Source: Oscillospiraceae bacterium (lineage in GTDB: Bacteria; Bacillota; Clostridia; Oscillospirales; Ruminococcaceae). Taken from it: a stretch of 64,000 bases of DNA. The notes beneath the pieces were generated by a model. The model was not told the origin of the DNA. It made no database searches and saw only the letters and a list, made by a program, of their open reading frames with translations. Position 1 is the stretch's first letter. Every line of letters begins with the position of its first letter. Positions 1 through 64,000 of the stretch are shown one piece after another. The position numbers were made by a program, and so were the translations under genes. The stretch is from NCBI GenBank assembly GCA_015067175.1, contig SVMX01000001.1, positions 124,001-188,000 on the forward strand, in the 5' to 3' direction.

Positions 1-1
1 C

Positions 2-643
2 CTTGAGGCACTGGTTTCTGTGATGGCTACCGACTACACAGACGGTCTTGCCATGAGAAGCCTTAAGATGATATTTGATTATCTGCCCAGAGCCTACGAC
101 AGTGCCGCAAAGGGCGCTTCCTACGATTATGAAGCGCGAGAGAAGATGGCAAATGCCGCAACCATGGCAGGTATGGCTTTCGCTAATGCATTCCTCGGCG
201 TGTGCCACTCCATGGCTCACAAGCTGGGCGCGTTCCATCATCTGCCCCACGGCGTTGCAAATGCACTGCTGATAAACGAGGTAATACGCTTCAACATGGT
301 AGAAGCTCCCGCAAAAATGGGAACATTCTCCCAGTACGACCACCCGAAGACACTTGCAAAGTATGCTGAAGTCGCTGAGTATCTCGGTATCAAGGGCAAG
401 AATGCTGAGGACAAGGTCGAGGGTCTGATAAAGAAGATAGACGAGCTTAAGGCTAGAATAGGCATAAAATCCTGCATCAAGGACTACGGCGTTGACGAAA
501 AGGACTTCCTCGACAGGCTGGACGATATGGTAGAGCAGGCATTTGACGACCAGTGCACAGGCGCTAACCCCAGATACCCGCTGATGAAGGAGATAAAGCA
601 GATGTATCTCAACGCATACTACGGCACTCACGAAAAGGTATAA
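2..643 (+). CDS. adhE: Bifunctional aldehyde-alcohol dehydrogenase AdhE, C-terminal part (5' truncated)
   Basis: The frame is open from the first bases of the window, so the gene begins upstream and only the last 213 residues are visible. They match the C-terminal iron-dependent alcohol dehydrogenase domain of AdhE. The metal-binding signature CHSMAHKLGAFHHLPHG is intact, and the phrase VSVMATDYTDGLA just before it is typical of AdhE rather than of stand-alone Fe-ADHs. The domain reduces acetaldehyde to ethanol with NADH during fermentation in the cytoplasm. The stop at 641-643 overlaps the ribosome-binding site of the next gene, so the two are probably co-transcribed. A stand-alone Fe-ADH cannot be fully excluded without the upstream sequence. 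Confidence 0.9.
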   Translation, partial: LEALVSVMATDYTDGLAMRSLKMIFDYLPRAYDSAAKGASYDYEAREKMANAATMAGMAFANAFLGVCHSMAHKLGAFHHLPHGVANALLINEVIRFNMVEAPAKMGTFSQYDHPKTLAKYAEVAEYLGIKGKNAEDKVEGLIKKIDELKARIGIKSCIKDYGVDEKDFLDRLDDMVEQAFDDQCTGANPRYPLMKEIKQMYLNAYYGTHEKV

Positions 644-657
644 GGAGGAACGTTACG

Positions 658-1404
658 ATGGCAGACAATATTATTGCAGTTAGAACAGGCAAAACAGTTT
701 ACCGCGAGGGCGACTACGCTGTCAAGGTGTTTGACGAGGACTACGCAAAGCCTGACGTTCTTAACGAAGCGCTCAATCAAGCGCGTGTTGAGAATATCGG
801 AATAAACGTTCCCAAGGTCATCGAGGTTAAGACCGTAGACGGCAAGTGGGCTATCGTTTCTGAGTTTATCGAGGGCAAGACCCTTGCACAGCTCATGCAG
901 GAGAACCCCGACAAGCTCGACACTTATCTCGAGATGTTCGTTGACCTGCAGATGCAGGTACACGCCGCAAAGTGCCCCATGCTCGGCAAGCTGAAAGATA
1001 AGATGAACCGCAAGATATCCGAGGCTGACCTTGACGCAACAACACGTTATGAGCTGCACACACGCCTTGAAAGTATGCCAAAGCATACAAAGGTATGCCA
1101 CGGAGATTTCAACCCCTCCAACATCATTGTTAAGGCTGACGGCACACCGTATATCCTCGACTGGTCGCACGTTACACAGGGCAACGCTTCCGCAGACGTG
1201 GCAAGAACATATCTGCTGTTCACACTTACAGGTGATGAAGCTCTTGCCGCAAAGTATCTTGACCTGTTCAGCAAAAAGAGCGACACCGCAAAGCAGTATA
1301 TCCAGAAATGGCTGCCCATCGTTGCGGCTTCGCAGTCCGTTAAAGGCAAGGCAGAGGAGCGCGAGTTCCTGCTGAGCTGGGTAAACGTAGTTGACTACGA
1401 ATAA
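658..1404 (+). CDS. Phosphotransferase (APH/choline-kinase-fold) family protein
   Basis: This 248-residue protein has the aminoglycoside phosphotransferase/choline kinase fold. The catalytic loop is CHGDFNPSNIIV (about residues 145-156) and the metal-binding DFG-equivalent is YILDWSHV (about 165-172). A Lys-containing N-lobe and the hinge EFIEGKTLAQL precede them. AAGGAGG at 641-647 and the ATG at 658 fix the start. It lies 14 bp after adhE and ends at a strong hairpin, so it is the last gene of that transcript. The substrate cannot be read from the sequence. Small APH-fold proteins in Clostridia phosphorylate varied small molecules, and nothing here points to antibiotic resistance. Confidence 0.8.
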   Translation: MADNIIAVRTGKTVYREGDYAVKVFDEDYAKPDVLNEALNQARVENIGINVPKVIEVKTVDGKWAIVSEFIEGKTLAQLMQENPDKLDTYLEMFVDLQMQVHAAKCPMLGKLKDKMNRKISEADLDATTRYELHTRLESMPKHTKVCHGDFNPSNIIVKADGTPYILDWSHVTQGNASADVARTYLLFTLTGDEALAAKYLDLFSKKSDTAKQYIQKWLPIVAASQSVKGKAEEREFLLSWVNVVDYE

Positions 1405-1416
1405 TTCACATACACC

Positions 1417-1450
1417 AAAACGCCCCGAGATCAATTCTCGGGGCGTTATC
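1417..1450. terminator. Bidirectional rho-independent terminator
   Basis: A perfect 12-bp stem (AACGCCCCGAGA at 1419-1430 with TCTCGGGGCGTT at 1436-1447) has a 5-base loop. An A-run lies on one side and a T-rich run on the other. It sits between the convergent APH-like and CYTH genes and can serve both. Confidence 0.85.
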
Positions 1451-1462
1451 ATTTATATACGC

Positions 1463-2023
1463 TTATTTCGCGGAGTTTTTGTTGTATTCGCGCACAAATC
1501 TGTGCACCTTTCCAAGACAGACATCAGAAGTCTCGGTTATACCTGCCGCTTCTCTGAGAAGCAATAAGACGGCTCTTGCGGCTGTTTCGTCAGTAAACTC
1601 GACCTCAAGCTCGTAATCGGTTATCCCGAAATATCTGCTTCGGTCAAGGTCTATCTCTCCGCCATCGAATTTCTTCACGCTTCGCAGCGTGGTAAGCTCG
1701 CCAATAAGACCCACATCGGGCATATCACTGCGACCCGACAGCTCATTTAGCTCCTGCGCGGAAAGCTTATAAGGAAGCGCGTCGCCAAGCTCTGCTTCAA
1801 ACTCAAGTCGGGAGTGCTCCGCACCGTTAGGCAGCTTCATCTGCAAATAATACAGCCCACCGACATAGCGCACTCGGCAAGTGATATGCGAGTTTATGAG
1901 CGAAAGCTCGGGCGTATCAAAATAGTAGTTCGTCTGACTAAATTCAGTATCCCAACCGTACATGGAATAAATCTTTTGATACTGTGCCTCGGTGAGCATC
2001 AGCTTAAATTCATTCTCGACCAT
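1463..2023 (-). CDS. CYTH domain protein
   Basis: A 186-residue protein that starts with the CYTH signature ExExK (ENEFK, residues 3-7). Alternating charged residues typical of the triphosphate tunnel fold follow, for example RVRY near 50, QMKLP, RLEFEAEL and YELEVEF. CYTH proteins bind inorganic or organic triphosphates with divalent metal. Bacterial members include triphosphatases and class IV adenylate cyclases, and the sequence alone does not separate these. It is the last gene of the yfcE-like/birA/CYTH operon, 9 bp after birA. Confidence 0.8.
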   Translation of the reverse strand: MVENEFKLMLTEAQYQKIYSMYGWDTEFSQTNYYFDTPELSLINSHITCRVRYVGGLYYLQMKLPNGAEHSRLEFEAELGDALPYKLSAQELNELSGRSDMPDVGLIGELTTLRSVKKFDGGEIDLDRSRYFGITDYELEVEFTDETAARAVLLLLREAAGITETSDVCLGKVHRFVREYNKNSAK

Positions 2024-2032
2024 AACACACTC

Positions 2033-2749
2033 CTATACATATCCCCAAAGTCCTCGGACGTTCACCTCGCCCGAATTTACCTCAAACCTGCGGTTTTCGT
2101 CACGGCATATAAGAAATCCGCTCTGCGCGATATCCTCGGCAAAGGCTGTGCGCTCCGTATCACCGCTAATAAGCCGAACTTCCCGTCCAAGCGTGATACA
2201 GCGCGCCTTGTACTCGTTATAAAGCTCTGAAAAAGATCTTTCGCTGTACTGCGCTATCCTCTCCGCCAAAGCTGTTGCAAGCTGTATCCTGTCGGGAGCT
2301 ATCCCAGCCGCCGACATAAGCGAGCAGCCGTGCGGTATCCCCATAGAAGTGAAATATTCCGCACTCTGCGCTATATTGACACCAACACCGCAAATGATAT
2401 CGATGCTGTCACGTTCACACACGCTCTCGCATAAAATACCACAGAGCTTACCGCCGCGAAAAACGATGTCGTTCGGCCATTTTATCATGACCTCTTCCCC
2501 GACAAGCTCCGCAAGCACCGCGCACACCGCCGCACCTGCGGCAAGCGTGACAGTTTCGGGAGCGCTTGGTTTATGCAAAAGCACCGACAGCGGCAGCATA
2601 CCGTCATCGTCAAGCCAAACATGACCCATTCTGCCGCGACCCTCGGTCTGTTTAAATGCAGTAACCGCGTCGCCGTGACAAAGCTCAGCACGATGCTGCT
2701 TCAGCCATGTGTTGGTTGAGCCGACCTCTGTAAGCTGTATCAGCTTCAT
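2033..2749 (-). CDS. birA: Biotin--[acetyl-CoA-carboxylase] ligase
   Basis: This 238-residue ligase attaches biotin to the carrier subunit of acetyl-CoA carboxylase or other biotin enzymes through biotinyl-AMP. Seen: STNTWLK near the N-terminus, the adenylate-binding loop TEGRGRMGHVW (about 35-45), IKWPNDIVFRGGKLCGILCE (about 93-112) and a C-terminal SH3-like tail. There is no N-terminal helix-turn-helix, so it is the monofunctional form and not a biotin repressor. Its ATG overlaps the stop of the upstream phosphodiesterase gene by 4 bp, which implies translational coupling. Confidence 0.92.
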   Translation of the reverse strand: MKLIQLTEVGSTNTWLKQHRAELCHGDAVTAFKQTEGRGRMGHVWLDDDGMLPLSVLLHKPSAPETVTLAAGAAVCAVLAELVGEEVMIKWPNDIVFRGGKLCGILCESVCERDSIDIICGVGVNIAQSAEYFTSMGIPHGCSLMSAAGIAPDRIQLATALAERIAQYSERSFSELYNEYKARCITLGREVRLISGDTERTAFAEDIAQSGFLICRDENRRFEVNSGEVNVRGLWGYV

Positions 2750-3234
2750 TTTTCAATATTAAGCGCGATAATATTCATCTTTATCTCGCCGCTGCTGGAT
2801 ATCTCGATAACGCCGTAGGTAGGCTTGTTGTGGTTTCTGGGAGAATCGGGACTGCCCGGATTCATCACAAAAACGCCCTCGAAATTCTCTGTGCGGTAAA
2901 GATGCGTGTGACCATACAGCGCTATCTTGCAGTCGTTTTGCTTAGCCTCGTATACAAGGCGCTCAAGCCCTGCGTGTACGTTCTGCATATGCCCGTGGCA
3001 GCAGAATATCTTGTAGCCGCTGACAGTGACCGTCTGCATAAGCTTATGCTCACCGAAATCACAATTTCCGCCGACATAAACCATTGCCTTTTCCGGGTGG
3101 AGATTGCGCACGTCGCGCGCCTCGTTCTCGCCGTCACCGAGATGTATGAACACGTCAGCGTCAAGGTTGCGGTTCACTATCTCGTCAAGCACAGCGAAAT
3201 TTCTGTGCGTGTCTGACACTACGATGATCTTCAT
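2746..3234 (-). CDS. YfcE/MJ0936-family metallophosphoesterase
   Basis: A 162-residue single-domain calcineurin-like phosphoesterase. The dinuclear metal site is complete: SDTHRN (8-13), HLGDGE (31-36), GGNCD (55-59), CCHGH (74-78) and YGHTHLYR (107-114). The length matches the YfcE family, which hydrolyses phosphodiesters in vitro and whose physiological substrate is generally unknown. First gene of the yfcE-like/birA/CYTH operon, read from an extended -10 promoter about 100 bp upstream. Confidence 0.85.
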   Translation of the reverse strand: MKIIVVSDTHRNFAVLDEIVNRNLDADVFIHLGDGENEARDVRNLHPEKAMVYVGGNCDFGEHKLMQTVTVSGYKIFCCHGHMQNVHAGLERLVYEAKQNDCKIALYGHTHLYRTENFEGVFVMNPGSPDSPRNHNKPTYGVIEISSSGEIKMNIIALNIEK

Positions 3235-3334
3235 AAAAAAATCCTTTCGTCTTCGTTACATTTGTTCCTATTTTTGACAGCCGCTTATCTTTTTATTTAC
3301 AGCGGCACATAATTAGCCAAGTATAATTTTTTCT

Positions 3335-3340
3335 ATTATA
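3335..3340 (-). promoter_or_regulatory. Extended -10 promoter for the yfcE-like/birA/CYTH operon
   Basis: On the minus strand the hexamer TATAAT is preceded by TGC (ATGCTATAAT). The hexamer 17 bp upstream (TTTTAT, 3358-3363) is a poor -35, so an extended -10 promoter is the best reading. The leader to the ATG is about 95 bases. Confidence 0.55.
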
Positions 3341-3422
3341 GCATAAAATATGAAATAATAAAAGAGGTTTTGCAATATTTCCGCTTTTTTCACAAAAATT
3401 TTTCCGATTGGAGGTAAACTAT

Positions 3423-3659
3423 ATGAACGATAAGGAATACGAGGCTCTGCTGTCCTCGGCGGGCAAAAAGCTGGGAACTTCACCCGATGCGCTTCGTGCA
3501 ACGCTTGAAAAGGGCGACATGGCGGCGCTGTCAGCAGGACTTTCAAAAAATGACAAGGCAAAGCTGAGAGCGATACTTGCAAACAAGGAGCTTATGTCGA
3601 AGCTTAAATCCGCCTCCTCTCCGCAGGAGGTAATGGCGCTGCTTAAAGGCATGAACTGA
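3423..3659 (+). CDS. Small protein of unknown function (78 aa)
   Basis: I do not recognise a named family. The 78-residue product is charged and predicted helical, with no membrane segment or signal peptide. Short repeated helix-capping phrases such as SKNDKAKLRAILANKE and SSPQEVMALLKG suggest two or three helices. The ATG at 3423 is chosen over a TTG 15 bp upstream because GGAGG (3410-3414) lies at the right distance from it. It is followed at 25 bp by another small gene, and a third comes 12 bp after that. The three look like a small operon. Confidence 0.7.
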   Translation: MNDKEYEALLSSAGKKLGTSPDALRATLEKGDMAALSAGLSKNDKAKLRAILANKELMSKLKSASSPQEVMALLKGMN

Positions 3660-3684
3660 GCAAACCTAAGCACAAGGAGGATAT

Positions 3685-3999
3685 ATGGACAATATCGAGG
3701 ATATCCTCCGTGCGCTTGCGGAGGACGACGAGGAGCAGCCCGAAAGCTCCTCTGACAGCGAAAACAGCGGCACTGACGGCGGTATCTTCGGCGGACTTGA
3801 CCCGAATATGCTGCTCACCATCATGGAGCTGTTTGAGAAAATGAAAAAGCAGGACGACAGCGAGCGCCTGCTGCTATCGCTAAAACCGCTGCTGCGTGAG
3901 GAAAATCAGAGCAAAATAGATACCGCGCTGAAATTTATGAAGCTTTTCGCATTGCTGCCTATACTAAAAGACAGCGGAATGCTCGGAAAGCTTTTCTGA
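3685..3999 (+). CDS. Small acidic protein of unknown function (104 aa)
   Basis: Unrecognised. Residues 1-38 are strongly acidic and Ser-rich (DDEEQPESSSDSENSG) and probably disordered. The rest is an amphipathic helical segment (NMLLTIMELFEKMKKQDD, then LLLSLKPLLREENQSKIDTAL) ending in a hydrophobic tail. The pattern of a disordered acidic head followed by a 'LLxSLKPxLRExxxxKID' helix is one I associate with small conserved clostridial proteins of unknown role. AAGGAGG ahead of the ATG supports the start. It sits in the three-gene cluster 3423-4284. Confidence 0.7.
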   Translation: MDNIEDILRALAEDDEEQPESSSDSENSGTDGGIFGGLDPNMLLTIMELFEKMKKQDDSERLLLSLKPLLREENQSKIDTALKFMKLFALLPILKDSGMLGKLF

Positions 4000-4011
4000 T
4001 TGGAGGGACAC

Positions 4012-4284
4012 ATGGTCTGGAATAATTTAGGCTCTCCGCTGTACAACGCCGTAGAGCGGCACAACAGCTCCGCTCACTCGCCCTTAAGCGAGCAGAAAGA
4101 AGAAAAGCTCCCTCCCCCGCTTGAACACAACGAAAAGCAATACATAAGCGGAACACCACAGCCTTTTTCACAGCTTTTCCGCGACAGGGATACAATGCTG
4201 CTTGCCGCTGTTCTGTTGATACTTCTGCACGAAAAAGCCGATACAAAGCTAATTCTTGCGCTTGCTTTTGTGATATTTAGCTGA
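4012..4284 (+). CDS. Small membrane-anchored protein of unknown function (90 aa)
   Basis: Unrecognised. The first 60 residues are polar and Pro-rich. The last 30 form one hydrophobic segment interrupted by HEKADTKL, so the C-terminus is probably a tail anchor or a short hairpin. GGAGGG 5 bases before the ATG at 4012 decides against the TTG at 4000, which immediately follows the upstream stop. It is the third gene of the small-protein cluster, and the cysteine T-box promoter begins 15 bp after its stop. Confidence 0.65.
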   Translation: MVWNNLGSPLYNAVERHNSSAHSPLSEQKEEKLPPPLEHNEKQYISGTPQPFSQLFRDRDTMLLAAVLLILLHEKADTKLILALAFVIFS

Positions 4285-4299
4285 ATTATGAATTTCCTC

Positions 4300-4328
4300 T
4301 TGCAAAACTGCAGATAATAGTGTATAAT
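4300..4328 (+). promoter_or_regulatory. Sigma-A promoter of the cysE-cysS operon
   Basis: TTGCAA at 4300-4305, a 17-bp spacer, then TATAAT at 4323-4328. The predicted start near 4335 opens directly into the T-box leader. Confidence 0.8.
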
Positions 4329-4335
4329 AAATTTA

Positions 4336-4606
4336 TATGTAAAGGCGATAACGCAGTCAGAGTACCCGCATTATCCGTCCCACAGAGAGCCGCGGCATGG
4401 TGAAAGCGCGGCGTTCGGACGCGGCGAAGTGCGGCTGCCAGCCGACAGGGGGAAATCCATCAAGTTAGTATCCTTGTCCGTTTTCCGCGTTAAGGAATTT
4501 GAGGGGCTTTTTGCGACCGTTGATTTATTGGCGTTTAAAAGCTCAAAGCGAAGTGGAACCGCGTTATCTACGCCTTCGCACCGTTACGGTGCGGAGGATT
4601 TTTTAT
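4336..4606 (+). ncRNA. T-box leader (probably tRNA-Cys) upstream of cysE-cysS
   Basis: The leader carries the hallmarks of a T-box. There is an AGAGAGCCG/GGTGAAAG type Stem I region near 4385-4410. The conserved antiterminator sequence GTGGAACCGCG is at 4553-4563. It is followed by a terminator with arms CCTTCGCACCGT (4573-4584) and ACGGTGCGGAGG (4586-4597) and a T-run at 4600-4605. Uncharged cognate tRNA would pair with the GGAAC region and favour antitermination, raising expression when cysteinyl-tRNA is low. A UGC at 4430-4432 in GAAGTGCGG is the likeliest specifier. That choice is an inference, but the downstream genes (cysE, cysS) fit cysteine. Confidence 0.9.
4573..4605 (+). terminator. 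T-box attenuator terminator
   Basis: A 12-bp stem with one G-U pair, a very short loop and six T residues. Its 5' arm lies directly after the T-box sequence, so it is mutually exclusive with the antiterminator. Confidence 0.85.
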
Positions 4607-4627
4607 TATATGCCGAAAGGAGGCATT

Positions 4628-5302
4628 ATGTTTAAAAAGCTGAGAGAAGAAATAGACTCCATAAAAGCACGCGACCCCGCTGTTCGTTCAGCGTGGGAGG
4701 TGTATTTTCTATACCCGTCCTTTAAGGCGATAAGAGCCTACAGACGCGCCCACTGGTGGCATGAGCGCGGACACTATTTCATAGCAAGGTGGATATCCCA
4801 GCGCTCACGCAACAAAACGGGCATTGAGATACACCCCGGCGCTCAGATAGGCAAAGGTCTGTTTATCGACCACGGCGCAGGAGTTGTCATAGGTGAAACA
4901 ACGATAATCGGCGACAACTGCACGCTTTATCAGAATGTCACACTCGGAGGTACGGGTAAGGACGTAGGCAAGCGTCACCCCACCCTCGGAAATAATGTCC
5001 TTGTCGGCGCGGGCGCAAGAGTGCTCGGCCCGTTCAAGATAGGCGACAACTCAAAGATCGCCGCAAACGCGGTAGTTCTCGAAGAAGTGCCGCCAAACTG
5101 TACCGCTGTCGGTGTTCCCGCTAAGGTAGTAAAGCGCGACGGCGTTAAAGTTGGAATATCTCCGAACAGCGATCTCGACCAGATCCACATTCCCGACCCT
5201 GTTTCACAGCGCCTGTGCGAACAGCTCGTTCATATCGAGCGGCTTGAAAAGCAGGTCGAGGAGCTTAGTAAAGAACTTAAAACTCTCAAGGAGGACAAAT
5301 AA
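4628..5302 (+). CDS. cysE: Serine O-acetyltransferase
   Basis: A 224-residue enzyme that makes O-acetylserine from serine and acetyl-CoA, the committed step of cysteine synthesis. Seen: an N-terminal helical region with RRAHWWHERGHYFIARW, then left-handed beta-helix hexapeptide repeats (IHPGAQIGKGLFIDHGAG, IGDNCTLYQNVTLGGTG, VGAGARVLG). The catalytic His is in IDHG. The C-terminus ends in a coiled coil (HIERLEKQVEELSKELKTLK). The ATG at 4628 follows AAAGGAGG, and longer readings of the frame would run into the T-box leader. It abuts cysS with no spacer and shares T-box control. Confidence 0.95.
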   Translation: MFKKLREEIDSIKARDPAVRSAWEVYFLYPSFKAIRAYRRAHWWHERGHYFIARWISQRSRNKTGIEIHPGAQIGKGLFIDHGAGVVIGETTIIGDNCTLYQNVTLGGTGKDVGKRHPTLGNNVLVGAGARVLGPFKIGDNSKIAANAVVLEEVPPNCTAVGVPAKVVKRDGVKVGISPNSDLDQIHIPDPVSQRLCEQLVHIERLEKQVEELSKELKTLKEDK

Positions 5303-6694
5303 ATGCAGATCTACAACACCATGACACGCCAAAAAGAGGAGCTCAAACCCCTTACCGACGGCACAGTAAAAATATATGCGTGCGGTCCGACCGTGTATAA
5401 CCTTATCCACATAGGAAACGCGCGTGCGCTGTGCGTATTCGATACGCTGCGCCGCTACCTTGAATTCCGCGGCTACAACGTGTTCTATGTGCAGAACTTC
5501 ACCGATGTTGACGACAAGATCATCAAAAAGGCAAACGAGCTTGGTATCACCGCACATGAGGTCTCCGAGAATGCCATCAAGGAATATTTCACCGACGCAG
5601 ACGGTCTGAACGTGCGCAGAGCAGATGTTCACCCTAAGGTTACCGAAAATATGGATATCATCATTGATATCGTAAAAACTCTTGTTGACAAGGGCTTTGC
5701 TTATGAGGCAGGCGGCGATGTTTACTTTGACACCACAAAGTTCCACGAATACGGCAAGCTTTCACATATGCCGCTTGAAGATCTTCAGGCAGGCGCGCGT
5801 ATTGAAGTCGGCAGCTTAAAGCGCGATCCGATGGACTTCGCTGTGTGGAAAGCCGCAAAGGAGGGCGAGCCTTACTGGGATTCCCCGTTCGGAAAGGGTC
5901 GTCCCGGCTGGCATATCGAGTGCTCCGCAATGAGCCGCCACTACATCGGCGACACCATTGATATCCACGGCGGCGGCGCTGACCTCATCTTCCCTCACCA
6001 TGAGAATGAGATAGCTCAGAGCGAATGCGCAACCGGCTGCCCGCTTGCAAACGTGTGGATGCATAACGGTATGCTGAACGTTGACGGCTCCAAGATGAGT
6101 AAATCCAAGGGCAACTTCTTCATGGTGCGCGACCTTTCGAGCGAGTACGGCTATGAGCCTATCCGCTTTATGCTGCTGTCTGTTCACTACAGAAGCCAGC
6201 TCAACTACACTCTGGAAGTTATCGAAAGCTGCAAGGCGGCGCTTCAGCGTATGTACACCTGCCGCGACAGCCTTAACAGAGCGGTAGATGCAACCGCAGA
6301 GGGTGCAGCAAGCGAAAGCGTTCTCGCTGACGTTAAGGCTGCACGTGAGCAGTTCATCAAGGTAATGGACGACGACTTTAACACTGCTGACGGAATCTCC
6401 GTTATTTTCGAGCTGGTGCGCAAGATAAACACCGCAATTGCATCCGAAAATGCTACAAAGGGCGACCTTAACGCATACAGAGATGAATTTTCGGCATTGA
6501 CAAATGTACTCGGTCTGCTGTATAATAATAAAGATGAGGAAATTCCTGCCGAGATCACTGAGCTTATCGAGCAGCGCAAGGCCGCAAGAAAGGCTAAGGA
6601 TTTCGCTCTTGCCGATTCTATCCGCGATAAGATAACCGCTATGGGCTATATCGTAGAGGAAACACGTCAGGGCACTATAGTAAAAAAAGCCTGA
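5303..6694 (+). CDS. cysS: Cysteinyl-tRNA synthetase
   Basis: This 463-residue class I synthetase charges tRNA-Cys. Seen: CGPTVYNLIHIGNAR (zinc ligand Cys and the HIGH-type motif HIGN, about 27-41), GWHIECSAMS and HHENEIAQSE (zinc and substrate site), and KMSKSKGNF (about 266-274). An anticodon-binding helical domain follows. The length is normal. Its ATG follows the cysE stop directly. Pairing cysE with cysS under one cysteine-sensing T-box links cysteine supply to tRNA charging. Confidence 0.97.
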   Translation: MQIYNTMTRQKEELKPLTDGTVKIYACGPTVYNLIHIGNARALCVFDTLRRYLEFRGYNVFYVQNFTDVDDKIIKKANELGITAHEVSENAIKEYFTDADGLNVRRADVHPKVTENMDIIIDIVKTLVDKGFAYEAGGDVYFDTTKFHEYGKLSHMPLEDLQAGARIEVGSLKRDPMDFAVWKAAKEGEPYWDSPFGKGRPGWHIECSAMSRHYIGDTIDIHGGGADLIFPHHENEIAQSECATGCPLANVWMHNGMLNVDGSKMSKSKGNFFMVRDLSSEYGYEPIRFMLLSVHYRSQLNYTLEVIESCKAALQRMYTCRDSLNRAVDATAEGAASESVLADVKAAREQFIKVMDDDFNTADGISVIFELVRKINTAIASENATKGDLNAYRDEFSALTNVLGLLYNNKDEEIPAEITELIEQRKAARKAKDFALADSIRDKITAMGYIVEETRQGTIVKKA

Positions 6695-6717
6695 TGATAT
6701 AAAACCTAGGAACAGCC

Positions 6718-6738
6718 GCCGCAGTGCTTTTCTGCGGC
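6718..6738 (+). other. Short GC-rich stem-loop between cysS and the cyclophilin genes
   Basis: A 7-bp perfect stem (GCCGCAG at 6718-6724, CTGCGGC at 6732-6738) with a T-rich loop. No T-run follows, so it is more likely a partial attenuator or RNA-stability element than a full terminator. Confidence 0.4.
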
Positions 6739-6760
6739 TATATGAAGAAAGGACGACATT

Positions 6761-7543
6761 TTGAAAAAAATTCTTGCGGCAGTCTGCGCCGCTATAACGC
6801 TTACAATGACAGGCTGTGCATTCGGTGGCACAGAGACCTACAATGTACTGGGCGAGTACGACTTCACTCAGATGGAGCTCGTACAGCTTGAAGCTCCCAA
6901 GGACGGCGACCCCATCGCAATAATCGATACCTCTGAGGGCGAGATCCGCGTGGTGCTCTACCCCGAATACGCCCCCAAGACAGTTGAAGCTTTTACCAAA
7001 AAGGTAAACGAGGGCTACTACAACGGTCTTGATATCGCAGGTATCATGGATAATATGTATTTCCTGTCGGGCTATGCAAAGGACGACGAGGGCAACTACA
7101 AGGCGCGCGAAACAGATGATGAGCTTATCGCTAACGAGTGCAATGTAAACCTTTGGCCGTTCAAGGGCGCACTGCTCACATTCTCCGAAAAGCCCGGCTT
7201 CAGCGATTCCCGTTGGTTTATCTGCAACGAGGAAGAGCTTACAGAGGACGCAATAAATGAGCTTAAGGCTTCCGCAGAAGAGAAAGAGGACGCTGCCGAG
7301 CGTGAAAACCTGCTCAGCCTGTTCGACAAATTCTATGAGGTTGGCGGCGTGTTTGGCTGGGGCGGCACCTACACCGTTTTCGGACAGACCTATGAGGGCA
7401 TGGACGTTGTGATCGATATCTGCAATATTCCTACAGACGAAGATGGTATTCCTACACAGGAGATCAAGGTGAACTCCATCACCATTTCCGAGTACTCAGC
7501 AGAGGAAGCAGCTGAAAGCACCTCTGAAAGTGCAGCTGAATAA
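6761..7543 (+). CDS. Lipoprotein with degenerate cyclophilin-type PPIase domain
   Basis: A 260-residue protein with a lipoprotein signal peptide (LTMTGC, Cys near residue 20) and a cyclophilin-like domain (IDTSEGEIRVVLYPEYAPKTVEAF to YTVFGQTYEGMDVV). The catalytic phrase is HRV..GF..QGG in the two following paralogues but AGIMDNMYFLSGY here. The active Arg and Gln are therefore gone, and prolyl isomerase activity is unlikely. The C-terminus is Glu/Ser-rich. The TTG start at 6761 is supported by GAAAGGA. It is first in a run of three related lipoproteins. Confidence 0.75.
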   Translation: MKKILAAVCAAITLTMTGCAFGGTETYNVLGEYDFTQMELVQLEAPKDGDPIAIIDTSEGEIRVVLYPEYAPKTVEAFTKKVNEGYYNGLDIAGIMDNMYFLSGYAKDDEGNYKARETDDELIANECNVNLWPFKGALLTFSEKPGFSDSRWFICNEEELTEDAINELKASAEEKEDAAERENLLSLFDKFYEVGGVFGWGGTYTVFGQTYEGMDVVIDICNIPTDEDGIPTQEIKVNSITISEYSAEEAAESTSESAAE

Positions 7544-7561
7544 CGCGGGAAAGGATATAAA

Positions 7562-8422
7562 ATGAAGCTTAGAACAACGATTGCCTGCGTGCTTGCAGCG
7601 ACGCTTATAGCACTTTCGGCTGGCTGCAAAAATAACGACGCACAAAGCTCCGACGGCGAGAGCGGCTCTCAGAGCACAGTTGAAACCACCGCGACAAGCG
7701 GAAATATCGGCGATATTGAGCTTAAAAGCGGCGACAAGATAGCGGAATTTAACATCGATGGCTATGGCACGATAAAGGCAAAGCTCTTCCCCGATATTGC
7801 ACCAAAGGGCGTTGACAATTTCATAAAGCTTGCTGACAGCGGCTTTTATGACGGGCTAACCATTCACCGTGTATACGCGGGCTTTATGTTCCAGGGCGGT
7901 TCGCTTAACGGAGACGGCACAGGCGGCGAGGCTGCTGACGGCGGCTCTTTCGGAATTGAAACGAGCGACAACGCACGCCACTTCTACGGGGCGCTGTGTT
8001 ATGCGAATGCAGGCGGACAGAACACCTGTCAGTTCTATATCGTAAACAACAAAAGCGAGAACGAGTTGACAAACACTATAAATACCATCAAGGAATACCG
8101 CGAAGAATGTATTACAGAGCGCGACAAATATGAAAAAGACTCTTACGAATACAGCTATTATGACAGCGGTGTTGCATATTATGATGATATGCTGGCTGAT
8201 TATGAAGCTTTCCCCGACAACGTTGTAGCTAAATACGACAAGGTCGGCGGCGCTCCCTCTCTTGACGGCGGATACACCGTTTTCGGACAGGTATACGAGG
8301 GCTTTGACGTTATCGACGCCATCTCCGCGTGCGAGGTCATTGCAAACGCAGGCGGCGAGATGTCCTTACCCGTTAAGACAATAACTATAACCTCGGTAAA
8401 GATTACTGAATACACTGAATAA
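7562..8422 (+). CDS. Peptidyl-prolyl cis-trans isomerase, cyclophilin-type lipoprotein
   Basis: A 286-residue exported protein with lipobox LSAGC (Cys near 21), a Ser/Thr-rich linker and a cyclophilin domain from about residue 60. The catalytic region IHRVYAGFMFQGGSLNGDG keeps the Arg, Phe and Gln of active cyclophilins, and CQFYIVNN follows. About 65 charged, helical residues are inserted before the final LDGGYTVFGQVYEGFDVI strand. It probably assists folding of exported proteins on the outer face of the membrane. Second of three tandem paralogues, 18 bp after the first. Confidence 0.85.
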   Translation: MKLRTTIACVLAATLIALSAGCKNNDAQSSDGESGSQSTVETTATSGNIGDIELKSGDKIAEFNIDGYGTIKAKLFPDIAPKGVDNFIKLADSGFYDGLTIHRVYAGFMFQGGSLNGDGTGGEAADGGSFGIETSDNARHFYGALCYANAGGQNTCQFYIVNNKSENELTNTINTIKEYREECITERDKYEKDSYEYSYYDSGVAYYDDMLADYEAFPDNVVAKYDKVGGAPSLDGGYTVFGQVYEGFDVIDAISACEVIANAGGEMSLPVKTITITSVKITEYTE

Positions 8423-8449
8423 ATCAGACTGCGAAAGGACGTGCTTAAC

Positions 8450-9415
8450 ATGAAGATAGGACGTATAATTCTCAGCGCGATATTAGCTGCAAGCTGCATT
8501 TTCGGGGCTGTTGGCTGCGATTCCACAGTTAAGTCCTCGGTAGGCAACACCGAGATCATCAACTTTGTGGACGGCGACAAAATTGCCGAGATAAACATCG
8601 AGGGCTACGGCACGATAAAGGCGAAGCTCTTCCCTGACCTCGCTCCCAAGGGTGTTGAGAATTTTATCAAGCTTGCCGAGCAGAAATACTACAACGGTCT
8701 TAAAATACACCGTGTACTGGGCGACCAGTTCATTCAGGGAGGCTCGCTCAATGGCGATGGCACAGGCGGCAAGGCGCTTATCGACGAAAGCGGCACGTTC
8801 GGACTTGAAACGAGCGAGCAGGCTCGCCACTTCTACGGCGCGCTGTGCTATGCGAATGTTTCGGGCAAAAACAGCACTCAGTTCTTTGTAGTTACAAATA
8901 ACGAGCCGCAGGATCTCTCCACATTCGACACCGAACAGATGAAAGCCGCTGCCGCTGCAAACGCTGACCTCAAATCGCACGTTGACAGTAATTCTTCGGA
9001 TTACAGTATGTACGAATACAAGGAGCAGTATTACACCGCACTTGCAGGCATGGTAACAAATGCTACCGAGTTCGTTACGCAAAAGTATAAGGACGTTGGC
9101 GGCATACCGATGTTTGATGGCGGCTACACTGTTTTCGGACAGGTATATGAGGGCTATGACGTGCTTGAAGCCATCGCGAAGTGCGATGTAGAAAACAACG
9201 CATACAGCGAAAAATCGAAGCCTATCGAGGATATCGTGATAACCTCAGTGAATATCGTAACATACAAGACACCGGGCACAGGCGAGGCTACCGCTGAGGC
9301 TGAAGAAGACGAAGAAAGCAAGTCCGAGAGCGCTGAAGCTTCTGACGCTATCGTTGACGACACCGCTGAAGCTGAAGATGCTTCTTCGGCTGAGGACACC
9401 TCCTCTGTGGCTTAA
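8450..9415 (+). CDS. Peptidyl-prolyl cis-trans isomerase, cyclophilin-type lipoprotein
   Basis: A 321-residue paralogue of the preceding gene. It has a signal peptide, Cys at the end of FGAVGC, and an intact catalytic phrase IHRVLGDQFIQGGSLNGDG with STQFFVVTNN after it. It has the same type of helical insertion before FDGGYTVFGQVYEGYDVL. The last 50 residues are an acidic Glu/Ala/Ser tail (AEAEEDEESKSES) that its neighbours lack at this length. The ATG at 8450 is chosen over the GTG at 8441 because AAAGGA (8434-8439) is too close to the GTG. Transcription ends at the hairpin at 9434-9489. Confidence 0.85.
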   Translation: MKIGRIILSAILAASCIFGAVGCDSTVKSSVGNTEIINFVDGDKIAEINIEGYGTIKAKLFPDLAPKGVENFIKLAEQKYYNGLKIHRVLGDQFIQGGSLNGDGTGGKALIDESGTFGLETSEQARHFYGALCYANVSGKNSTQFFVVTNNEPQDLSTFDTEQMKAAAAANADLKSHVDSNSSDYSMYEYKEQYYTALAGMVTNATEFVTQKYKDVGGIPMFDGGYTVFGQVYEGYDVLEAIAKCDVENNAYSEKSKPIEDIVITSVNIVTYKTPGTGEATAEAEEDEESKSESAEASDAIVDDTAEAEDASSAEDTSSVA

Positions 9416-9433
9416 AATTCAATATAATTAATT

Positions 9434-9496
9434 GTCCTCCTTTGATCTGTGATATGGTCGCAAAACCATTTCATTTATCAAAGGAGGACTTATTTT
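9434..9496 (+). terminator. Rho-independent terminator after the cyclophilin genes
   Basis: A long hairpin with 13-bp perfect outer arms (GTCCTCCTTTGAT at 9434-9446, ATCAAAGGAGGAC at 9477-9489) and an inner ATGGT/ACCAT stem. TTATTTTTTA follows. Confidence 0.85.
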
Positions 9497-9545
9497 TTAT
9501 TTAAAGATCTTTTACCGATTTACGCGATGATTTTCGCTGAAGCTA

Positions 9546-9576
9546 CAAAAAACGGACGATCAAAGTCGTCCGTTTT
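9546..9576 (-). terminator. Terminator of the cellulase/DUF523 operon
   Basis: An 11-bp stem (AAAACGGACGA at 9549-9559, TCGTCCGTTTT at 9566-9576) with a 6-base loop that contains the DUF523 stop codon. A run of T follows on the minus strand. Confidence 0.8.
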
Positions 9577-10030
9577 CATAGTTTTGAAGCATTTCATTTG
9601 CCGCTTCGATATTGTTCTCACTGAACACAGCGAAGCCATTTTCACGCAGAAGCTCCGCTGTGACACCCTCGCCGCTTATCGTTATTCCCGAAAAGCTGCC
9701 GTCATATATCTCGTTTACGCCGCACGAGGGACTGCGCTCCTTTAAAATGCACAGCAAAACATCGTTTCCGCGTGCTTTCTTCAGTGCCGCCTCTGCTCCG
9801 CGCGTATATTCCTCGGTGAAGCATTTGCCGCTTTCAGCGAATACCCCGCTGTTTCTTCGCTCACACGGAACTCTCGGTACAGAAAGTCCTCCGTCTACCT
9901 CGGGACAGATGGGAATCAGCCGTCCCTCGGCGCGCCATTTCAAAAGCAACGGGTGGCTGCAAGGCTTTGAGCGTCCGTCATAGCGGCAGCGCTCACCCAA
10001 AAGGCAAGCGCTAACCAGTATCTTTTTCAT
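9560..10030 (-). CDS. DUF523 family protein
   Basis: A 156-residue cytoplasmic protein of the DUF523 (YbbK-like) family. Its conserved phrases are present: SACLLGERCRYDG (about 7-19), ICPEVDGGLSVPRVPCE (about 41-57) and LKERSPSCG (about 97-105). Four or more conserved Cys residues suggest metal or cluster binding, but no activity is established. Last gene of the minus-strand operon after the cellulase, 1 bp from the membrane protein gene. Confidence 0.85.
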   Translation of the reverse strand: MKKILVSACLLGERCRYDGRSKPCSHPLLLKWRAEGRLIPICPEVDGGLSVPRVPCERRNSGVFAESGKCFTEEYTRGAEAALKKARGNDVLLCILKERSPSCGVNEIYDGSFSGITISGEGVTAELLRENGFAVFSENNIEAANEMLQNYENGRL

Positions 10031-10031
10031 A

Positions 10032-10661
10032 TCATTCCTCCGCAGGAATAGTTATCTGTAACGTTCTAACAGAGTAACCATCTGCAAACCTTATCGCAAG
10101 CGTGTTCTCAGACAGCCAAGCCATGTAGTAATCCTCATAGCTGCTGGAAAAGGTCGTTATCTCTGTCGCTGCAAGCAGATCAAGCTCTCCGTAGCCGCCG
10201 TCGTACTGAAACACTTTCAGCGTTCCGTAGTTGTCAGTGTACTTATCCTCGAGAAGAAGCAAATGCATGGTATCATCGGTCAGCGGATAAAACACTGAGC
10301 TTACTGGCTGCGGTCCTTTGACCCACATAAACGAGAACATTACCGCACCGACAGACGCCGCAAGCAGCAACGCTCCGCCGATTATACCTGCCGCAAGCTT
10401 ACTGCCGCGCTTTGTGCCGATAACGCCGACCATCATCACTGCGCACAGCGCTACTGTTACCGCAAGCGCTATTGCCGCAGCAATACCGAAGCTGTCATAG
10501 ATATGCGAGGCAACGACGAAGTTCTCCTCGGTAAAGGTATAGCTTGTCGGGAACTCACCGCGATTTATATCAAGAACGATCGCAAGCACCAGCATTAAAA
10601 TATCAACAGCAATAATGATACCTGCTGCTATCAAAGGCTTTCGTATTATTTTAGGCTGCAT
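10032..10661 (-). CDS. Membrane protein of unknown function (209 aa)
   Basis: Unrecognised. Three hydrophobic segments lie at about residues 10-32, 57-80 and 88-112. A soluble, probably extracytoplasmic C-terminal domain of about 95 residues follows, rich in beta-type and aromatic residues (LKVFQYDGGYGELDLL, EDYYMAWLSENTLAIRF). The start follows GAAAGGAGC, and the gene is 15 bp downstream of the cellulase. That makes it part of the same transcript, though the sequence does not show a role in cellulose use. Confidence 0.7.
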   Translation of the reverse strand: MQPKIIRKPLIAAGIIIAVDILMLVLAIVLDINRGEFPTSYTFTEENFVVASHIYDSFGIAAAIALAVTVALCAVMMVGVIGTKRGSKLAAGIIGGALLLAASVGAVMFSFMWVKGPQPVSSVFYPLTDDTMHLLLLEDKYTDNYGTLKVFQYDGGYGELDLLAATEITTFSSSYEDYYMAWLSENTLAIRFADGYSVRTLQITIPAEE

Positions 10662-10676
10662 ATATGCTCCTTTCCG

Positions 10677-13454
10677 TTACGGCTTGTCGCCGAAAATAGG
10701 CGAGCCGTTCTTAAGTATCACTATATGCTGCGCATTTCCTGCGGAATAGTCATTTCCGAGGTTGAAGTCCGACCAGTCGGCGCGCGTTATGCGCACTTGC
10801 ACCGTCATAGAATCTCCCGCATTCAGCGTGCCGCTGCCAAAGCTTACCGCGCACTTAGTATCCGCATTATCGCCGCTTGCACTTGAAAAAGCTCCGCTTA
10901 TATTGCTTGTCAGCGCCACATAATTGCTGCCGTTGGTTGCGGCATGGTCACACCAGAAACAAAGGTCGTTATTGCCGTCAGCAGTGAAATAGTAATCTAT
11001 CCGAAGCTTTGACAGGTCTATAGCCGCGCCTGTGTTGTTCTTTATATCAAGCGAGAACTGTATCGTGTTTCCTGTGCCGCTTACAGCGCTTTGGCTAAGG
11101 CTCACAGCTACGCCGTTGTCCTCCGCTGATGGATTCTGCGGCAAGGGCTTTGAGGTCGTAGTAGTCGATGCCGCGCCTCCCGATGTAGACGACGGCTTTA
11201 CAGCAGTGCCTGTGCTCTTTCCATCGGGAACAGTACCAAACACAAGCTCGCCGCCCTCAAACAGCGCCATGTGCACAGCTCTAACCTCGGACGAGCCGTT
11301 TGTGCCGATAAGCTCCTGATAAGACGGGTCATTAGAAGCATCCCACACTCCGTTGTTTGAAGTGATACGGAACTGTACTTCCTTTTTATAGGCGCTCTGT
11401 CCGCCTGGGTATATCTTAGTTCCTGCGAAATCTATCTCGGCATAGTAGATATGCTTAGCTTCGTCATGGCAGAATATTCCTCCACTCTTACCGCCCTCGC
11501 TGTAGTTTGTGGTAACAGTGAGGTCGGAAGCGCTGCCGCCTGCCGCATAGATCTCAGAAAGATCCATGTAATAGCGCAGAGTAAGGTTATCGGTCACTCT
11601 TGCGGGCCATGAGGTCTTGTTGTAGATAAGCGCTTTTATTTCAGTGAAGCCGTTGCCCTGCGCATTGGTGCGATAGTCAACATAAAGCTCCTCGCCTACC
11701 TCCTCGACAGCCCCGAAGTCTACTAAGGTTTTGCCGCCGTACTTGTCGTACATCTTAGCAAGAAGTCCCGTGTATCCCGCATTGTAATCGCAAGCGACCT
11801 CGTTGCAGTTATAATCAGAAACGGTATCGGTATAGCCATCAGAATTGTTCGGGCCGCCTACCAGTGCACCGTAAAGCGTATGACGGTGATAGTTCGGCTC
11901 GCTCATATTGTCTGCCCAGCTTCCCTGTGCAGTTCTGTGATGAGGGTGCTCGGGAGGATTTTCACCAAAGCCAACAACAAAGCTTCTTCCCGTACTTCCT
12001 AGAGCGTAGTTTATCTGACTTTCATAGAATTTCACATATGTATCGCGTTTTGCAGAGGGACAGCCTTTCCAGTCGGAGTAGACAGCCGCGATATATCCCG
12101 AAGTTGTGGCATAACGCAGGCTTCCCCAGTTATCTATCCAAGCAAGTCCCTTGGGAGTATATGTAACGCGCTCGCCGCCTGTGCCTGTCGTCCACCAGTC
12201 AAGATTTTTCTCGACCTTGTCTTTATAAGTCTGCTTATTTGTAAGCTTTGCAAGCATTGTTGCCGCACCAATTGAAACATCGTCCCAGCACATCGTCCAC
12301 TTATAATCACAAGAAGCGTTCACGATATACTGCTCTGCCTTGCTGAGATAGCTGCTGTCGTCTGTCGCGATATACAGCCAAACGCCTGCCCAAGCAAGCT
12401 CGTCATAAAATCCGCTCCACGAGTTGTAGAAGCCGTTTGCAGCGGTGTAGCCGCTGTCGCTCTTGGTGCGCTCGGCGAAATCATAAAGCTGCTTTGCATG
12501 GGTTATACACTTTTTGGCATACGCCGGGTCGCTATCCTCAAACACAACAGCGCACGAAGCAAGAGAAGCCGCCGCCCCTGCAACAACGCATGAGCCAGGG
12601 CTGTTTGCAGTTACTTTGAAGCTCGGACGCTCCATCTGCATGACCTCGGCTGCGCCCCACCATGCATGGTCTTTGCTGCCGTCGCCGACCTGATAATAGT
12701 AAACATCGTCCTTGGGGTGACATTTTATGAGATAGTCATTCACCCACTTGATGGTATCGAGCATATATTCATGCTGTCCACTCTCCTTGTAGGCGTCCTC
12801 ATACTCGAAAACTGACCACGCAAGCACCGATGATGTATACGCCATAGGCAGATTGAATTTCACATTGTCGCCCGCGTCATAAAGTCCGCCTGTGAGGTCA
12901 AGACCGACGTCTGCACCGTCTGACATACCTGAATCGCCGCGCCAATTCGTGCGGTCGCTGTTCTCGTCAAGGTCGCCCGAGCGCTGAAGCTCATAAAATA
13001 TTATAGATTTTTGCAGAGCCTCGCCGTAATTGTACTTGCCTGTTGAGGCAGTACCCTCAGTGCCGCTGCCACCCTCGGTAAGACCTGTTTTATCCTCGGC
13101 GGGCTTTCCCGAGGAGCCGCTTTTCGGCGTTGTGGTAAAAGCTGAAGCTATAGCGTTCGTCATCTCAGGCAGCATGGAAGGTGCGCCTGTTGATGATGTA
13201 ACGCCGCTCGGCGAAGTCTGAGAAGGGGTAGTTGCCGCTTCAGACTGAACAGGTTCTTCTGTATTTGAAGACGAAACTGAGCCTGTTGATGTCTGTGCTG
13301 TTGTTGCAGAAGTGCCGCCGACAGTAGTGCTGTCGGTATCAGAAGTAGACTGAGATGTCTGCTCTCCATCAGATGAAGCAGTGTCGCCTGCGCAGCCTGT
13401 CAATAGTACACAAGCAGCAAGCAGCAGAGCCATCGCGCGTTTTTTTATATTCAT
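10677..13454 (-). CDS. GH9 cellulase with CBM3 modules, lipoprotein
   Basis: A 925-residue surface endoglucanase. Modules in order: a lipoprotein signal peptide with LLTGC (Cys 21), a Ser/Thr-rich linker to about 138, the GH9 catalytic domain (about 140-570), a CBM3c-like module (about 590-740), a second Ser/Thr linker, and a C-terminal CBM3-like module (about 800-925). Catalytic residues are visible: the Asp pair in DAGD, the His in [13 protein letters not shown], and the Glu in [18 protein letters not shown]9-CBM3c enzymes are typically processive endoglucanases. No dockerin is seen, so lipid anchoring replaces cellulosome attachment. The ATG at 13454 follows GGGAGGAAAG, and an in-frame upstream extension is not needed. 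Confidence 0.92.
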
Positions 13455-13490
13455 AGCTTTCCTCCCGAACTGGATTTTATCACTAATACT

Positions 13491-13519
13491 ATAATACAGC
13501 AATAAACCCAGATTGTCAA
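13491..13519 (-). promoter_or_regulatory. Sigma-A promoter of the GH9 cellulase operon
   Basis: Minus strand: TTGACA (13514-13519), a 17-bp spacer, TATTAT (13491-13496). It lies about 40 bases before the cellulase ATG, close to the dnaJ terminator. No obvious catabolite operator is seen in this short leader. Confidence 0.8.
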
Positions 13520-13531
13520 GAATTTCCGAAG

Positions 13532-13564
13532 CATAAAAGACCGCTCTCGAAAACGAAAGCGGTC
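13532..13564 (-). terminator. Terminator of the hrcA-grpE-dnaK-dnaJ operon
   Basis: An 11-bp stem with one mismatch (GACCGCTCTCG at 13539-13549, CGAAAGCGGTC at 13554-13564). CTTTTAT follows on the minus strand, directly after dnaJ. Confidence 0.75.
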
Positions 13565-13569
13565 AATAT

Positions 13570-14733
13570 TTATGAAAACAGATCCTTTATCTTGTCGAAG
13601 AAAGAGCTGCGCTTCTCGTAGTTCTTCTCGTCAAGAGTTTCCTCAAATGCCTTGAGGGCGTCTTTCTGCTTTTTGTTGAGGTTTCTCGGTATCTCAACAA
13701 AGACCTTTACCATCTGGTCGCCTCTGCCCTCACGCTGAAGCTTCTGAACGCCCTTTCCGCGAAGTCTGAACACAGTTCCTGCCTGTGTTCCTGCGGGGAC
13801 GTTATAGGTAACGTTTCCGTCGATGGTAGGAACTTCTATCTCAGCGCCGAGAGCCGCCTGCATATAGGTTATCGGAACCTCTATCCAGATGTCATTATCC
13901 TTACGCTCGAAAACAGGGTCTTTTCTTACTGATATACGAACATTCAGGTCGCCGCGAGAGCCGCCGTTTGTACCCATGTTGCCCTGTCCGCGAACTGCCA
14001 TAGTCATTCCGTCGTTGATACCTGCGGGAATATTGACAGAGATGATCTTTTTCTTCTGAACACGTCCGCTGCCAGAGCACTTCGCGCATGGACTCTCGAT
14101 GATCTTGCCCTTGCCCGAGCACTTTGAACAAGCTCTTGTGCTGGACATAGTGCCGAACATCGTGCGCTGCTGAACATTTACCTTACCTGTGCCGCGGCAA
14201 TCGGGACAGCTCTTGGTATTTGTGCCCTTTTTCGCACCGCTGCCGCCGCACTCCTCACATTCCTCAACACGGCTTATCTCGATATCGTGAGTAAGTCCTT
14301 TACAAGCCTCCATAAAGCTTATGCTGAGCGAAGCCGCGATATCCGAGCCTTTTCTCGGCGCATTGGGATTGCTGCGTGTGCCGCCGCCAAAACCGCCGCC
14401 GAAAATGTTGTCGAAAATATCTCCGAGGTCGATACCACCGCCGTCAAAGCCGCCGAAGCCGCCAAAACCGCCGAAGCCGCCGCCCTGACCTGCACCGTAA
14501 TTGGGATCAACGCCAGCAAAACCGAACTGGTCGTATTTCGCGCGCTTATCGGGGTCGGAAAGAACCTCGTTCGCCTCGTTGACTTCCTTGAACTTCTCCG
14601 CAGCCTGAGGGTCATCGGGATTTAAATCGGGGTGGTACTGCTTTGCAAGCTTTCTGTACGCTTTTTTAATATCAGCGTCAGAAGCACCCTTTTGCAGCCC
14701 CAGCACCTCATAATAATCTCTTTTATCTGCCAT
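13570..14733 (-). CDS. dnaJ: Chaperone protein DnaJ
   Basis: A 387-residue Hsp40 that delivers substrates to DnaK and stimulates its ATPase. Seen: a J domain with YHPDLNP (the HPD triad, about 34-36), a Gly/Phe-rich stretch ([15 protein letters not shown]) and a four-repeat zinc-finger domain ([32 protein letters not shown]). The C-terminal substrate-binding domains follow. The ATG of [12 protein letters not shown] is chosen because AAAGGACT precedes it. The earlier in-frame start lies in the intergenic hairpin. Confidence 0.97.
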
Positions 14734-14756
14734 ATAAATCAGTCCTTTGCAACAAA

Positions 14757-14792
14757 GCAACGCCCCAAGGCATTATGCCCCAAGGCGTTGTT
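14757..14792 (-). other. Intergenic stem-loop between dnaK and dnaJ
   Basis: Two copies of GCCCCAAGGC-type sequence form a hairpin with CAACGCC/GGCGTTG outer arms, an inner GGCA/TGCC stem and a CCAA internal loop. There is no strong T-run on the minus strand. It probably tunes the dnaK:dnaJ ratio through processing or partial termination (inference). Confidence 0.45.
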
Positions 14793-14802
14793 GCCTAAGT
14801 TA

Positions 14803-16635
14803 TTAGTTCTCAGTATAATCTGCGTCGATAACATCGCCGTCAACGGGGCCGTTATCCTCGGAAGCAGCGCCCTGTGCAGCCTGAGCTGCCGCTGCGTCGC
14901 CGCCCTGTGCCTGATATACCTTGCCTGCGATCTCGTAGAATGCGTTCTGAAGCTCGTCCTTAGCGGTCTTTACAGCCTCGATGTCCTCGCCCTTGAGAGC
15001 TTCCTTAAGCGCATCAAGCTTGGGCTGTACCTTAGCCTTGTCGTCCTCGGTGACCTTATCGCCGAACTCGTTCATAGACTTCTCAATCTGGTATACCATC
15101 TGGTCAGCCTCGTTTCTGAGGTCAACCTCTTCCTTGCGCTTCTTATCCTCAGCTGCGAAAGCCTCAGCTTCTTTAACAGCCTTGTCGATGTCTTCCTTGC
15201 TCATGTTGGTGGAAGCAGTGATGGAAATATGCTGCTCCTTGCCTGTGCCGAGATCCTTTGCAGTTACGTTTACGATACCGTTAGCGTCGATATCGAATGT
15301 AACCTCGATCTGGGGGATTCCTCTGGGAGCGGGAGCGATACCGTCAAGACGGAATGTGCCGATAGACTTGTTGTCCTTTGCAAACTCACGCTCACCCTGA
15401 AGTACGTTTACCTCAACGCTGGGCTGGTTATCTGCATATGTGGAGAACACCTGAGATTTCTTTGTGGGGATAGTTGTGTTGCGCTCGATCATTCTTGTGC
15501 AAACGCCGCCTGCTGTTTCGATACCGAGGGACAGAGGAGTTACGTCGAGCAGAAGCAGACCTGTAACCTCCTTGTTCAGAACGCCACCCTGAATGCACGC
15601 ACCGATGGATACGCACTCATCGGGGTTGATGCCCTTGAAAGGCTCCTTGCCGAGGAAGCCCTTAACAGCCTCCTGAACAGCGGGGATTCTTGTGGAACCG
15701 CCAACGAGGAGGATCTTGTCGATCTCGCTTGTGGACAGACCGGAATCGGAAATAGCCTGCTTCAGCGGGCCCATTGTAGCCTCTACGAGGTCAGCGGTAA
15801 GCTCGTTGAACTTTGCTCTGGAGAGAGTTACGTTCAGATGCTTGGGACCTGTTGCGTCAGCTGTGATATAGGGGATATTTACATTAACTGTTGTTGTGTT
15901 GGAAAGCGCGATCTTAGCCTTTTCAGCCTCATCCTTAAGACGCTGCATAGCAAACTTATCGTTTGCGAGGTCGATTCCGTCGCTCTTCTTGAACTCATCT
16001 CTGAGGAAGTCGATGATTCTCTGGTCGAAGTCGTCGCCGCCCAGCTTGTTGTTACCTGCTGTTGCGAGTACCTCCTGAACGCCGTCGCCGATCTCAATAA
16101 CGGATACATCGAATGTACCGCCGCCGAGGTCGTATACAACGATCTTCTGATCGTCTTCCTTATCGATACCGTATGCAAGAGCAGCCGCTGTAGGCTCGTT
16201 GATGATTCTCTTTACGGTAAGACCTGCGATCTGACCAGCGTCCTTTGTAGCCTGACGCTGAGAGTCTGTAAAGTATGCGGGAACAGTGATAACAGCCTCT
16301 GTTACCGTTTCGCCGAGATAAGCCTCTGCATCAGCCTTCAGCTTCTGCAGGATCATCGCAGAGATCTCCTGAGGAGTGTACTTCTTGCCGTCGATGTCAA
16401 CCTTGTAATCGCTGCCCATGTGGCGCTTGATGGAAATGATTGTCTTGTCGGGGTTTGTAACAGCCTGATTCTTCGCAAGCTGACCTACAAGACGCTCGCC
16501 GTCCTTTGTGAACGCTACAACAGAGGGAGTTGTTCTGCTGCCCTCGGGGTTGGTGATAACTACAGGCTCGCCGCCCTCAATAACGGAAACGCAGGAGTTT
16601 GTAGTACCTAAGTCAATACCAATGATCTTTGCCAT
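14803..16635 (-). CDS. dnaK: Chaperone protein DnaK (Hsp70)
   Basis: A 610-residue Hsp70. Seen: the ATPase start [45 protein letters not shown] and [12 protein letters not shown]. The linker ([15 protein letters not shown]) and the substrate-binding domain follow. The acidic C-terminus ends in [12 protein letters not shown]. An Ala/Gln-rich stretch precedes the tail. The ATG of MAKIIG at 16635 has GGAGGAAT upstream. Third gene of the HrcA-controlled operon. Confidence 0.98.
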
Positions 16636-16703
16636 AATATATTCCTCCATTCTTTTGGTTGCGGCTTATGCCGCGGTTGTTTTGAATGTTTTTTGCTGAT
16701 CTA

Positions 16704-17234
16704 TCAGTTAACGACTGCTACCATAGCAAATCGAATAACTCTGTCGCCGATCTTGTAGCCCTTTGCGAATGTATTGGCTACCATTCCGCTTTCAAGCTCG
16801 TCACTCTCAACGCGCTGTACTGCCTGGTGCATAGAGGGATCGAACATAACGCCGTCGCTCTCTATCTCCTCGACACCGAGCTTCTTTAAAATTTCAAGGA
16901 AGCTGTCGTCGATCATCTGAACGCCCTGCTTATAAGCAGCGTCGGTACACTCGGCTTCGAGCGCTCTTGTGAGGTTATCCATAACAGGGAGAAACTCCTT
17001 CACTACATCAGTGATGATTATGGGGCGAAGCTCCTGCTTTTCTTTGGCCACGCGCTTGCGGAAGTTGTCATATTCCGCCATCGTGCGCATAAGCTGATCC
17101 TTTACAGCAGCAAGCTCGTCTACCTGCTCAGGCTCACCGTCTGTTATCTCTACCTCAGCGGCATTCTCAGCGGACTCCTCTGCGGAGATCTCATCAATAT
17201 CTACCTTTTCGATCTCCTGTTCATTGTTTGCCAT
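16704..17234 (-). CDS. grpE: Nucleotide exchange factor GrpE
   Basis: A 176-residue exchange factor for DnaK. An acidic, disordered N-terminus is followed by a long coiled coil (MRTMAEYDNFRKRVAKEKQE) and the beta domain (MHQAVQRVESDELESGMVAN.. GYKIGDRVIRFAMVAV). The ATG overlaps the end of hrcA by 14 bp, so translation of the two is coupled. Confidence 0.96.
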   Translation of the reverse strand: MANNEQEIEKVDIDEISAEESAENAAEVEITDGEPEQVDELAAVKDQLMRTMAEYDNFRKRVAKEKQELRPIIITDVVKEFLPVMDNLTRALEAECTDAAYKQGVQMIDDSFLEILKKLGVEEIESDGVMFDPSMHQAVQRVESDELESGMVANTFAKGYKIGDRVIRFAMVAVVN

Positions 17235-18282
17235 CTTGTTCTGCCTCGCTTTCTATATGTTTAAGCTGCTCGCTCTCCTCCTGCTCGGAAAGAAGCTGAG
17301 TCACCTTGTTTGTAAAATATTCTATATACGGAATAACTCTGCGGTAGTCCAACCTCATCGGACCGATAACGCCGAGAGTTCCCGCAGGCTTTCCGTCTTT
17401 GTAGTAGCTTGCGCTCACAAACGTGGAATTTGATATCGCAAACGTACCGTCCTCTTCGCCGAATTTAATGTTGATTCCCGAAAAAGCGCTGTCGAGAAAC
17501 GCCGAAAGCTCGTTCTTCTTTTCAAGGAATTTCATCACATCTATCATCGGAAATTCCTGACAGGAGAGCAAGTTCGACTCACCTTTGACCTCAATGCTGT
17601 CACGCATAGCCTCGTTCGAAAGCTCGCACACCGCGTAAAGCAGCGGCGACAGCGTCATCATATAGCTTCCGAGCGCCTGTGCAAGTTCGCTTATATAATC
17701 GTCGGTCATGTTCGCAAGATTCACGCCCTGCAAATGTGAGTTTACAAACCTCGTGAAAAACTCCATCTGCTCATGAGTAAGATCAAACTCCATGCGGCAG
17801 ACGCGGTTTTTGACCTCACCGTTAGATGTTATCAGCAGCAGAACATACATTCTCTTGCCCGTGGGAATAACATCAACCTTTGTAATAACCGAGAACTGCG
17901 AAACGTGATTTGTGGAAAATGTTGCACATTTCGTTATCTCAGCAAGCGCCGCAGAAGCGTTTTTGATGATATCCTCATCTGTAACGGCGTCCTCGAAAAT
18001 GCGCTCGTCAAAGTCCGCAATAGCCTGCTTATTTATAGGCTCGGGGCTCATGAGATTGTCGATATAAAAGCGGTAACCCTTGAAAGTCGGCACACGTCCT
18101 GCCGAAGTGTGCGGGTGGTCCAGATAGCCCTCCTGCTCCAGAGCTGCCATCGTGTTGCGGATAGTCGCCGAGGAGACATTGATATCAGGCTTTGCGGCAA
18201 GCAGCTTTGACCCGACAGGCTCGCCTGTCCTTATATACTCGTCAACGATCGCTGCGAGTATTTTCATCGCTCTACCGTCCAC
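17221..18282 (-). CDS. hrcA: Heat-inducible transcription repressor HrcA
   Basis: A 353-residue repressor that binds CIRCE and is helped to fold by GroEL. Seen: an N-terminal winged helix (KILAAIVDEYIRTGEPVGSKLL, INVSSATIRNTMAALEQEGYLDHPHTSAGRVPT) and a C-terminal GAF-like domain (GTLGVIGPMRLDYRRVIPYIEY). I place the start at the GTG at 18280-18282 because AAGGCGG lies 6 bases upstream. A TTG further out would overlap that site. First gene of its operon, autoregulated by the CIRCE pair just upstream. Confidence 0.95.
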   Translation of the reverse strand: MDGRAMKILAAIVDEYIRTGEPVGSKLLAAKPDINVSSATIRNTMAALEQEGYLDHPHTSAGRVPTFKGYRFYIDNLMSPEPINKQAIADFDERIFEDAVTDEDIIKNASAALAEITKCATFSTNHVSQFSVITKVDVIPTGKRMYVLLLITSNGEVKNRVCRMEFDLTHEQMEFFTRFVNSHLQGVNLANMTDDYISELAQALGSYMMTLSPLLYAVCELSNEAMRDSIEVKGESNLLSCQEFPMIDVMKFLEKKNELSAFLDSAFSGINIKFGEEDGTFAISNSTFVSASYYKDGKPAGTLGVIGPMRLDYRRVIPYIEYFTNKVTQLLSEQEESEQLKHIESEAEQDGKQ

Positions 18283-18315
18283 AATACACCGCCTTTCATC
18301 ACACAAACTCCGAAA

Positions 18316-18342
18316 TTAGCACTCGCTGTTTCAGAGTGTTAG
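18316..18342 (-). promoter_or_regulatory. CIRCE operator 1 (start-proximal, imperfect)
   Basis: TTAGCACTC-N9-GAGTGTTAG. One base of the second arm departs from the consensus GAGTGCTAA, and the last base also differs. It shares TTAG with operator 2. Confidence 0.85.
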
Positions 18343-18365
18343 CACTCAATATCTCTGAGTGCTAA
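18339..18365 (-). promoter_or_regulatory. CIRCE operator 2 (perfect)
   Basis: TTAGCACTC-N9-GAGTGCTAA, an exact consensus match. It begins just downstream of the -10 element, so bound HrcA would cover the transcription start. It overlaps operator 1 by 4 bp. Confidence 0.95.
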
Positions 18366-18369
18366 ATAT

Positions 18370-18398
18370 AATTTATCATGTTTTTACTCAAATGTCAA
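18370..18398 (-). promoter_or_regulatory. Sigma-A promoter of hrcA-grpE-dnaK-dnaJ
   Basis: Minus strand: TTGACA (18393-18398), a 17-bp spacer, TAAATT (18370-18375). The predicted start falls inside CIRCE operator 2. Confidence 0.8.
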
Positions 18399-18512
18399 GT
18401 AGTTTTTTAAAAAAAGTCGCAAATTCGTAAGTTTTTTTATTAATTTTCGTAAACAAGTTTGCTTTTATGGCTTTTTGCTTACTTATTATCTTATAAAATT
18501 TCTGTAATATTA

Positions 18513-18548
18513 CAAAAAACAGCTCCCCCATTACACAAACGGGAGAGC
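18513..18548 (-). terminator. Terminator of the EF-G-like gene
   Basis: An 8-bp stem with one G-U pair (GCTCCCCC at 18522-18529, GGGAGAGC at 18541-18548). TGTTTTTT follows on the minus strand. Confidence 0.75.
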
Positions 18549-18571
18549 CGTATCTATAGGAGAAAAACTAA

Positions 18572-20596
18572 TTAAGCTTTGATCTCAGTTCCGGGAGGAA
18601 GCATCTCATATCTTGCAAATTCAGATGTGAACTCGCCAAGACCCTGAGTGATCTGACGGAGCACAAGTGCAAAATCTACCATCTCGCTCTCGGGAGCCTC
18701 TGCTGTAAGCTCTGTCATACCGTCGCCGATAGCATTCATACCGAGAACGCTGCCGCGGCGCTTGGAGAGCACGCTCATAACATCGCCCTGCTTATCATCC
18801 GGAACAAGGATAGTGAAGCTCTTGAGCGGCTCAAGCAGATAAGGCTGAGCCTCCTTCATGCAGTCCTTGAATGCCATGGAAGCGGCTGTTTTGAACGCCA
18901 TTTCGGAGCTGTCTACGGGGTGATAAGAGCCGTCAATGAGAGTTGCCTTAAGTCTAACTACGGGGAAACCGCCGAGCGTGCCGTGCTCTGCAGCCTCCTG
19001 CAGACCCTTTTCAACTGCGGGGAAGAAATTCTTCGGAACAGAGCCGCCGAAGATCTTCTCCTCAAACAGCAGCTCGTCGCCGTCATAAGGAGCAAACTCG
19101 ATCTTAACGTGACCGTACTGACCGTGGCCGCCAGATTGCTTCTTGTACTTGCTTTCGATGGTAACAGGCTTACGGATAGCCTCGCGATATGCGATCTTAG
19201 GCGCGGAAAGAGCAACGTCCATGCCAAACTTTGCTTTCAGCTTCGCAGCAGTAACATCAAGATGCTGCTCGCCGAGGCCACCGATTATGCGCTCGTGTGT
19301 TTCGTGATTGTGAACATATTCGAGAGTCTTATCCTCTTCCAGCAGGCGGCGGATAGCTGTGGAAAGCTTACCCTCATCGCCGTTGCCTGCAAGCTTAACT
19401 GCCATATAGTAGCAGGGCTTCGGGAACTCCATAGGAGCAAGAGCCTTGACATCAGCAGCGTCACAAAGAGTATCGCCTGTGTTTGCGTCAAGCTTTGTAA
19501 CTGCAACGATGTCGCCCGCATAAGCCTCTGCGATCTCCTCCTGCTTCTTGCCGCAAAGCGAAACAAGCTTACCGAACTTCACAGCCTCGCCTGTAGAAGC
19601 GTTGACAGGCTCTGTCTTGCCTGTGATCTTGCCCTGAACGAGCTTCAGACAGCTTATCTTTCCAACGAACGGGTCAGCAATGGTCTTGAACACGAATGCC
19701 TTGAGGGGCTTGTTCTCATCATAATCGAGAACAACATCGTCAGCTTTTTCAAGCTTTCTCTCATTGGGAGAGGGCAGCATGGATACAACCGCGTCAAGCA
19801 GCATATCTACGCCCGAAAGAGTATCGTTTGCACAGCATACCAGAGGAGTGATAGCACCGCTTGCAACGCCGTCATGAATACCCTTTACAAGCTCCTCCTG
19901 TGTGAACTCCTCGCCCTCGAAGAACTTCTCCATGAACTCCTCGTTGGTCTCTGCAACAGCCTCAGCCATCGCAGCGCGAAGACCTGCGATTCTGTTTTCG
20001 GACGCAGGCATCTCGACCTCAGTAGGAATACCCTTGCTGTCGTACTTGTATGCTTTCATGGTCAGCAGATTGATGTAAGCCTCAACAGGGCCGTGCTTAT
20101 CGAACGGAACAACGATGGGGCAAACCGAGGGACCGAAAGCGATCTTAAGATCAGTATGTACCTTATAGAAATCGGAGTTTTCAACCTCCATGCAGGTAAC
20201 AGCGAACATTCTTGCCTTATTCTCCTTGCAAGCGAGGTTATAAGCCTTGATAGTACCGGGGCAAACGCTGTCCTTGCCGTTTACGGTGATGATAACAGAC
20301 TCTGCCGCACGAACGCCCTCATGCATACCGCCGATAAAATCGAACTGACCGGGAGCGTCTATAACATTTATTTTTGTATCCTTCCAAACCGCATTAACAA
20401 CAGCAGCGTTGATGGATATCTTTCTCTTAATCTCTTCAGCGTCGAAATCACAAACGGTATTACCGTCCGCTGTATTACCCATTCTGTCGGTCAGTCCGCT
20501 TTTGAACAGCATTGCTTCCGCAAGGGCAGTCTTGCCGCTTCCGCCGTGACCTGTTATTACAACGTTTCTGATGTTGTCAGCTTTGAATGTTTTCAT
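18572..20596 (-). CDS. EF-G-like translation-factor GTPase with eroded G4 motif
   Basis: A 674-residue member of the EF-G-like (FusA2-type) branch. Seen: P-loop GHGGSGKTALAEAM (about 17-30), the switch-type phrase DGNTVCDFDAEEIKRKISI, the G3 motif NVIDAPGQFDFIGGM, and the EF-G domain IV/V sequence (QSGGHGQYGHVKIEFAP, DGSYHPVDSSEMAFKTAAS, KRRGSVLGM). The guanine-specificity motif NKxD is replaced by TCME in FAVTCMEVENSDF, where relatives have NKMDRENADF. GTP selectivity is therefore doubtful. The usual role of such paralogues in translation or stress is unsettled. The ATG at 20596 follows GGAGGTCA. It is monocistronic, with its own promoter and terminator. Confidence 0.88.
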   Translation of the reverse strand: MKTFKADNIRNVVITGHGGSGKTALAEAMLFKSGLTDRMGNTADGNTVCDFDAEEIKRKISINAAVVNAVWKDTKINVIDAPGQFDFIGGMHEGVRAAESVIITVNGKDSVCPGTIKAYNLACKENKARMFAVTCMEVENSDFYKVHTDLKIAFGPSVCPIVVPFDKHGPVEAYINLLTMKAYKYDSKGIPTEVEMPASENRIAGLRAAMAEAVAETNEEFMEKFFEGEEFTQEELVKGIHDGVASGAITPLVCCANDTLSGVDMLLDAVVSMLPSPNERKLEKADDVVLDYDENKPLKAFVFKTIADPFVGKISCLKLVQGKITGKTEPVNASTGEAVKFGKLVSLCGKKQEEIAEAYAGDIVAVTKLDANTGDTLCDAADVKALAPMEFPKPCYYMAVKLAGNGDEGKLSTAIRRLLEEDKTLEYVHNHETHERIIGGLGEQHLDVTAAKLKAKFGMDVALSAPKIAYREAIRKPVTIESKYKKQSGGHGQYGHVKIEFAPYDGDELLFEEKIFGGSVPKNFFPAVEKGLQEAAEHGTLGGFPVVRLKATLIDGSYHPVDSSEMAFKTAASMAFKDCMKEAQPYLLEPLKSFTILVPDDKQGDVMSVLSKRRGSVLGMNAIGDGMTELTAEAPESEMVDFALVLRQITQGLGEFTSEFARYEMLPPGTEIKA

Positions 20597-20691
20597 GGGG
20601 TGACCTCCAAATATTGAATTAAGACTTAACAAAACGCGCTAATTGTGTATATTAACTAAAATCAGACCGTCTTTGAAAATCTCATATGATT

Positions 20692-20720
20692 ATTATATAG
20701 TAAATTTACATAAATTGCAA
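20692..20720 (-). promoter_or_regulatory. Sigma-A promoter of the EF-G-like gene
   Basis: Minus strand: TTGCAA (20715-20720), a 17-bp spacer, TATAAT (20692-20697). The spacer contains the small palindrome GTAAATTTAC. The leader is about 90 bases. Confidence 0.75.
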
Positions 20721-20810
20721 CTGTTTTTGTGGAGTTTTTTTGTCGGCTCATGTACAAATGTAAACCGCCCTTTTGGTAGTTTTGCACAAATACATATTTC
20801 AAAACACCGC

Positions 20811-20839
20811 TTGATTATGACATTGTTATGGTATATAAT
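20811..20839 (+). promoter_or_regulatory. Sigma-A promoter of the 20871-24968 operon
   Basis: TTGATT (20811-20816), a 17-bp spacer, TATAAT (20834-20839). It is about 32 bp ahead of the first ATG, which has AGGAGGT upstream. Confidence 0.8.
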
Positions 20840-20870
20840 ATATTTTAAGGAATTAAATTAGGAGGTAGCC

Positions 20871-21203
20871 ATGCCCGATTTACACAAATTCGGAATAATG
20901 CCGCGCACTCCGCAAAAAGGAGAGTGCTTCGACAGCTACGAGCCACGGAAGTACGGCTGCATCTCAGTTGACGGCGAGCGTATCGACGCTATACTTTCAA
21001 AGCTTGATGAGATAGAGTTCTTCTGGCACTCTGTCGATGTCTGCGGCATGGGTATAGCCTACTGCGGAATTACACTAATCTCTCCGACAAGTGCTAAAAA
21101 GATGATAGACATACTTCCGCATGACGAGGCGTTCATCTCCCTTATAAAACTACTTGAAAGAGCCATTTCACAGGACAAATTCGTAATACACTACGGACTT
21201 TAG
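20871..21203 (+). CDS. Protein of unknown function (110 aa)
   Basis: Unrecognised. A soluble 110-residue protein with no signal peptide or membrane segment. It is rich in aromatic and acidic residues and has three Cys (GECFDSYEPRKYGCISVDG, DVCGMGIAYCGITL). The end resembles a short alpha/beta domain (TSAKKMIDILPHDEAFISLIKLLERA). It is first in a five-gene operon with two methyltransferases, a flavodoxin-fold reductase and the CCA-adding enzyme, 8 bp before the next start. The neighbours do not define its role. Confidence 0.7.
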   Translation: MPDLHKFGIMPRTPQKGECFDSYEPRKYGCISVDGERIDAILSKLDEIEFFWHSVDVCGMGIAYCGITLISPTSAKKMIDILPHDEAFISLIKLLERAISQDKFVIHYGL

Positions 21204-21211
21204 GAGAAGCC

Positions 21212-21997
21212 ATGACTAACGAGAGCAAAACACTTTTCATACCACTGTACAGCAAAGCGCTCATGAGCCGTGAGGGCTTCTTTGAGGATAAGACCGCTGA
21301 GCACATCGTCGATAGCTGCGGTCACGACTTCTCTGACGTTGACAAGTCCAAAAAGCTCGCCATTTATATGTCAATGCGTGCAATGCATTATGATGAACTT
21401 ACAGATCGTTTTGTGCAGCGTTTTCCCGATTGTATCGTGATACACCTCGGCTGCGGACTTGACAGTCGCTGCATAAGAGTTGAGCACAAGCCAAAAATGT
21501 GGTATGACCTCGACCTTGCCGATGTTATAGAGCTTAGAAAGCAGTATTATCCTGAAGCTGAAAATTACAAGCTGATAGCTTCCTCTGCCGCGAATACCGA
21601 ATGGCTGAACTCTATTGAATATAACGGAGAGCGCGTGCTGGTAATTGCCGAGGGGCTTTCTATGTACCTCAGCATCGACGATATGACAAATATCATGAAT
21701 GCACTGGGAGAAAAATTCGAAAACTGCTCGTTCGTATTTGACGCATACTCTGACGCAGCGGCGAAGCTGTCTAAATTCAAAAACCCGATAAACGCTGTTG
21801 ACGCAAAGATAGATTTTTCAATGAGCGACCCGTCCATACTGGAAAAGCGCGCCCTAAAAGCAAAATGCGTAATAAATAAACCGATAATCCTTAAACGCTA
21901 TATTGACCGTCTCAGCGGCATATACAAGGCGAGATTCACCTTTATGGGCGGATTTGGCTCAAGCTTTTACAGGATATACGGCTTCAGACTATGGTGA
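21212..21997 (+). CDS. LCM-family class I SAM-dependent methyltransferase
   Basis: A 261-residue methyltransferase of the leucine carboxyl methyltransferase-like family (Pfam LCM), which in bacteria is linked to small-molecule or carboxyl O-methylation. Seen: VIHLGCGLDSRCIRV (SAM-binding GxGxDSR, about 77-91), WYDLDLADVIELRKQYYPE (the DLP-like acidic loop and substrate motif), and VLVIAEGLSMYLS (EGxxMYL, about 145-157). All are diagnostic of the family. The start follows AGGAGAAGCC. The substrate is unknown. Confidence 0.85.
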   Translation: MTNESKTLFIPLYSKALMSREGFFEDKTAEHIVDSCGHDFSDVDKSKKLAIYMSMRAMHYDELTDRFVQRFPDCIVIHLGCGLDSRCIRVEHKPKMWYDLDLADVIELRKQYYPEAENYKLIASSAANTEWLNSIEYNGERVLVIAEGLSMYLSIDDMTNIMNALGEKFENCSFVFDAYSDAAAKLSKFKNPINAVDAKIDFSMSDPSILEKRALKAKCVINKPIILKRYIDRLSGIYKARFTFMGGFGSSFYRIYGFRLW

Positions 21998-22003
21998 TAT
22001 AAG

Positions 22004-22588
22004 ATGAATGTTTTTATTGTATACTGCCACCCCAGCAAAACAAGCTTCACTTACGAGATACTTCAAAGCTTTATGCGCGGTCTGCATGACGCGGGACACA
22101 AAACAATGCTGTCAGACCTTTATGAGATGGATTTTCGCACCGACCTCACCGAGGAGGAATATCTGCGTGAAACTCACTACCGCGCAGACCTGCCGCTTTG
22201 TGATGATGTAATAGCCGAGCAGAAAAAGCTCGAAGCCGCTGACGCAGTTGTTTTTGTCTACCCTGTTTTCTGGACGGAAGCTCCCGCAAAGCTCGTGGGC
22301 TGGTTTGACCGAGTGTGGAGCTGCGGTTTTGCGTATGCCGACTGCAACATGAAAACGCTTGACAAGGCTTTGTTCCTTGCGTGTGCGGGAAAAACTCTGC
22401 AATCCTTAGAAGAAACAGGCAACAAACAGGCGATGGAAACCGTAATGCTCGGCGACCGCATAAACCAACGTGCAAAGGAAAAAAGCATGGTATTTTTTGA
22501 TGGTATTACGCACTACGACGAAGAACAGAGTGCTCGAATGAAGCCGCTGCATCTCGAAACAGCGTATAAGCTTGGTATTGAATTTTAA
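22004..22588 (+). CDS. NAD(P)H dehydrogenase (quinone)-type flavodoxin-fold protein
   Basis: A 194-residue Flavodoxin_2-family oxidoreductase. Seen: VYCHPSKTSFTYEILQSF (phosphate-binding loop of the FMN/FAD site), DLYEMDF, and the strand-loop VVFVYPVFWTEAPAKLVGWFDRVW that shapes the flavin site. It probably transfers two electrons from NAD(P)H to quinones or related acceptors. It sits 6 bp after the methyltransferase gene in the same operon. Confidence 0.85.
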   Translation: MNVFIVYCHPSKTSFTYEILQSFMRGLHDAGHKTMLSDLYEMDFRTDLTEEEYLRETHYRADLPLCDDVIAEQKKLEAADAVVFVYPVFWTEAPAKLVGWFDRVWSCGFAYADCNMKTLDKALFLACAGKTLQSLEETGNKQAMETVMLGDRINQRAKEKSMVFFDGITHYDEEQSARMKPLHLETAYKLGIEF

Positions 22589-22599
22589 GGAGAAAAGCT

Positions 22600-23472
22600 T
22601 TGAACATATTCACCTGCCCAGTCTGCGGCGAAAAGCTGGGACTTTCAAAAGCTCCGCTGCTGCATTTTGAGGGAAACACTGCAAGCTGTCCGAAAAATCA
22701 CTGCTTTGACATATCGGCAAAGGGCTATATGAATTTGCTGCTTTCTCAGCAGAAAAACGTAAAAGACCCCGGCGACAGCAAGGAGATGGTCGCGGCAAGG
22801 CGCGATTTTCTTAACAGCGGCGCGTATAGACCGCTGCTTGACGGGCTTTGTGCGGCTGCAAACGAGCTTTGCAATGCCCTGCCCTCCCCTGTCATCGTTG
22901 ACTGCGGCTGCGGCGAATGCTACTACACCGCAGGGATCTACGATTATCTTAAAGAACACGGAAAAGCTCCGTCTATGTTCGGAATAGATATAAGCAAAAA
23001 TGCGTTAGCGGCTGCCAAAGCGCGCACAAAGCCGCGCGGTATCTCGACTGCTGTGGCAAGCGTGTTCCGTATGCCGATACAAAGCAGCTCCGTTGATGTG
23101 GCGGCTGTGGTTTTTGCACCATTTCAGCCCGATGAGCTTCGGCGTATCCTCAAAAAAGACGGCTGTGTTATCACTGCGATTCCTGCTGAACGACATCTTC
23201 AGGGCTTGCGTGAGCTTTTATACGACAAGCCGCGTTTAAATGAGGTAAAGCCTTATGATGTTGAGGGACTTGATTTTCTCGGAAAGACCGAGGTAAGCTA
23301 CAACCTCGAAATAACCGAACAGGAGCAGCTTAACGCTTTGTTTATGATGACGCCGTACTACTATAAGACTTCGCGCGCAGACTGCAACAAGCTTTACAGC
23401 TACTTCGGGAAGAACAACAGCTTTACAACAGAAATCGCTTTTGAAATACTTAAATATAAGGTAAGGAAGTGA
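22600..23472 (+). CDS. rlmA: 23S rRNA (guanine-N1)-methyltransferase, RlmA family
   Basis: A 290-residue methyltransferase that modifies G745 or G748 of 23S rRNA. Seen: an N-terminal zinc ribbon (FTCPVCGEKL, then SCPKNHCFDISAKGYMNLLL), the family phrase DPGDSKEMVAARRDFL, the SAM-binding motif VDCGCGECYYT, and FAPFQPDELRRILKKDG. The TTG start at 22600 is supported by AAGGAGA. The sequence does not separate the RlmA(I) and RlmA(II) positions. It leads into the CCA gene, with 5 bp between stop and ATG. Confidence 0.9.
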   Translation: MNIFTCPVCGEKLGLSKAPLLHFEGNTASCPKNHCFDISAKGYMNLLLSQQKNVKDPGDSKEMVAARRDFLNSGAYRPLLDGLCAAANELCNALPSPVIVDCGCGECYYTAGIYDYLKEHGKAPSMFGIDISKNALAAAKARTKPRGISTAVASVFRMPIQSSSVDVAAVVFAPFQPDELRRILKKDGCVITAIPAERHLQGLRELLYDKPRLNEVKPYDVEGLDFLGKTEVSYNLEITEQEQLNALFMMTPYYYKTSRADCNKLYSYFGKNNSFTTEIAFEILKYKVRK

Positions 23473-23477
23473 CGCAC

Positions 23478-24968
23478 ATGATCATTTTGCCAAATCAGGT
23501 TACCGAGGCTATAACAGTGCTTGAAAACGCAGGCTATGAAGCGTATATCGTCGGAAGCTGCGTAAGAGAGCTTATCATGGGAAACAGCCCTCAGGACTAC
23601 GACATTGTGACCAACGCCGAAATAAACGATATACTGTTTGCTTTCCGCGATTACCGCATATCCGATGAGGGAATAAAACGCGGTGAGATACTTGTCACCG
23701 TTGTCGGAATGATAATCAGCGTTTCCCCCTATCGCCGCGAGGTCGTGGGCAATCGCGTGATGTACGCAAGCGACCTTGAAACAGACCTTTCACGCCGCGG
23801 CTTCACGATGGACGCAATGGCATATTCGCCGCGCGAGGGGCTTATTGACCTGTACGGCGGCAAGGCTTGCCTTTCGGGTGAGGAAAAACGCGTTGTTGCC
23901 ATAGGCGAGAATGTTACGCGCACCACAAAAGACGACAAGGGCCGACCTGTTACCGAAACCTACTTTGATATGTCGCGCAGCTTTACCATCGAGCCGTCGC
24001 GTATACTCCGTGCGATACGCTACTGCGCCGAGCGCGAGTTTGTAATAGACGAATCCACCCGCGCAGCAATGAGGCAGAATGTAAGCTGCTTTGAATACGC
24101 AGAGACCGACAAGGTGTTTGACGAGCTTTCCCGCATAGTTATGGGAAAATATGCGACTAAGGTACTTGAAAGCTACTCTGATATTTTAAAGTATGTTATC
24201 CCCGAAATAGAGCCGTGCATCGGCTTCGAGCAGCACAGCAAATATCATGAATTTACCGTGTGGACACATATTGCGCGTTCTGTAGGTTTTGCTATCCCCG
24301 AGCCTGCGATACGCTTCGCTATGCTGTTTCACGACATCGGAAAGCCCGATTGCTGCTCTATCGACAGCAAGGGACAGGGGCACTACAAGGGGCACGGAGA
24401 GCGCAGCCGTCTGCTTGCCGAATGTATTATGCGCCGCATGGAGTTTGACCGCCGCCTTGCTGACGAGGTAAGCTGGCTTGTATACCATCATGACGTAAAG
24501 ATACCCGAGGATCGTAAAGAGCTGAAAAAGCTTATCCGCACTCTTGGCGCAGACGATCTGAAAACGCTTATCCAGTGTGAAATAGCAGATAACCGTGCCA
24601 AAAAGAGCGACACCGAGAGCGAGGACGTTCAACGGCTTCGTGCAAGCCTTGCAGCACTCAATGAGATAATTGCAACTGGTGAGTGCTATGACATAAGTCA
24701 GCTTGCTGTTACAAAACGCGAGCTTATCGACCGCCGCCTTGTTGTCACCGACCAAGAAGCAGAGGAGCTTATAAACGTGCTGTTTGAGATAGTGCTTGAC
24801 AAGCCCTCGTTCAACAACAAGCTTATGCTTATCGACATGGCTCAAAAGAGCAAACAAAAGATAGACGAGCGCAACGCCGCGCGCGAAGCGGCACTCCGCG
24901 AAAAAACAGCTATAAGCGGAAGCCGTCTTGACGAGCCTGTTTTCAGCAAGCGAAAGAAAAAGAAATAA
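23478..24968 (+). CDS. cca: CCA-adding tRNA nucleotidyltransferase with HD domain
   Basis: A 496-residue enzyme that adds or repairs the 3' CCA of tRNA. Seen: the nucleotidyltransferase core VGSCVRELIMGNSPQDYDIVTNA with the DxD pair, DLSRRGFTMDAMAYSP, the head/neck arginine motif EPSRILRAIRYCAER, and a downstream HD domain (RFAMLFHDIGKPDC). The C-terminus is a Lys/Arg-rich tail. The ATG at 23478 is preferred over the GTG at 23469 because AAGGA is 10 bases upstream of the ATG. Last gene of the operon. Confidence 0.92.
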   Translation: MIILPNQVTEAITVLENAGYEAYIVGSCVRELIMGNSPQDYDIVTNAEINDILFAFRDYRISDEGIKRGEILVTVVGMIISVSPYRREVVGNRVMYASDLETDLSRRGFTMDAMAYSPREGLIDLYGGKACLSGEEKRVVAIGENVTRTTKDDKGRPVTETYFDMSRSFTIEPSRILRAIRYCAEREFVIDESTRAAMRQNVSCFEYAETDKVFDELSRIVMGKYATKVLESYSDILKYVIPEIEPCIGFEQHSKYHEFTVWTHIARSVGFAIPEPAIRFAMLFHDIGKPDCCSIDSKGQGHYKGHGERSRLLAECIMRRMEFDRRLADEVSWLVYHHDVKIPEDRKELKKLIRTLGADDLKTLIQCEIADNRAKKSDTESEDVQRLRASLAALNEIIATGECYDISQLAVTKRELIDRRLVVTDQEAEELINVLFEIVLDKPSFNNKLMLIDMAQKSKQKIDERNAAREAALREKTAISGSRLDEPVFSKRKKKK

Positions 24969-25010
24969 AAAAAGACCTTGACAGTATAAATTGCTGCCAA
25001 GGTCTTTTAT
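24968..25010. terminator. Bidirectional terminator between cca and dut
   Basis: AAAAGACCTTG (24970-24980) pairs with CAAGGTCTTTT (24998-25008). An A-run lies on one side and T-rich sequence on the other, between convergent genes. Confidence 0.8.
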
Positions 25011-25498
25011 TATGTAGTGCTTCCGAAACCGCCGTTGCGAACTCCATCTGCGTCATCGTCTAAGGTTATGCCGTACTCAACGAAAATACCCTGCGCAAAG
25101 CCTGTTCCCGCGGGGATCTCAACCGTTTTTCCCTCGTTTGAGTCGTTGGTTATCTTGATAAAGATATGTCCCTCATTATCTGAGTTGTAATAATCGCTGT
25201 CGATTATGCCAACGGTGTTGTTGAGCTGAAGTCTGAACTTAAAGCCAAGACCGCTCCTCGGATATATCTTCAGCACCCAGCCGTCCTCTATCCACACGCG
25301 TATGCCTGTGGGAACTTTAATAGTTTCGCCCGGGGCAAGCCTGATATCAAACGGCGCATAAACATCATATCCCGCCGAGCCTGATGTAGCGCGCTTCGGA
25401 AGCTTTATACTTTCGTATACTTCGGCGGCATTTGCGCCCTCAAAGCCCTCTGCAAACTGCGCCGCGCTCACCTTTTCAAATCTTGCTATTCTCTTCAT
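25010..25498 (-). CDS. dut: dUTPase-family protein
   Basis: A 162-residue trimeric-type dUTPase/dCTP deaminase fold. The conserved motifs are SGSAGYDVYA, PRSGLGFK, GIIDSDYYNSDNEG and, at the very C-terminus, GGFGSTT. It hydrolyses dUTP to dUMP, keeping uracil out of DNA and feeding dTMP synthesis. A dCTP deaminase-type activity is possible but less likely given the C-terminal motif. It is the last gene of the nrdD operon, 11 bp after nrdG. The ATG at 25498 follows AAAGGAGA. Confidence 0.87.
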   Translation of the reverse strand: MKRIARFEKVSAAQFAEGFEGANAAEVYESIKLPKRATSGSAGYDVYAPFDIRLAPGETIKVPTGIRVWIEDGWVLKIYPRSGLGFKFRLQLNNTVGIIDSDYYNSDNEGHIFIKITNDSNEGKTVEIPAGTGFAQGIFVEYGITLDDDADGVRNGGFGSTT

Positions 25499-25509
25499 AT
25501 TCTCTCCTT

Positions 25510-25998
25510 TTAATCCCAAAGCACTATTTTTCCGTGCTCCAGTGTTTCTTTCACATCAATAACACGTTGGTTTGAGCTTCCCTTCCAGTGGAGCTTTGCG
25601 TCAAACAGATTTTTCTCAAATCTGCCGTCAACCAGCACATCAGAAACCGCCACTGCCTCAAGGTCGCATATCTCCTCCCAGTTATAGCCTGTGTAAAGCC
25701 ATATCGTTTTTTCAGGGAACTCAGCTCTCACACGCTTTGCAAGGCGTGCTACCTCTTCCCTGTTCTGAGGGTGCAAAGGGTCGCCGCCACTAAAAGTAAT
25801 TCCGCTTATGTAGTCAGCCGACAGCTTCTCGAAAAGCTCTTTCTCTGCGGCTTCGTCAAACGGTATTCCGCCATCGATGTCCCAGGTTATGGGATTGTGG
25901 CAACCTTGACAGCGATGAGGACAGCCCGATACCCACAGCACGGTGCGAAGTCCGTCGCCGTTCAGCATATCGTCTGTTGTTATGTTATGATAACGCAT
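25510..25998 (-). CDS. nrdG: Anaerobic ribonucleotide reductase-activating protein NrdG
   Basis: A 162-residue radical-SAM activase that generates the glycyl radical on NrdD. Seen: the cluster motif CPHRCQGCHNP (CxxxCxxC), the GGE-like FSGGDPLHPQN, and WLYTGYNWEE. The length is typical. AAGGAGAATG before the start lies inside the end of the upstream membrane protein gene, so translation is coupled. Confidence 0.95.
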   Translation of the reverse strand: MRYHNITTDDMLNGDGLRTVLWVSGCPHRCQGCHNPITWDIDGGIPFDEAAEKELFEKLSADYISGITFSGGDPLHPQNREEVARLAKRVRAEFPEKTIWLYTGYNWEEICDLEAVAVSDVLVDGRFEKNLFDAKLHWKGSSNQRVIDVKETLEHGKIVLWD

Positions 25999-25999
25999 A

Positions 26000-26782
26000 T
26001 CATTCTCCTTGATCTATGTTTTCATTCGGGAGCGTTACCTCCTGCTCATAAGGCTCGGGAGGCTGATAGGGATTGAGCCGCTGCGCCATAGCTTCGGGCA
26101 TTTCAACAGGAGTGTACAGATTGTACATAGACAGCAATATAAACGCAGCAGGCATAAATCCCGATAGTGTAGCAACAAGCTGAATAAGGAAATAAAGGAA
26201 ATATCCATGCGACAAGTACTGGAAAAGCACCATACCGTAATTCAGCAGATACACTGCTAAAATGCCGATGATCGGCACTATTTTATTTTTGTATATCCCC
26301 TTATTAATAAGTATCAAAAGCACCGCAACCAAAACGCAGCACAACGCCGACAAGATTGCAGGTATTATTGTGTTTGTCCAATAATGAAGCCCTGCCTCGG
26401 CAAGAATTTCGCCGTAACCACAGCTGGCTACCGCAATATAAGTAGTGATATCTACCACAAACGGAATTACCGCAAGCAATATCCACGATACTGCGAGTAT
26501 CATCAGACTATTTCGCGCTCTGAGCACTCCGACAAGAGTAAGCACGAAATACGCAAGAGTAAGCAAGTCATGCATAAGATAAGGCGCTATCAAAGGCGCA
26601 TACTCCGAGCCGCCGTAAAACATAAAATAATTGATGGCATCGGAAACAAACGGAATGCGCGGACTGATATGCCAATTTCCGTCTATATACAGACACCTGA
26701 TAAAAAGCTGTATCGCCAAACACACAAGTGCGGCGTTAAATAAAACCGACCTCTCGGGAACGACCAATCTACCCTTTCTCAT
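26000..26782 (-). CDS. Polytopic membrane protein of unknown function (260 aa)
   Basis: Unrecognised. About six hydrophobic segments lie near residues 14-32, 66-84, 90-112, 133-155, 163-185 and 190-213. A Pro/Gln-rich cytoplasmic or external tail follows (PYQPPEPYEQEVTLPNENID). GGAGGTCACT precedes the ATG at 26782. It sits between a GNAT gene and nrdG inside the anaerobic ribonucleotide reductase operon, an unusual place for a membrane protein. Confidence 0.7.
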   Translation of the reverse strand: MRKGRLVVPERSVLFNAALVCLAIQLFIRCLYIDGNWHISPRIPFVSDAINYFMFYGGSEYAPLIAPYLMHDLLTLAYFVLTLVGVLRARNSLMILAVSWILLAVIPFVVDITTYIAVASCGYGEILAEAGLHYWTNTIIPAILSALCCVLVAVLLILINKGIYKNKIVPIIGILAVYLLNYGMVLFQYLSHGYFLYFLIQLVATLSGFMPAAFILLSMYNLYTPVEMPEAMAQRLNPYQPPEPYEQEVTLPNENIDQGE

Positions 26783-26796
26783 AGTGACCTCCATAC

Positions 26797-27237
26797 TCAA
26801 GTGTCAATCCTTACTATCTCGGTGAGCGCCTTGTTTCTGTAAACAAGGTCGTTTCTTGCCGTAAATCCGCGGCTCTCCCAAAAGCCGTTGCCAAGCGTAT
26901 TTCTGTCGAATACTACCAGCGCGACCTTGTTTATTCCGCAATGCTTTAATCCGTCAAGAGCCGCGTCAACCAAAGCTGTAGCAATTCCACTGCCGCGCTT
27001 TTCCTCGCGCACTGCGGTATGATAGATATAGCCGCGACGTCCGTCGTTGCCCGCGATGATAACGCCGACGACACAGCCGTCTTTCACCGCAACAAAGCAG
27101 GTATCGGGGTTACGCTGCAAAAAGCGTGCTATTCCCTCGCGCGAATCATCAAGGTCGTTAAGTCCCATTCCCTTGCAGGACAGCCACAAGGAATATACAT
27201 CATCATAATCCTCTATAGTCATCAAGCGTATTTCCAT
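26797..27237 (-). CDS. GNAT-family N-acetyltransferase
   Basis: A 146-residue Gcn5-related acetyltransferase. The acetyl-CoA-binding region EKRGSGIATALVDAALDGL (R/Q-x-x-G-x-G/A) is near residue 80, followed by NTLGNGFWESRGFTARNDLVYR. The ATG at 27237 overlaps the nrdD stop (TGATG), so translation is coupled to nrdD. A GTG one codon upstream is the alternative start. The substrate is unknown. Confidence 0.85.
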   Translation of the reverse strand: MEIRLMTIEDYDDVYSLWLSCKGMGLNDLDDSREGIARFLQRNPDTCFVAVKDGCVVGVIIAGNDGRRGYIYHTAVREEKRGSGIATALVDAALDGLKHCGINKVALVVFDRNTLGNGFWESRGFTARNDLVYRNKALTEIVRIDT

Positions 27238-29357
27238 CACATACTTCTCCTGTCCTTTATCTCCTCCATTTTCGCATAGTTAAGGCGAGTATCGCCCTTA
27301 ACACGCGAATATGAGAGATAGCCGTTCATTCGGTCTATTTTGGTAAGGTTGGAGCTTCCGCACTTCGGGCAAACGTCCATTTCAAGCTGCTGATGTCCGC
27401 AGTCGTCGCAGTAAGCAAGTGAGAGGTTCACACCCTCGTAAAATCCCATCTTCATTGCGCGGCGCACAAGCGTCTTTACAGCCTCGCGGTTGTAGTCTAT
27501 GGGATAGCGTACATACTGTATCTTTCCGCCATTGAAAAGATCCCAGAAGCGCTTTTCGAGATCCTGCTTCTGAATGGGGCTGATGTCCTCCGAAACATGG
27601 CAGTGGAAGCTGTTGGAAACATACTCGCGATCCGAAACATTCTCCACTATGCCGTATTTCTTGCGGAACTGCTGTATCTGAAGTCCGCAGAGATTTTCCG
27701 CGGGAGTTCCGTAGATAGCATAGAGATGACCGTCCTCTTTTTTGAACTCCTGAATACGGCGATTTATAAATTCCATCGTTTTGAGAGAGAACTCGCCGCC
27801 CTCGGCGATGGATTTTTTTGCAGCTATCTGCTCAAGCTCGTTCAGCGCGGTTATGCCAAAAGAAGCAGTCGCGTATTTAAGCAGCGGCTTTATCTTATCA
27901 TGGATACCGAGATGACCTCCGAGGAAGCCTCCCTCGCAGTATGCAAGCGGATTTGTACTTGCTTTAAGCTCTCCGAGATAATCATAGGTGCGGATATGTA
28001 TGCGGCGAATAAGGTTGAGGTAATAGTCAAGCACCTCAAAGAAATCCTTGCTCTCCTGCTGAGCCTTTGCGTATATCATCGGAAGATGCAGCGATACCGC
28101 ACCGATATTAAATCTACCCACGAACACGGGCTTGTCGTTCTCGTCTGCAGGCTCCATTCCGCCGCGCTCAAACCACGGAGAAAGGAACGCACGGCATCCC
28201 ATGGGGCTGATGATCCTGCCGTATTTTTTGTAGATAGACGCAACATAGCCCTCACCCGTCAGCGACAGCCAATCGGGATACATTGCTTTCTGAGAGCAGT
28301 CAATGCCTGCCTCAAAAACGTCCTCCAGCTCACAGCCCTCACCATGTAAGTTCTCATCATACAAGAACACTATTTTCGGGAAAAGCACAGGCTTTTTGCA
28401 GGTCTTTTTGCCCTGTCCCTTGCGGCGCACTTCTAGCATGATAATGCTCGCCATTTTAGCAAACTTGCTTCTGCCCGTGCCTGCCGTCATAGTTATAAAC
28501 GGATAATCTCCACGGCTTGAAGAAACTGAATTGAACTTATACTCCCAGCCCTGAAAGCCCTGCTCAAAATCAACGCGCACATCAGCCATAGCCTCGCGGT
28601 CTGCGACTTCGTCCGAAACACCAAGCGACTTGTAGCGCTCAAACTGCTTTTTATAGGTCTTTTCTGCGTAGGGCGCGAGAAGCTCGTCCACGCTCGCAAC
28701 TGTAAAACCGCCGTACTGCTGACTAGCTGCGGAAAGCGTTATATCGCCTATTACATCGAAAGCGACCGCAAGCGTTTTCGGCTCGTTATACCAGAGATTA
28801 CCCATCTCAAAGCCGCCCTCAAGCACGTTTTTAACATCGAACAGACAGCAGTTCATAGTATCGCGGCGCGCGCTCATATCATGAACATAAATGTAGCCCT
28901 CACGGCAAGCCTGAAGCTCCTCGGTTGTCATGAAAAACTTCTGATAAAGCTCCTTGTTCAGCTGGTTGAAAATCAGACTTCGCTTTGTGGAAACAAGCGC
29001 GCTGTCGGTGTTTGAGTTCTCCTTGTCGCCGATGTACATGATGGATTGGCTCTTTCTATACACCTCGTCAAGCATAGAAACGAAATCCTGCTTATAATTG
29101 CGATAGTCCTTGTAGCTCTTTGCAACAGCGGGATTGGTCGCTTCAAGCGCACCCTCAACTATATAGTGCATCTCCGCTATTGAAATTTCGTCCTTGCCGA
29201 GCGCCCTCGCCTTGTCCGAAACATAGTCGCAGATGTATTTTATCTCGTCCTCGGTGAATTTGTACATTACGCGCGTTGCGGATTTATTGACCGCATTGAC
29301 GACCTTCTGTACGTTAAATTCCTCCTTGGTGTTATCTTTTTTAACTATCCTTATCAT
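27237..29357 (-). CDS. nrdD: Anaerobic ribonucleoside-triphosphate reductase NrdD
   Basis: A 706-residue class III ribonucleotide reductase that makes dNTPs without oxygen. Seen: an N-terminal ATP cone (IRIVKKDNTKEEFNVQKVV), the catalytic barrel (CLFDVKNVLEGGFEMGN, ASSIIMLEVRR-type core), a C-terminal zinc ribbon (CDDCGHQQLEMDVCPKCG) and the glycyl-radical loop RMNGYLSYSR. The ATG of MIRIVKK at 29357 is used, because a longer in-frame reading would cross the promoter. It heads nrdD-GNAT-membrane protein-nrdG-dut. Confidence 0.96.
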   Translation of the reverse strand: MIRIVKKDNTKEEFNVQKVVNAVNKSATRVMYKFTEDEIKYICDYVSDKARALGKDEISIAEMHYIVEGALEATNPAVAKSYKDYRNYKQDFVSMLDEVYRKSQSIMYIGDKENSNTDSALVSTKRSLIFNQLNKELYQKFFMTTEELQACREGYIYVHDMSARRDTMNCCLFDVKNVLEGGFEMGNLWYNEPKTLAVAFDVIGDITLSAASQQYGGFTVASVDELLAPYAEKTYKKQFERYKSLGVSDEVADREAMADVRVDFEQGFQGWEYKFNSVSSSRGDYPFITMTAGTGRSKFAKMASIIMLEVRRKGQGKKTCKKPVLFPKIVFLYDENLHGEGCELEDVFEAGIDCSQKAMYPDWLSLTGEGYVASIYKKYGRIISPMGCRAFLSPWFERGGMEPADENDKPVFVGRFNIGAVSLHLPMIYAKAQQESKDFFEVLDYYLNLIRRIHIRTYDYLGELKASTNPLAYCEGGFLGGHLGIHDKIKPLLKYATASFGITALNELEQIAAKKSIAEGGEFSLKTMEFINRRIQEFKKEDGHLYAIYGTPAENLCGLQIQQFRKKYGIVENVSDREYVSNSFHCHVSEDISPIQKQDLEKRFWDLFNGGKIQYVRYPIDYNREAVKTLVRRAMKMGFYEGVNLSLAYCDDCGHQQLEMDVCPKCGSSNLTKIDRMNGYLSYSRVKGDTRLNYAKMEEIKDRRSM

Positions 29358-29377
29358 TATGTTCTGCCTTTCCTTAA

Positions 29378-29393
29378 AATCAATATATAGTAC
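29378..29393 (-). promoter_or_regulatory. Candidate NrdR box, proximal
   Basis: AATCAATATATAGTAC (plus strand) agrees with the NrdR consensus ACACWATATYTWGTGT at about 11 of 16 positions by eye. It is exactly 32 bp from the second candidate, a spacing typical of paired NrdR sites. Confidence 0.45.
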
Positions 29394-29403
29394 AACATCT
29401 ATA

Positions 29404-29432
29404 ATGATATCACAGTTTATTGTGGCTGTCAA
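29404..29432 (-). promoter_or_regulatory. Sigma-A promoter of the nrdD operon
   Basis: Minus strand: TTGACA (29427-29432), a 17-bp spacer, TATCAT (29404-29409). The distal NrdR-like box fills the spacer. Confidence 0.75.
29410..29425 (-). promoter_or_regulatory. Candidate NrdR box, distal (between -35 and -10)
   Basis: TCACAGTTTATTGTGG retains the CAC..GTG outer arms and about 11 of 16 consensus positions. Lying between -35 and -10, a bound repressor would block RNA polymerase. Confidence 0.5.
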
Positions 29433-29532
29433 CGATATTTTGGGACATTTCACAGCAAAATATTGCACAAATCCGCATAGTTATTTCCGTACATTTTTCC
29501 GTCTTGACAGCACAAACCCACTCGCCTCAAGG

Positions 29533-29546
29533 TGTAACGCGTTACA
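29533..29546. repeat. 14-bp perfect palindrome
   Basis: TGTAACGCGTTACA. It resembles a LacI-family or catabolite (cre) operator but has GC instead of CG at the centre. It directly abuts the 15-bp direct repeat copy at 29547. Confidence 0.5.
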
Positions 29547-29561
29547 TCAACAGCAATCCCA
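29547..29561. repeat. 15-bp direct repeat, copy 1
   Basis: TCAACAGCAATCCCA, identical to 30113-30127. It lies just past the 3' end of the orphan gene 29586-30101. Confidence 0.75.
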
Positions 29562-29585
29562 TACTTACACCAAAAGTAACCACGA

Positions 29586-30101
29586 TCATTTGCAGGCATA
29601 AAACCATTTATCTGTAACCTGTTCAACAAAGATACGATTATTATCACTATGTTTAGGTGAATTAACAAAATTCGGCTTTTGATTAGAGGGAGAATATATT
29701 AACGAAGCTCGCCCATTCTCAATTCCAAATGATGCAAAATTCTCATTTACAAACAAATTTGCAAAGCCAAGATGGTCTAATCTGAACACAGCCCTTACAG
29801 TAGTAAAGGCTTGCTTTTGCTCCTGTGTCAGCGGATAGCGTGATTGACTACCGCTGTTATAACAAACCAAATTATTCATATCGGCATCAAGATTGAACAG
29901 CCAGCCATCGCTGTCATCTTTGTTGTTATTGTAAAGCTCCATGCATGTTTCTGCCGCTGTTTCAAAGCTGCCTAAATTATCGATCAACATAGATTTTTCG
30001 TAAGATATAGTTTGTTTGGGTATGGTAAATAAATAAACCAAGATCAATGCCATCGCCAACAAAGCAATGCTTATTGCAATCAACAGTTTCCTTTTTGTCA
30101 T
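29586..30101 (-). CDS. Membrane-anchored protein of unknown function (171 aa), likely acquired
   Basis: Unrecognised. A basic N-terminus (MTKRKLL) is followed by one membrane segment (about residues 5-27) and a soluble outer domain of about 140 residues with a Cys pair and aromatic strands (DGWLFNLDADMNNLVCYN, FRLDHLGFANLFVNENFASFG). Its sequence is noticeably more AT-rich than its neighbours, and it is bracketed by two copies of a 15-bp repeat. GAGGT lies 8 bases before the ATG at 30101, within the end of the YwqG-like gene. It may be horizontally acquired (inference). Confidence 0.65.
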   Translation of the reverse strand: MTKRKLLIAISIALLAMALILVYLFTIPKQTISYEKSMLIDNLGSFETAAETCMELYNNNKDDSDGWLFNLDADMNNLVCYNSGSQSRYPLTQEQKQAFTTVRAVFRLDHLGFANLFVNENFASFGIENGRASLIYSPSNQKPNFVNSPKHSDNNRIFVEQVTDKWFYACK

Positions 30102-30112
30102 GAAATTATACC

Positions 30113-30127
30113 TCAACAGCAATCCCA
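30113..30127. repeat. 15-bp direct repeat, copy 2
   Basis: TCAACAGCAATCCCA. This copy forms the last codons and the stop of the YwqG-like gene, so the other copy may be a duplicated piece of that gene end. Confidence 0.75.
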
Positions 30128-31192
30128 ACTATACAGCACGCGGGAAAAGTCGCAGTTTTTAAGGTCGTCTGAGTTAATAAAGAAATTACCAACGCCGCAG
30201 TCGCCCCACATTATCTCGTCCTCACCGTCGCCCTCTGAATCAAGCTGGAACAGCAGCGTATCGCATTTTGCAAAATCCTCGTTGTAGCCGCGCGGGTCGT
30301 CCTGTGTAAAAAACGGGCTTCCTCCTATCTTAGCACCCGTACCACCGCCAAAAGCGTCCCAAAGTGCGTCATAAAGCTTTTCATCAACCATACGCAGACC
30401 AAGTTCGTTATTGCGCTTATTGCCGAAAAGCGACACTATCTCGCCGCCGAAAAGCTGATTGTAACACTTCACAACTGTATCTTCAAAGCGATAGTCCGCG
30501 GAGCTTATTGCGCTGAACTCGGGTGCGGAGGCTTTCAGCAGAAACTCGCCCTTGAACGGGAATGCCCAGAACTCATCCTCGTCATATTCGGGCATATCGG
30601 CATCGCTTATGAGCAGGCTTTCATCGGCGATGATATCCGCATGATATATCACACGAAAGCCGTTCTGATTGAAATAGTCCTTGAAATCAACGCCGACCAC
30701 ATCATCATCGTCACAGCCTGCGAAAAACTGAAGTATTCCCTTTTCGGGGAATCCCTCGATGTGCGGCAACGCGCCGAAATTAAGCTGTGCAAGCAGGCGC
30801 AGAGGTCTGCCCTGAAGCTCACCCTCGCGCACTGTCGGGAGTTGCATATCTTTCGGAAAATAGGGCGTTCCGCCAAGCTTGCTGTCAAATAAAGTACACT
30901 CGGAGCGGACAGGCTTAAAGCGCACACAGGGGCGCGGCGGAATTTCCATATTTATCGCTGTCATAAGCTTTCCAAGTTTGCTCAATGTCTGCGAGCTGTA
31001 TTTCGGAAGCTTGCTGCTGTCGAAGTATCCTCCGTATCTGTAAGGTATCTCGTCAGGACAGTCATAGGTGTAGTTTTCGCCCTTTTCGTCAGCGTAAGTG
31101 CGTATAAAATCCGACATCTGTTGCGCATCGGGCGCAGAGTTGGTCTTATAAAATTTTCTCAGTTCTTTTAAAAAATCGTTAAGCTCAGGCAT
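30113..31192 (-). CDS. YwqG-like DUF1963 protein
   Basis: A 359-residue protein of the DUF1963/YwqG family. Its conserved landmarks are SKLGGTPYFP (about 103-112), LLAQLNFGALP, GILQFFAG, and the C-terminal KIGGSPFFTQDDPR and LLFQLDSEGDG..IMWGDCGVGNFFI. The family is widespread in bacteria and has no settled biochemical role. The ATG at 31192 follows TTGGAG, and a longer in-frame reading would enter the upstream hairpin. Confidence 0.85.
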   Translation of the reverse strand: MPELNDFLKELRKFYKTNSAPDAQQMSDFIRTYADEKGENYTYDCPDEIPYRYGGYFDSSKLPKYSSQTLSKLGKLMTAINMEIPPRPCVRFKPVRSECTLFDSKLGGTPYFPKDMQLPTVREGELQGRPLRLLAQLNFGALPHIEGFPEKGILQFFAGCDDDDVVGVDFKDYFNQNGFRVIYHADIIADESLLISDADMPEYDEDEFWAFPFKGEFLLKASAPEFSAISSADYRFEDTVVKCYNQLFGGEIVSLFGNKRNNELGLRMVDEKLYDALWDAFGGGTGAKIGGSPFFTQDDPRGYNEDFAKCDTLLFQLDSEGDGEDEIMWGDCGVGNFFINSDDLKNCDFSRVLYSWDCC

Positions 31193-31205
31193 AATTTTCT
31201 CCAAA

Positions 31206-31284
31206 ACAAAAAGCCCCGAACCGAAACACATAATACCACCTGTTGTTACCGGACAAGTATTATGTGTTCCCCAATTCAGAGCTT
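31206..31284 (-). terminator. Long inverted repeat, probable terminator of rpiB-upp
   Basis: A perfect 12-bp stem (AACACATAATAC at 31225-31236, GTATTATGTGTT at 31257-31268) with a 20-base loop. Outer AAAGC/GCTTT arms can also pair. On the minus strand GGGGCTTTTTG follows. It may double as a leader structure for the YwqG-like gene. Confidence 0.55.
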
Positions 31285-31303
31285 TAAAATATTTTTATCT
31301 AAT

Positions 31304-31936
31304 TTACTTTGTGCCGAAAAGTCTGTCGCCGCCGTCGCCGATACCGGGAACGATGTAGAGATCCTCGTTCAGACCCTCATCAATAGCACCTGTGATTATC
31401 TCAACGTCGGGGTGAGCGGTCTGAAGAGCCTTGATGCCCTCGGGACAGGTCAGCACGCACATGAACTTAACATTCTTCGCGCCTGCGTTCTTGCAAATTT
31501 CAACAGTCTTAACTGCGGAAACGCCTGTTGCAAGCATAAGATCAAGGATAATTACCTCGCGGTTAGCGATGTCAAAGGGCAGCTTGCAGTAGTACTCAGC
31601 CGCGGAATTGCTGTTAGCCTTGTCGCGGTAGATTCCCACATGGCCAACCTTTGCAGCAGGAACGAGCGCAAGCGCGCCGTCAACCATACCAAGACCTGCT
31701 CTCATAATCGGAACAAAAGCAACCTTTCTGCCGCTGATTATCTTGGAATTTGCAAGTGCAAGAGGTGTTTCGATCTGAACTTCCTTTAAGGGAAGATCGC
31801 GTGTAGCCTCATAGCAAATAAACATAGATATCTCAGAAACAAGCTCTCTGAACTCCTTAGAGCCTGTGTTCTTATCGCGCAGCAGAGAGATCTTGTGCTG
31901 TACGAGGGGGTGATCGCAAACATGAACCTTTTCCAT
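31304..31936 (-). CDS. upp: Uracil phosphoribosyltransferase
   Basis: A 210-residue salvage enzyme that makes UMP from uracil and PRPP. Seen: [20 protein letters not shown], the PRPP-binding loop [23 protein letters not shown] (about 129-151) and the uracil-binding C-terminus [17 protein letters not shown]. The loop reads LATGVSA where LATGGSA is usual, a conservative change. It starts 2 bp after the rpiB stop. Confidence 0.95.
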
Positions 31937-31938
31937 AA

Positions 31939-32373
31939 TTAATTTTCCTCCAATTTAGTGATTTTTTCAACACGTCTTGCGTGTCTGCCGCCTTCAAACT
32001 CAGTTTCAAGGAAGACATCAACAATCTCACAGGCAAGACCCGCGCCTATAACACGACCGCCCATGCAAAGCGCATTAGCGTCGTTGTGAAGTCTTGTGTA
32101 TTTTGCGGAATACCAGTCGCCGCACAGCGCCGCGCGCATTCCCTTTATCTTGTTGGCAGCCATCGAAATACCGATGCCTGTGCCGCAAATAAGTATCGCC
32201 TTATCGCACTCGCCCGAAAGCACCTTTTTACAGGTCGCCTCCGCGACGTCGGGATAATCGACCGCCTCGCCGTTGCAGCCGCAGTCGATAAACTGCACAC
32301 CCTTTTCTTCGAGGTGCTTTACGACTTCGAGCTTCAGCTCATAGCCGCCGTGATCACAGCCTATTGCTATCAT
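31939..32373 (-). CDS. rpiB: Ribose-5-phosphate isomerase B
   Basis: A 144-residue RpiB/LacAB-family isomerase that interconverts ribose-5-phosphate and ribulose-5-phosphate. Seen: [18 protein letters not shown], the Cys-loop [17 protein letters not shown] and ARLHNDAN-like [15 protein letters not shown]. The ATG at 32373 has AAGG upstream. Pairing with upp suggests a shared role in ribose-phosphate and nucleotide salvage. Confidence 0.94.
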
Positions 32374-32409
32374 TCCAAGCCTTCTTTCAAAGTTAAGTTC
32401 AAAATTTAT

Positions 32410-32441
32410 CAAAAGCAGGTTTTAAAAAAACGCTGCTTTAT
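32410..32441 (-). terminator. Probable terminator of the zinc-ribbon membrane protein gene
   Basis: A hairpin of AAAGCAG (32412-32418) with CTGCTTT (32433-32439). It is extended inside by GTTTT/AAAAC with a one-base bulge. The T-run lies mainly in the loop, so termination strength is uncertain. Confidence 0.5.
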
Positions 32442-32453
32442 CAATAAAATTAA

Positions 32454-32960
32454 TTATTTCTTTACTTCCTTACCGCAGTTCGTGCAAAAATTCGACATTC
32501 CGTTAAGCACAAAACCACATTCCTCGCAGATATACGGAAGAGCTTCATCTTCCGAAAATTCGGGTATCTCCTCGCCTGCCATACGATCACGCACCATATC
32601 GACCGCCGCCATTACAGCAGGAAGATTTACTCCGTTTACCGTGATATTTGGAACGTTCTGCTCTTTGCAGCGTTCACTGTACTTCATCATTTTTGATCTG
32701 CCGCGTATTCCTTTGTTCAAGCCTTTAAAGAACAGCTTATTGAACACCTTAGGCAGTAAGATCCATAGCATCAGAAGCAGTGGGAATGCAACCAAAAATA
32801 CAAATAGCATCAGCTTAACCATGAGCACGCTAAAACCGCCCAGCTCGCCGCCATCTTCATCGGTCCAAACGCCGTTTCCGATGAAAACAAGATAAACGCC
32901 GACCGCTACAAAACAAAGCAACAATAAAACAGCAAACGCCTTTACAAGAAAATTCTTCAT
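32454..32960 (-). CDS. Membrane protein with C-terminal zinc ribbon (168 aa)
   Basis: Two membrane segments (about residues 6-28 and 45-70) are followed by a basic region and a cytoplasmic part. A zinc ribbon closes the protein (CEECGFVLNGMSNFCTNCG, about 146-164). Proteins of this layout often carry the 'zinc-ribbon domain' label and have no defined function. It has its own promoter at 33011-33039. Confidence 0.75.
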   Translation of the reverse strand: MKNFLVKAFAVLLLLCFVAVGVYLVFIGNGVWTDEDGGELGGFSVLMVKLMLFVFLVAFPLLLMLWILLPKVFNKLFFKGLNKGIRGRSKMMKYSERCKEQNVPNITVNGVNLPAVMAAVDMVRDRMAGEEIPEFSEDEALPYICEECGFVLNGMSNFCTNCGKEVKK

Positions 32961-33010
32961 AATCTTTCAATCACATATCCACGATATATTATCGCCAAAA
33001 TTACATATTA

Positions 33011-33039
33011 ATTATACTACATTTTGCCCGATTGGTCAA
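33011..33039 (-). promoter_or_regulatory. Sigma-A promoter of the zinc-ribbon protein gene
   Basis: Minus strand: TTGACC (33034-33039), a 17-bp spacer, TATAAT (33011-33016). The -35 lies inside the end of the upstream GNAT gene. Confidence 0.75.
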
Positions 33040-33496
33040 GAGGGTTTGAGGAATATATCATTTTAAGCAACGGCACCCAATCATCTTCCACTACTTTTTC
33101 ACCTGTAAGTTCAAAGCCGTGTCTTTGATAAAACGCGATACCGCGCTTGTTATATTCCAACACCCACAAAAAACTTGCGTTATGCGTGTTTATTGCAAAT
33201 CGCAGCAGTTTTTCGCCTATTCCCTGTCCTTGAAACTGCGGCTCTACAAACAGCTTTTCTATCTCTTTGCCATTTATGCGGATAACGCCTTTCACAACGC
33301 CGTCATCATACACATAGGTGTTTTTCAGCTTTTGCGACCCGTCCGCATATTCTTTTGCAATATCGACAACATTCAGTTCCCCGAAATAAAACAAGTCGTT
33401 CCCAAAAAACGGGTAGAAATTCACACGATAATTGACAACGATAATCTCTGCGATACGTGATGCGTCTGATGCAACGGCAGGTCTGATATAATCCAT
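33017..33496 (-). CDS. GNAT-family N-acetyltransferase
   Basis: A 159-residue acetyltransferase. The acetyl-CoA motif is LFVEPQFQGQGIGEKLLRFA (Q-x-x-G-x-G), followed by LWVLEYNKRGIAFYQRHGF. It lies 23 bp after tsaB, where RimI is common in other bacteria. The N-terminal half (IVVNYRVNFYPFFGNDLFYFGEL) is not RimI-like, so the substrate is left open. The ATG at 33496 has GGAGG upstream. Confidence 0.85.
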   Translation of the reverse strand: MDYIRPAVASDASRIAEIIVVNYRVNFYPFFGNDLFYFGELNVVDIAKEYADGSQKLKNTYVYDDGVVKGVIRINGKEIEKLFVEPQFQGQGIGEKLLRFAINTHNASFLWVLEYNKRGIAFYQRHGFELTGEKVVEDDWVPLLKMIYSSNPLDQSGKM

Positions 33497-33519
33497 TTTT
33501 CCTCCGCTAATAGTGCAGA

Positions 33520-34200
33520 TCAAGCCTTGCTCTCTCTTTCAAGCCTTTCACGCTCCGCCTGCGGAAGCCTTAAATAGCTAGGCATGAGCGCCGCGGCGTC
33601 TATCGTCTGCTTTCCCTCTGCGGCAAGGCAAACGCCTAAGCCGCGCTGATATCTCAGCGCTACGGGCGCAAGTGTAAAGCTATGCTCTGTGGCATCGTCC
33701 AAAAGCTCCGCGCCGTCGCCCGCGAGGATAATACTGCCGCCGAGCGTTTTAAGCTCCTCATAAAGATCGACAGATTTTATTGCCCTGTCCTCTGTTATAC
33801 GCGTGATAACGCCGTTTTCGCTTTTGAAAAGCGCATTATACACCTGTCCGCAGCGTGCGTCCATAGCACAGCATATTATCCCGTCGATTCCAACGAAATT
33901 ATATGCGATAGCCTCAAGCGTGGATACCTCGATACAAGGCTTATTCACACCCATTGCCATGCCTTTTACGCTTGCAATTCCTATGCGAAGCCCCGTGAAC
34001 GAGCCGGGACCTGATGTCACGGCAATTGCGTCCACATCAGAAAGCATGATGTCCGCGCTTTTCAGCATAGCTTCAACCATAGGCAGAAGCGTCTGCGAAT
34101 GTGTATGTTTTGTGTTGAGGAATTGCTCCGCAATCAGTCTGCCGCCATCACAAAGCGCACAGCCCGCGGTTATTGCAGAAGAATCTATGCCTAAGATCAT
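33520..34200 (-). CDS. tsaB: tRNA threonylcarbamoyladenosine biosynthesis protein TsaB
   Basis: A 226-residue pseudo-ATPase of the ASKHA fold that partners TsaD and TsaE in making t6A37 on ANN-decoding tRNAs. Seen: ILGIDSSAITAGCAL, TKHTHSQTLLPMVEAML and the family signature VTSGPGSFTGLRIGIASVKG (about 62-81). It lies in one run with tsaE, with a nucleoside phosphorylase gene between them. Confidence 0.94.
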   Translation of the reverse strand: MILGIDSSAITAGCALCDGGRLIAEQFLNTKHTHSQTLLPMVEAMLKSADIMLSDVDAIAVTSGPGSFTGLRIGIASVKGMAMGVNKPCIEVSTLEAIAYNFVGIDGIICCAMDARCGQVYNALFKSENGVITRITEDRAIKSVDLYEELKTLGGSIILAGDGAELLDDATEHSFTLAPVALRYQRGLGVCLAAEGKQTIDAAALMPSYLRLPQAERERLERESKA

Positions 34201-34212
34201 TGTTTGCCTCCG

Positions 34213-34965
34213 TTACAGCCTTATTGCTGTTTCAATTGCTACCTTAAAAATACGCTCTCTCACATCATCGGGCATTCTGCCGAGTATCCTGCTGTCCCAC
34301 TGCTCACCGTCAAGACAGTCTGCCGCGTAAAGGAACTGATAAGCCTCTATGCCTCTGAACTGCGCCGCCGCCATTAGCGAAGCACATTCCATCTCAACAA
34401 CGGAGCAGCCCTCGCTCTTGCGCTTTGCCATATTATCATGCGTTTCACGGTATATGGCATCGGTCGTCCACGTTTTTGTGCGGACATACGGCATGTTTAT
34501 CATGTCGAATATCTCGGCAAGCCTGTAGGCGGTCTGCACCTCAATGAAATCAGATGGTGGAGCGTAATGATAGCTTGTACCCTCGTCACGATAGGCATCT
34601 GTGGGTATCAGAAGATGTCCTGCGGTTATTTCCTTATCAAGCGAGCCACAAGAGCCGAAAAACAGCACCTTTTTTGCGCCCATTGCGGCGATCTCCTCAA
34701 GCAGTCCCGCAGTAGCCGCACCGCCTATACTGCTGCGGAAAAAGCCTATCGTCTTTCCGCAGTACTGAAAGCTGTATATCGGAATTTGAGCACCGGCAAA
34801 CAGAGCGCCGACAACAGTAGGATTCATAGTATCCTTTAAAAGCTCTATGAAATCCTCGGTAAAAACTGAAATGACCGTTTCGGGAATAGCAGAGTTCTGC
34901 TGTATCATATCACGGGCAGTCAGAATTTCCGCACTTTTACTGTCAAATGTATTGATAATGCTCAT
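34213..34965 (-). CDS. Nucleoside phosphorylase (uridine phosphorylase-like)
   Basis: A 250-residue member of the PNP/UDP phosphorylase family 1. Seen: the phosphate-binding GSCGSLD (about 102-108), the purine/pyrimidine site and the ribose-binding VVEMECASLMAAAQFRG (E-M-E). It cleaves nucleosides with phosphate. The sequence alone suggests the uridine phosphorylase branch but does not fix base specificity. Its start lies 1 bp after tsaE, inside the t6A gene run. Confidence 0.85.
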   Translation of the reverse strand: MSIINTFDSKSAEILTARDMIQQNSAIPETVISVFTEDFIELLKDTMNPTVVGALFAGAQIPIYSFQYCGKTIGFFRSSIGGAATAGLLEEIAAMGAKKVLFFGSCGSLDKEITAGHLLIPTDAYRDEGTSYHYAPPSDFIEVQTAYRLAEIFDMINMPYVRTKTWTTDAIYRETHDNMAKRKSEGCSVVEMECASLMAAAQFRGIEAYQFLYAADCLDGEQWDSRILGRMPDDVRERIFKVAIETAIRL

Positions 34966-34966
34966 A

Positions 34967-35401
34967 TCAATCTCCGAAATACTTGCCGCTTACTATGATT
35001 CTTCTTCCTGTTTCAGACAGCTTTTCAATACACACCGAGATGACCTCGCCAAGCTCTTTTTTTAGCTCCGCGATGTTCTCGCTCCACTCCGCCGCGATTA
35101 TTCCGCCGCGGTCGAGATAATCAAAAAAGCCTATCGCGTAAAGGTCATCATAGCTTTCAATACGATAAAGGTCAAAGTGAAATAGCGGTACATCACCGTA
35201 ATATTCATTTACAAGCGCGAATGTGGGGCTTGTTATCTCATCTTCAACGCCGAGATACTTAGCAATTCCCTTTGTGAAATGGGTCTTGCCCGCGCCCATA
35301 TCGCCCTCGTAAAGGATTATGTCGCCCGCCGAAAGCCTTGCCGCTACCTCCACGGCGGCGGCAAGCGTTTCCTCAACGGAATTTGTTATATATTCTTTCA
35401 T
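34967..35401 (-). CDS. tsaE: tRNA threonylcarbamoyladenosine biosynthesis ATPase TsaE
   Basis: A 144-residue P-loop ATPase with Walker A GDMGAGKTHFTKG (about 33-45), EDEITSPTFALVNEYYG and the family phrase HFDLYRIESYDDLYAIGFFDY. It powers the TsaBDE complex. The ATG overlaps the fhs stop by one base, so fhs and tsaE are co-translated. Confidence 0.95.
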   Translation of the reverse strand: MKEYITNSVEETLAAAVEVAARLSAGDIILYEGDMGAGKTHFTKGIAKYLGVEDEITSPTFALVNEYYGDVPLFHFDLYRIESYDDLYAIGFFDYLDRGGIIAAEWSENIAELKKELGEVISVCIEKLSETGRRIIVSGKYFGD

Positions 35402-37071
35402 CAGAACAGACCGCTTATCGTGCCGTCCTCGGCAACGTCGATGTTATTTGCAGCAGGAACCTTGGGAAGTCCTGGCATTGTCATGATGTCGCCTGTGTAT
35501 ACAACAACGAAGCCTGCGCCATTAGACACTCTCGCGTCGCTTACAGTGATATTGAAGCCTGTGGGCTTGCCGAGCTTTGTCGGGTCATCAGACAGCGAAT
35601 ACTGCGTCTTAGCACAGCATATCGGAACTCTGTCAAGACCGAGGCTCTCAATCTCCTTAATAGCCTTTTCAGCCTTTGCGGTGTATGTAACACCGTCAGC
35701 GCCGTAGATATTCTTTGCAATTATATCAAGCTTTTCCTTTATTGTAAGCTTCTCGTCATACAGCGGCTTGAAGTCGCTCTTTTCATTCTCGATAGTTTCA
35801 ACAACAGCGTTTGCAAGCTCAACAGCGCCATCGCCGCCCTTTAAGAACACATCGGAGAACGCTACCTTAGCACCCTTATCCTCGCAGTACTTGCGAACAG
35901 CCTCGATCTCAGCCTCGCTGTCAGTGTAGAAATGGTTTATTGCAACAACAACAGGAACGCCGTATTTTCTCATATTGTCGATGTGAACGCCGAGGTTTAC
36001 GATACCCTTGTTAAGCGCCTCGACATTCTCTGTGGTAAGGTCGGGCTTTGCAACGCCGCCGTTGTACTTCAGTGCGCGGATAGTAGCTACAAGCACTACA
36101 CAGTCGGGCTTCAGACCTGCAAAGCGGCACTTGATGTCAAAGAACTTCTCTGCGCCGAGGTCAGAGCCGAAGCCTGCCTCTGTGATAGTGTAATCCGCAA
36201 GCTTCAGAGAGAGTTTTGTCGCTCTTACGGAGTTACAGCCGTGTGCGATGTTAGCAAAAGGACCGCCGTGAATGATGGCGGGGTTGTTTTCGAGAGTCTG
36301 TACAAGGTTGGGATTGATAGCTTCCTTGAGGAGAGCAGTCATAGCTCCCACAGCCTTTAAGTCACGCGCGTAAACAGGCTCGCCGTTGTACTTGTATGCA
36401 ACAAGGATATTGCCAAGGCGCTGTTTAAGGTCGTTGAGGTCGCTTGCAAGGCACAGGATAGCCATTATCTCGGAAGCAACGGTTATCTGGAAATGATCCT
36501 CTCTCGGAATACCGTCAACCTTGCCGCCCATACCTACAACGCAGTTTCTGAGCGCTCTGTCGTTCATATCAAGGCAACGCTTGAATAGGATACGTCTAAC
36601 ATCTATACCGAGGTCGTTGCCCTGCTGGATATGGTTGTCGATCATTGCGGAAAGCAGATTGTTTGCCGCAGTGATGGCGTGCATATCGCCTGTAAAATGC
36701 AGGTTTATGTCCTCCATCGGAACTACCTGAGCATAACCGCCGCCTGCTGCGCCGCCCTTAACGCCGAACACGGGACCGAGAGAAGGCTCACGCAGAGCAA
36801 GACAAGCCTTTTTGCCGATCTTGTTCATACCCTCTGCAAGACCTACGGAAGTTGTGGTCTTGCCCTCGCCTGCGGGTGTGGGGTTGATGGCTGTTACAAG
36901 GATAAGCTTGCCGTCGGGGTTATCCTTAACTCTGTCGATAAGCTTCTGAGAAAGCTTCGCCTTGTAGTGACCGTAAGGCTCCAGCTCGTCCTCTGTAACG
37001 CCGAGCTTTGCCGCTACGTCCTTAATCTTCATCATTTTAGCCTGCTGAGCAATTTCAATATCTGTAAGCAT
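35401..37071 (-). CDS. fhs: Formate--tetrahydrofolate ligase
   Basis: A 556-residue ATP-dependent ligase that forms 10-formyl-THF from formate. Seen: the P-loop [18 protein letters not shown] (about 60-77), [40 protein letters not shown] and [14 protein letters not shown]. The length is normal. In an anaerobe it feeds one-carbon units to purine synthesis or acetogenic-type metabolism. It follows parC at about 40 bp, too short for a THF riboswitch. Confidence 0.97.
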
Positions 37072-37110
37072 AGTAATTACCTCCGTATAAAGGAATAATT
37101 TATTTTTTTA

Positions 37111-39342
37111 TCAGAATAAACTAAGCTGGGAAATATCCTTTCCCGAAACACTGCCTGCCGAGGGTATCGTCTTTATGCGGTAGTCCTCGGGATTTTTAAG
37201 GTCGCTGTTTTGAAGCAGATATGCGCCCGTAAGCTCTGCCTTGGTAAGTCGCATTACCTGAACGCCCTGTGTATCTCTTGTTGATTTTGGAAGTACAAGC
37301 GCGGTGTTGAACACAAGCACCTTGCCCGCGGAGGATTTCAGAACGAAATCCGCTTCACCGTCAGTAACGAACATTCCAACAACTTCAGATAGGTCGGAAT
37401 AAGCGTTTGCAAGCTTCTTGCGCTTGGTCTTTGTTTCAAAGGAGGAAAGCGGTATCTTCGCGCACTTACCGTTCTTGAAGAATATCACAAGCTGCTCCTT
37501 GTAGCTTTCGGTAACAGCCATGAACGTGATGCTCTCACCCTCGTCAAGTCCGAGCTTTGCGGGGACATAATCGCCCATAACGCTCGCCTTGGTTTCGTCG
37601 AAATCAAGACAGCGGCTCTTGTAACACTGGTATTTATCTGTGAAGAACAGCAACTCTGCATTGCTGCTGACCTCGCGCTGATAGATTATCTCGTCGCCCT
37701 CTTTAAGCTTCTGCTGATTGCTCATGCGAAGCGACTGCGGAGTTATCTTCTTGAGATAGTCCTCACGCGTGAAGAACAGATTTACAGGATAAGCCTTGGG
37801 AAGCTCCTCCTCGACCTCTGCCTCTATCTCCGCAACGTCGTAAAGGAACATCGTGCGTCGCGGCTGACCGTATTTCTTGATGATATCGCGAAGCTCGTCA
37901 ATAATGAGCCTGCTGATCTTCTTGGTATCGGCGAGAATATCCTCCATCTCAGCGATCTCTTTTTCGAGGTCGTCGGTTTCCTGCGTACGCTTTAAGATGT
38001 ACTCGCGGTTGATGTGACGAAGCTTTATTTCCGCAACATACTCCGCTTGAAGCTCGTCGATTCCGAAGCCTATCATAAGGTTAGGAACGACCTCGGCTTC
38101 TTCTTCCGTTTCGCGTATCACCTTGATGGCGTAGTCGATATCAAGCAGTATCTTCTTTAAACCAAGCAGCAGATGCAGCTTTTCTTTCTTCTTCTGAAGA
38201 TCGAAATACACGCGTCTGCGCACACACTGACGGCGGAATTCTATCCACTCCGTAAGTATCTCCCTGACGCCCATCACTCGCGGCGTTCCTGCAATAAGCA
38301 CATTGAAATTGCAGTTGAAATTATCCTGGAGCGGTGTCAGCTTGAACAGCTTCTGCATTACCGCGTCGGGGTCGTTGCCCTTTTTCAGATCAAATGCAAG
38401 GCGCAGACCCGAAAGGTCGGTTTCATCACGCACATCAGATATTTCACGGAGTTTTCCGTCTTTTACAAGCTCCACGACCTTGTCGATTATCGCCTCGACA
38501 GTAGTTGACGGCGGTATCTGCGTGACCTCGATACAGCGCGCGTCCTTGTCGTAGTTATACACTGCGCGCACCTTTATCGCACCAAGTCCCGTATTGTAGA
38601 CCTTGCGCATCTCGGCTTCGTCATAGACGATATATCCGCCGCCCGGAAAATCGGGACCTTTAAGTGTTGTAAGCGGGTCGTGCTCCGGGTCTTTCATCAT
38701 TGCGATAGTAGTTTCGCAAACCTCGGTGAGGTTGAACGAGCATATGTTGCTCGCCATGGATACCGCAAGTCCGAAATTGCTGTTTACAAGCACCGACGGA
38801 AATCTTACGGGAAACAGCGATGGCTCCAGCATGGTGTTATCGTAGTTCGGCACCATGTCAACGGCGTCCTTGTCGATCTCGGCGAAAAGCTCTGCAGAAA
38901 TGCCCTCAAGCTTTGCCTCGGTATAACGCGCTGCGGCGTATGCCATATCGCGGGAGTATGCCTTGCCGAAGTTTCCCTTGCTGTCAACGTAGGGGTGAAG
39001 CAGGGCTTCGTTTCCTCGGGCAAGTCTTACCATAGTTTCATATATAGCCGCGTCACCGTGCGGATTTAATCTCATGGTCTGACCAACGATGTTCGCGGAT
39101 TTTGTTCGCGCACCGCTCAGCAGACCCATTTTATACATCGTATAAAGCAGCTTTCTGTGAGAGGGCTTGAAGCCATCTATCTCAGGAAGCGCACGCGATA
39201 CGATAACGCTCATCGCGTAGGGCATATAATTTTCTTCGAGCGTGCTTACTATGTCCTTTGCAACAACAGTACCGCTGCCCTCAATATATGCGTCGTTGTG
39301 CTGCTTCTTTGGCGGCTGCTTTTTTGGGGTTGATTTTTTCAA
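37111..39342 (-). CDS. parC: Type IIA topoisomerase subunit A, ParC-like
   Basis: A 743-residue DNA-cleaving subunit. Seen: the quinolone-region phrase NPHGDAAIYETMVRLARGNEALLHPYVD, the active-site Tyr in AAARYTEAKLEG, and the coiled coil that holds the C-gate (DLEKEIAEMEDILADTKK). The C-terminal beta-propeller has no visible GyrA box, so topoisomerase IV (decatenation) is the better call, though clostridial paralogues blur the two. The TTG start at 39342 is backed by AAGGAGA 7 bases upstream. It follows parE. Confidence 0.85.
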   Translation of the reverse strand: MKKSTPKKQPPKKQHNDAYIEGSGTVVAKDIVSTLEENYMPYAMSVIVSRALPEIDGFKPSHRKLLYTMYKMGLLSGARTKSANIVGQTMRLNPHGDAAIYETMVRLARGNEALLHPYVDSKGNFGKAYSRDMAYAAARYTEAKLEGISAELFAEIDKDAVDMVPNYDNTMLEPSLFPVRFPSVLVNSNFGLAVSMASNICSFNLTEVCETTIAMMKDPEHDPLTTLKGPDFPGGGYIVYDEAEMRKVYNTGLGAIKVRAVYNYDKDARCIEVTQIPPSTTVEAIIDKVVELVKDGKLREISDVRDETDLSGLRLAFDLKKGNDPDAVMQKLFKLTPLQDNFNCNFNVLIAGTPRVMGVREILTEWIEFRRQCVRRRVYFDLQKKKEKLHLLLGLKKILLDIDYAIKVIRETEEEAEVVPNLMIGFGIDELQAEYVAEIKLRHINREYILKRTQETDDLEKEIAEMEDILADTKKISRLIIDELRDIIKKYGQPRRTMFLYDVAEIEAEVEEELPKAYPVNLFFTREDYLKKITPQSLRMSNQQKLKEGDEIIYQREVSSNAELLFFTDKYQCYKSRCLDFDETKASVMGDYVPAKLGLDEGESITFMAVTESYKEQLVIFFKNGKCAKIPLSSFETKTKRKKLANAYSDLSEVVGMFVTDGEADFVLKSSAGKVLVFNTALVLPKSTRDTQGVQVMRLTKAELTGAYLLQNSDLKNPEDYRIKTIPSAGSVSGKDISQLSLF

Positions 39343-39374
39343 GATCTATTCTCCTTGATGATGTTTGTCTTTTA

Positions 39375-39416
39375 AAAAGGCGAGCTGATACGTCTTGCCA
39401 TTTGTAGACCCGCCCT
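39375..39416 (-). other. Stem-loop between parE and parC
   Basis: GGCGAG (39379-39384) pairs with CCCGCC (39409-39414), with one G-U pair in the minus-strand RNA. A run of T follows on the minus strand. It is a possible weak attenuator. Confidence 0.35.
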
Positions 39417-39432
39417 AAATTTTCACGTTATT

Positions 39433-41418
39433 TTAAGAAATATCCGCAATTTCAAGATACCTGCTGCCGTGCTCCTTGATAAACTCCTTACGGCCCTCAA
39501 GGTTGTTTCCGAGCAGCACATCGAACATCTCACGCGTAGCCTCAACATCTGTTGGACTTACCTTAATAAGGCGGCGCGTGTCGGGATTCATGGTTGTCAG
39601 CGACATCATATCGGGGTCGTTCTCACCAAGACCTTTTGAGCGCTGGATAGTGAACTTCTTCTCGCCTATCATGCCAAGTATCTTTGCCTTTTCAGGCTCG
39701 GTATAGGCAAAATAAGTCTTGTCCTTGGTGTTTATCTCATACAGCGGCGACTCCGCAATATACACATATCCCTGTTCGATAAGCGTGGGACAAAGCTCCT
39801 GTATCATCGTGAGTATCAGCGTTCTTATCTGGAAGCCGTCAACGTCGGCATCGGTGCAGATAACTATCTTGTTCCAGCGCAGATTGTCGAGATTGAACGT
39901 GGAAAGATTTTTGTTTGCCTTAGATTTTATCTCAACTCCGCAGCCAAGCACCTTGATAAGATTTGTGATTATCTCACTTTTAAATATCTTTTCATGGCTT
40001 GCTTTAAGGCAGTTCAGTATCTTACCTCTTACAGGGATAACAGCTTGAAACTCCGCGTCACGTGCAAGCTTTACAGAACCCAGCGCCGAGTCACCCTCCA
40101 CGATATAGACTTCACGCTTCTGCTTATCCTTGCTGCGGCAGTCAACAAACTTATCAATACGGTTGGTGAGATCGATAGTGCCCGTTAATTTCTGTAACGT
40201 GGACTGGCGTATCTTGTCGGCGTTCTCACGAGAACGCTTGTTTATCAGCACCTGCGCGGCGATTTTTGCAGCCTCGTCGGGATTTTCAAGGAAATACACC
40301 TCAAGCTGATGCTTCAGCCAATCGGTCATAGCCTCGTTTATAAAGCTGTTGGTGACAGCCTTTTTTGTCTGATTTTCATAGCTTGCCTGTGTGGAGAAGT
40401 TTGAGGAGATAAACACAAGACAATCCTCGATATCCTCCCACTTTATGCCCTTTTCGCCTTTGTTGTACTTGCTGTTGTTCTTGAGATAGCTGTCTATCTG
40501 AGAAAGGAACGCCTTGTTCAGCGCTTTCTGCGGGCTTCCTCCGTGCTCAAGCCAAGAGGAGTTGTGATAATGCTCGATAAAGCTTACTTCCTTGCTGAAA
40601 ACAAACGCTACGTTCATTTTCAACTTGTATTCGTCCTTATCCTCTCTGTCCTTGCCCTGTCGCTGAGCATTCCAGCTTTGCGGCGTTGTCATAGCCTTTT
40701 CGCCTGCGACTTCAGCGAGATAGTCGCTGATACCGTGCTCATAGCAGAAGCGCTGCTCTGAAACATTGCCCTCCTCGTCCTCTGAACGAAGCAAGAACTC
40801 TATGCCATCGTTCACGATAGCCTGTCGGCGGAGCATATCGGTCAGAAATTCAGTGCCGATGTCAATGTCGGTGAAAACCTCAAGGTCGGGCTTCCAGTGT
40901 ATCTTTGTGCCTGTGCTGCCGTCGCCCTTGTGCTTTTCAAAGCCGCGCTCCTCCTTGCTCACATTGAAACCCTTTTCAAAGCGCAGAGAATACTCCCATG
41001 TGCCGTTGCGGCTCTCTACCTCCATATATTCCGAAGCGAACTGAGTCGCACACAGACCAAGACCGTTAAGTCCAAGCGCGTATGAATAGTTTCCGCCGTC
41101 GTTGTTGCTGTATTTACCGCCTGCATAGAGCGTGCAGAAAGCAAGCTCCCAGTTATACTTATCCTCGGATTTGTTATAGTCTATCGGGATACCGCGTCCG
41201 TTATCCTCGACAGTCACTGATTTATCCGCATGAAGCGTGATAGAAATGACCTTGCCGTAGCCCTCGCGCGCCTCATCGATGGAGTTTGATATTATCTCAA
41301 ACACCGAGTGACGGCAGCCCTCAACACTGTCTGAGCCGAAGATTACCGCAGGGCGCAGACGCACCTGATCGGGGCCTTTCAGCGAAACAAGATCATTATA
41401 ACTCGATTCTTTAGCCAT
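39433..41418 (-). CDS. parE: Type IIA topoisomerase subunit B, ParE-like
   Basis: A 661-residue ATPase subunit. Seen: the GHKL ATP site (ISNSIDEAREGYG, VEDNGRGIPIDYN, YALGLNGLGLCATQFAS) and the TOPRIM domain (YIVEGDSALGSVKLARDAEFQAV, then CTDADVDGFQIRTLILTM). DSALGS replaces the usual DSAGGS. The start at 41418 has AGGTG upstream. Together with parC it makes one heterotetramer. Confidence 0.85.
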   Translation of the reverse strand: MAKESSYNDLVSLKGPDQVRLRPAVIFGSDSVEGCRHSVFEIISNSIDEAREGYGKVISITLHADKSVTVEDNGRGIPIDYNKSEDKYNWELAFCTLYAGGKYSNNDGGNYSYALGLNGLGLCATQFASEYMEVESRNGTWEYSLRFEKGFNVSKEERGFEKHKGDGSTGTKIHWKPDLEVFTDIDIGTEFLTDMLRRQAIVNDGIEFLLRSEDEEGNVSEQRFCYEHGISDYLAEVAGEKAMTTPQSWNAQRQGKDREDKDEYKLKMNVAFVFSKEVSFIEHYHNSSWLEHGGSPQKALNKAFLSQIDSYLKNNSKYNKGEKGIKWEDIEDCLVFISSNFSTQASYENQTKKAVTNSFINEAMTDWLKHQLEVYFLENPDEAAKIAAQVLINKRSRENADKIRQSTLQKLTGTIDLTNRIDKFVDCRSKDKQKREVYIVEGDSALGSVKLARDAEFQAVIPVRGKILNCLKASHEKIFKSEIITNLIKVLGCGVEIKSKANKNLSTFNLDNLRWNKIVICTDADVDGFQIRTLILTMIQELCPTLIEQGYVYIAESPLYEINTKDKTYFAYTEPEKAKILGMIGEKKFTIQRSKGLGENDPDMMSLTTMNPDTRRLIKVSPTDVEATREMFDVLLGNNLEGRKEFIKEHGSRYLEIADIS

Positions 41419-41497
41419 TTATACACCTACTGTTTACATTTTTCGGCATATTTGCAGTTGCTTTTTTACACAATATGCCATAATACAATACTAATAA

Positions 41498-41526
41498 ATT
41501 ATACCACATATTGACGAAAAAAGCAA
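41498..41526 (-). promoter_or_regulatory. Promoter of the parE-parC-fhs operon
   Basis: Minus strand: TTGCTT (41521-41526), a 17-bp spacer, TATAAT (41498-41503). TGG lies immediately upstream of the -10, making an extended -10. Confidence 0.65.
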
Positions 41527-41559
41527 GAGCCGCCGCAATTTTTTGTGTTGCGGCGGCTC
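41521..41559 (-). terminator. Terminator of the sigma-factor/giant-protein operon
   Basis: A 12-bp perfect stem (GAGCCGCCGCAA at 41527-41538, TTGCGGCGGCTC at 41548-41559). TTGCTTTTTTC follows on the minus strand. It partly overlaps the parE promoter -35. Confidence 0.85.
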
Positions 41560-41572
41560 AAAGCCTGTTAAA

Positions 41573-44500
41573 TTAAACTATTGTCACAGTTCCGTCAGCA
41601 TTAAGCGTTACCGAGCTTTTGGAATACCATTCAAATCGGGGCTTTCCCGATGAGGTATAAAGCACAGCGTACTGCTCAGCGCCGTTGGCGTTATACTCGA
41701 CGATAAGATACTCCCCGTGCACTAACATGCTCGTACCCATGTTGACATTCTCACCGCTGCTTGAAACGGTCATACTATCAATAAGGTCGGTCTTGTCGTA
41801 AACATTCAGCATAAGACCATCGTCACCGTTATACACGGCATAAAGTCTGTCGCCGATCACGCTCGTTTCTACGGAGCCAAGCTTATCACTTACAAGCGCA
41901 TAGCCGTTTCCATCGTTGTAGAATATCTCGCTGTCACTCAGCCACTGAGCCTGACTGTTGCCCATCATGCGCTGTGCATAATAGCTGCCGTCAGGTCGCA
42001 CGAAAAATACAACATTCATTATAAAGCTTCCGTATCCACGCTCATCGGACTTTTCCTTTACAGATATCGCATAGTCAGAATGCAGCCAATAAATAGAATA
42101 AACCTCATCGTCTATACAATAATGCTCGTCTGTCCAACTAAGCTTTCCATCGGTAAAATCGAAGAAAAAGCTGAAATACCGCATATCCTCGGGATCATCG
42201 GCATTCTGCATCTTCAGCAGGAATGCCTGCTTATCGTTTATCTTCGTTTCGTAAACGCTCTGCAGGTTGTCGTTCTCGGCGATTGGACGAGTCCAGCGCG
42301 TGCCGTTTTCATCTATGAATTCTATGTCATAGAACTGCGCGATATCGAAATTATCATCACCCGACAAGATGCTGCTGATATACATAAGACCAAGGTCGTT
42401 CAGTTCACTTCCGCTTTCGTACATCACGTCAAGCTTGCCGAAGCTTTCGTCGCAAACGCAATGCTCAATGCTGTACTTACGGCTCACGCCTCCGGTACTT
42501 ATATAATACATAAGCTCGGTGTCGTCCTTGGAAATATAATATGCGTCTTGTGTACTCAATGCATAATAGCCGTCCTCGTCTTCGTAGCAGCCGACCCAGT
42601 ATCCTCTATAAAAAAAGCTCTCAAAGCTCTTCTCACTCAGTCCCATCTCCTCGCCCCAATAGCCGAAGAAATGATCCATCGCAATTTGAAGTCCCTCTCT
42701 GTTTTTCAGCGCCTTGCTGTAGTCAATGGTAATAATATCGTTAGATCGCTCCCTGAAGCTCCATGCGGTGTTTACTTCCATAGCATCACAATCAAAAACA
42801 TAAGCGTAAGCGCTGACACCCATGTCTATGCCGACGGTGTTCTCACCGGGGCAATCATACAGAGAATTTGCGTCAAAAACACCTGTAACAAAGTCCTCTG
42901 TAACCCACGTCTCGTTTTCGGGCTCATAATTTTCCTCGGTAAATATTCTGAACTTGCCGTCCTTTATCGCATAAAAATATACACCATAGCTTCCTCGTTC
43001 TAAGTCACTGGGAAACATAACAGCAAAAGCACAACCGCTGTCAAGCGGCAGCTCGCGCAGAACGATATTCTTATCGGCCAAAATCGTGGTGTTGGCAGCG
43101 TCAAATATCTCGTCATCATAATGAACAACGCCGTTTGAATCAGTGAGATAAAGCCTTGGCTTGGTGACATCTATCCATTCCTCATTCTCATCATTCTTTA
43201 CGGGAATATAATCAAGAGTAACCGTATAATCTCCGCTGCTCATATCAAGACTCACCGCAACACGCTCGCTGTTATCATCGACAAAAGGCTCTCCGTCTTC
43301 ATAACAGTGAACGCTTTCGGTCACCTGCCACTCTCCGTTTACACGCTTGATGGTATGCAGCACATAGAACGATGTGGGGGACTTTTCGCTCTGCTGCGAA
43401 TACTTCAGTATCACCTTTGCGTACGGCTCGCTTCCATTTGCGTTGTATTCCACAAGCTTTCTGTGGTGAAGCTCTCTTCCATGCGGTATATATTTCCCGT
43501 CGTTCTTGCTGCAAAGCTCGTTATAGCACTCTCCGAAATCCTCTCCGAGTATGTTTATAAGGCGCATCTCGCCCATATAGTTCATATCGCCGATAATGCT
43601 GTTAGAAACCGCTCCCCATCTCTCCAAAACGCCGATATATTCACAGCGCTTTGCGTCCAAAGAATCATATACATACATAGTGTCGGGATCGTTCAGACAA
43701 TCGAATATACAGTATAGCCTTACTTCATCGGGCGAGGTATTGCAGATGTAATAGCAGCCATGCTCATCTTCTCCGCTGTCACACAATGCTTTTCCTCCGC
43801 TGTAGAAGCCCGAGCTGTAATCTATCTGTACGCCAGAAAACTCCCATATACCCATAAGATAGTGCTCATAGCCGTAGAAGTCCTCTACCGCGTCACTCGG
43901 CAAAGCAGGAGATTGATCAAGATCAATGATGTACTCTTTCTTCATGAGATAGCTGTTTATCTGCGGCACCACATCTACCTTTGGGATGCCGTGATAATAA
44001 ACCATAACATAGCTTCCGATATCAAAATTTTCCTTTGCGCTGACCTGATACACCTTATCGTCCCCGGTTTTAACGAAATACACACCCTTGTCGGGTTCGG
44101 TGAGCTTAACAGAGCCGTTGCCCATGTCACAGCCCTCAATGATATAACCTACGATACAATACGGTGCATATCTGCCCATCAGATCCAAAAGATTATTGTA
44201 GGTATCCTCGCTTATCTCGTAATACGCCGTATAGTCAGTTTCAGCGTCGGTTATGCCGTAATAATACTTGCCCATAAGATGGTAATTTCCGTCAGTGAGC
44301 TTATATACACCGAGCATATCATTTGCTGTATGTCCCGACTCTTCATAATAACACCTTATGTAAACGTGCGAAGCAGGAATTATATTCTTGCCGTTGTATT
44401 CAGGCTCTGCACTGTCGGACGGGAGCGTGTCGGACAGCTCCCTTACCACGCTTTCGGAAAGCAGCATACGCTCATCATTGGCATTTGCATAGCCCGTTTC

Positions 44501-45448
44501 AAAGCTGTCATATTTTTCAACATCAAACGGCTCTATATCTACAGGATGCAGGCAGCTATCCCAGCAAATGATACCGGCAAGAATGTTCGTCACGTCGCTG
44601 AATCTGCATTGAGTAGCGCTGATACTGCAAAGCACCTCATTATAATAAAACTCCACGCAGTAGGTCGGAACGCCGTCCTGAACTATGCCTACAATAGAAA
44701 TATTAAATTCCTTATCTATTTCATAGTTCTTGATATAGGAGTCATCAAAGCTGTCTGAGGGAATGATGTTTCCGCCCCGCGGCAAGCTTACATAGCTGAA
44801 ATCAGAGCCATAGCCGTCACCGCCGATATTAATAAATATCTGCGCGTCTTCATTGGTGTAGCAAAGAGTTGCCTGTTTTGATGCTTTATCGCCGTCAGCA
44901 TATCCATTACAATAAGATTTCTGCATATCAAGCACATAGCCGCTCTTGACCAATATATCATCGGAAATATCAGCCCTGATATCCGAAAAATCTGCAATAA
45001 AACCGAATATATCTTCTTCCGATCCCAGTTCATTTATAGGCGAGTATTTTGCAGGCTCGGGCATAGCAACCGCTACTGTCGGCTCAGTGAATACAAGCTT
45101 GCCTTCCTTGTAAAGCTTAGCAAATTCAATAACACCGTCCTGCGATATATCGGGACCGTCTGCTTCCTGAACCTGAGAATCACCCGTAAGCGGGTTATCA
45201 TTGCCTCGCGTCAGCATTACACCGCCGCCTATTCCCAGTGCAACGACAGCGGCAGCAGCCGATATGCCTATCATAGTGCCCTTGCGGCTCTTTCTCCGAA
45301 TCGGCTTAGGATTTAGCTCCATATGATACGACGCATCATAATCGTATTCACCTCGCTGCTTTTTGACATTCAAAGCTAGAGTCTGTGCTGTTTCGCTGAT
45401 ATATTTCTCGTTTATCTCATTAATTGCATTATCCCAATTCTCTCTCAC
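41573..45448 (-). CDS. Giant membrane-anchored protein coupled to an ECF sigma factor
   Basis: Unrecognised outside its layout. A 1291-residue protein has a short cytoplasmic head (1-57), one membrane segment (about 60-80, GISAAAAVVALGIGGGVML) and about 1200 extracytoplasmic residues. These are rich in Tyr, Asp, Glu and Gly, with many short beta-type phrases (YYISTGGVSRKYS, GYGSFIMNVVFFVRPDG). The GTG start overlaps the stop of the sigma gene by 4 bp, so the two are translationally coupled. That is the arrangement of an anti-sigma factor and its sigma. The head is compatible with an anti-sigma role, but no zinc-binding HxxxCxxC is seen. The outer part could be a sensor or surface protein. Confidence 0.8.
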   Translation of the reverse strand: MRENWDNAINEINEKYISETAQTLALNVKKQRGEYDYDASYHMELNPKPIRRKSRKGTMIGISAAAAVVALGIGGGVMLTRGNDNPLTGDSQVQEADGPDISQDGVIEFAKLYKEGKLVFTEPTVAVAMPEPAKYSPINELGSEEDIFGFIADFSDIRADISDDILVKSGYVLDMQKSYCNGYADGDKASKQATLCYTNEDAQIFINIGGDGYGSDFSYVSLPRGGNIIPSDSFDDSYIKNYEIDKEFNISIVGIVQDGVPTYCVEFYYNEVLCSISATQCRFSDVTNILAGIICWDSCLHPVDIEPFDVEKYDSFETGYANANDERMLLSESVVRELSDTLPSDSAEPEYNGKNIIPASHVYIRCYYEESGHTANDMLGVYKLTDGNYHLMGKYYYGITDAETDYTAYYEISEDTYNNLLDLMGRYAPYCIVGYIIEGCDMGNGSVKLTEPDKGVYFVKTGDDKVYQVSAKENFDIGSYVMVYYHGIPKVDVVPQINSYLMKKEYIIDLDQSPALPSDAVEDFYGYEHYLMGIWEFSGVQIDYSSGFYSGGKALCDSGEDEHGCYYICNTSPDEVRLYCIFDCLNDPDTMYVYDSLDAKRCEYIGVLERWGAVSNSIIGDMNYMGEMRLINILGEDFGECYNELCSKNDGKYIPHGRELHHRKLVEYNANGSEPYAKVILKYSQQSEKSPTSFYVLHTIKRVNGEWQVTESVHCYEDGEPFVDDNSERVAVSLDMSSGDYTVTLDYIPVKNDENEEWIDVTKPRLYLTDSNGVVHYDDEIFDAANTTILADKNIVLRELPLDSGCAFAVMFPSDLERGSYGVYFYAIKDGKFRIFTEENYEPENETWVTEDFVTGVFDANSLYDCPGENTVGIDMGVSAYAYVFDCDAMEVNTAWSFRERSNDIITIDYSKALKNREGLQIAMDHFFGYWGEEMGLSEKSFESFFYRGYWVGCYEDEDGYYALSTQDAYYISKDDTELMYYISTGGVSRKYSIEHCVCDESFGKLDVMYESGSELNDLGLMYISSILSGDDNFDIAQFYDIEFIDENGTRWTRPIAENDNLQSVYETKINDKQAFLLKMQNADDPEDMRYFSFFFDFTDGKLSWTDEHYCIDDEVYSIYWLHSDYAISVKEKSDERGYGSFIMNVVFFVRPDGSYYAQRMMGNSQAQWLSDSEIFYNDGNGYALVSDKLGSVETSVIGDRLYAVYNGDDGLMLNVYDKTDLIDSMTVSSSGENVNMGTSMLVHGEYLIVEYNANGAEQYAVLYTSSGKPRFEWYSKSSVTLNADGTVTIV

Positions 45449-45990
45449 AGCTCAACTCCCCTTTCCTGTAAAAATGTTTTAAGCCCCGCTCTGACGCGCG
45501 AAAGCCTTGTTTTGACCGCACTTTCGGTCATTCCCAAGCCTGCCGCAGTGTCGCTTATGCTCATATTAAAATAATAGCGCGACACGAACACCTCGCGGCT
45601 CTTACGGCTCACCTTTGAAAGATATTCGTTTATGTAGCCGCCAAGCTGTCCGCTCTCAAAGCGGCTCTCCACCGTAACGTCATCGGGAATTATCTCCGAA
45701 AGCTCGTCATACTGCTCCTCATAGCTTCTGCGGCGCGCCTTTTCATACGCTGAAAGCGCGGTGTTTCGAACTATCATGCAAAGATAGCCGCAAAGCGATT
45801 CCGGGCGCTTCGGAGGAATAGCGCTCCACAGCTTCATATAGCTGTCATTTACGCACTCCTCACTGTCCTCGCGGTTTGTCAATATTCCTCGTGCTATATT
45901 CGCACAAAGCCTGCCGTATTTCATCTGAGTTTCCGAAATAGCCTGCTCTGAACGCTGAAAAAACAGATCAACGATCCTGCTGTCGTCCAT
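45445..45990 (-). CDS. ECF-type RNA polymerase sigma factor
   Basis: A 181-residue sigma-70-family protein with region 2 (YGRLCANIARGILTNREDSEECVNDSYMKLW, SLCGYLCMIVRNTALSAYEK) and region 4 (REVFVSRYYFNMSISDTAAGLGMTESAVKTRLSRVRAGLK). The linker is short and there is no region 3, as in ECF factors. The ATG at 45990 follows GAGGAGGCGG. It probably controls its own operon in response to a signal handled by the coupled giant protein. Confidence 0.9.
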   Translation of the reverse strand: MDDSRIVDLFFQRSEQAISETQMKYGRLCANIARGILTNREDSEECVNDSYMKLWSAIPPKRPESLCGYLCMIVRNTALSAYEKARRRSYEEQYDELSEIIPDDVTVESRFESGQLGGYINEYLSKVSRKSREVFVSRYYFNMSISDTAAGLGMTESAVKTRLSRVRAGLKTFLQERGVEL

Positions 45991-46037
45991 AATAATTACC
46001 GCCTCCTCGTAACATATAACTCACACAAGGACAAAAA

Positions 46038-46044
46038 GGTTACA
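46038..46044 (-). promoter_or_regulatory. Possible ECF-type -35 element upstream of the sigma gene
   Basis: TGTAACC on the minus strand, about 50 bases upstream of the sigma ATG, has the AAC core of ECF promoters. No -10 could be assigned with confidence. Confidence 0.3.
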
Positions 46045-46059
46045 TTTTTCAGGAAAAAT

Positions 46060-46100
46060 TTTTTACAAATTTTCAGGCGGAGCAAAAAACTCCGCCTGAA
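46060..46100 (-). terminator. Terminator of the recA-pgsA operon
   Basis: An 11-bp perfect stem (TTCAGGCGGAG at 46072-46082, CTCCGCCTGAA at 46090-46100) with an A-rich loop on the plus strand. T-rich sequence follows on the minus strand. Confidence 0.85.
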
Positions 46101-46103
46101 GCA

Positions 46104-46676
46104 TTATTTCTTGGGATCGATAAATTCCCTGTAATCGTACATATACTGTATTCCCGACCAAAGCGTGAGCACAGCGCTTGCGATCATCATCACATGGCCG
46201 ATGATATCCACAGGGAAACCGACAGGCAGCCACGAAAGTTGCAAAAGTATGTGCAGCGCAAGAAGCACGCTTATCGCTATCATAGTGACCGCGGTCTTTA
46301 CCTTTCCGAGCCAGCCTGCCGCGATAACAACTTTTTTCTCGCTGCCTGCTGCGACAAGGCGCACGCCCGACACAACAAACTCCCTTACGAGGATAATGAT
46401 AGTCACCCATGAGAACGTCCACTTAAGCTCTGTCATACAGACAAGCGCCGCTGCAACCAGTATCTTATCGGCAAGCGGATCAAGAAACTTTCCGAAATCG
46501 GTTATCATGTTGTATTTTCGCGCTATTTTACCGTCAAACATATCAGTTATACTCGCAATTCCGAACACAGCAAGCGCCCAGAAATAGTTAAGCGGAATAG
46601 CGTCAACCATCATGAAAACCACAAAAAGCGGCACAAGCAGTATTCGCATCAAGGTGAGTTTGTTAGCAAGATTCAT
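46104..46676 (-). CDS. pgsA: CDP-diacylglycerol--glycerol-3-phosphate 3-phosphatidyltransferase
   Basis: A 190-residue membrane enzyme that commits CDP-diacylglycerol to phosphatidylglycerol synthesis. The CDP-alcohol phosphotransferase signature is SITDMFDGKIARKYNMITDFGKFLDPLADK (D-G-x2-A-R-x8-G-x3-D-x3-D, about 42-71). Several hydrophobic helices surround it. The ATG overlaps the rimO stop by 4 bp. Last gene of its operon. Confidence 0.94.
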   Translation of the reverse strand: MNLANKLTLMRILLVPLFVVFMMVDAIPLNYFWALAVFGIASITDMFDGKIARKYNMITDFGKFLDPLADKILVAAALVCMTELKWTFSWVTIIILVREFVVSGVRLVAAGSEKKVVIAAGWLGKVKTAVTMIAISVLLALHILLQLSWLPVGFPVDIIGHVMMIASAVLTLWSGIQYMYDYREFIDPKK

Positions 46677-48022
46677 ATCGCTTCTCCAATAAGGTTATTG
46701 TCGATCACATCAAAAATTCTGATCTTAGTAAAGTCGCCTGTTTTAAGTCCCATCTCCTTGGGCGCGGAAAAATATATCATTCCGTCAATCTCAGGCGCAA
46801 ACATCGCGCTTCTTCCGAAATAAAGACCGCCCTCGGCAAGGTATTTGTCATAGCCCTCGACAACTACCTCCATCTCGCTGTCTATCATTGCTTCGTAAAG
46901 CTCTGCAACGCGGGTATCCTGCTGCTCTTCAAGGATATCCTTGCGATGCTCGCGCACGTTTTCCTCAACCATATCGGGGAAAGAAGCCGCGGGAGTTCCC
47001 TCCTCCTCGGAGTAAGCAAAGCAGCCCATGCGCTCAAACTTCATATCCTCGGCAAACTCGCCCAGAGCATTGAACTGCTCCTCGGTCTCACCAGGGAAGC
47101 CTGTTATAAACGTTGTTCTAAGCGTGATTTCGGGAATCTCACGGCGAAGCTTCGCAACAAGCTCACGCAGGGACTTTTCGTCGCCCTTTCTGTTCATGCG
47201 CTTCAGTATCTCTCCGTCGCAGTGCTGCATCGGGATATCGAGATATTTCACTACCTTATCCTGACGCTTCATGCAGTCGATAAGCTCGTCTGTGATGCGC
47301 TCGGGATAGCAGTACAGCAGTCGTATCCACTTCAGCCCGTCTATCTCGCAAAGCTTGTCCAGCAGCTCAGGCAGCGCAAGCTTTCCGTAAAGGTCAAGAC
47401 CGTAGCGCGTTGTATCCTGCGCAATGACGATAAGCTCCTTAACTCCGTCAGCGGCGAGCAGCTTAGCCTCATCAACGATATTTTCCATCGGGCGGCTTCT
47501 GAAATGACCGCGTATATCGGGAATAGCGCAGTAGGTGCAGCGGTTGTCGCAGCCGTCAGCTATGCGCAGATACGCATAATGCGGCAGTGTAGAAATTATA
47601 CGCTTGCCCTCCATGCTGTGGGCTTCTTTTTCGCCGAACACATATTCCTGTCCGCCGTCACGCACCTTTTCGATAATCTCGCCAATCCTGCCATAATCGG
47701 AAATTCCCACAACTGCGTCAACCTCGGGAAACTCCTCAACGAACTGCTCACGATAGCGCTCGGAAAGGCAGCCTGTAACCACGATATGCTTTATCGTTCC
47801 CTCATTTTTGAGGTTGATAAGCTCCATTATCCAGTTTATTGCCTCCTCCTTTGCACTTTGAATAAAGCCGCAGGTATTAACAAGCACTATCTCTGCCATA
47901 CCTGGCTCCTGCACGAATGCAAAGCCCTTTTCTGCTATCTTTGCCATCATCTGCTCGGCGTCAACCTGATTTTTTGCACAGCCAAGCGAAACTATCGCTA
48001 CCTTTGTTATCTTATCAGCCAT
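46673..48022 (-). CDS. rimO: Ribosomal protein S12 methylthiotransferase RimO
   Basis: A 449-residue radical-SAM enzyme that methylthiolates Asp89 of ribosomal protein S12. Seen: the first cluster Cys residues (SLGCAKNQVDAE, VNTCGFIQSAKEEA, TGCLSER), the radical-SAM motif CDNRCTYCAIP, the RimO-typical phrase IPDIRGHFRSRP, and a C-terminal TRAM-like domain. RimO is favoured over MiaB by that phrase. It starts directly at the end of recX. Confidence 0.95.
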   Translation of the reverse strand: MADKITKVAIVSLGCAKNQVDAEQMMAKIAEKGFAFVQEPGMAEIVLVNTCGFIQSAKEEAINWIMELINLKNEGTIKHIVVTGCLSERYREQFVEEFPEVDAVVGISDYGRIGEIIEKVRDGGQEYVFGEKEAHSMEGKRIISTLPHYAYLRIADGCDNRCTYCAIPDIRGHFRSRPMENIVDEAKLLAADGVKELIVIAQDTTRYGLDLYGKLALPELLDKLCEIDGLKWIRLLYCYPERITDELIDCMKRQDKVVKYLDIPMQHCDGEILKRMNRKGDEKSLRELVAKLRREIPEITLRTTFITGFPGETEEQFNALGEFAEDMKFERMGCFAYSEEEGTPAASFPDMVEENVREHRKDILEEQQDTRVAELYEAMIDSEMEVVVEGYDKYLAEGGLYFGRSAMFAPEIDGMIYFSAPKEMGLKTGDFTKIRIFDVIDNNLIGEAI

Positions 48023-48673
48023 TTAATCAAAATCCTCGTTTTCTTCGTATTCCTCAAAATCATCTTTTTCCTCCAGAACACGCTCAATACAGCGCTTCAC
48101 AGAGGTATAGTCATAGCCGCGCCTAGCAAGCGCCGCGATAGTACGGCGGCGGTCATCGTAATCGGCTATTTTGTTGTAATACTTTCGCTCCAGCAGCTCG
48201 GTGATCTCCTCGTCTATCTCGTCGATAGAGAACTCGTCGAGGGTATTCTGCACAAGCTCCTCGGAAAGACCGCGGTGAAGCATTTCATACCGCGCCTTGC
48301 GCAGCCCGTAGCGCTTTGTGTGGATAAGGTATTCAGCAAGCTTCGGAGCGTACTCCTCATCGTTCACATAGCCGTAATCACGCATGGCGTCTGCGGCATA
48401 GCGCGCCGTTTCCTCATCATAGCTGCGGCGCAGCTTGCCGTAAAGCTCCTTATAGCAATACTGCTTTGTGCCAAGCAGATACAGCGCACGCTTTTTCGCC
48501 TTGCGCTTTGTGTCTTCCAATTGAAGCTGCCGCAGCCTGTCGCCCGAAAGCTCTCCGCCCTTATGCAGGTCGAAATCAGTGACTATAGCACAATTCACGA
48601 AAAACGTCTGCCCGTCCGAAAGCGCCAGCTTGTATGTATCACCTTTAAAGACCGAAAGCTCGGTTATCTGCAT
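48023..48673 (-). CDS. recX: RecA regulatory protein RecX
   Basis: A 216-residue helical-repeat protein that controls RecA filament growth. Seen: the typical LGTKQYCYKELYGKLRR and TARYAADAMRDYGYVNDEEYA helices and the third repeat RYGLRKARYEMLHRGLSEELV. The start overlaps the recA stop by one base, the usual recA-recX order. Confidence 0.92.
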   Translation of the reverse strand: MQITELSVFKGDTYKLALSDGQTFFVNCAIVTDFDLHKGGELSGDRLRQLQLEDTKRKAKKRALYLLGTKQYCYKELYGKLRRSYDEETARYAADAMRDYGYVNDEEYAPKLAEYLIHTKRYGLRKARYEMLHRGLSEELVQNTLDEFSIDEIDEEITELLERKYYNKIADYDDRRRTIAALARRGYDYTSVKRCIERVLEEKDDFEEYEENEDFD

Positions 48674-49854
48674 TATTCAAGCTCCTCGGGAGAAAACTCT
48701 GCGTAATCGTCATCGTCGCTCGCCTTAGCGTCGGACTTTTTAGCGGTTTTTTCTGCCTTAACAGCATTTTCGGAAGCTTCTGCGCTCTCCTCTTCGTCGG
48801 AATTTAACAGCGACGTATTTTTTGCAAATATCTCGCGTATCTTCTTCTCGACCTCATCGCAGACAGAGGGGTTTTCTATCAGATACTGCTTAACCTTGTC
48901 CCTGCCCTGACCTATCTTCATATCATCATAGCTGAACCACGAGCCGCTCTTTTTGATAACGTCAAACTCAACCGCAGTATCAACTATCTCGCCCATCTTA
49001 GAAACGCCCTCGCCGTAAAGCATATCAAACTCTGCGGTCTTGAAAGGAGGCGCAACCTTGTTCTTAACTACCTTGCACTTTGTGCGGTTGCCGATTATCT
49101 CAGCACCGTCCTTGATAGGCTCACCGCGGCGCACCTCGATACGCACCGAGGAATAGAATTTCAGTGCACGGCCGCCCGGTGTTGTTTCGGGGTTTCCGTA
49201 CATAACACCTATCTTCTCGCGTATCTGGTTGATAAAGATAGCAACGCAGTTGGACTTGTTTATTACAGAGGTGAGCTTTCTCAGTGCCTGCGACATAAGC
49301 CTTGCCTGAACGCCCACATGAGCGTCGCCCATGTCGCCGTCAATCTCCGCGCGTGTGGTCATTGCCGCCACGGAGTCAAGAACGATAATATCTATCGCAC
49401 CCGAACGCACCAGTGTTTCGATTATTTCAAGAGCCTGCTCGCCTGTGTCGGGCTGAGAAACAAGCATATTGTCGATATCAACACCGAGCTTCTTTGCATA
49501 AACGGGGTCGAGCGCGTGCTCAACGTCGATAAACGCCGCTGTGCCGCCAGCTTTCTGTGCCTCAGCTACTGCTTGAAGCGAGATAGTCGTCTTACCCGAG
49601 GACTCTGTACCATATATCTCGATGATACGTCCCTTGGGAAGTCCGCCTATACCAAGCGCAAGGTCGAGCATAAGCGAGCCTGTGGAGATGCACTCGATAT
49701 CGAGATGACGGTTTTCGCCCATAAACATGATAGCACCTGCGCCGTATGTCTTTTCTATCTGCGCCATCGCAGTTTTAAGCGCTTTCTTCTTCTCCTCTGG
49801 GTCAACGAGCTTCACTACGGGAGATACCGCAGCCTTTTTCTTATCCATTGCCAT
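48673..49854 (-). CDS. recA: Recombinase RecA
   Basis: A 393-residue recombinase. Seen: Walker [16 protein letters not shown] (about 67-81), [18 protein letters not shown], Walker [11 protein letters not shown], the L1/L2 region ([27 protein letters not shown]), and an acidic C-terminal tail ([16 protein letters not shown]). No SOS box is seen in the 31 bases before the start, because the gene lies inside an operon. Confidence 0.98.
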
Positions 49855-49885
49855 GATAATTTCCTCCTATATTTTCAACAATTAT

Positions 49886-50749
49886 TTACTTAATACCATA
49901 AACCACGCGGTCATTATCGCAATAATCCTTTAGCACCTTTGGCTCTATGCCGTTTTCTCTGAAAAGCCCAGCCACAGCCTCCGCTTGAGTTTCGCCTATC
50001 TCGAAAGCCATCAGACCGCCGCTTTTCAGCCGCTTAGTCCACAGCTTTATTATACCGCGGTAAAAATCCAATCCGTCACCGCCGCCGAAAAGCGCCATTT
50101 CAGGCTCAAAAGCGACCTCTTTTTGCAACCGCGTCATCTCCTCAGCCGTAAGATACGGCGGATTTGACACTATCACATCAAACATCGGCGCAGCTTCAAC
50201 GATTTTTTCATCAAGAACATCAGCAAGCACCGCAGTGACCTTACCCGACAGCTTGTACTTGTTTTTCTCAATGTTACATCTGAGGTACTCCATAGCCTTA
50301 TCCGACTTTTCATAGCAGTACATCTCGGTCTTGCACCGCCTGCTCAGCGAAATTCCGATACAGCCGCTGCCCGAGCAAAGGTCTGCGCATACCATGCCGT
50401 CCTTGAGGTAGTTGTCAGCCACAAGCTCCACCAGCGTTTCGGTATCCTGCCGTGGAATAAGCACGCCCTCTCCGACTGCGAAAGTGAGATCGTAAAAATC
50501 CCATTCTCCGAAGATATACTGCAAAGGCTCTCCGCTTAGTCTGCGCAAAGTCATTTCCTGTGCCGCGGCATCCTGCTCGTCCGTTGCGGCAACATCGGGG
50601 TCGCGCAGCACGGTAAATCTGTAATCCGCGCCTATCGCACGGCTAACTATAAGCTGTGCTTCATATCGTGCCTCAAACACATCGTTGTCGTCTTTTGCGG
50701 CTGTAAGCTTTGCTTCAATGCTGTCGTACAGCGCTTTAAGGCTTACCAT
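49886..50749 (-). CDS. prmC: Peptide chain release factor N(5)-glutamine methyltransferase
   Basis: A 287-residue SAM methyltransferase that modifies the GGQ glutamine of RF1/RF2. Seen: the N-terminal helical domain, LQYIFGEWDFYDLTFAVGEGVLIPRQDTETLVE, the SAM site CADLCSGSGCIGISLSRR and the catalytic NPPYLT. Its ATG overlaps the DUF1385 stop by 7 bp. Confidence 0.95.
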   Translation of the reverse strand: MVSLKALYDSIEAKLTAAKDDNDVFEARYEAQLIVSRAIGADYRFTVLRDPDVAATDEQDAAAQEMTLRRLSGEPLQYIFGEWDFYDLTFAVGEGVLIPRQDTETLVELVADNYLKDGMVCADLCSGSGCIGISLSRRCKTEMYCYEKSDKAMEYLRCNIEKNKYKLSGKVTAVLADVLDEKIVEAAPMFDVIVSNPPYLTAEEMTRLQKEVAFEPEMALFGGGDGLDFYRGIIKLWTKRLKSGGLMAFEIGETQAEAVAGLFRENGIEPKVLKDYCDNDRVVYGIK

Positions 50750-51765
50750 TCGTCGTTTTCTCCCTCTTTTGGGAGCACAGGAGAAATAGCCGCTATCGCG
50801 ATCTCTATCTGAGAAGCGTCAGGCTCTCTTGTTGTAAGGCGCTGCATCCACAATCCGGGGGCGGATATTATGCGCGTGAATATGTTGCTGTGTCTGCCGG
50901 CTATCCTTATCAGCTCGTACGCGATACCAACAACGAAAGGCAACAGAACAAGCTTTAAGCCAACTCTAACCAGCACCGCAAGTATTCCCTCAAAGCCCCA
51001 CCATTCTGTGGGATTTATCGGAACTATCGTGTAGACCAAAATGCTCACCAGCAACGACAGGATAATAAAGCTTGTGCCGCAGCGCGGGTGAAATCTTGTG
51101 TGTTTTTTTATATTTTCGACAGTAAGCTCCTCGCCTGCCTCATAGCAAGCGATAGTCTTATGCTCTGCGCCGTGATACTCATAAGTACGGCGGATATCCT
51201 TCATCTGTGCAACGACAGCCATATATCCCACAAACAGTATCATTCTCATAACGCCTTCGAAAGTAGACTGCCACATTGAGATATCCATAGGAACAAGCTC
51301 AGAGGTAGCAGCGTCGGGAACAAGCGGCATAAGCGTTTCTATCCAGTCGAAAAGGGCTGTAGGAACTACCGCAAAAAGCAATATCGCAAGCGCAACGCCT
51401 ATCACCATAGCGATCGCCATGATAACGCCAGTAAGCTTGTCGCCGAGCTTTTCATCAAGCCATTTTTCAAACTTTGACGGCTCCTCGTTTTCCTCCTCGT
51501 CGAGCATTCCGCTTTTCTCCGCAGACTTCATCATGCAGCTGTAGCCCTCCGACAGCGACGAAACAAAGTTTATGCTGCCGCGGATAAACGGCGCCTTATT
51601 ATACCACTTCTGAGGTTTTAAGTCCCACTCCTCAACGTCAATGCCGCCCTCTTTCATTCTGACAGCCATAGCGCCCTTGGAAACGCCCTTCATCATTATG
51701 CCTTCGATAAGCGCCTGACCGCCGATCTTGGTTTTTTTACAGCATTTTTCGTTCTTATTGCTCAT
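50743..51765 (-). CDS. DUF1385 membrane protein
   Basis: A 340-residue polytopic protein of the DUF1385 (YqhQ-like) family. The family phrases GGQALIEGIMMKG and EYHGAEHKTIACYEAGEELTVENIKKHTRFHPRCGTSFI are intact. About four to five membrane segments lie at about 110-140, 165-190, 215-245, 265-285 and 290-305. The family often sits next to prmC and release-factor genes in Firmicutes, as here, but its function is not established. Its start overlaps the end of the histidine kinase gene. Confidence 0.88.
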   Translation of the reverse strand: MSNKNEKCCKKTKIGGQALIEGIMMKGVSKGAMAVRMKEGGIDVEEWDLKPQKWYNKAPFIRGSINFVSSLSEGYSCMMKSAEKSGMLDEEENEEPSKFEKWLDEKLGDKLTGVIMAIAMVIGVALAILLFAVVPTALFDWIETLMPLVPDAATSELVPMDISMWQSTFEGVMRMILFVGYMAVVAQMKDIRRTYEYHGAEHKTIACYEAGEELTVENIKKHTRFHPRCGTSFIILSLLVSILVYTIVPINPTEWWGFEGILAVLVRVGLKLVLLPFVVGIAYELIRIAGRHSNIFTRIISAPGLWMQRLTTREPDASQIEIAIAAISPVLPKEGENDEW

Positions 51766-53221
51766 TGTCGTTCCTTTCCTTCTTCTGCATAAGCGGCAGC
51801 GTTATCGTTACCGTTGTGCCGACGTTAAGCTCGCTTTGTATATCTAACGAGCCGCCGTGCATAAATATAATCTCATCGGCTACGGCAAGTCCTATTCCAC
51901 TGCCGCGCCGCGTACTGTTTGCCTTGTAAAACTTCGCTTTAACCTTAGGAAGATCAGACGGCGCAATTCCGCAGCCTGTATCCGATACTGTTATCTGTAT
52001 CTGTTCATCGGTACGCTGCGCGATTATTTCTATGCTGCCGCCTGCGTCGGTGTATTTCATCGCGTTGTCGATAACGTTTATAAACACCTGTCTGAGCCTG
52101 TTCTTATCGCCGTAAACAACGCAAATAAACTGAGGCTCGTTATAGCTTATCGTCTTGTTCTCCTTGCCAGCCTTGTCGTAATATATAAGCAGTGCGTCGT
52201 CAAGCTCCGCAAGGATATCAACATTCGCCATCTGAAGCGTGAATTTACCGTTCTGTATTCGCGAGAAGTCCAGCAGCTCCTCCACCATGCTTTCAAGGCG
52301 GTCCGTTTCGCGGGTTATCACTTTCATACCCTTTGCAAATGTCGCCTCGTCATATCCGAGCGCCAAAGTTTCGCTCCAGCCCTTGATTGCCGTAAGCGGC
52401 GTTCTGAGCTCGTGAGAAACGGAAGAAATAAAGTCGTTCTTTATCGTTTCGGAATTTTCCAACTCGTCTGCCATGTCGTTGAAAGCACGCGAAAGCGCGC
52501 CTATCTCATCGTTATTTTTTATCGCGATACGCTCGGAAAAGTCGCCCTTTGCAAGCTTTTGCGCTGTTGTACTTATCTCCACCAGCGGAACGCAGATGGA
52601 TTTTACAAAATACAATCCCGTCATAACAACAAGCAGGATAACTCCCGCGCTTATAACCAGTGCAGTAAGCGTTATCGTACCAAGCTGCCCGTCTATAACG
52701 CTCAGCGATGTTACAAATCTAAGCGCGCTGTAGTTGCTGCTCGGCTGCGCTATCATAACAGTCACAGCAAGGATATTCTCGCCGCCGTCCATGCCTATAA
52801 ATACGCCAACTCCGTCATCGGATTTCAGCGCCGCCTCATAGTCGGGCATATAGTAGCTGCTGTCGGGCGAAAATCCGCTTGATGACAGCGTTACTTCACC
52901 GCTGCTGTTGACGGACATCATCTCCATCTGGTCCTTTTTATCAAAGCTTTCAATAACCTCGCGTATCTCTGAGGAATAGTTCACAGCAAGATCCTCATAA
53001 AGCCTTGACAGAATGGTCGCAGTTGCATTTGCTTCCGACAGAACGTAGTTTTCGGCTGAGCCGTAATAAAACTGCCTTGTAAAATAATATATGCCGACAT
53101 TCGCAACTATCAGCAGTACGCCGACAACGCTCAGCGTATTTATCATCCATCGCCACGCAATAGAGCTTTTCGGAGTTGTCGCTCTGCGCTGCGGGGAGGA
53201 AAATTTCATTATCTCGTCCAT
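51755..53221 (-). CDS. Sensor histidine kinase (HAMP, HisKA, HATPase)
   Basis: A 488-residue membrane kinase. Seen: membrane segments at about 25-47 and 180-207 flanking an outer sensing domain, and a HAMP region (FVKSICVPLVEISTTAQKLAKGDFSERIAIKNNDEIGALSRAFN). The phospho-acceptor is in SVSHELRTPLTAIKGW. The ATP site has N (VFINVIDNAMKYTD), G1 (DTGCGIAPSD) and G2 (RRGSGIGLAVADEI). It phosphorylates the response regulator encoded 4 bp upstream. The signal may be read with the lipoprotein encoded before that. Confidence 0.93.
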   Translation of the reverse strand: MDEIMKFSSPQRRATTPKSSIAWRWMINTLSVVGVLLIVANVGIYYFTRQFYYGSAENYVLSEANATATILSRLYEDLAVNYSSEIREVIESFDKKDQMEMMSVNSSGEVTLSSSGFSPDSSYYMPDYEAALKSDDGVGVFIGMDGGENILAVTVMIAQPSSNYSALRFVTSLSVIDGQLGTITLTALVISAGVILLVVMTGLYFVKSICVPLVEISTTAQKLAKGDFSERIAIKNNDEIGALSRAFNDMADELENSETIKNDFISSVSHELRTPLTAIKGWSETLALGYDEATFAKGMKVITRETDRLESMVEELLDFSRIQNGKFTLQMANVDILAELDDALLIYYDKAGKENKTISYNEPQFICVVYGDKNRLRQVFINVIDNAMKYTDAGGSIEIIAQRTDEQIQITVSDTGCGIAPSDLPKVKAKFYKANSTRRGSGIGLAVADEIIFMHGGSLDIQSELNVGTTVTITLPLMQKKERNDNEQ

Positions 53222-53225
53222 AATA

Positions 53226-53924
53226 TCAGATATTCCACTTATAGCCGAAGCCCCATATCGTCTGTATGTAATACGGCGATGACGGGTCGTCCTCTATCTT
53301 CATGCGAAGTCGGCGGATATTAACGTCAACGACCTTATCGTCGCCGTAATACGCCTCACCCCACACATGGCGCAGGATAGTACGTCTGTCGAGCGCAGTG
53401 TTCAGATTTTTGAGCAGGTATTCCATTATCTGATACTCTACCTGCGTAAGCTCGATAAGCTCGCCGTTCTTGCACACCGTTCTGCTCTGACAATCAAGCA
53501 AAAACGGGCCTGTTCTGATGGTCTGCGGCTCTTCCTGACGGATACGGTTTACGTTCACGCGGCGGTAGATAGCGTCCACTCTCGCAACAAGCTCAGACGG
53601 CGAAAAAGGCTTCGTGACGTAATCATCGGCGCCTATCATAAGGCAGTTGACCTTATCCATCTCCTGACTTTTCGCAGAAAGCATGATTATACCAATCTCA
53701 GAGCTTTGCTCTCTTATCCATTTGCAAAGACTGAAGCCGTCCATGCCGGGCATCATTATATCAAGAAGCGCAACGTCGAAATTACCCTCCTGCTGGAGAT
53801 ATACATTCACCGCCTCCTCGCCGCTTGCGACATCTACCACGTCATAGCCCGCACGCCCGAGGTTTATCACCACAAAGTCGCGGATTGCCTCCTCGTCCTC
53901 GCATACAAGTATACGTTTCATCAT
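53226..53924 (-). CDS. OmpR-family response regulator
   Basis: A 232-residue regulator with a receiver domain (VCEDEEAIRDF, DVALLDIMMPGMDGFSLCKWI with the phospho-Asp, KPFSPSELVARVDAI) and an OmpR winged helix (LTQVEYQIMEYLLKNLNTALDRRTILRHVWG, DDKVVDVNIRRLRMKIE). The first of two adjacent ATG codons is taken as the start, and either fits. Confidence 0.93.
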   Translation of the reverse strand: MMKRILVCEDEEAIRDFVVINLGRAGYDVVDVASGEEAVNVYLQQEGNFDVALLDIMMPGMDGFSLCKWIREQSSEIGIIMLSAKSQEMDKVNCLMIGADDYVTKPFSPSELVARVDAIYRRVNVNRIRQEEPQTIRTGPFLLDCQSRTVCKNGELIELTQVEYQIMEYLLKNLNTALDRRTILRHVWGEAYYGDDKVVDVNIRRLRMKIEDDPSSPYYIQTIWGFGYKWNI

Positions 53925-53940
53925 ATCAACTACCCCTTTA

Positions 53941-55278
53941 TCAGAATATAATAAAGCTGCTTGAAAGCTCGCTTTCGGTCAGCGCAAGCTTTCCTGTCTT
54001 GTAGCCCATAGTTTCGGAATACAGATACAAGCACTCGTCTGTTTCTGCAAGAATCTTCATCGAAGCGGTACTGCTGAGCGCCTCGGCGTCGTTTTTGTCA
54101 ACTATGCGTATACGCATAAGCTCAGTCGCGTCATTCACCTCAAGCCCATGGATAGTGCCGTATGCAATAAACACTATCTCGTTATTCTGCAGGTCGGGCA
54201 CAGCAGTTACAACGCCGCGCCATCTGTTCGGAAAAAGCAGCGCAAAGCTAAATTTACTGCTGTAATAGCCGTAATGCTCCAGCGTCAGGCTGTTATCCTC
54301 TATAGTGTACCACTGCACCGCACAAAGCTGCTCAGCTCTCGGAAGCGTTTCATAGCCCGGAAGCGGCGTCATGCTGGGTATTTCAACATATCCGTCGCCA
54401 TCTATATCGTAGCAGTAGATATCGGCGGTATAATTGTTTGTGAAACGCGATACTATACCGCTTTCAGCGTTGTCGCCGATGCTGTCGGGGCTGAGTATCT
54501 TATTTCCGCGGCAATAGATAACATCTGTGCCGTATTGACCGGGACCGCGCGAATAGTCAAGGAACAACGCAAGCACGCCCTCGGAAAGAGCGCCCTTTGT
54601 AACATTTATTATCTCGGAATGTATACCGCGAAGCTCTGCCTCGCTTATCTTGCAGAAGCTTCCGTCAACGCGCGAATACATCGAAGCCATCGTCACACCC
54701 GTCGCCTTATCGGAGGATACCGCAACGAGCTCGTCCTCGCCGTCGTTGTTAAGGTCGAGCACATCAAGACTTGAATAAGACGCGGTACAAAGCTCGGTTG
54801 CAATACCGTCCGAGTAATTAAGTACACTGAAAGCCTTTTCCGTCTGATTGAGCATGGAATAGCGTATGATTATGTCGATATTACCGCCAGAGCCGATGCT
54901 TGTAAAGCTAATGCTGTCTACCTCACTGCCGATACAAGCAAGGTCGTATACTGCCTGCCATTTGCCGTTATACTGGTCAAGCACCTTAAGCCTCAGTGCA
55001 GCCTCGCCCGACTGAACAGACTCAGACTCGTAAAAAACAAAAGCTTCGTCGCTCTCCTCGTTGTCGATATTTCTTACAACGAAAGCGGAGCGATAATCGC
55101 CGCTCTTGGGATATTTCAACTGAATTGCGGCGCCGCTGCTGCTTATAAGCGCCTGATATATTTCGTTTTGCTGTGCGTCAAGCTTTGGCGGGGTCAGCAG
55201 GTTTTCAACCGAAACGCCCATAGAACAGCCCGTAAGCAGCACCGTCATCAGCAAAGCAAGAATAGCTCTAATCTTCAC
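53941..55278 (-). CDS. Lipoprotein with FG-GAP/VCBS-like repeats
   Basis: A 445-residue exported lipoprotein (LLTGCS, Cys near 18). Repeated Ca-binding-like phrases appear, such as LDLNNDGEDELVAVS and CYDIDGDGYVEIPSM, with beta-propeller-type spacing. The function is unknown. As first gene of an operon with a two-component system it may help sense an envelope or nutrient signal (inference). The GTG start at 55276-55278 has AAAAGAGG upstream. Confidence 0.8.
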   Translation of the reverse strand: MKIRAILALLMTVLLTGCSMGVSVENLLTPPKLDAQQNEIYQALISSSGAAIQLKYPKSGDYRSAFVVRNIDNEESDEAFVFYESESVQSGEAALRLKVLDQYNGKWQAVYDLACIGSEVDSISFTSIGSGGNIDIIIRYSMLNQTEKAFSVLNYSDGIATELCTASYSSLDVLDLNNDGEDELVAVSSDKATGVTMASMYSRVDGSFCKISEAELRGIHSEIINVTKGALSEGVLALFLDYSRGPGQYGTDVIYCRGNKILSPDSIGDNAESGIVSRFTNNYTADIYCYDIDGDGYVEIPSMTPLPGYETLPRAEQLCAVQWYTIEDNSLTLEHYGYYSSKFSFALLFPNRWRGVVTAVPDLQNNEIVFIAYGTIHGLEVNDATELMRIRIVDKNDAEALSSTASMKILAETDECLYLYSETMGYKTGKLALTESELSSSFIIF

Positions 55279-55319
55279 AGACAGCCTCTTTTCAACAAGA
55301 TATAGTTATACACGTTACT

Positions 55320-55328
55320 ATTATAGCA
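55320..55328 (-). promoter_or_regulatory. Extended -10 promoter of the lipoprotein/two-component operon
   Basis: TGCTATAAT on the minus strand (-10 hexamer 55320-55325), with no good -35. The divergent AraC promoter lies about 70 bp away on the other strand. Confidence 0.6.
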
Positions 55329-55392
55329 CAAATATAGAAATAATAAAAGTCCTTTTTTAATATTTTATCAGATTTTCATAAAATTTCTGCTA

Positions 55393-55421
55393 TTGCAATT
55401 TGCTGCATTTTATGGTAATAT
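55393..55421 (+). promoter_or_regulatory. Promoter of the AraC-type regulator gene
   Basis: TTGCAA (55393-55398), a 17-bp spacer, TAATAT (55416-55421), with TGG just before the -10. It is modest but well placed. Confidence 0.55.
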
Positions 55422-55460
55422 TGTTTTAACAGTTTCATAACCATGTGAGAGGTGCACAGC

Positions 55461-56324
55461 ATGGAAAAAATGTGGCTCAACTACTTTACAAAAGATAATA
55501 GCTTTCCCTTTTTTATTCAATACGGAGCACACGAGGACACGATGTTCATACACGAGCACGCGGATTTCACCGAGCTTGTGATAGTGATGAACGGCAGCGC
55601 CGAGCACGTTGTTGATAACGAGCGCTTCCCGATAAAAAAGGGCGATGTTTTCGTTGTAGGTAAAAATGTCGGTCACGGCTACGACAACGCCCGCGGCTTA
55701 AAGATATGCAATATAATGTTCCGACCCGAGGCTCTTTTAAGCGCGGATTATGATATCAAGCAGCACTCGGGCTTCCATGCGCTTTTTCTGCTTGAGGCTC
55801 AGGTAAATAAAACACAGGGCTTCGGCAGCCGCTTAAAGCTGTCGAATGCAGAGTTCACAGCACTGCAACAGCTTTTGGATACTGCGATAGAGGAATACTC
55901 TAACGAGCGCGTTGGCAAAAAAACTCTGCTTCTTGCATATTTCATGCAGATAGTGACGATGCTTTCACGGCTTTATGACGCGCCCTCAAAGCAGCGCGAA
56001 ATAAGCGGAATGGCCGAAGCGGCAGCATATATGGAAAACCACTACATGGAGGACATAACCATTGAACAGGTGCTTGAGATATCCCACTACTCCCAACGGC
56101 ACTTTATAAGGCTTTTTTCAGCCGCCTACAACACTACACCGCAGAAATATCTCATGGGCATACGCATACGCCGCGCCTGTTCCCTGCTGCGCGAGAACAC
56201 GCTTTCGATAACCGAGATCGCGCTGCGCTGCGGCTTCAGCGACTCCAACTATTTCAGCCGCGCTTTCAGAAAATCCTGCGGAATGACTCCATCGCAATAC
56301 CGCAGCGGCGGTCTTAATCAATAA
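55461..56324 (+). CDS. AraC-family transcriptional regulator with cupin domain
   Basis: A 287-residue regulator. The N-terminal cupin-like ligand domain (FIHEHADFTELVIVMNGSAEHVV, IKKGDVFVVGKNVGH) resembles those of RhaS/RhaR-type sugar regulators. The C-terminal double helix-turn-helix is IEQVLEISHYSQRHFIRLFSAAYNTTPQKYL and ITEIALRCGFSDSNYFSRAFRKSCGMTPSQYR. The ligand is unknown. The ATG at 55461 is 8 bases after GAGAGG. It is monocistronic and ends at the hairpin at 56330. Confidence 0.88.
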   Translation: MEKMWLNYFTKDNSFPFFIQYGAHEDTMFIHEHADFTELVIVMNGSAEHVVDNERFPIKKGDVFVVGKNVGHGYDNARGLKICNIMFRPEALLSADYDIKQHSGFHALFLLEAQVNKTQGFGSRLKLSNAEFTALQQLLDTAIEEYSNERVGKKTLLLAYFMQIVTMLSRLYDAPSKQREISGMAEAAAYMENHYMEDITIEQVLEISHYSQRHFIRLFSAAYNTTPQKYLMGIRIRRACSLLRENTLSITEIALRCGFSDSNYFSRAFRKSCGMTPSQYRSGGLNQ

Positions 56325-56327
56325 AAG

Positions 56328-56368
56328 AACTCCCGAAACACCAACATCGGCATTTCGGGAGCTTTTTA
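56328..56368. terminator. Bidirectional terminator between araC-type and GGDEF genes
   Basis: A 9-bp stem (CTCCCGAAA at 56330-56338, TTTCGGGAG at 56353-56361). CTTTTTATTT follows on the plus strand and TTCTTTTATT on the minus. Confidence 0.8.
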
Positions 56369-56374
56369 TTTAAT

Positions 56375-58255
56375 TCAATCAACACGCGCCTTACGACGGG
56401 ACATCTTATCGGCATACATCAGCCTGTCAACAGCCTTTGTCACTTCATCAAGACGAGGAAGATCTTTTGGTACGGAGGTTATCATACCGACGCTCGCCGT
56501 TATCTCATACGGCTTATTGTGGCTTCGCGATACTGCGGAAAGATATTCTGTGATAGTTCGCCTAATAAGCTTCTCATCGCAGTCACCCTGAATAACAGCA
56601 AACATCTCGTCGCCGCCCCATCGTGCGAGCAGCGCATTCGGCGGCACAGCAAGCTTTAACGCGTCAGCAACAGCACGAATAGCATAGTCGCCCTCAACGT
56701 GACCAAAAGTATCGTTTATGTATTTAAGCCTGTCAAGGTCGCTCAGGATAAAGGTGATATTCTTACTGCCGTTGCGCAGTCTGTCCTCAAGCTCTTCATA
56801 GGTATTTACAAGAGCGTTTCTGTTGTAAAGACCCGTAAGTCGGTCAAGCTTGTATATCTCCTCCATCTTAGTGGTGAGATAATGCTGATAGCGCATGGTT
56901 CTGAAGCTGCCCAAAGCGTTGCTGAGGATATTCACTGTCTGCGGCACTCTGTAGTAATTCTCCATATCGTAATTATGATAGTGGAAGCAAACATATCCGA
57001 GCGGTACATTAAGGAAATTCAGTGCAACAAATATCAGCGGATCGCCAAGCTCAAGCTGTCTTTCGAGATTAGGAATGATATCGCTGCACTTTATCTCACA
57101 AGGCTTAAAGCGTTGGTAATCATCAGTATTGTAAACTACAAACAGATTTTCCGTATCTCTGTCTTCCGGAACAGTCAGCGGATTTACGGATTCGTCAATG
57201 CACTCTTTACGAAGCACACAAACTATCTCGAAAAAGCCGACGTGTTCCATAAGATCGCATATCTGCTGCAGTGTCGTGCAGGTAAGCATCTTGGCTGACA
57301 TCTGAAACAGCTCATGCTCCTCCGATTGATAGCGGTTGAAACGATCGTTCAGCATCGTAAGATGCGCGGAAGCATTGATATTCGACTCCTTCATGCAGCC
57401 GCAGGACTGCGCAAGCGTGAGTCTGGGAGTTACATCATAATCGCGTGCGCCTGCATTGATGATATCCTCCTCGATCAATATCTCAGCAATGATATCGGCA
57501 AGCTCATTATTGCTACACATTGAAGTTGTGATCGTTGGATCGGATATTTTAACATCTAAGATACCGTCAAAGCCAGTAACTATAACATCATCGGGGATCT
57601 TATATCCGCGGTCTTTCAGCAGCGAACAAGCCGCCACAGCCATAGTGTCGTTTGCACAGATGATCGCATCAGGCATATCACCGGAATCTATGATCTTCTG
57701 AACAGCAGCCTTAGTCGGCTCTGACCAGAAATCGCCATAGCTCACCATGCTTTGATCGAATGGTATATTATGCTCGACAAGCACCTCTTTAAACGCCTCG
57801 ATACGTTCTTCTGAGAAAGAGTTTCCCTCAAAGCCCGCAATAAAATGCAGCTTACGCGCATTGTGACGCTCAATTACATGACGTGTTATCTCAGACATAC
57901 CCGCACGGTAATCGAAGCGCAGATTAAAGCAGCCCTCCATATAACCGCCAAGAATGAAAACAGGAACATTGTGAGCCTTTGCCTTACCGACGATAGTTGC
58001 GGTAAGATCGCGATCCTTTATCTTCTCGTAAAGCACGACCAGAACATCAATAATATCAAAGTCTATCAGCTCGTATACGCTTTTTTCACCTATATCTGTC
58101 GGTGAATTGGAAGCAAGCTCAGAACAGCACGAATACACAAAAACACGATAATCGTAGTCGCGTAGGTTTGCGTCAAGCTTTGTAATGAGCATATTTGACG
58201 AGGGTGTATTTACTTTGGTTGTCAATACTCCTAAAATCTTTTTTCCGTAGATCAT
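56375..58255 (-). CDS. LacI-like sensor domain fused to a GGDEF domain
   Basis: A 626-residue cytoplasmic protein. Residues 1-290 resemble the ligand-binding domain of LacI-type regulators (KILGVLTTKVNTPSSNMLI, ESNINASAHLT) without the DNA-binding head or a signal peptide. A middle region (about 290-455) is followed by a C-terminal GGDEF domain. The active motif reads RWGGDEMFAVIQ, with Met for Phe at the fifth position and no RxxD I-site. It probably makes c-di-GMP in response to a small ligand such as a sugar. Whether the Met variant is active needs testing. The start follows GGGGGTGAG. Confidence 0.82.
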   Translation of the reverse strand: MIYGKKILGVLTTKVNTPSSNMLITKLDANLRDYDYRVFVYSCCSELASNSPTDIGEKSVYELIDFDIIDVLVVLYEKIKDRDLTATIVGKAKAHNVPVFILGGYMEGCFNLRFDYRAGMSEITRHVIERHNARKLHFIAGFEGNSFSEERIEAFKEVLVEHNIPFDQSMVSYGDFWSEPTKAAVQKIIDSGDMPDAIICANDTMAVAACSLLKDRGYKIPDDVIVTGFDGILDVKISDPTITTSMCSNNELADIIAEILIEEDIINAGARDYDVTPRLTLAQSCGCMKESNINASAHLTMLNDRFNRYQSEEHELFQMSAKMLTCTTLQQICDLMEHVGFFEIVCVLRKECIDESVNPLTVPEDRDTENLFVVYNTDDYQRFKPCEIKCSDIIPNLERQLELGDPLIFVALNFLNVPLGYVCFHYHNYDMENYYRVPQTVNILSNALGSFRTMRYQHYLTTKMEEIYKLDRLTGLYNRNALVNTYEELEDRLRNGSKNITFILSDLDRLKYINDTFGHVEGDYAIRAVADALKLAVPPNALLARWGGDEMFAVIQGDCDEKLIRRTITEYLSAVSRSHNKPYEITASVGMITSVPKDLPRLDEVTKAVDRLMYADKMSRRKARVD

Positions 58256-58289
58256 CGGCTCACCCCCGTTTTAAAATTATTCTAATTAT

Positions 58290-58318
58290 ATAATAACACA
58301 TTTCGCGGAGTTTTTCAA
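58290..58318 (-). promoter_or_regulatory. Sigma-A promoter of the GGDEF gene
   Basis: Minus strand: TTGAAA (58313-58318), a 17-bp spacer, TATTAT (58290-58295). Confidence 0.75.
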
Positions 58319-58344
58319 CCCCTATCGAAAAATTTTTAACAAAG

Positions 58345-58375
58345 TAAGACCCGCTCCGCATCGGAGCGAGTCTTT
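58345..58375 (-). terminator. Hairpin after the small NHLP-like gene
   Basis: AGAC+CGCTCCG and CGGAGCG+GTCT arms with one C/A mismatch (58347-58373). The better T-run is on the plus side, so its direction on the minus strand is uncertain. Confidence 0.5.
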
Positions 58376-58383
58376 TTCACATA

Positions 58384-58608
58384 TTACTTGCCGAATCCGC
58401 CGAACAGACCGCCAATTTTATCAGCGATACCGTCGAAGTTAACCTTGGACTTTACGCCGTCAATAACGTTATTGATGACATCATCGGGAAGATCCATACC
58501 GATAACTCCCTCAACCGCCTTGATAGGCTCGCTCTGGAACTTAGCTGCAAAATCCTTGTCATTCTTAACCTTGTCTACGATCTCGTCGATCTTTGCTTTA
58601 ATATCCAT
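58384..58608 (-). CDS. Small NHLP-like leader-type protein (74 aa)
   Basis: A 74-residue protein with its own strong promoter. An amphipathic helix (KAKIDEIVDKVKNDKDFAAKF) leads into QSEPIKAVEGVIGMDLPDDVI. That follows the pattern of nitrile-hydratase-like leader peptides (acidic-F-x3-L/F-x2-xP-x2-A-x-E-x3-G-x-x-LP). The C-terminus is Gly/Phe-rich and ends GGLFGGFGK. Such leaders direct RiPP-modifying enzymes, but no modification enzyme or peptidase-transporter gene is in this window. It may also be an ordinary small helical protein. The ATG at 58608 has GAGGT upstream. Confidence 0.65.
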   Translation of the reverse strand: MDIKAKIDEIVDKVKNDKDFAAKFQSEPIKAVEGVIGMDLPDDVINNVIDGVKSKVNFDGIADKIGGLFGGFGK

Positions 58609-58642
58609 TATGATTACCTCTTTCATGAGAATTTATATGGAT

Positions 58643-58671
58643 ATTATAGCATAATGCCGCTTAAAACGCAA
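58643..58671 (-). promoter_or_regulatory. Promoter of the small NHLP-like gene
   Basis: Minus strand: TTGCGT (58666-58671), a 17-bp spacer, TATAAT (58643-58648), with TGC before the -10 (extended -10). Confidence 0.65.
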
Positions 58672-58708
58672 GCGTTAGTTTTATCGTCTAACAATACATT
58701 TTCTCTTA

Positions 58709-59470
58709 TCAGGGCTTGTATTCAAAGCAAGGCATAAGCTCCAGCTTGAACTTATTCTTCTCGTGCTTCATGTCAATAAGCGCCTTGGTTTCGGGGTCGC
58801 TGCATACGCCCGTGCGGATATATTCGTCCAGCACAGCATAGGAAAAGCCGAGGTTATCCTCGTCGGTCTTTCCGCAAAGCCCATCGGACGGCACCTTATC
58901 GACCAGCACCGCAGGAAGCTTCAGCTCTCTGCCTATCTGCTTCACTTCGTCAACTGTAAGGCGGGAAAGCGGGCTGAAATCGCCCACAGAATCGCCGTAT
59001 CTTGTTGAGTAGCCTACCCAGTCCTCAGAAAGGTTGCAGGTGTTCACAACTCTGCCGTTATTACACTGGCTTACCGCATAAACACAAGCCATGCGAAGTC
59101 TTGGCGGAAGATTTACAACAGCTTGCTCCGAAACGCCATTGTTCTCATAGCCGTTGCCGCTGTCAGCGCCCTTTATCGCGTCAATCATACCTTGATACGC
59201 CGCCGCAATATTGACAGTTGTGTATCTTATTCCGAGGTGATTCACAAGCATCATAGACATATCTATATCGCTCTGCTCTCCGTTAGGCATAAGCACGCCG
59301 ATAACGCGGTCCTTGCCGAGCGCTTTCACACACAGTGCCGCCGCAACGGAGCTGTCCTTGCCGCCCGAAATTCCAAGCACGGCATTGCAGCCCTTGCCGT
59401 TCTTCTCAAAAAAATCTCTTATCCATTCCACTACATCGCGCGTGGTTTGTTTTACATCAAAGCTGTACAT
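58709..59470 (-). CDS. nadE: NAD synthetase
   Basis: A 253-residue ammonia-type NAD+ synthetase that amidates NaAD to NAD+. Seen: the P-loop VLGISGGKDSSVAAALC (about 33-49), CNLSEDWVGYSTRYGDSVGDFSPLSRLT and LPAVLVDKVPSDGL. No glutaminase domain is present, so ammonia or a partner supplies nitrogen. It is the last gene of the nrtR-pncA-prs-like-NAMPT operon. Confidence 0.93.
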   Translation of the reverse strand: MYSFDVKQTTRDVVEWIRDFFEKNGKGCNAVLGISGGKDSSVAAALCVKALGKDRVIGVLMPNGEQSDIDMSMMLVNHLGIRYTTVNIAAAYQGMIDAIKGADSGNGYENNGVSEQAVVNLPPRLRMACVYAVSQCNNGRVVNTCNLSEDWVGYSTRYGDSVGDFSPLSRLTVDEVKQIGRELKLPAVLVDKVPSDGLCGKTDEDNLGFSYAVLDEYIRTGVCSDPETKALIDMKHEKNKFKLELMPCFEYKP

Positions 59471-59503
59471 AGTATCATTTCCTTTCCGGCTTTATATTCA
59501 AGC

Positions 59504-60970
59504 TCAGAACGCTCCTCCGTTCAGTTTATTTCTTATCTCGCTGAGAGTATAGTCCTTTATGAGCTTTCCGTCCTTAAATACCGTTTCAAGCAGGTTTCCG
59601 TCGGGGATATTCTCCGAGGTATACTCGTCCTTGTAAGCAAGCTCACCGTTTTCATCGCGGTAAACGAAGCAAAGACCCTTTTGGCTCTTTTTAAAGCCGC
59701 CGTCCTTGGGATTTTTGAAGATAGGATAGCATTTGCCGCCTACCTCTGCATAGCAAGCCTTGATACAAGAGCTGAACGTATCTCTTGTAAACGGCTTCAG
59801 CATATTGTCCTCCTCAATACAGTGCATGGAGAACGAGCCAACACCAAGTGCAACATTGGAGCACGCAAAGCCGTTGTTCATAAGAATCTCGTATATCTCC
59901 TCGCAGCGCTGAACGGTAATGCTGTCGCCGTAGATAGCCTTAACATGAGGGTCGAGCACCTTGTAGCCCTTGCTGTTTACAGTACCGCCAAACTGCTCCC
60001 ACAGCTTGAATACTGTCTTTGTAACTACCTCAACGCAGTCGCCCGAGTCGCCGCGCATCAACATACAGCCGTTATGCGCCATTATCTCATCGTGAAGCTG
60101 CGGAAGTATGTTGTCGATGACATTCCAGTAATCATAGCTGTCAAGCACGCAGGAGAAGCTTGTGTTGGGATAAAGCTCCGTCAGCATTCTGCGCAGGAAC
60201 GTTATCTCGTCGCCGTCAACCGCGTAATTGGAACACATTACGAAATGCTCGGTGCTGACCGTACCATAAGCAACAGGCTCCTTCTCGCAGTCGCAGTTAA
60301 ACATCTTTTCAAGATACGGAATAGCGGGAACTGTCGCAGTGTTAAGGAACGACATACACCAGCCTGCACCTGCTTTAAGCGCAGCGTCAACGCACATATC
60401 TCCTCTGAAATCGAACGCACCGAGCGCTTTTGCCCTCGGAACATCGTCCTCGCAGGTAATCGCGTAGTATTTATTTACGATATCGCGGTAGGTCTTGCCT
60501 ACTGTTGCGGTTATCTGCGGATACCAAAGCTCAGCAGAGATAAGGCTCTCAAGCGCCTGCGGAAGCCACGCGAAATCATCGTGTGTGTTTGTGATACCGA
60601 ACATCGGCACCTTTATCGGAACAAGCTCGCCCTCGGGCAGCGCAACTATCTCCAGTGGGAGATAACCAAGCCTGTGCAGCGCTCTTATCTTATCGCTGCT
60701 GTATATGCCTTTTCCAAGCGAAACGTCCAGCACGCGTTCATATTCGCGAACCACATCGTCCTCAGGCTTTGCGAAAAACTCCTCGTTGAAATAGTCGATA
60801 AGCCATGTTTTGCAGAACATCTGCAAGCCGAACATAACTACCTTATCCCAGCGCTTTACACGGCTCATTCGCGGAGTGTAGTAGGACATAGATTTTGTCA
60901 TTTCGGGATTCAGCATATCGCTGTGCACTGTCTTGTAGAAATCGCACAGCAGCATAGGATTTATATTCAT
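59504..60970 (-). CDS. nadV: Nicotinamide phosphoribosyltransferase-family enzyme (NAMPT/NadV-like)
   Basis: A 488-residue NAMPT-type enzyme by length and motifs. Seen: the N-terminal DFYKTVHSDMLNP with YYTPR, FDFRGDMCVDAALKAGAGW (the base-stacking region of NAMPT), the PRPP/phosphate loop GCMLMRGDSGD, and IYGDSITVQRCEEIYEILMNNGFACSNVALGVGS. NAMPT makes NMN from nicotinamide and PRPP. Some phage homologues (Namat) instead use ADPR-PP to make NAD+ directly. An NMN adenylyltransferase is not in this window. It lies 22 bp downstream of a Prs-like gene. Confidence 0.85.
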   Translation of the reverse strand: MNINPMLLCDFYKTVHSDMLNPEMTKSMSYYTPRMSRVKRWDKVVMFGLQMFCKTWLIDYFNEEFFAKPEDDVVREYERVLDVSLGKGIYSSDKIRALHRLGYLPLEIVALPEGELVPIKVPMFGITNTHDDFAWLPQALESLISAELWYPQITATVGKTYRDIVNKYYAITCEDDVPRAKALGAFDFRGDMCVDAALKAGAGWCMSFLNTATVPAIPYLEKMFNCDCEKEPVAYGTVSTEHFVMCSNYAVDGDEITFLRRMLTELYPNTSFSCVLDSYDYWNVIDNILPQLHDEIMAHNGCMLMRGDSGDCVEVVTKTVFKLWEQFGGTVNSKGYKVLDPHVKAIYGDSITVQRCEEIYEILMNNGFACSNVALGVGSFSMHCIEEDNMLKPFTRDTFSSCIKACYAEVGGKCYPIFKNPKDGGFKKSQKGLCFVYRDENGELAYKDEYTSENIPDGNLLETVFKDGKLIKDYTLSEIRNKLNGGAF

Positions 60971-60992
60971 ATTATAACACCTCGTTTTCGGT

Positions 60993-61784
60993 TTATTTGC
61001 ACGGAATTACCTTGATAAGTTCGTTTTCACCGCGCCATATACTGTCAGTAGTGAATATCTGCTTCAGCAGTCCGCTGTTTATCAGCTCACCGTCGAGTAT
61101 CGAGCGCTCACAGTGCGAAACATAAAGGTATATATTGCCTGCGCCAAGTTCCTTCAGCTTCTTTGCGGAGAAAAGGAAAGTGCCGCCCTTTGAGCAGATA
61201 TCATCAACGATAAGCACGGGCTTTGCACTCATTCCCTCGCCCGATACGTCAAGTCCCTCAATACGTCCTGTTTTCCAGTCGCGCTTTTTAATTCCGAAAG
61301 CATACGGAAGCTCAACCATGCCCGAATAACGCTTTGACGCGCCCTCGTCAGGATAGAACATAAACGGCTTTTCGCCCTCTGCCGCCTCTATCTCGGATAT
61401 CACTCTCGCAACATTGTCGCGCGGAGTGCGTATCGAGATTCGGTCTATCAACGCTTCGCTCACAGTGGAATGAGGGTCAAGCACCTCTACCCTGTCAAAT
61501 CCGAGCGAATTTATTATCTCAGCGAAATATTTCAGCGTGAATATATCCTCGTCAGACTTAACTCTGTCCTGTCTTGCATTGGGGATATACGGCATGAACA
61601 GGCTTATGCGCTTAACGCCGTGCGCCTTGAGATGCTGGGTGAGATATATCAGCGCCACAAGCTCCCTATCGTTGTCGTAGTACCATGAGAGCACCGCGTC
61701 ATCACCGCAAGGTGTCTGCTTCATAAGCAGTGTTCCGTCGGGAAAACCGCCAAGCTCAACCAATTTATCATTTAACAGCAGCAT
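60993..61784 (-). CDS. Short ribose-phosphate pyrophosphokinase-like protein with unusual PRPP loop
   Basis: A 263-residue Prs homologue, shorter than the usual ~315. It lacks about 20 residues at the N-terminus and has a shorter middle. Seen: FPDGTLLM, MPYIPNARQDR (matching PYFGYARQDR), LDPHS (matching DLHA), FYPDEGASKRY, the flexible loop GIKKRDWKTG, and the PRPP loop LIVDDICSKGGTFLF. The usual TGGT of the loop reads KGGT, with Lys in place of Thr. It could supply PRPP to the NAMPT next door or act as an ADPR-PP synthase (Adps-like). AGGAGA lies before the ATG at the end of pncA. Confidence 0.8.
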   Translation of the reverse strand: MLLLNDKLVELGGFPDGTLLMKQTPCGDDAVLSWYYDNDRELVALIYLTQHLKAHGVKRISLFMPYIPNARQDRVKSDEDIFTLKYFAEIINSLGFDRVEVLDPHSTVSEALIDRISIRTPRDNVARVISEIEAAEGEKPFMFYPDEGASKRYSGMVELPYAFGIKKRDWKTGRIEGLDVSGEGMSAKPVLIVDDICSKGGTFLFSAKKLKELGAGNIYLYVSHCERSILDGELINSGLLKQIFTTDSIWRGENELIKVIPCK

Positions 61785-61788
61785 TTTC

Positions 61789-62295
61789 TCAATCTCCTAT
61801 CACGTTTATCTGACACATCTTCATCGTTGCGAGCGCCGCGCTGTGCGTTACGGGAGTAACACCCGCGCAGCAGGACGCGTCAACAGTTATCTCGGCATCG
61901 GGGAACAATGCTTTCAGTATCAGCGCATTGGATACTACGCAGATGTCCGTGCAAAGACCCACAAGCTCAATGCTCTCAAAGCTGCGCTCGTTCCACTTTG
62001 TCCAGCCGAAGCTTGGCTTGTCAATGATATCACAGTCCGAAGCGTCCAGCTTTTCGGATATCTGCCAACCGTCAGTTCCCTTTACGCAGTGAACCACAGG
62101 AAGCTTTTTGCCCTCGGGAGTATCAAGATAATCCTCGCCGTGCGTATCTCTTGTGAATATGACCTCGTCGCCGCGCTCTTTATACTCGTTTATCTTCTGC
62201 TTGACCTTTCCGACTATCGCCACAGCCTCGGGAGTACCGAGCGAGCCGTCGATAAAATCATTCTGCATGTCTACTACGATAAGTGTACGTTTCAT
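61789..62295 (-). CDS. pncA: Nicotinamidase (isochorismatase family)
   Basis: A 168-residue enzyme that deamidates nicotinamide to nicotinate. Seen: the catalytic Asp in VVDMQNDFIDGSLG, HCVKGTDGWQ with the catalytic Lys, and the catalytic Cys in LVGLCTDICVVSNALILK. The ATG at 62295 has AGGAGG 7 bases upstream. An in-frame GTG/ATG farther out is less well placed. Second gene of the NrtR operon. Confidence 0.9.
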   Translation of the reverse strand: MKRTLIVVDMQNDFIDGSLGTPEAVAIVGKVKQKINEYKERGDEVIFTRDTHGEDYLDTPEGKKLPVVHCVKGTDGWQISEKLDASDCDIIDKPSFGWTKWNERSFESIELVGLCTDICVVSNALILKALFPDAEITVDASCCAGVTPVTHSAALATMKMCQINVIGD

Positions 62296-62312
62296 GTCAT
62301 TTCCTCCTGTCG

Positions 62313-63143
62313 TCATGTCAATTCTGTCTGCTTTTTTCTGTAGAGCATCGCGGGTCTGTGTCCCGCGCCTGTTGCCTGTTCGTTGGTTTCTTCAATATAG
62401 GGAAGCACCTTGCGCCTGAAATTCGGCGGAGCAAGCGCTGTATTCAGGATAGCCTCATACACGCGCTGAAGATCGGATATCGTAAACAGTTCTGGCAGAA
62501 AATCGAACAGTATATCAAAATTATCTGCCACACCGCGCAGCCTGTCAAGCGTTGCCGCTATTATGCACGCATGATCAAATGAAAGACCGTCGCTGTCAAC
62601 TATCTCGTATTCAGCCATACCGAGCCGCACCGTCTTTTGCCTCAGCACCGAATGTATCACGATATCCCCGCCTATCATATCAAGGTAGAGCATATCGCCC
62701 TCCTTGCGATAAGCGAAATCAAACCATCGCGCGTCAGACGCGTCATCGCCGCTCACCGCACTCGCGCGCTCGCCGCCGATCACCGACACAAACGCATTTG
62801 ATATGATCCAGCCGCGGGGATCTCTATCGGGTCTGCTGAACATACCCACTGGCATCAGTGCCCTAGGAGTTATTCCGCACTCTGCTTGTATCTCGCGAAG
62901 CGCACACGCTTCAAGCGTTTCGCCTTTTTTAAGAAAGCCGCCAGGCAGCGCCCACATATCCTTAAAAGGGTGTTCTCCCCTTTTTATCAGAAGCAGCGAC
63001 AGCCGCTGACGTGAATCACATTTGTAATTCTCCGCCTCGTCATAGCTTATTGAGAAAGCAGCGATATCCACCGCAACCGAAGGACGCTCATACTTGTCAA
63101 TACGGTAATCACTGAGATAGCGTTCTTCTGCTTTATCCTGCAA
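62313..63143 (-). CDS. nrtR: NrtR-type NAD-metabolism transcriptional regulator
   Basis: A 276-residue protein with an N-terminal Nudix domain and a C-terminal winged helix, the NrtR architecture. The Nudix box is GGFLKKGETLEACALREIQAECGI. It departs from REUxEExGU at the first Glu of the EE pair (A-E), which fits a ligand-sensing, non-hydrolysing protein. The winged helix carries LPELFTISDLQRVYEAIL and NFRRKVLPYIEET..GAGHRPAMLY. NrtR proteins bind ADP-ribose or NAD(H). I use the TTG at 63141-63143, because GAGG is 8 bases upstream. The ATG at 63149 or GTG at 63152 would be too close to it. Confidence 0.88.
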   Translation of the reverse strand: MQDKAEERYLSDYRIDKYERPSVAVDIAAFSISYDEAENYKCDSRQRLSLLLIKRGEHPFKDMWALPGGFLKKGETLEACALREIQAECGITPRALMPVGMFSRPDRDPRGWIISNAFVSVIGGERASAVSGDDASDARWFDFAYRKEGDMLYLDMIGGDIVIHSVLRQKTVRLGMAEYEIVDSDGLSFDHACIIAATLDRLRGVADNFDILFDFLPELFTISDLQRVYEAILNTALAPPNFRRKVLPYIEETNEQATGAGHRPAMLYRKKQTELT

Positions 63144-63160
63144 AATCATCACCTCGCTTT

Positions 63161-63183
63161 GATAATATCAGCGTGATATTATC
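63161..63183 (-). promoter_or_regulatory. Candidate NrtR operator (23-bp perfect palindrome)
   Basis: Arms GATAATATCA (63161-63170) and TGATATTATC (63174-63183) are separated by GCG. A further half-site (TGATATTATT, 63189-63198) follows and overlaps the -10. NrtR boxes are palindromes of about this length. Confidence 0.75.
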
Positions 63184-63194
63184 ATCTTGATATT

Positions 63195-63223
63195 ATTATA
63201 TGCCCATATAATAAATTTGTCAA
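63195..63223 (-). promoter_or_regulatory. Consensus sigma-A promoter of the NAD operon
   Basis: Minus strand: TTGACA (63218-63223), an exact 17-bp spacer, TATAAT (63195-63200). The operator lies directly downstream. Confidence 0.88.
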
Positions 63224-63242
63224 GTGGTTTTTCAAAATTTTT

Positions 63243-63285
63243 TTAAAAAAATACCGACTGTCTGCGTTGAGCAAACCGTCGGTAT
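63243..63285 (-). terminator. Terminator of spoVT
   Basis: ATACCGAC (63251-63258) pairs with GTCGGTAT (63278-63285). TTTTTT follows on the minus strand. Confidence 0.8.
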
Positions 63286-63303
63286 CAAAAATGAATAAAG
63301 AGG

Positions 63304-63846
63304 CTATTCCTCCATCTGCTTTCCGAAATACATCGCAGCCGCCTGCACGAGCGCGCTCTGCTCGCCTGTCGCAAACTCGCTTGTATCATCGGCAAGCATT
63401 ATAACAGCGCCGTTCACATCGCCCTGCGATAAGATAGGAGCGCAAGCAATAGCGTAGCGGTCGATGCCCTCTATGGGATTGAGGCGTTTGTCCTCCTTGC
63501 TTTTGTAGATGTGGGTCTTTCTCTGCTCGATAAGATCCTCAAGCGAGCCTGATACGCGGCGCTCAATAACCTCTTTTTTGGACATTCCCGAAACCGCGAT
63601 GACATGGTCGCGGTCGCAGATTACGGCAGGACAGCCGCCCACCTTTGACAAAACATCTGCGTACTGCGAAGCCGTACCCGATATCTCACCCACAGGAGAA
63701 TACTTCTTGAATATCACCTCTCCATCAGGACTGGTGTATATCTCAAGCGGGTCGCCCTCACGGATACGCATCGTTCTACGTATCTCCTTGGGAATAACTA
63801 TACGTCCGAGGTCGTCTATCCTGCGCACGATTCCTGTTGCTTTCAT
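63304..63846 (-). CDS. spoVT: Stage V sporulation protein T (AbrB-family regulator)
   Basis: A 180-residue regulator with an N-terminal AbrB swapped-hairpin DNA-binding domain (GIVRRIDDLGRIVIPKEIRRTMRI, DPLEIY) and a C-terminal GAF-like domain. This is the SpoVT layout of forespore regulators in endospore formers. The ATG at 63846 follows AAAGGA. It shows that sporulation genes are present, though not that this strain sporulates. Confidence 0.9.
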   Translation of the reverse strand: MKATGIVRRIDDLGRIVIPKEIRRTMRIREGDPLEIYTSPDGEVIFKKYSPVGEISGTASQYADVLSKVGGCPAVICDRDHVIAVSGMSKKEVIERRVSGSLEDLIEQRKTHIYKSKEDKRLNPIEGIDRYAIACAPILSQGDVNGAVIMLADDTSEFATGEQSALVQAAAMYFGKQMEE

Positions 63847-64000
63847 ATATTTCAATTCCTTTCATTTACCGATTTTTATTATGTCACAAGAGTATTCTCT
63901 GCCGCAAATCGGGAATTTATTCAATAGTTTCGACATTTTTCATAATATAGTGCCATGAAAATAAGCAACTCATACATCACAAACGTCGCAATACCGCAAA

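Follow-up and report, generated by a model that had tools for sequence, protein, structure and literature searches.

Enzymes that cleave NAD+ leave ADP-ribose and nicotinamide, and the NAD+ reconstitution pathway NARP1, which was reportedly first described in 2024, is a recently discovered means by which phages counter NAD+-depleting defence. In the Preiss-Handler route (PncA, PncB, NadD, NadE), NadE amidates deamido-NAD (NaAD), while regulators of the NrtR family sense ADP-ribose. NARP1 consists of Adps and Namat and is known from Bacillus phage SPbetaL1 and Paenibacillus foliorum, the bacterial pair being functional as well (PMC12774641). The same study reports that D215A in SPbetaL1 Namat lowers output 8.1-fold, that a true Namat can also use PRPP and nicotinamide to form NMN in vitro, and that the adenine clamp of Namat, of the form GSX-Phi-X-Phi-X-Phi-TRD, has its aromatics at positions 3 and 7 (PMC12774641). 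According to two other reports, nicotinate phosphoribosyltransferases have Ser where NAMPT has the corresponding Asp, and this position is credited with a part in selecting the base (PMC10907753, PMC4442680); according to one of them, nicotinate use requires further determinants besides Ser (PMC4442680). From comparisons of sequences and gene content we argue that the operon described here is quite probably a four-enzyme, nicotinic-acid version of NARP1 under an NrtR-family repressor.

The window, the whole stretch of 64,000 nucleotides analysed, comes from a metagenome-assembled genome of an Oscillospiraceae bacterium (83.8% complete; 2.14 Mb examined). Five genes follow one another on its minus strand: nrtR (62313..63152, 279 aa), a pncA-like nicotinamidase gene (61789..62316, 175 aa as listed), a gene annotated as Prs-like (60993..61784, 263 aa), a NAMPT-like gene (59504..60970, 488 aa) and nadE (58709..59470, 253 aa). 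As listed, the nrtR and pncA frames share 4 bases, the likelier pncA start being 62295, which is preceded by AGGAGG, and the remaining gaps are 4, 22 and 33 bases. The list of open reading frames and the matches to Pfam, NCBIfam and PHROGs bore out the five families, their order and the short gaps proposed in the first-pass annotation, and its perfect promoter was recovered too: the predicted TTGACA-17-TATAAT at 63195..63223 (minus strand) has 12 of 12 consensus bases, the perfect score alone being notable in a scan that returned 15 promoter-like sites in 6 kb against 9.2 in shuffles. The pncA product matched Pfam Isochorismatase (91 bits) and had PncA as its best NCBIfam match, under the cut-off of that model, while the nadE product, a short form without the glutaminase domain, matched only NAD_synthase in Pfam and TIGR00552 at 159 bits (cut-off 63.65). 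The absence of a visible NMN adenylyltransferase, remarked on earlier, holds for the operon but not for the genome, which elsewhere carries nadD (TIGR00482, 149 bits, cut-off 112; L005) along with a canonical-type prs (L009) and a pncB-like gene (L002).

The nrtR product carries NUDIX and NrtR_WHD domains in Pfam, and its best NCBIfam match was an ADPR-responsive repressor model, at 118 bits and far under the 400-bit cut-off. A probable NrtR operator spans 63160..63198 and comprises the perfect 11-base inverted repeat TGATAATATCA-GCG-TGATATTATCA at 63160-63184, seen in 0 of 100 shuffles, and a second, overlapping copy at 63174-63198 with two mismatches. No copy with up to three mismatches was found in the 2.14-Mb genome beyond these two places. 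Similar palindromes lie upstream of nrtR or pncA at at least six of 29 related loci (L018, L020, L021, L023, L053, L063) and are absent from most of the 29, several of which end at nrtR; for this reason we confine the operator claim to near relatives. A Nudix and winged-helix gene inside the operon and a palindrome beside the promoter recall the NrtR regulons of NAD metabolism, whereas here the presumed target operon contains an Adps/transferase pair.

The Prs-like protein scored 105.8 bits with TIGR01251, below the 113-bit cut-off, and 227 bits with phrog_619, and was 40.5% identical to SPbetaL1 Adps (aligned columns) and 23% to E. coli Prs. In the tree it fell inside the phage Adps group and apart from the four Prs rows (Prs branch support 94/92), and we predict it to be an ADP-ribose pyrophosphokinase. 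The NAMPT-like protein matched Pfam NAPRTase/NAMPT_N and phrog_448 (513 bits); its only NCBIfam match was PRK09198 (421 bits, cut-off 405), named nicotinate phosphoribosyltransferase, the name that PLSDB also gives to NadV of Haemophilus ducreyi. Among the matches listed, phage Namat was the nearest to it by sequence as well as by predicted fold; Namat, NadV and NAMPT were the best matches, and no protein named NAPRT stood among the best 50 matches listed in each of two comparison searches. Over aligned columns it was 45.1% identical to SPbetaL1 Namat, and most ring, ribose, phosphate and adenine contacts of Namat are retained. On the other hand, it lacks the amide-binding Asp of Namat and Nampt/NadV: by alignment, with the residue checked, Ala212 (codon 60335..60337, minus strand) takes the place of Namat D215, the contact to the nicotinamide amide. 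A non-acidic residue at the place of NAMPT D219, a trait of PncB/NAPRT, is thus present, as Ala in the window and as Ser in 17 of 129 relatives. The adenine clamp retains GSF and TRD, while the loop between them (59789..59830, minus strand; by alignment) has 14 residues as against 5 in SPbetaL1 Namat, with nine extra residues and no Tyr396. NadV of H. ducreyi (PDB 9ke8; L185) differs in having Asp at 215 and Gln at 392, and no adps was found on its plasmid.

Residue 215 (Namat numbering) divides the non-redundant homologues into 129 with Ala or Ser and 81 with Asp or Glu, and the genes around them were scored in the fetched DNA. PncA accompanied 117, NadE 113 and both together 106 of the 129 Ala/Ser types, as against 0/81 for PncA, for NadE and for both in the Asp/Glu types; in IMG/VR alone, pncA and nadE occurred together in 48/60 Ala/Ser types and 0/65 Asp/Glu types. 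All 17 Ser types had all four genes, and in 23 of the 129 the fetched DNA was missing pncA, nadE or both, not all of these cases lying at contig ends. We rejected the explanation that the Asp/Glu records hold these genes elsewhere, or that profiles built on Ala/Ser types missed them, as Pfam models run on the whole records of 30 Asp/Glu types found NAD_synthase in 0/30 and isochorismatase in 0/30. Position 242, also a nicotinamide contact, is Ser in 129/129 Ala/Ser types and Ala in 81/81 Asp/Glu types, and the remaining five nicotinamide contacts are nearly invariant. The published clamp signature of Namat is absent from 127/129 Ala/Ser types, in which another residue stands in for Tyr396, its second aromatic, and the loop is lengthened, whereas the transferase of phage Phass-1 retains the short form; Phe/Tyr392 is retained in 128/129, Thr398 and Asp400 in 127/129 and Arg40 in 108/129, with Met in place of Arg40 in 16/129. 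Once a few long rows were removed, the Ala/Ser proteins formed essentially one clade, and their rows are not independent: when L131, L189 and eight further rows were dropped, the resulting tree of 58 rows joined all 17 of its Ala/Ser members in one clade (98/94). That the Ala type might have arisen twice had been considered when Phass-1 (L182) initially stood apart with the long row L131, and this tree led us to reject it; a dedicated scan found no relatives of the Phass-1 transferase. The link to pncA and nadE therefore reflects a single origin long retained, and not many gains.

Genes related to ADP-ribose also surround the cassette. Macro domain neighbours were noticed at 23/79 Ala/Ser and 5/78 Asp/Glu loci and NADAR neighbours at 9/79 and 4/78, counts biased towards the Ala/Ser side by profiles that were built from Ala/Ser neighbours. 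On four contigs NADAR and NAD synthetase are fused in one protein, and an NrtR-like gene lies nearby in 50/129 Ala/Ser types and 0/81 Asp/Glu types. An Adps gene was present in the fetched DNA of 122/129 Ala/Ser types, and in the tree Adps lineages have been exchanged between Ala/Ser and Asp/Glu cassettes, which suggests one common product. Taken together, the macro neighbours, the NADAR-NadE fusions, the NrtR-like genes and the swapped Adps point to ADP-ribose. The set is carried by two gut phages, among them Phass-1, whose genome, annotated as complete, encodes the nicotinamidase, Adps, the transferase and NadE, and no PF01467 adenylyltransferase was found in it; such enzymes were present in 7 of the 20 virus records that carry the cassette, and the nadD of the window's own genome, used as query, matched no other locus frame.

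We propose that rising ADP-ribose should release NrtR from its operator, the direction of this regulation being inferred. PncA would then convert nicotinamide to nicotinic acid and ammonia, Adps would transfer pyrophosphate from ATP onto ADP-ribose to give ADPR-PP, the Namat-like enzyme may join ADPR-PP and nicotinic acid, its presumed substrates, to NaAD in a single step, and the short NadE would amidate NaAD to NAD+, probably with ammonia as the source. NadD/NMNAT would be dispensable because ADPR-PP already contains the AMP half. Points that count against this scheme are the loss of the published clamp signature, Met for Arg40 in some members, the Ala/Ser types in which pncA or nadE was missing, the PF01467 enzymes in some of the virus records, and the further determinants that nicotinate use is said to require. 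In physiological terms the operon would rebuild NAD from its own breakdown products. The pairing of pncA with a NAMPT and the nadE without an adenylyltransferase, which had seemed odd, are what a nicotinic-acid NARP1 would need. Among the papers listed in a literature search, mainly outside subscription journals, none dealt with such a version of NARP1.

The Adps tree and the lost residue led us to reject an ordinary Prs plus NAMPT. Salvage of nicotinamide to NMN with its own PRPP source, the plainer alternative of the first-pass annotation, is favoured only by the Pfam, NCBIfam and PHROGs family names and appears very improbable, since the Asp gripping nicotinamide is lost, the Prs-like protein does not group with Prs and nadE would be left without a role. 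With the Prs-like protein inside Adps, the NAMPT-like protein nearest to Namat and ADP-ribose genes travelling along, recycling of ADP-ribose by the pair, as that annotation had ventured, is the better supported reading on the sequence comparisons made here; the part that found no support is NARP1 chemistry with nicotinamide, as the Asp gripping the amide is lost in the very clade where pncA and nadE occur.

That ordinary chemistry, in which ADPR-PP and nicotinamide give NAD+ directly while pncA and nadE salvage nicotinic acid in parallel, likewise under NrtR, would suit the kinship with Namat among the matches listed and the working bacterial pair (PMC12774641). We nevertheless hold it unlikely: Asp is lost in 129/129 of the group with pncA and nadE and Asp/Glu retained in 81/81 without them, D215A is costly to Namat itself, and PncA would compete for nicotinamide. 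The altered base pocket suits nicotinic acid equally well if the Prs-like protein supplies PRPP for the transferase to couple with nicotinic acid into NaMN, after which host NadD makes NaAD and NadE finishes, a boosted Preiss-Handler route. The nadD of the host, the loss of Tyr396 from the clamp and the use of PRPP by Namat in vitro (PMC12774641) agree with this, and the donor cannot be read from sequence when even a true Namat turns PRPP into NMN. Against it stand the grouping of the Prs-like protein with Adps and its low identity to Prs, the retention of most clamp residues, the ADP-ribose genes clustered around the cassette, the lack of matches to the nadD query at other loci, and the absence of PF01467 from Phass-1; we regard this route as doubtful.

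The nicotinic-acid version of NARP1 that we prefer shares with NARP1 an Adps adjoining a Namat-fold transferase; it differs in Ala/Ser for D215, Ser for A242, the longer clamp loop without Tyr396 and the addition of pncA and nadE, neither of which accompanies any of the 81 Asp/Glu types. It shares with the Preiss-Handler route PncA and NadE at both ends and nicotinic acid as the predicted base, whereas the Adps/Namat-like pair occupies the place of PncB and NadD. We consider it rather likely that a new activity, nicotinate ADP-ribosyltransferase (ADPR-PP and nicotinic acid to NaAD), forms the core of a full cycle of four steps which returns both NADase products to NAD+ by the deamidated route, is common to Clostridia and phages of rumen and gut, is induced by ADP-ribose via NrtR where present, and has been enlarged in some members with enzymes that release ADP-ribose, the furthest case being the NADAR-NadE fusion. 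One residue separates the two homologue groups, and two chemistries may be lumped together if all Adps/Namat-like pairs are labelled NARP1. If true, a bacterial and phage cassette that uses nicotinic acid to the same end as NARP1 would bring a further enzyme activity, would explain an operon currently annotated as ordinary nicotinate salvage, and would give gut bacteria a means to survive or undo NADase activity.

The first-pass annotation had read this locus as a run of nrtR, pncA, a Prs-like gene, a NAMPT-like gene and nadE behind a perfect promoter, and both claims were borne out: the five genes occupy 58709-63152 on the minus strand, with Pfam, NCBIfam and PHROGs concurring on their families, and TTGACA-17-TATAAT stands at 63223..63195. 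In the ORF listing for this strand nrtR and the pncA-like gene overlap by 4 bases, and the remaining gaps are 4, 22 and 33 bases. Downstream of the promoter lies a perfect inverted repeat (63160-63184), overlapped by a second copy, for which no other site was found in the host genome with up to 3 mismatches allowed. The operon NrtR is presumably responsive to ADP-ribose, a property known for the family from the name of an NCBIfam model. An 80-aa ORF downstream of nadE (58384-58626, minus strand) gave no Pfam match.

Judged by its sequence, the Prs-like protein is Adps-like. It scored 105.8 bits in NCBIfam, below the curated Prs cut-off of 113, while its match to phrog_619 in PHROGs reached 227 bits, and it is 40.5% identical to the Adps of phage SPbetaL1, the protein studied in PMC12774641, as against 23% to both E. 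coli Prs and the host genome's own Prs. The phylogeny that the first-pass annotation had proposed, for which 255 Adps-like and 32 Prs proteins were reduced to 93 rows, grouped it with Adps, apart from Prs. The four Prs rows shared a branch with support of 94/92, and the window protein fell within a starred clade of 31 Adps rows (99/94*) at which the bootstrap is unsettled; the deepest branches of this tree are weak.

Homologues of the NAMPT-like transferase were collected from one GTDB genome-contig scan with the window protein as query (limited to the best 80 of 90), four productive IMG/VR scans (79 loci of 110 stretches being retained from the last), selected phage and plasmid records, and further genomes. 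A homologue was held by 280 of the 292 loci, and clustering at 95% identity gave 210 clusters, with Ala (112), Ser (17), Asp (76) or Glu (5) at position 215 (SPbetaL1 Namat numbering). This residue predicts whether the cassette contains pncA and nadE. In the fetched DNA, Ala/Ser types were accompanied by PncA in 117/129, NadE in 113/129, both in 106/129 and Adps in 122/129, and all four genes were present in 17/17 Ser types; Asp/Glu types had Adps in 73/81 and PncA and NadE in 0/81 each. Similar results were obtained in the IMG/VR subset, where both genes lay near 48/60 Ala/Ser types vs 0/65 Asp/Glu types, and in the GTDB scan (53/64 Ala/Ser types), which contains no Asp/Glu types, having been run with the window protein. 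For 30 Asp/Glu types the entire record was examined, and neither NAD_synthase (0/30) nor isochorismatase (0/30) was present. Position 242 is Ser in 129/129 Ala/Ser types and Ala in 81/81 Asp/Glu types; when 457 columns were ranked by group separation, 215 and 242 were among six with full score, and the five remaining nicotinamide contacts hardly varied across the groups. One Asp-type homologue (L286, IMG/VR 3300049929_000026) carries about 280 additional residues inside the clamp motif, which look like an intein.

Genes of ADP-ribose metabolism also gather round the cassette. At 85% clusters, macro domains lay near 23/79 Ala/Ser types vs 5/78 Asp/Glu types and NADAR near 9/79 vs 4/78, counts biased toward the Ala/Ser side by profiles built from Ala/Ser neighbours; Pfam confirmed two macro domains and one NADAR. 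An NrtR-like gene was nearby in 50/129 Ala/Ser types vs 0/81 Asp/Glu types. NADAR and NAD synthetase are joined in a single protein on four contigs (L084, L101, L169, L228), two of the six loci listed repeating these contigs. The NadE of L098 (7431-8585) begins with about 145 residues that match no Pfam family, at the place of the NADAR domain of its relatives, and that of L197 (8837-10003; L195 and L216 likewise by length) has about 145 additional C-terminal residues with no further Pfam family. A homologue of Thg1 (tRNA-His guanylyltransferase) was noticed near the cassette in 7/79 Ala/Ser loci (L169, L198, L204, L228, L247, L251, L262), one confirmed by Pfam.

The proposed search of the host genome (2.14 Mb, 14 contigs, 83.8% complete) found nadD outside the operon, and a canonical-type prs and a pncB-like gene are encoded elsewhere. 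Its only strong NAD_synthase is that of the operon (169 bits), with two weaker matches of 32 and 28 bits. Across the genus, a short high-scoring NadE occurs in 4/41 genomes, including the host and its 91% relative G029, and most others have a NadE frame of about 590-710 aa, which in the three scanned is CN_hydrolase plus NAD_synthase. This large NadE was not seen in the host MAG, perhaps owing to incompleteness, and the operon NadE looks like an extra copy. One genome (L326, G017) has a cassette-like short NadE alone, with no transferase found, perhaps a remnant. A TIR domain (69 bits) lies in a 554-aa host frame (L337, G000:C13:195210-195530), a possible candidate NADase and nothing more.

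The transferase was found in 2/61 genomes searched, the host counted, so its distribution is patchy. It is also carried by phages. MT835544.1 (L003), titled a bacteriophage from human faeces and matching phage families, encodes adps, a transferase 63.7% identical to that of the window, nadE, pncA and a macro domain whose best NCBIfam match is DarG, under its cut-off. Phage Phass-1 (complete per its record, code 15) has nicotinamidase, adps, transferase and nadE; a PF01467 enzyme was looked for there and not found, and PF01467 was present in 7/20 virus records having the cassette. Some IMG/VR contigs may include host DNA. Clostridia-like cassettes also occurred in MAG contigs titled Methanobrevibacter, Bacteroidaceae, Paludibacteraceae and Alistipes (L084, L064, L094, L047), by mis-binning or on mobile DNA.

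In a first transferase tree 22/23 Ala/Ser rows formed a starred clade (100/99*), with Phass-1 (L182) apart, beside a long row; with that row and nine others left out, all 17 Ala/Ser rows of a second tree formed one clade (98/94*). The link between residue and gene content is therefore a single origin kept across bacteria, phages and several gene orders, not many independent gains, and Fisher's p = 1.9e-37 for this link ignores that shared descent. The 18 order strings listed include loci cut by contig ends; adps-transferase-nadE-pncA occurs in three loci. Contig ends cut some, but not all, of the 23 Ala/Ser clusters without both genes, and in Ruminococcus albus L037 nadE is absent within 6 kb with no contig end to explain it.

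On sequence grounds, ADPR-PP is favoured over PRPP as the donor of the transferase: an Adps gene lies next to it, Adps lineages seem to have been exchanged between cassette types, and residues of the adenine clamp are kept. In the Adps tree, the L183 and L053 proteins cluster with the protein of Asp-type L210, and the L203 and L248 proteins with ones from Asp/Glu-type loci; starred branches require at least 3 label changes. Phe/Tyr392 is kept in 128/129 Ala/Ser types, Thr398 and Asp400 in 127 and Arg40 in 108. On the other hand, Tyr396 is retained in only one or a few Ala/Ser types, and 127/129 have a longer clamp loop (by 9 residues in the window protein; Phass-1 retains a short loop), so the published Namat signature is lost; moreover, true Namat uses PRPP too in vitro, according to PMC12774641, which describes bacterial NARP1 as Adps/Namat pairs. 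The available text of PMC13232231 does not contain the words NadE, PncA, nicotinamidase or nicotinic acid.

The earlier suggestion of a NARP1-like pathway stands in part: the Prs-like protein groups with Adps and the operon is expected to work like NARP1, but its transferase lacks two tested Namat features, and we therefore do not file it as NARP1. Among the literature matches listed we found no nicotinic-acid version of NARP1, a pathway reportedly introduced in a 2024 paper. In the route we propose, NADases would release ADP-ribose and nicotinamide, Adps would convert ADP-ribose to ADPR-PP and PncA would convert nicotinamide to nicotinic acid and ammonia; the transferase would then make deamido-NAD (NaAD), from which NadE would make NAD+.
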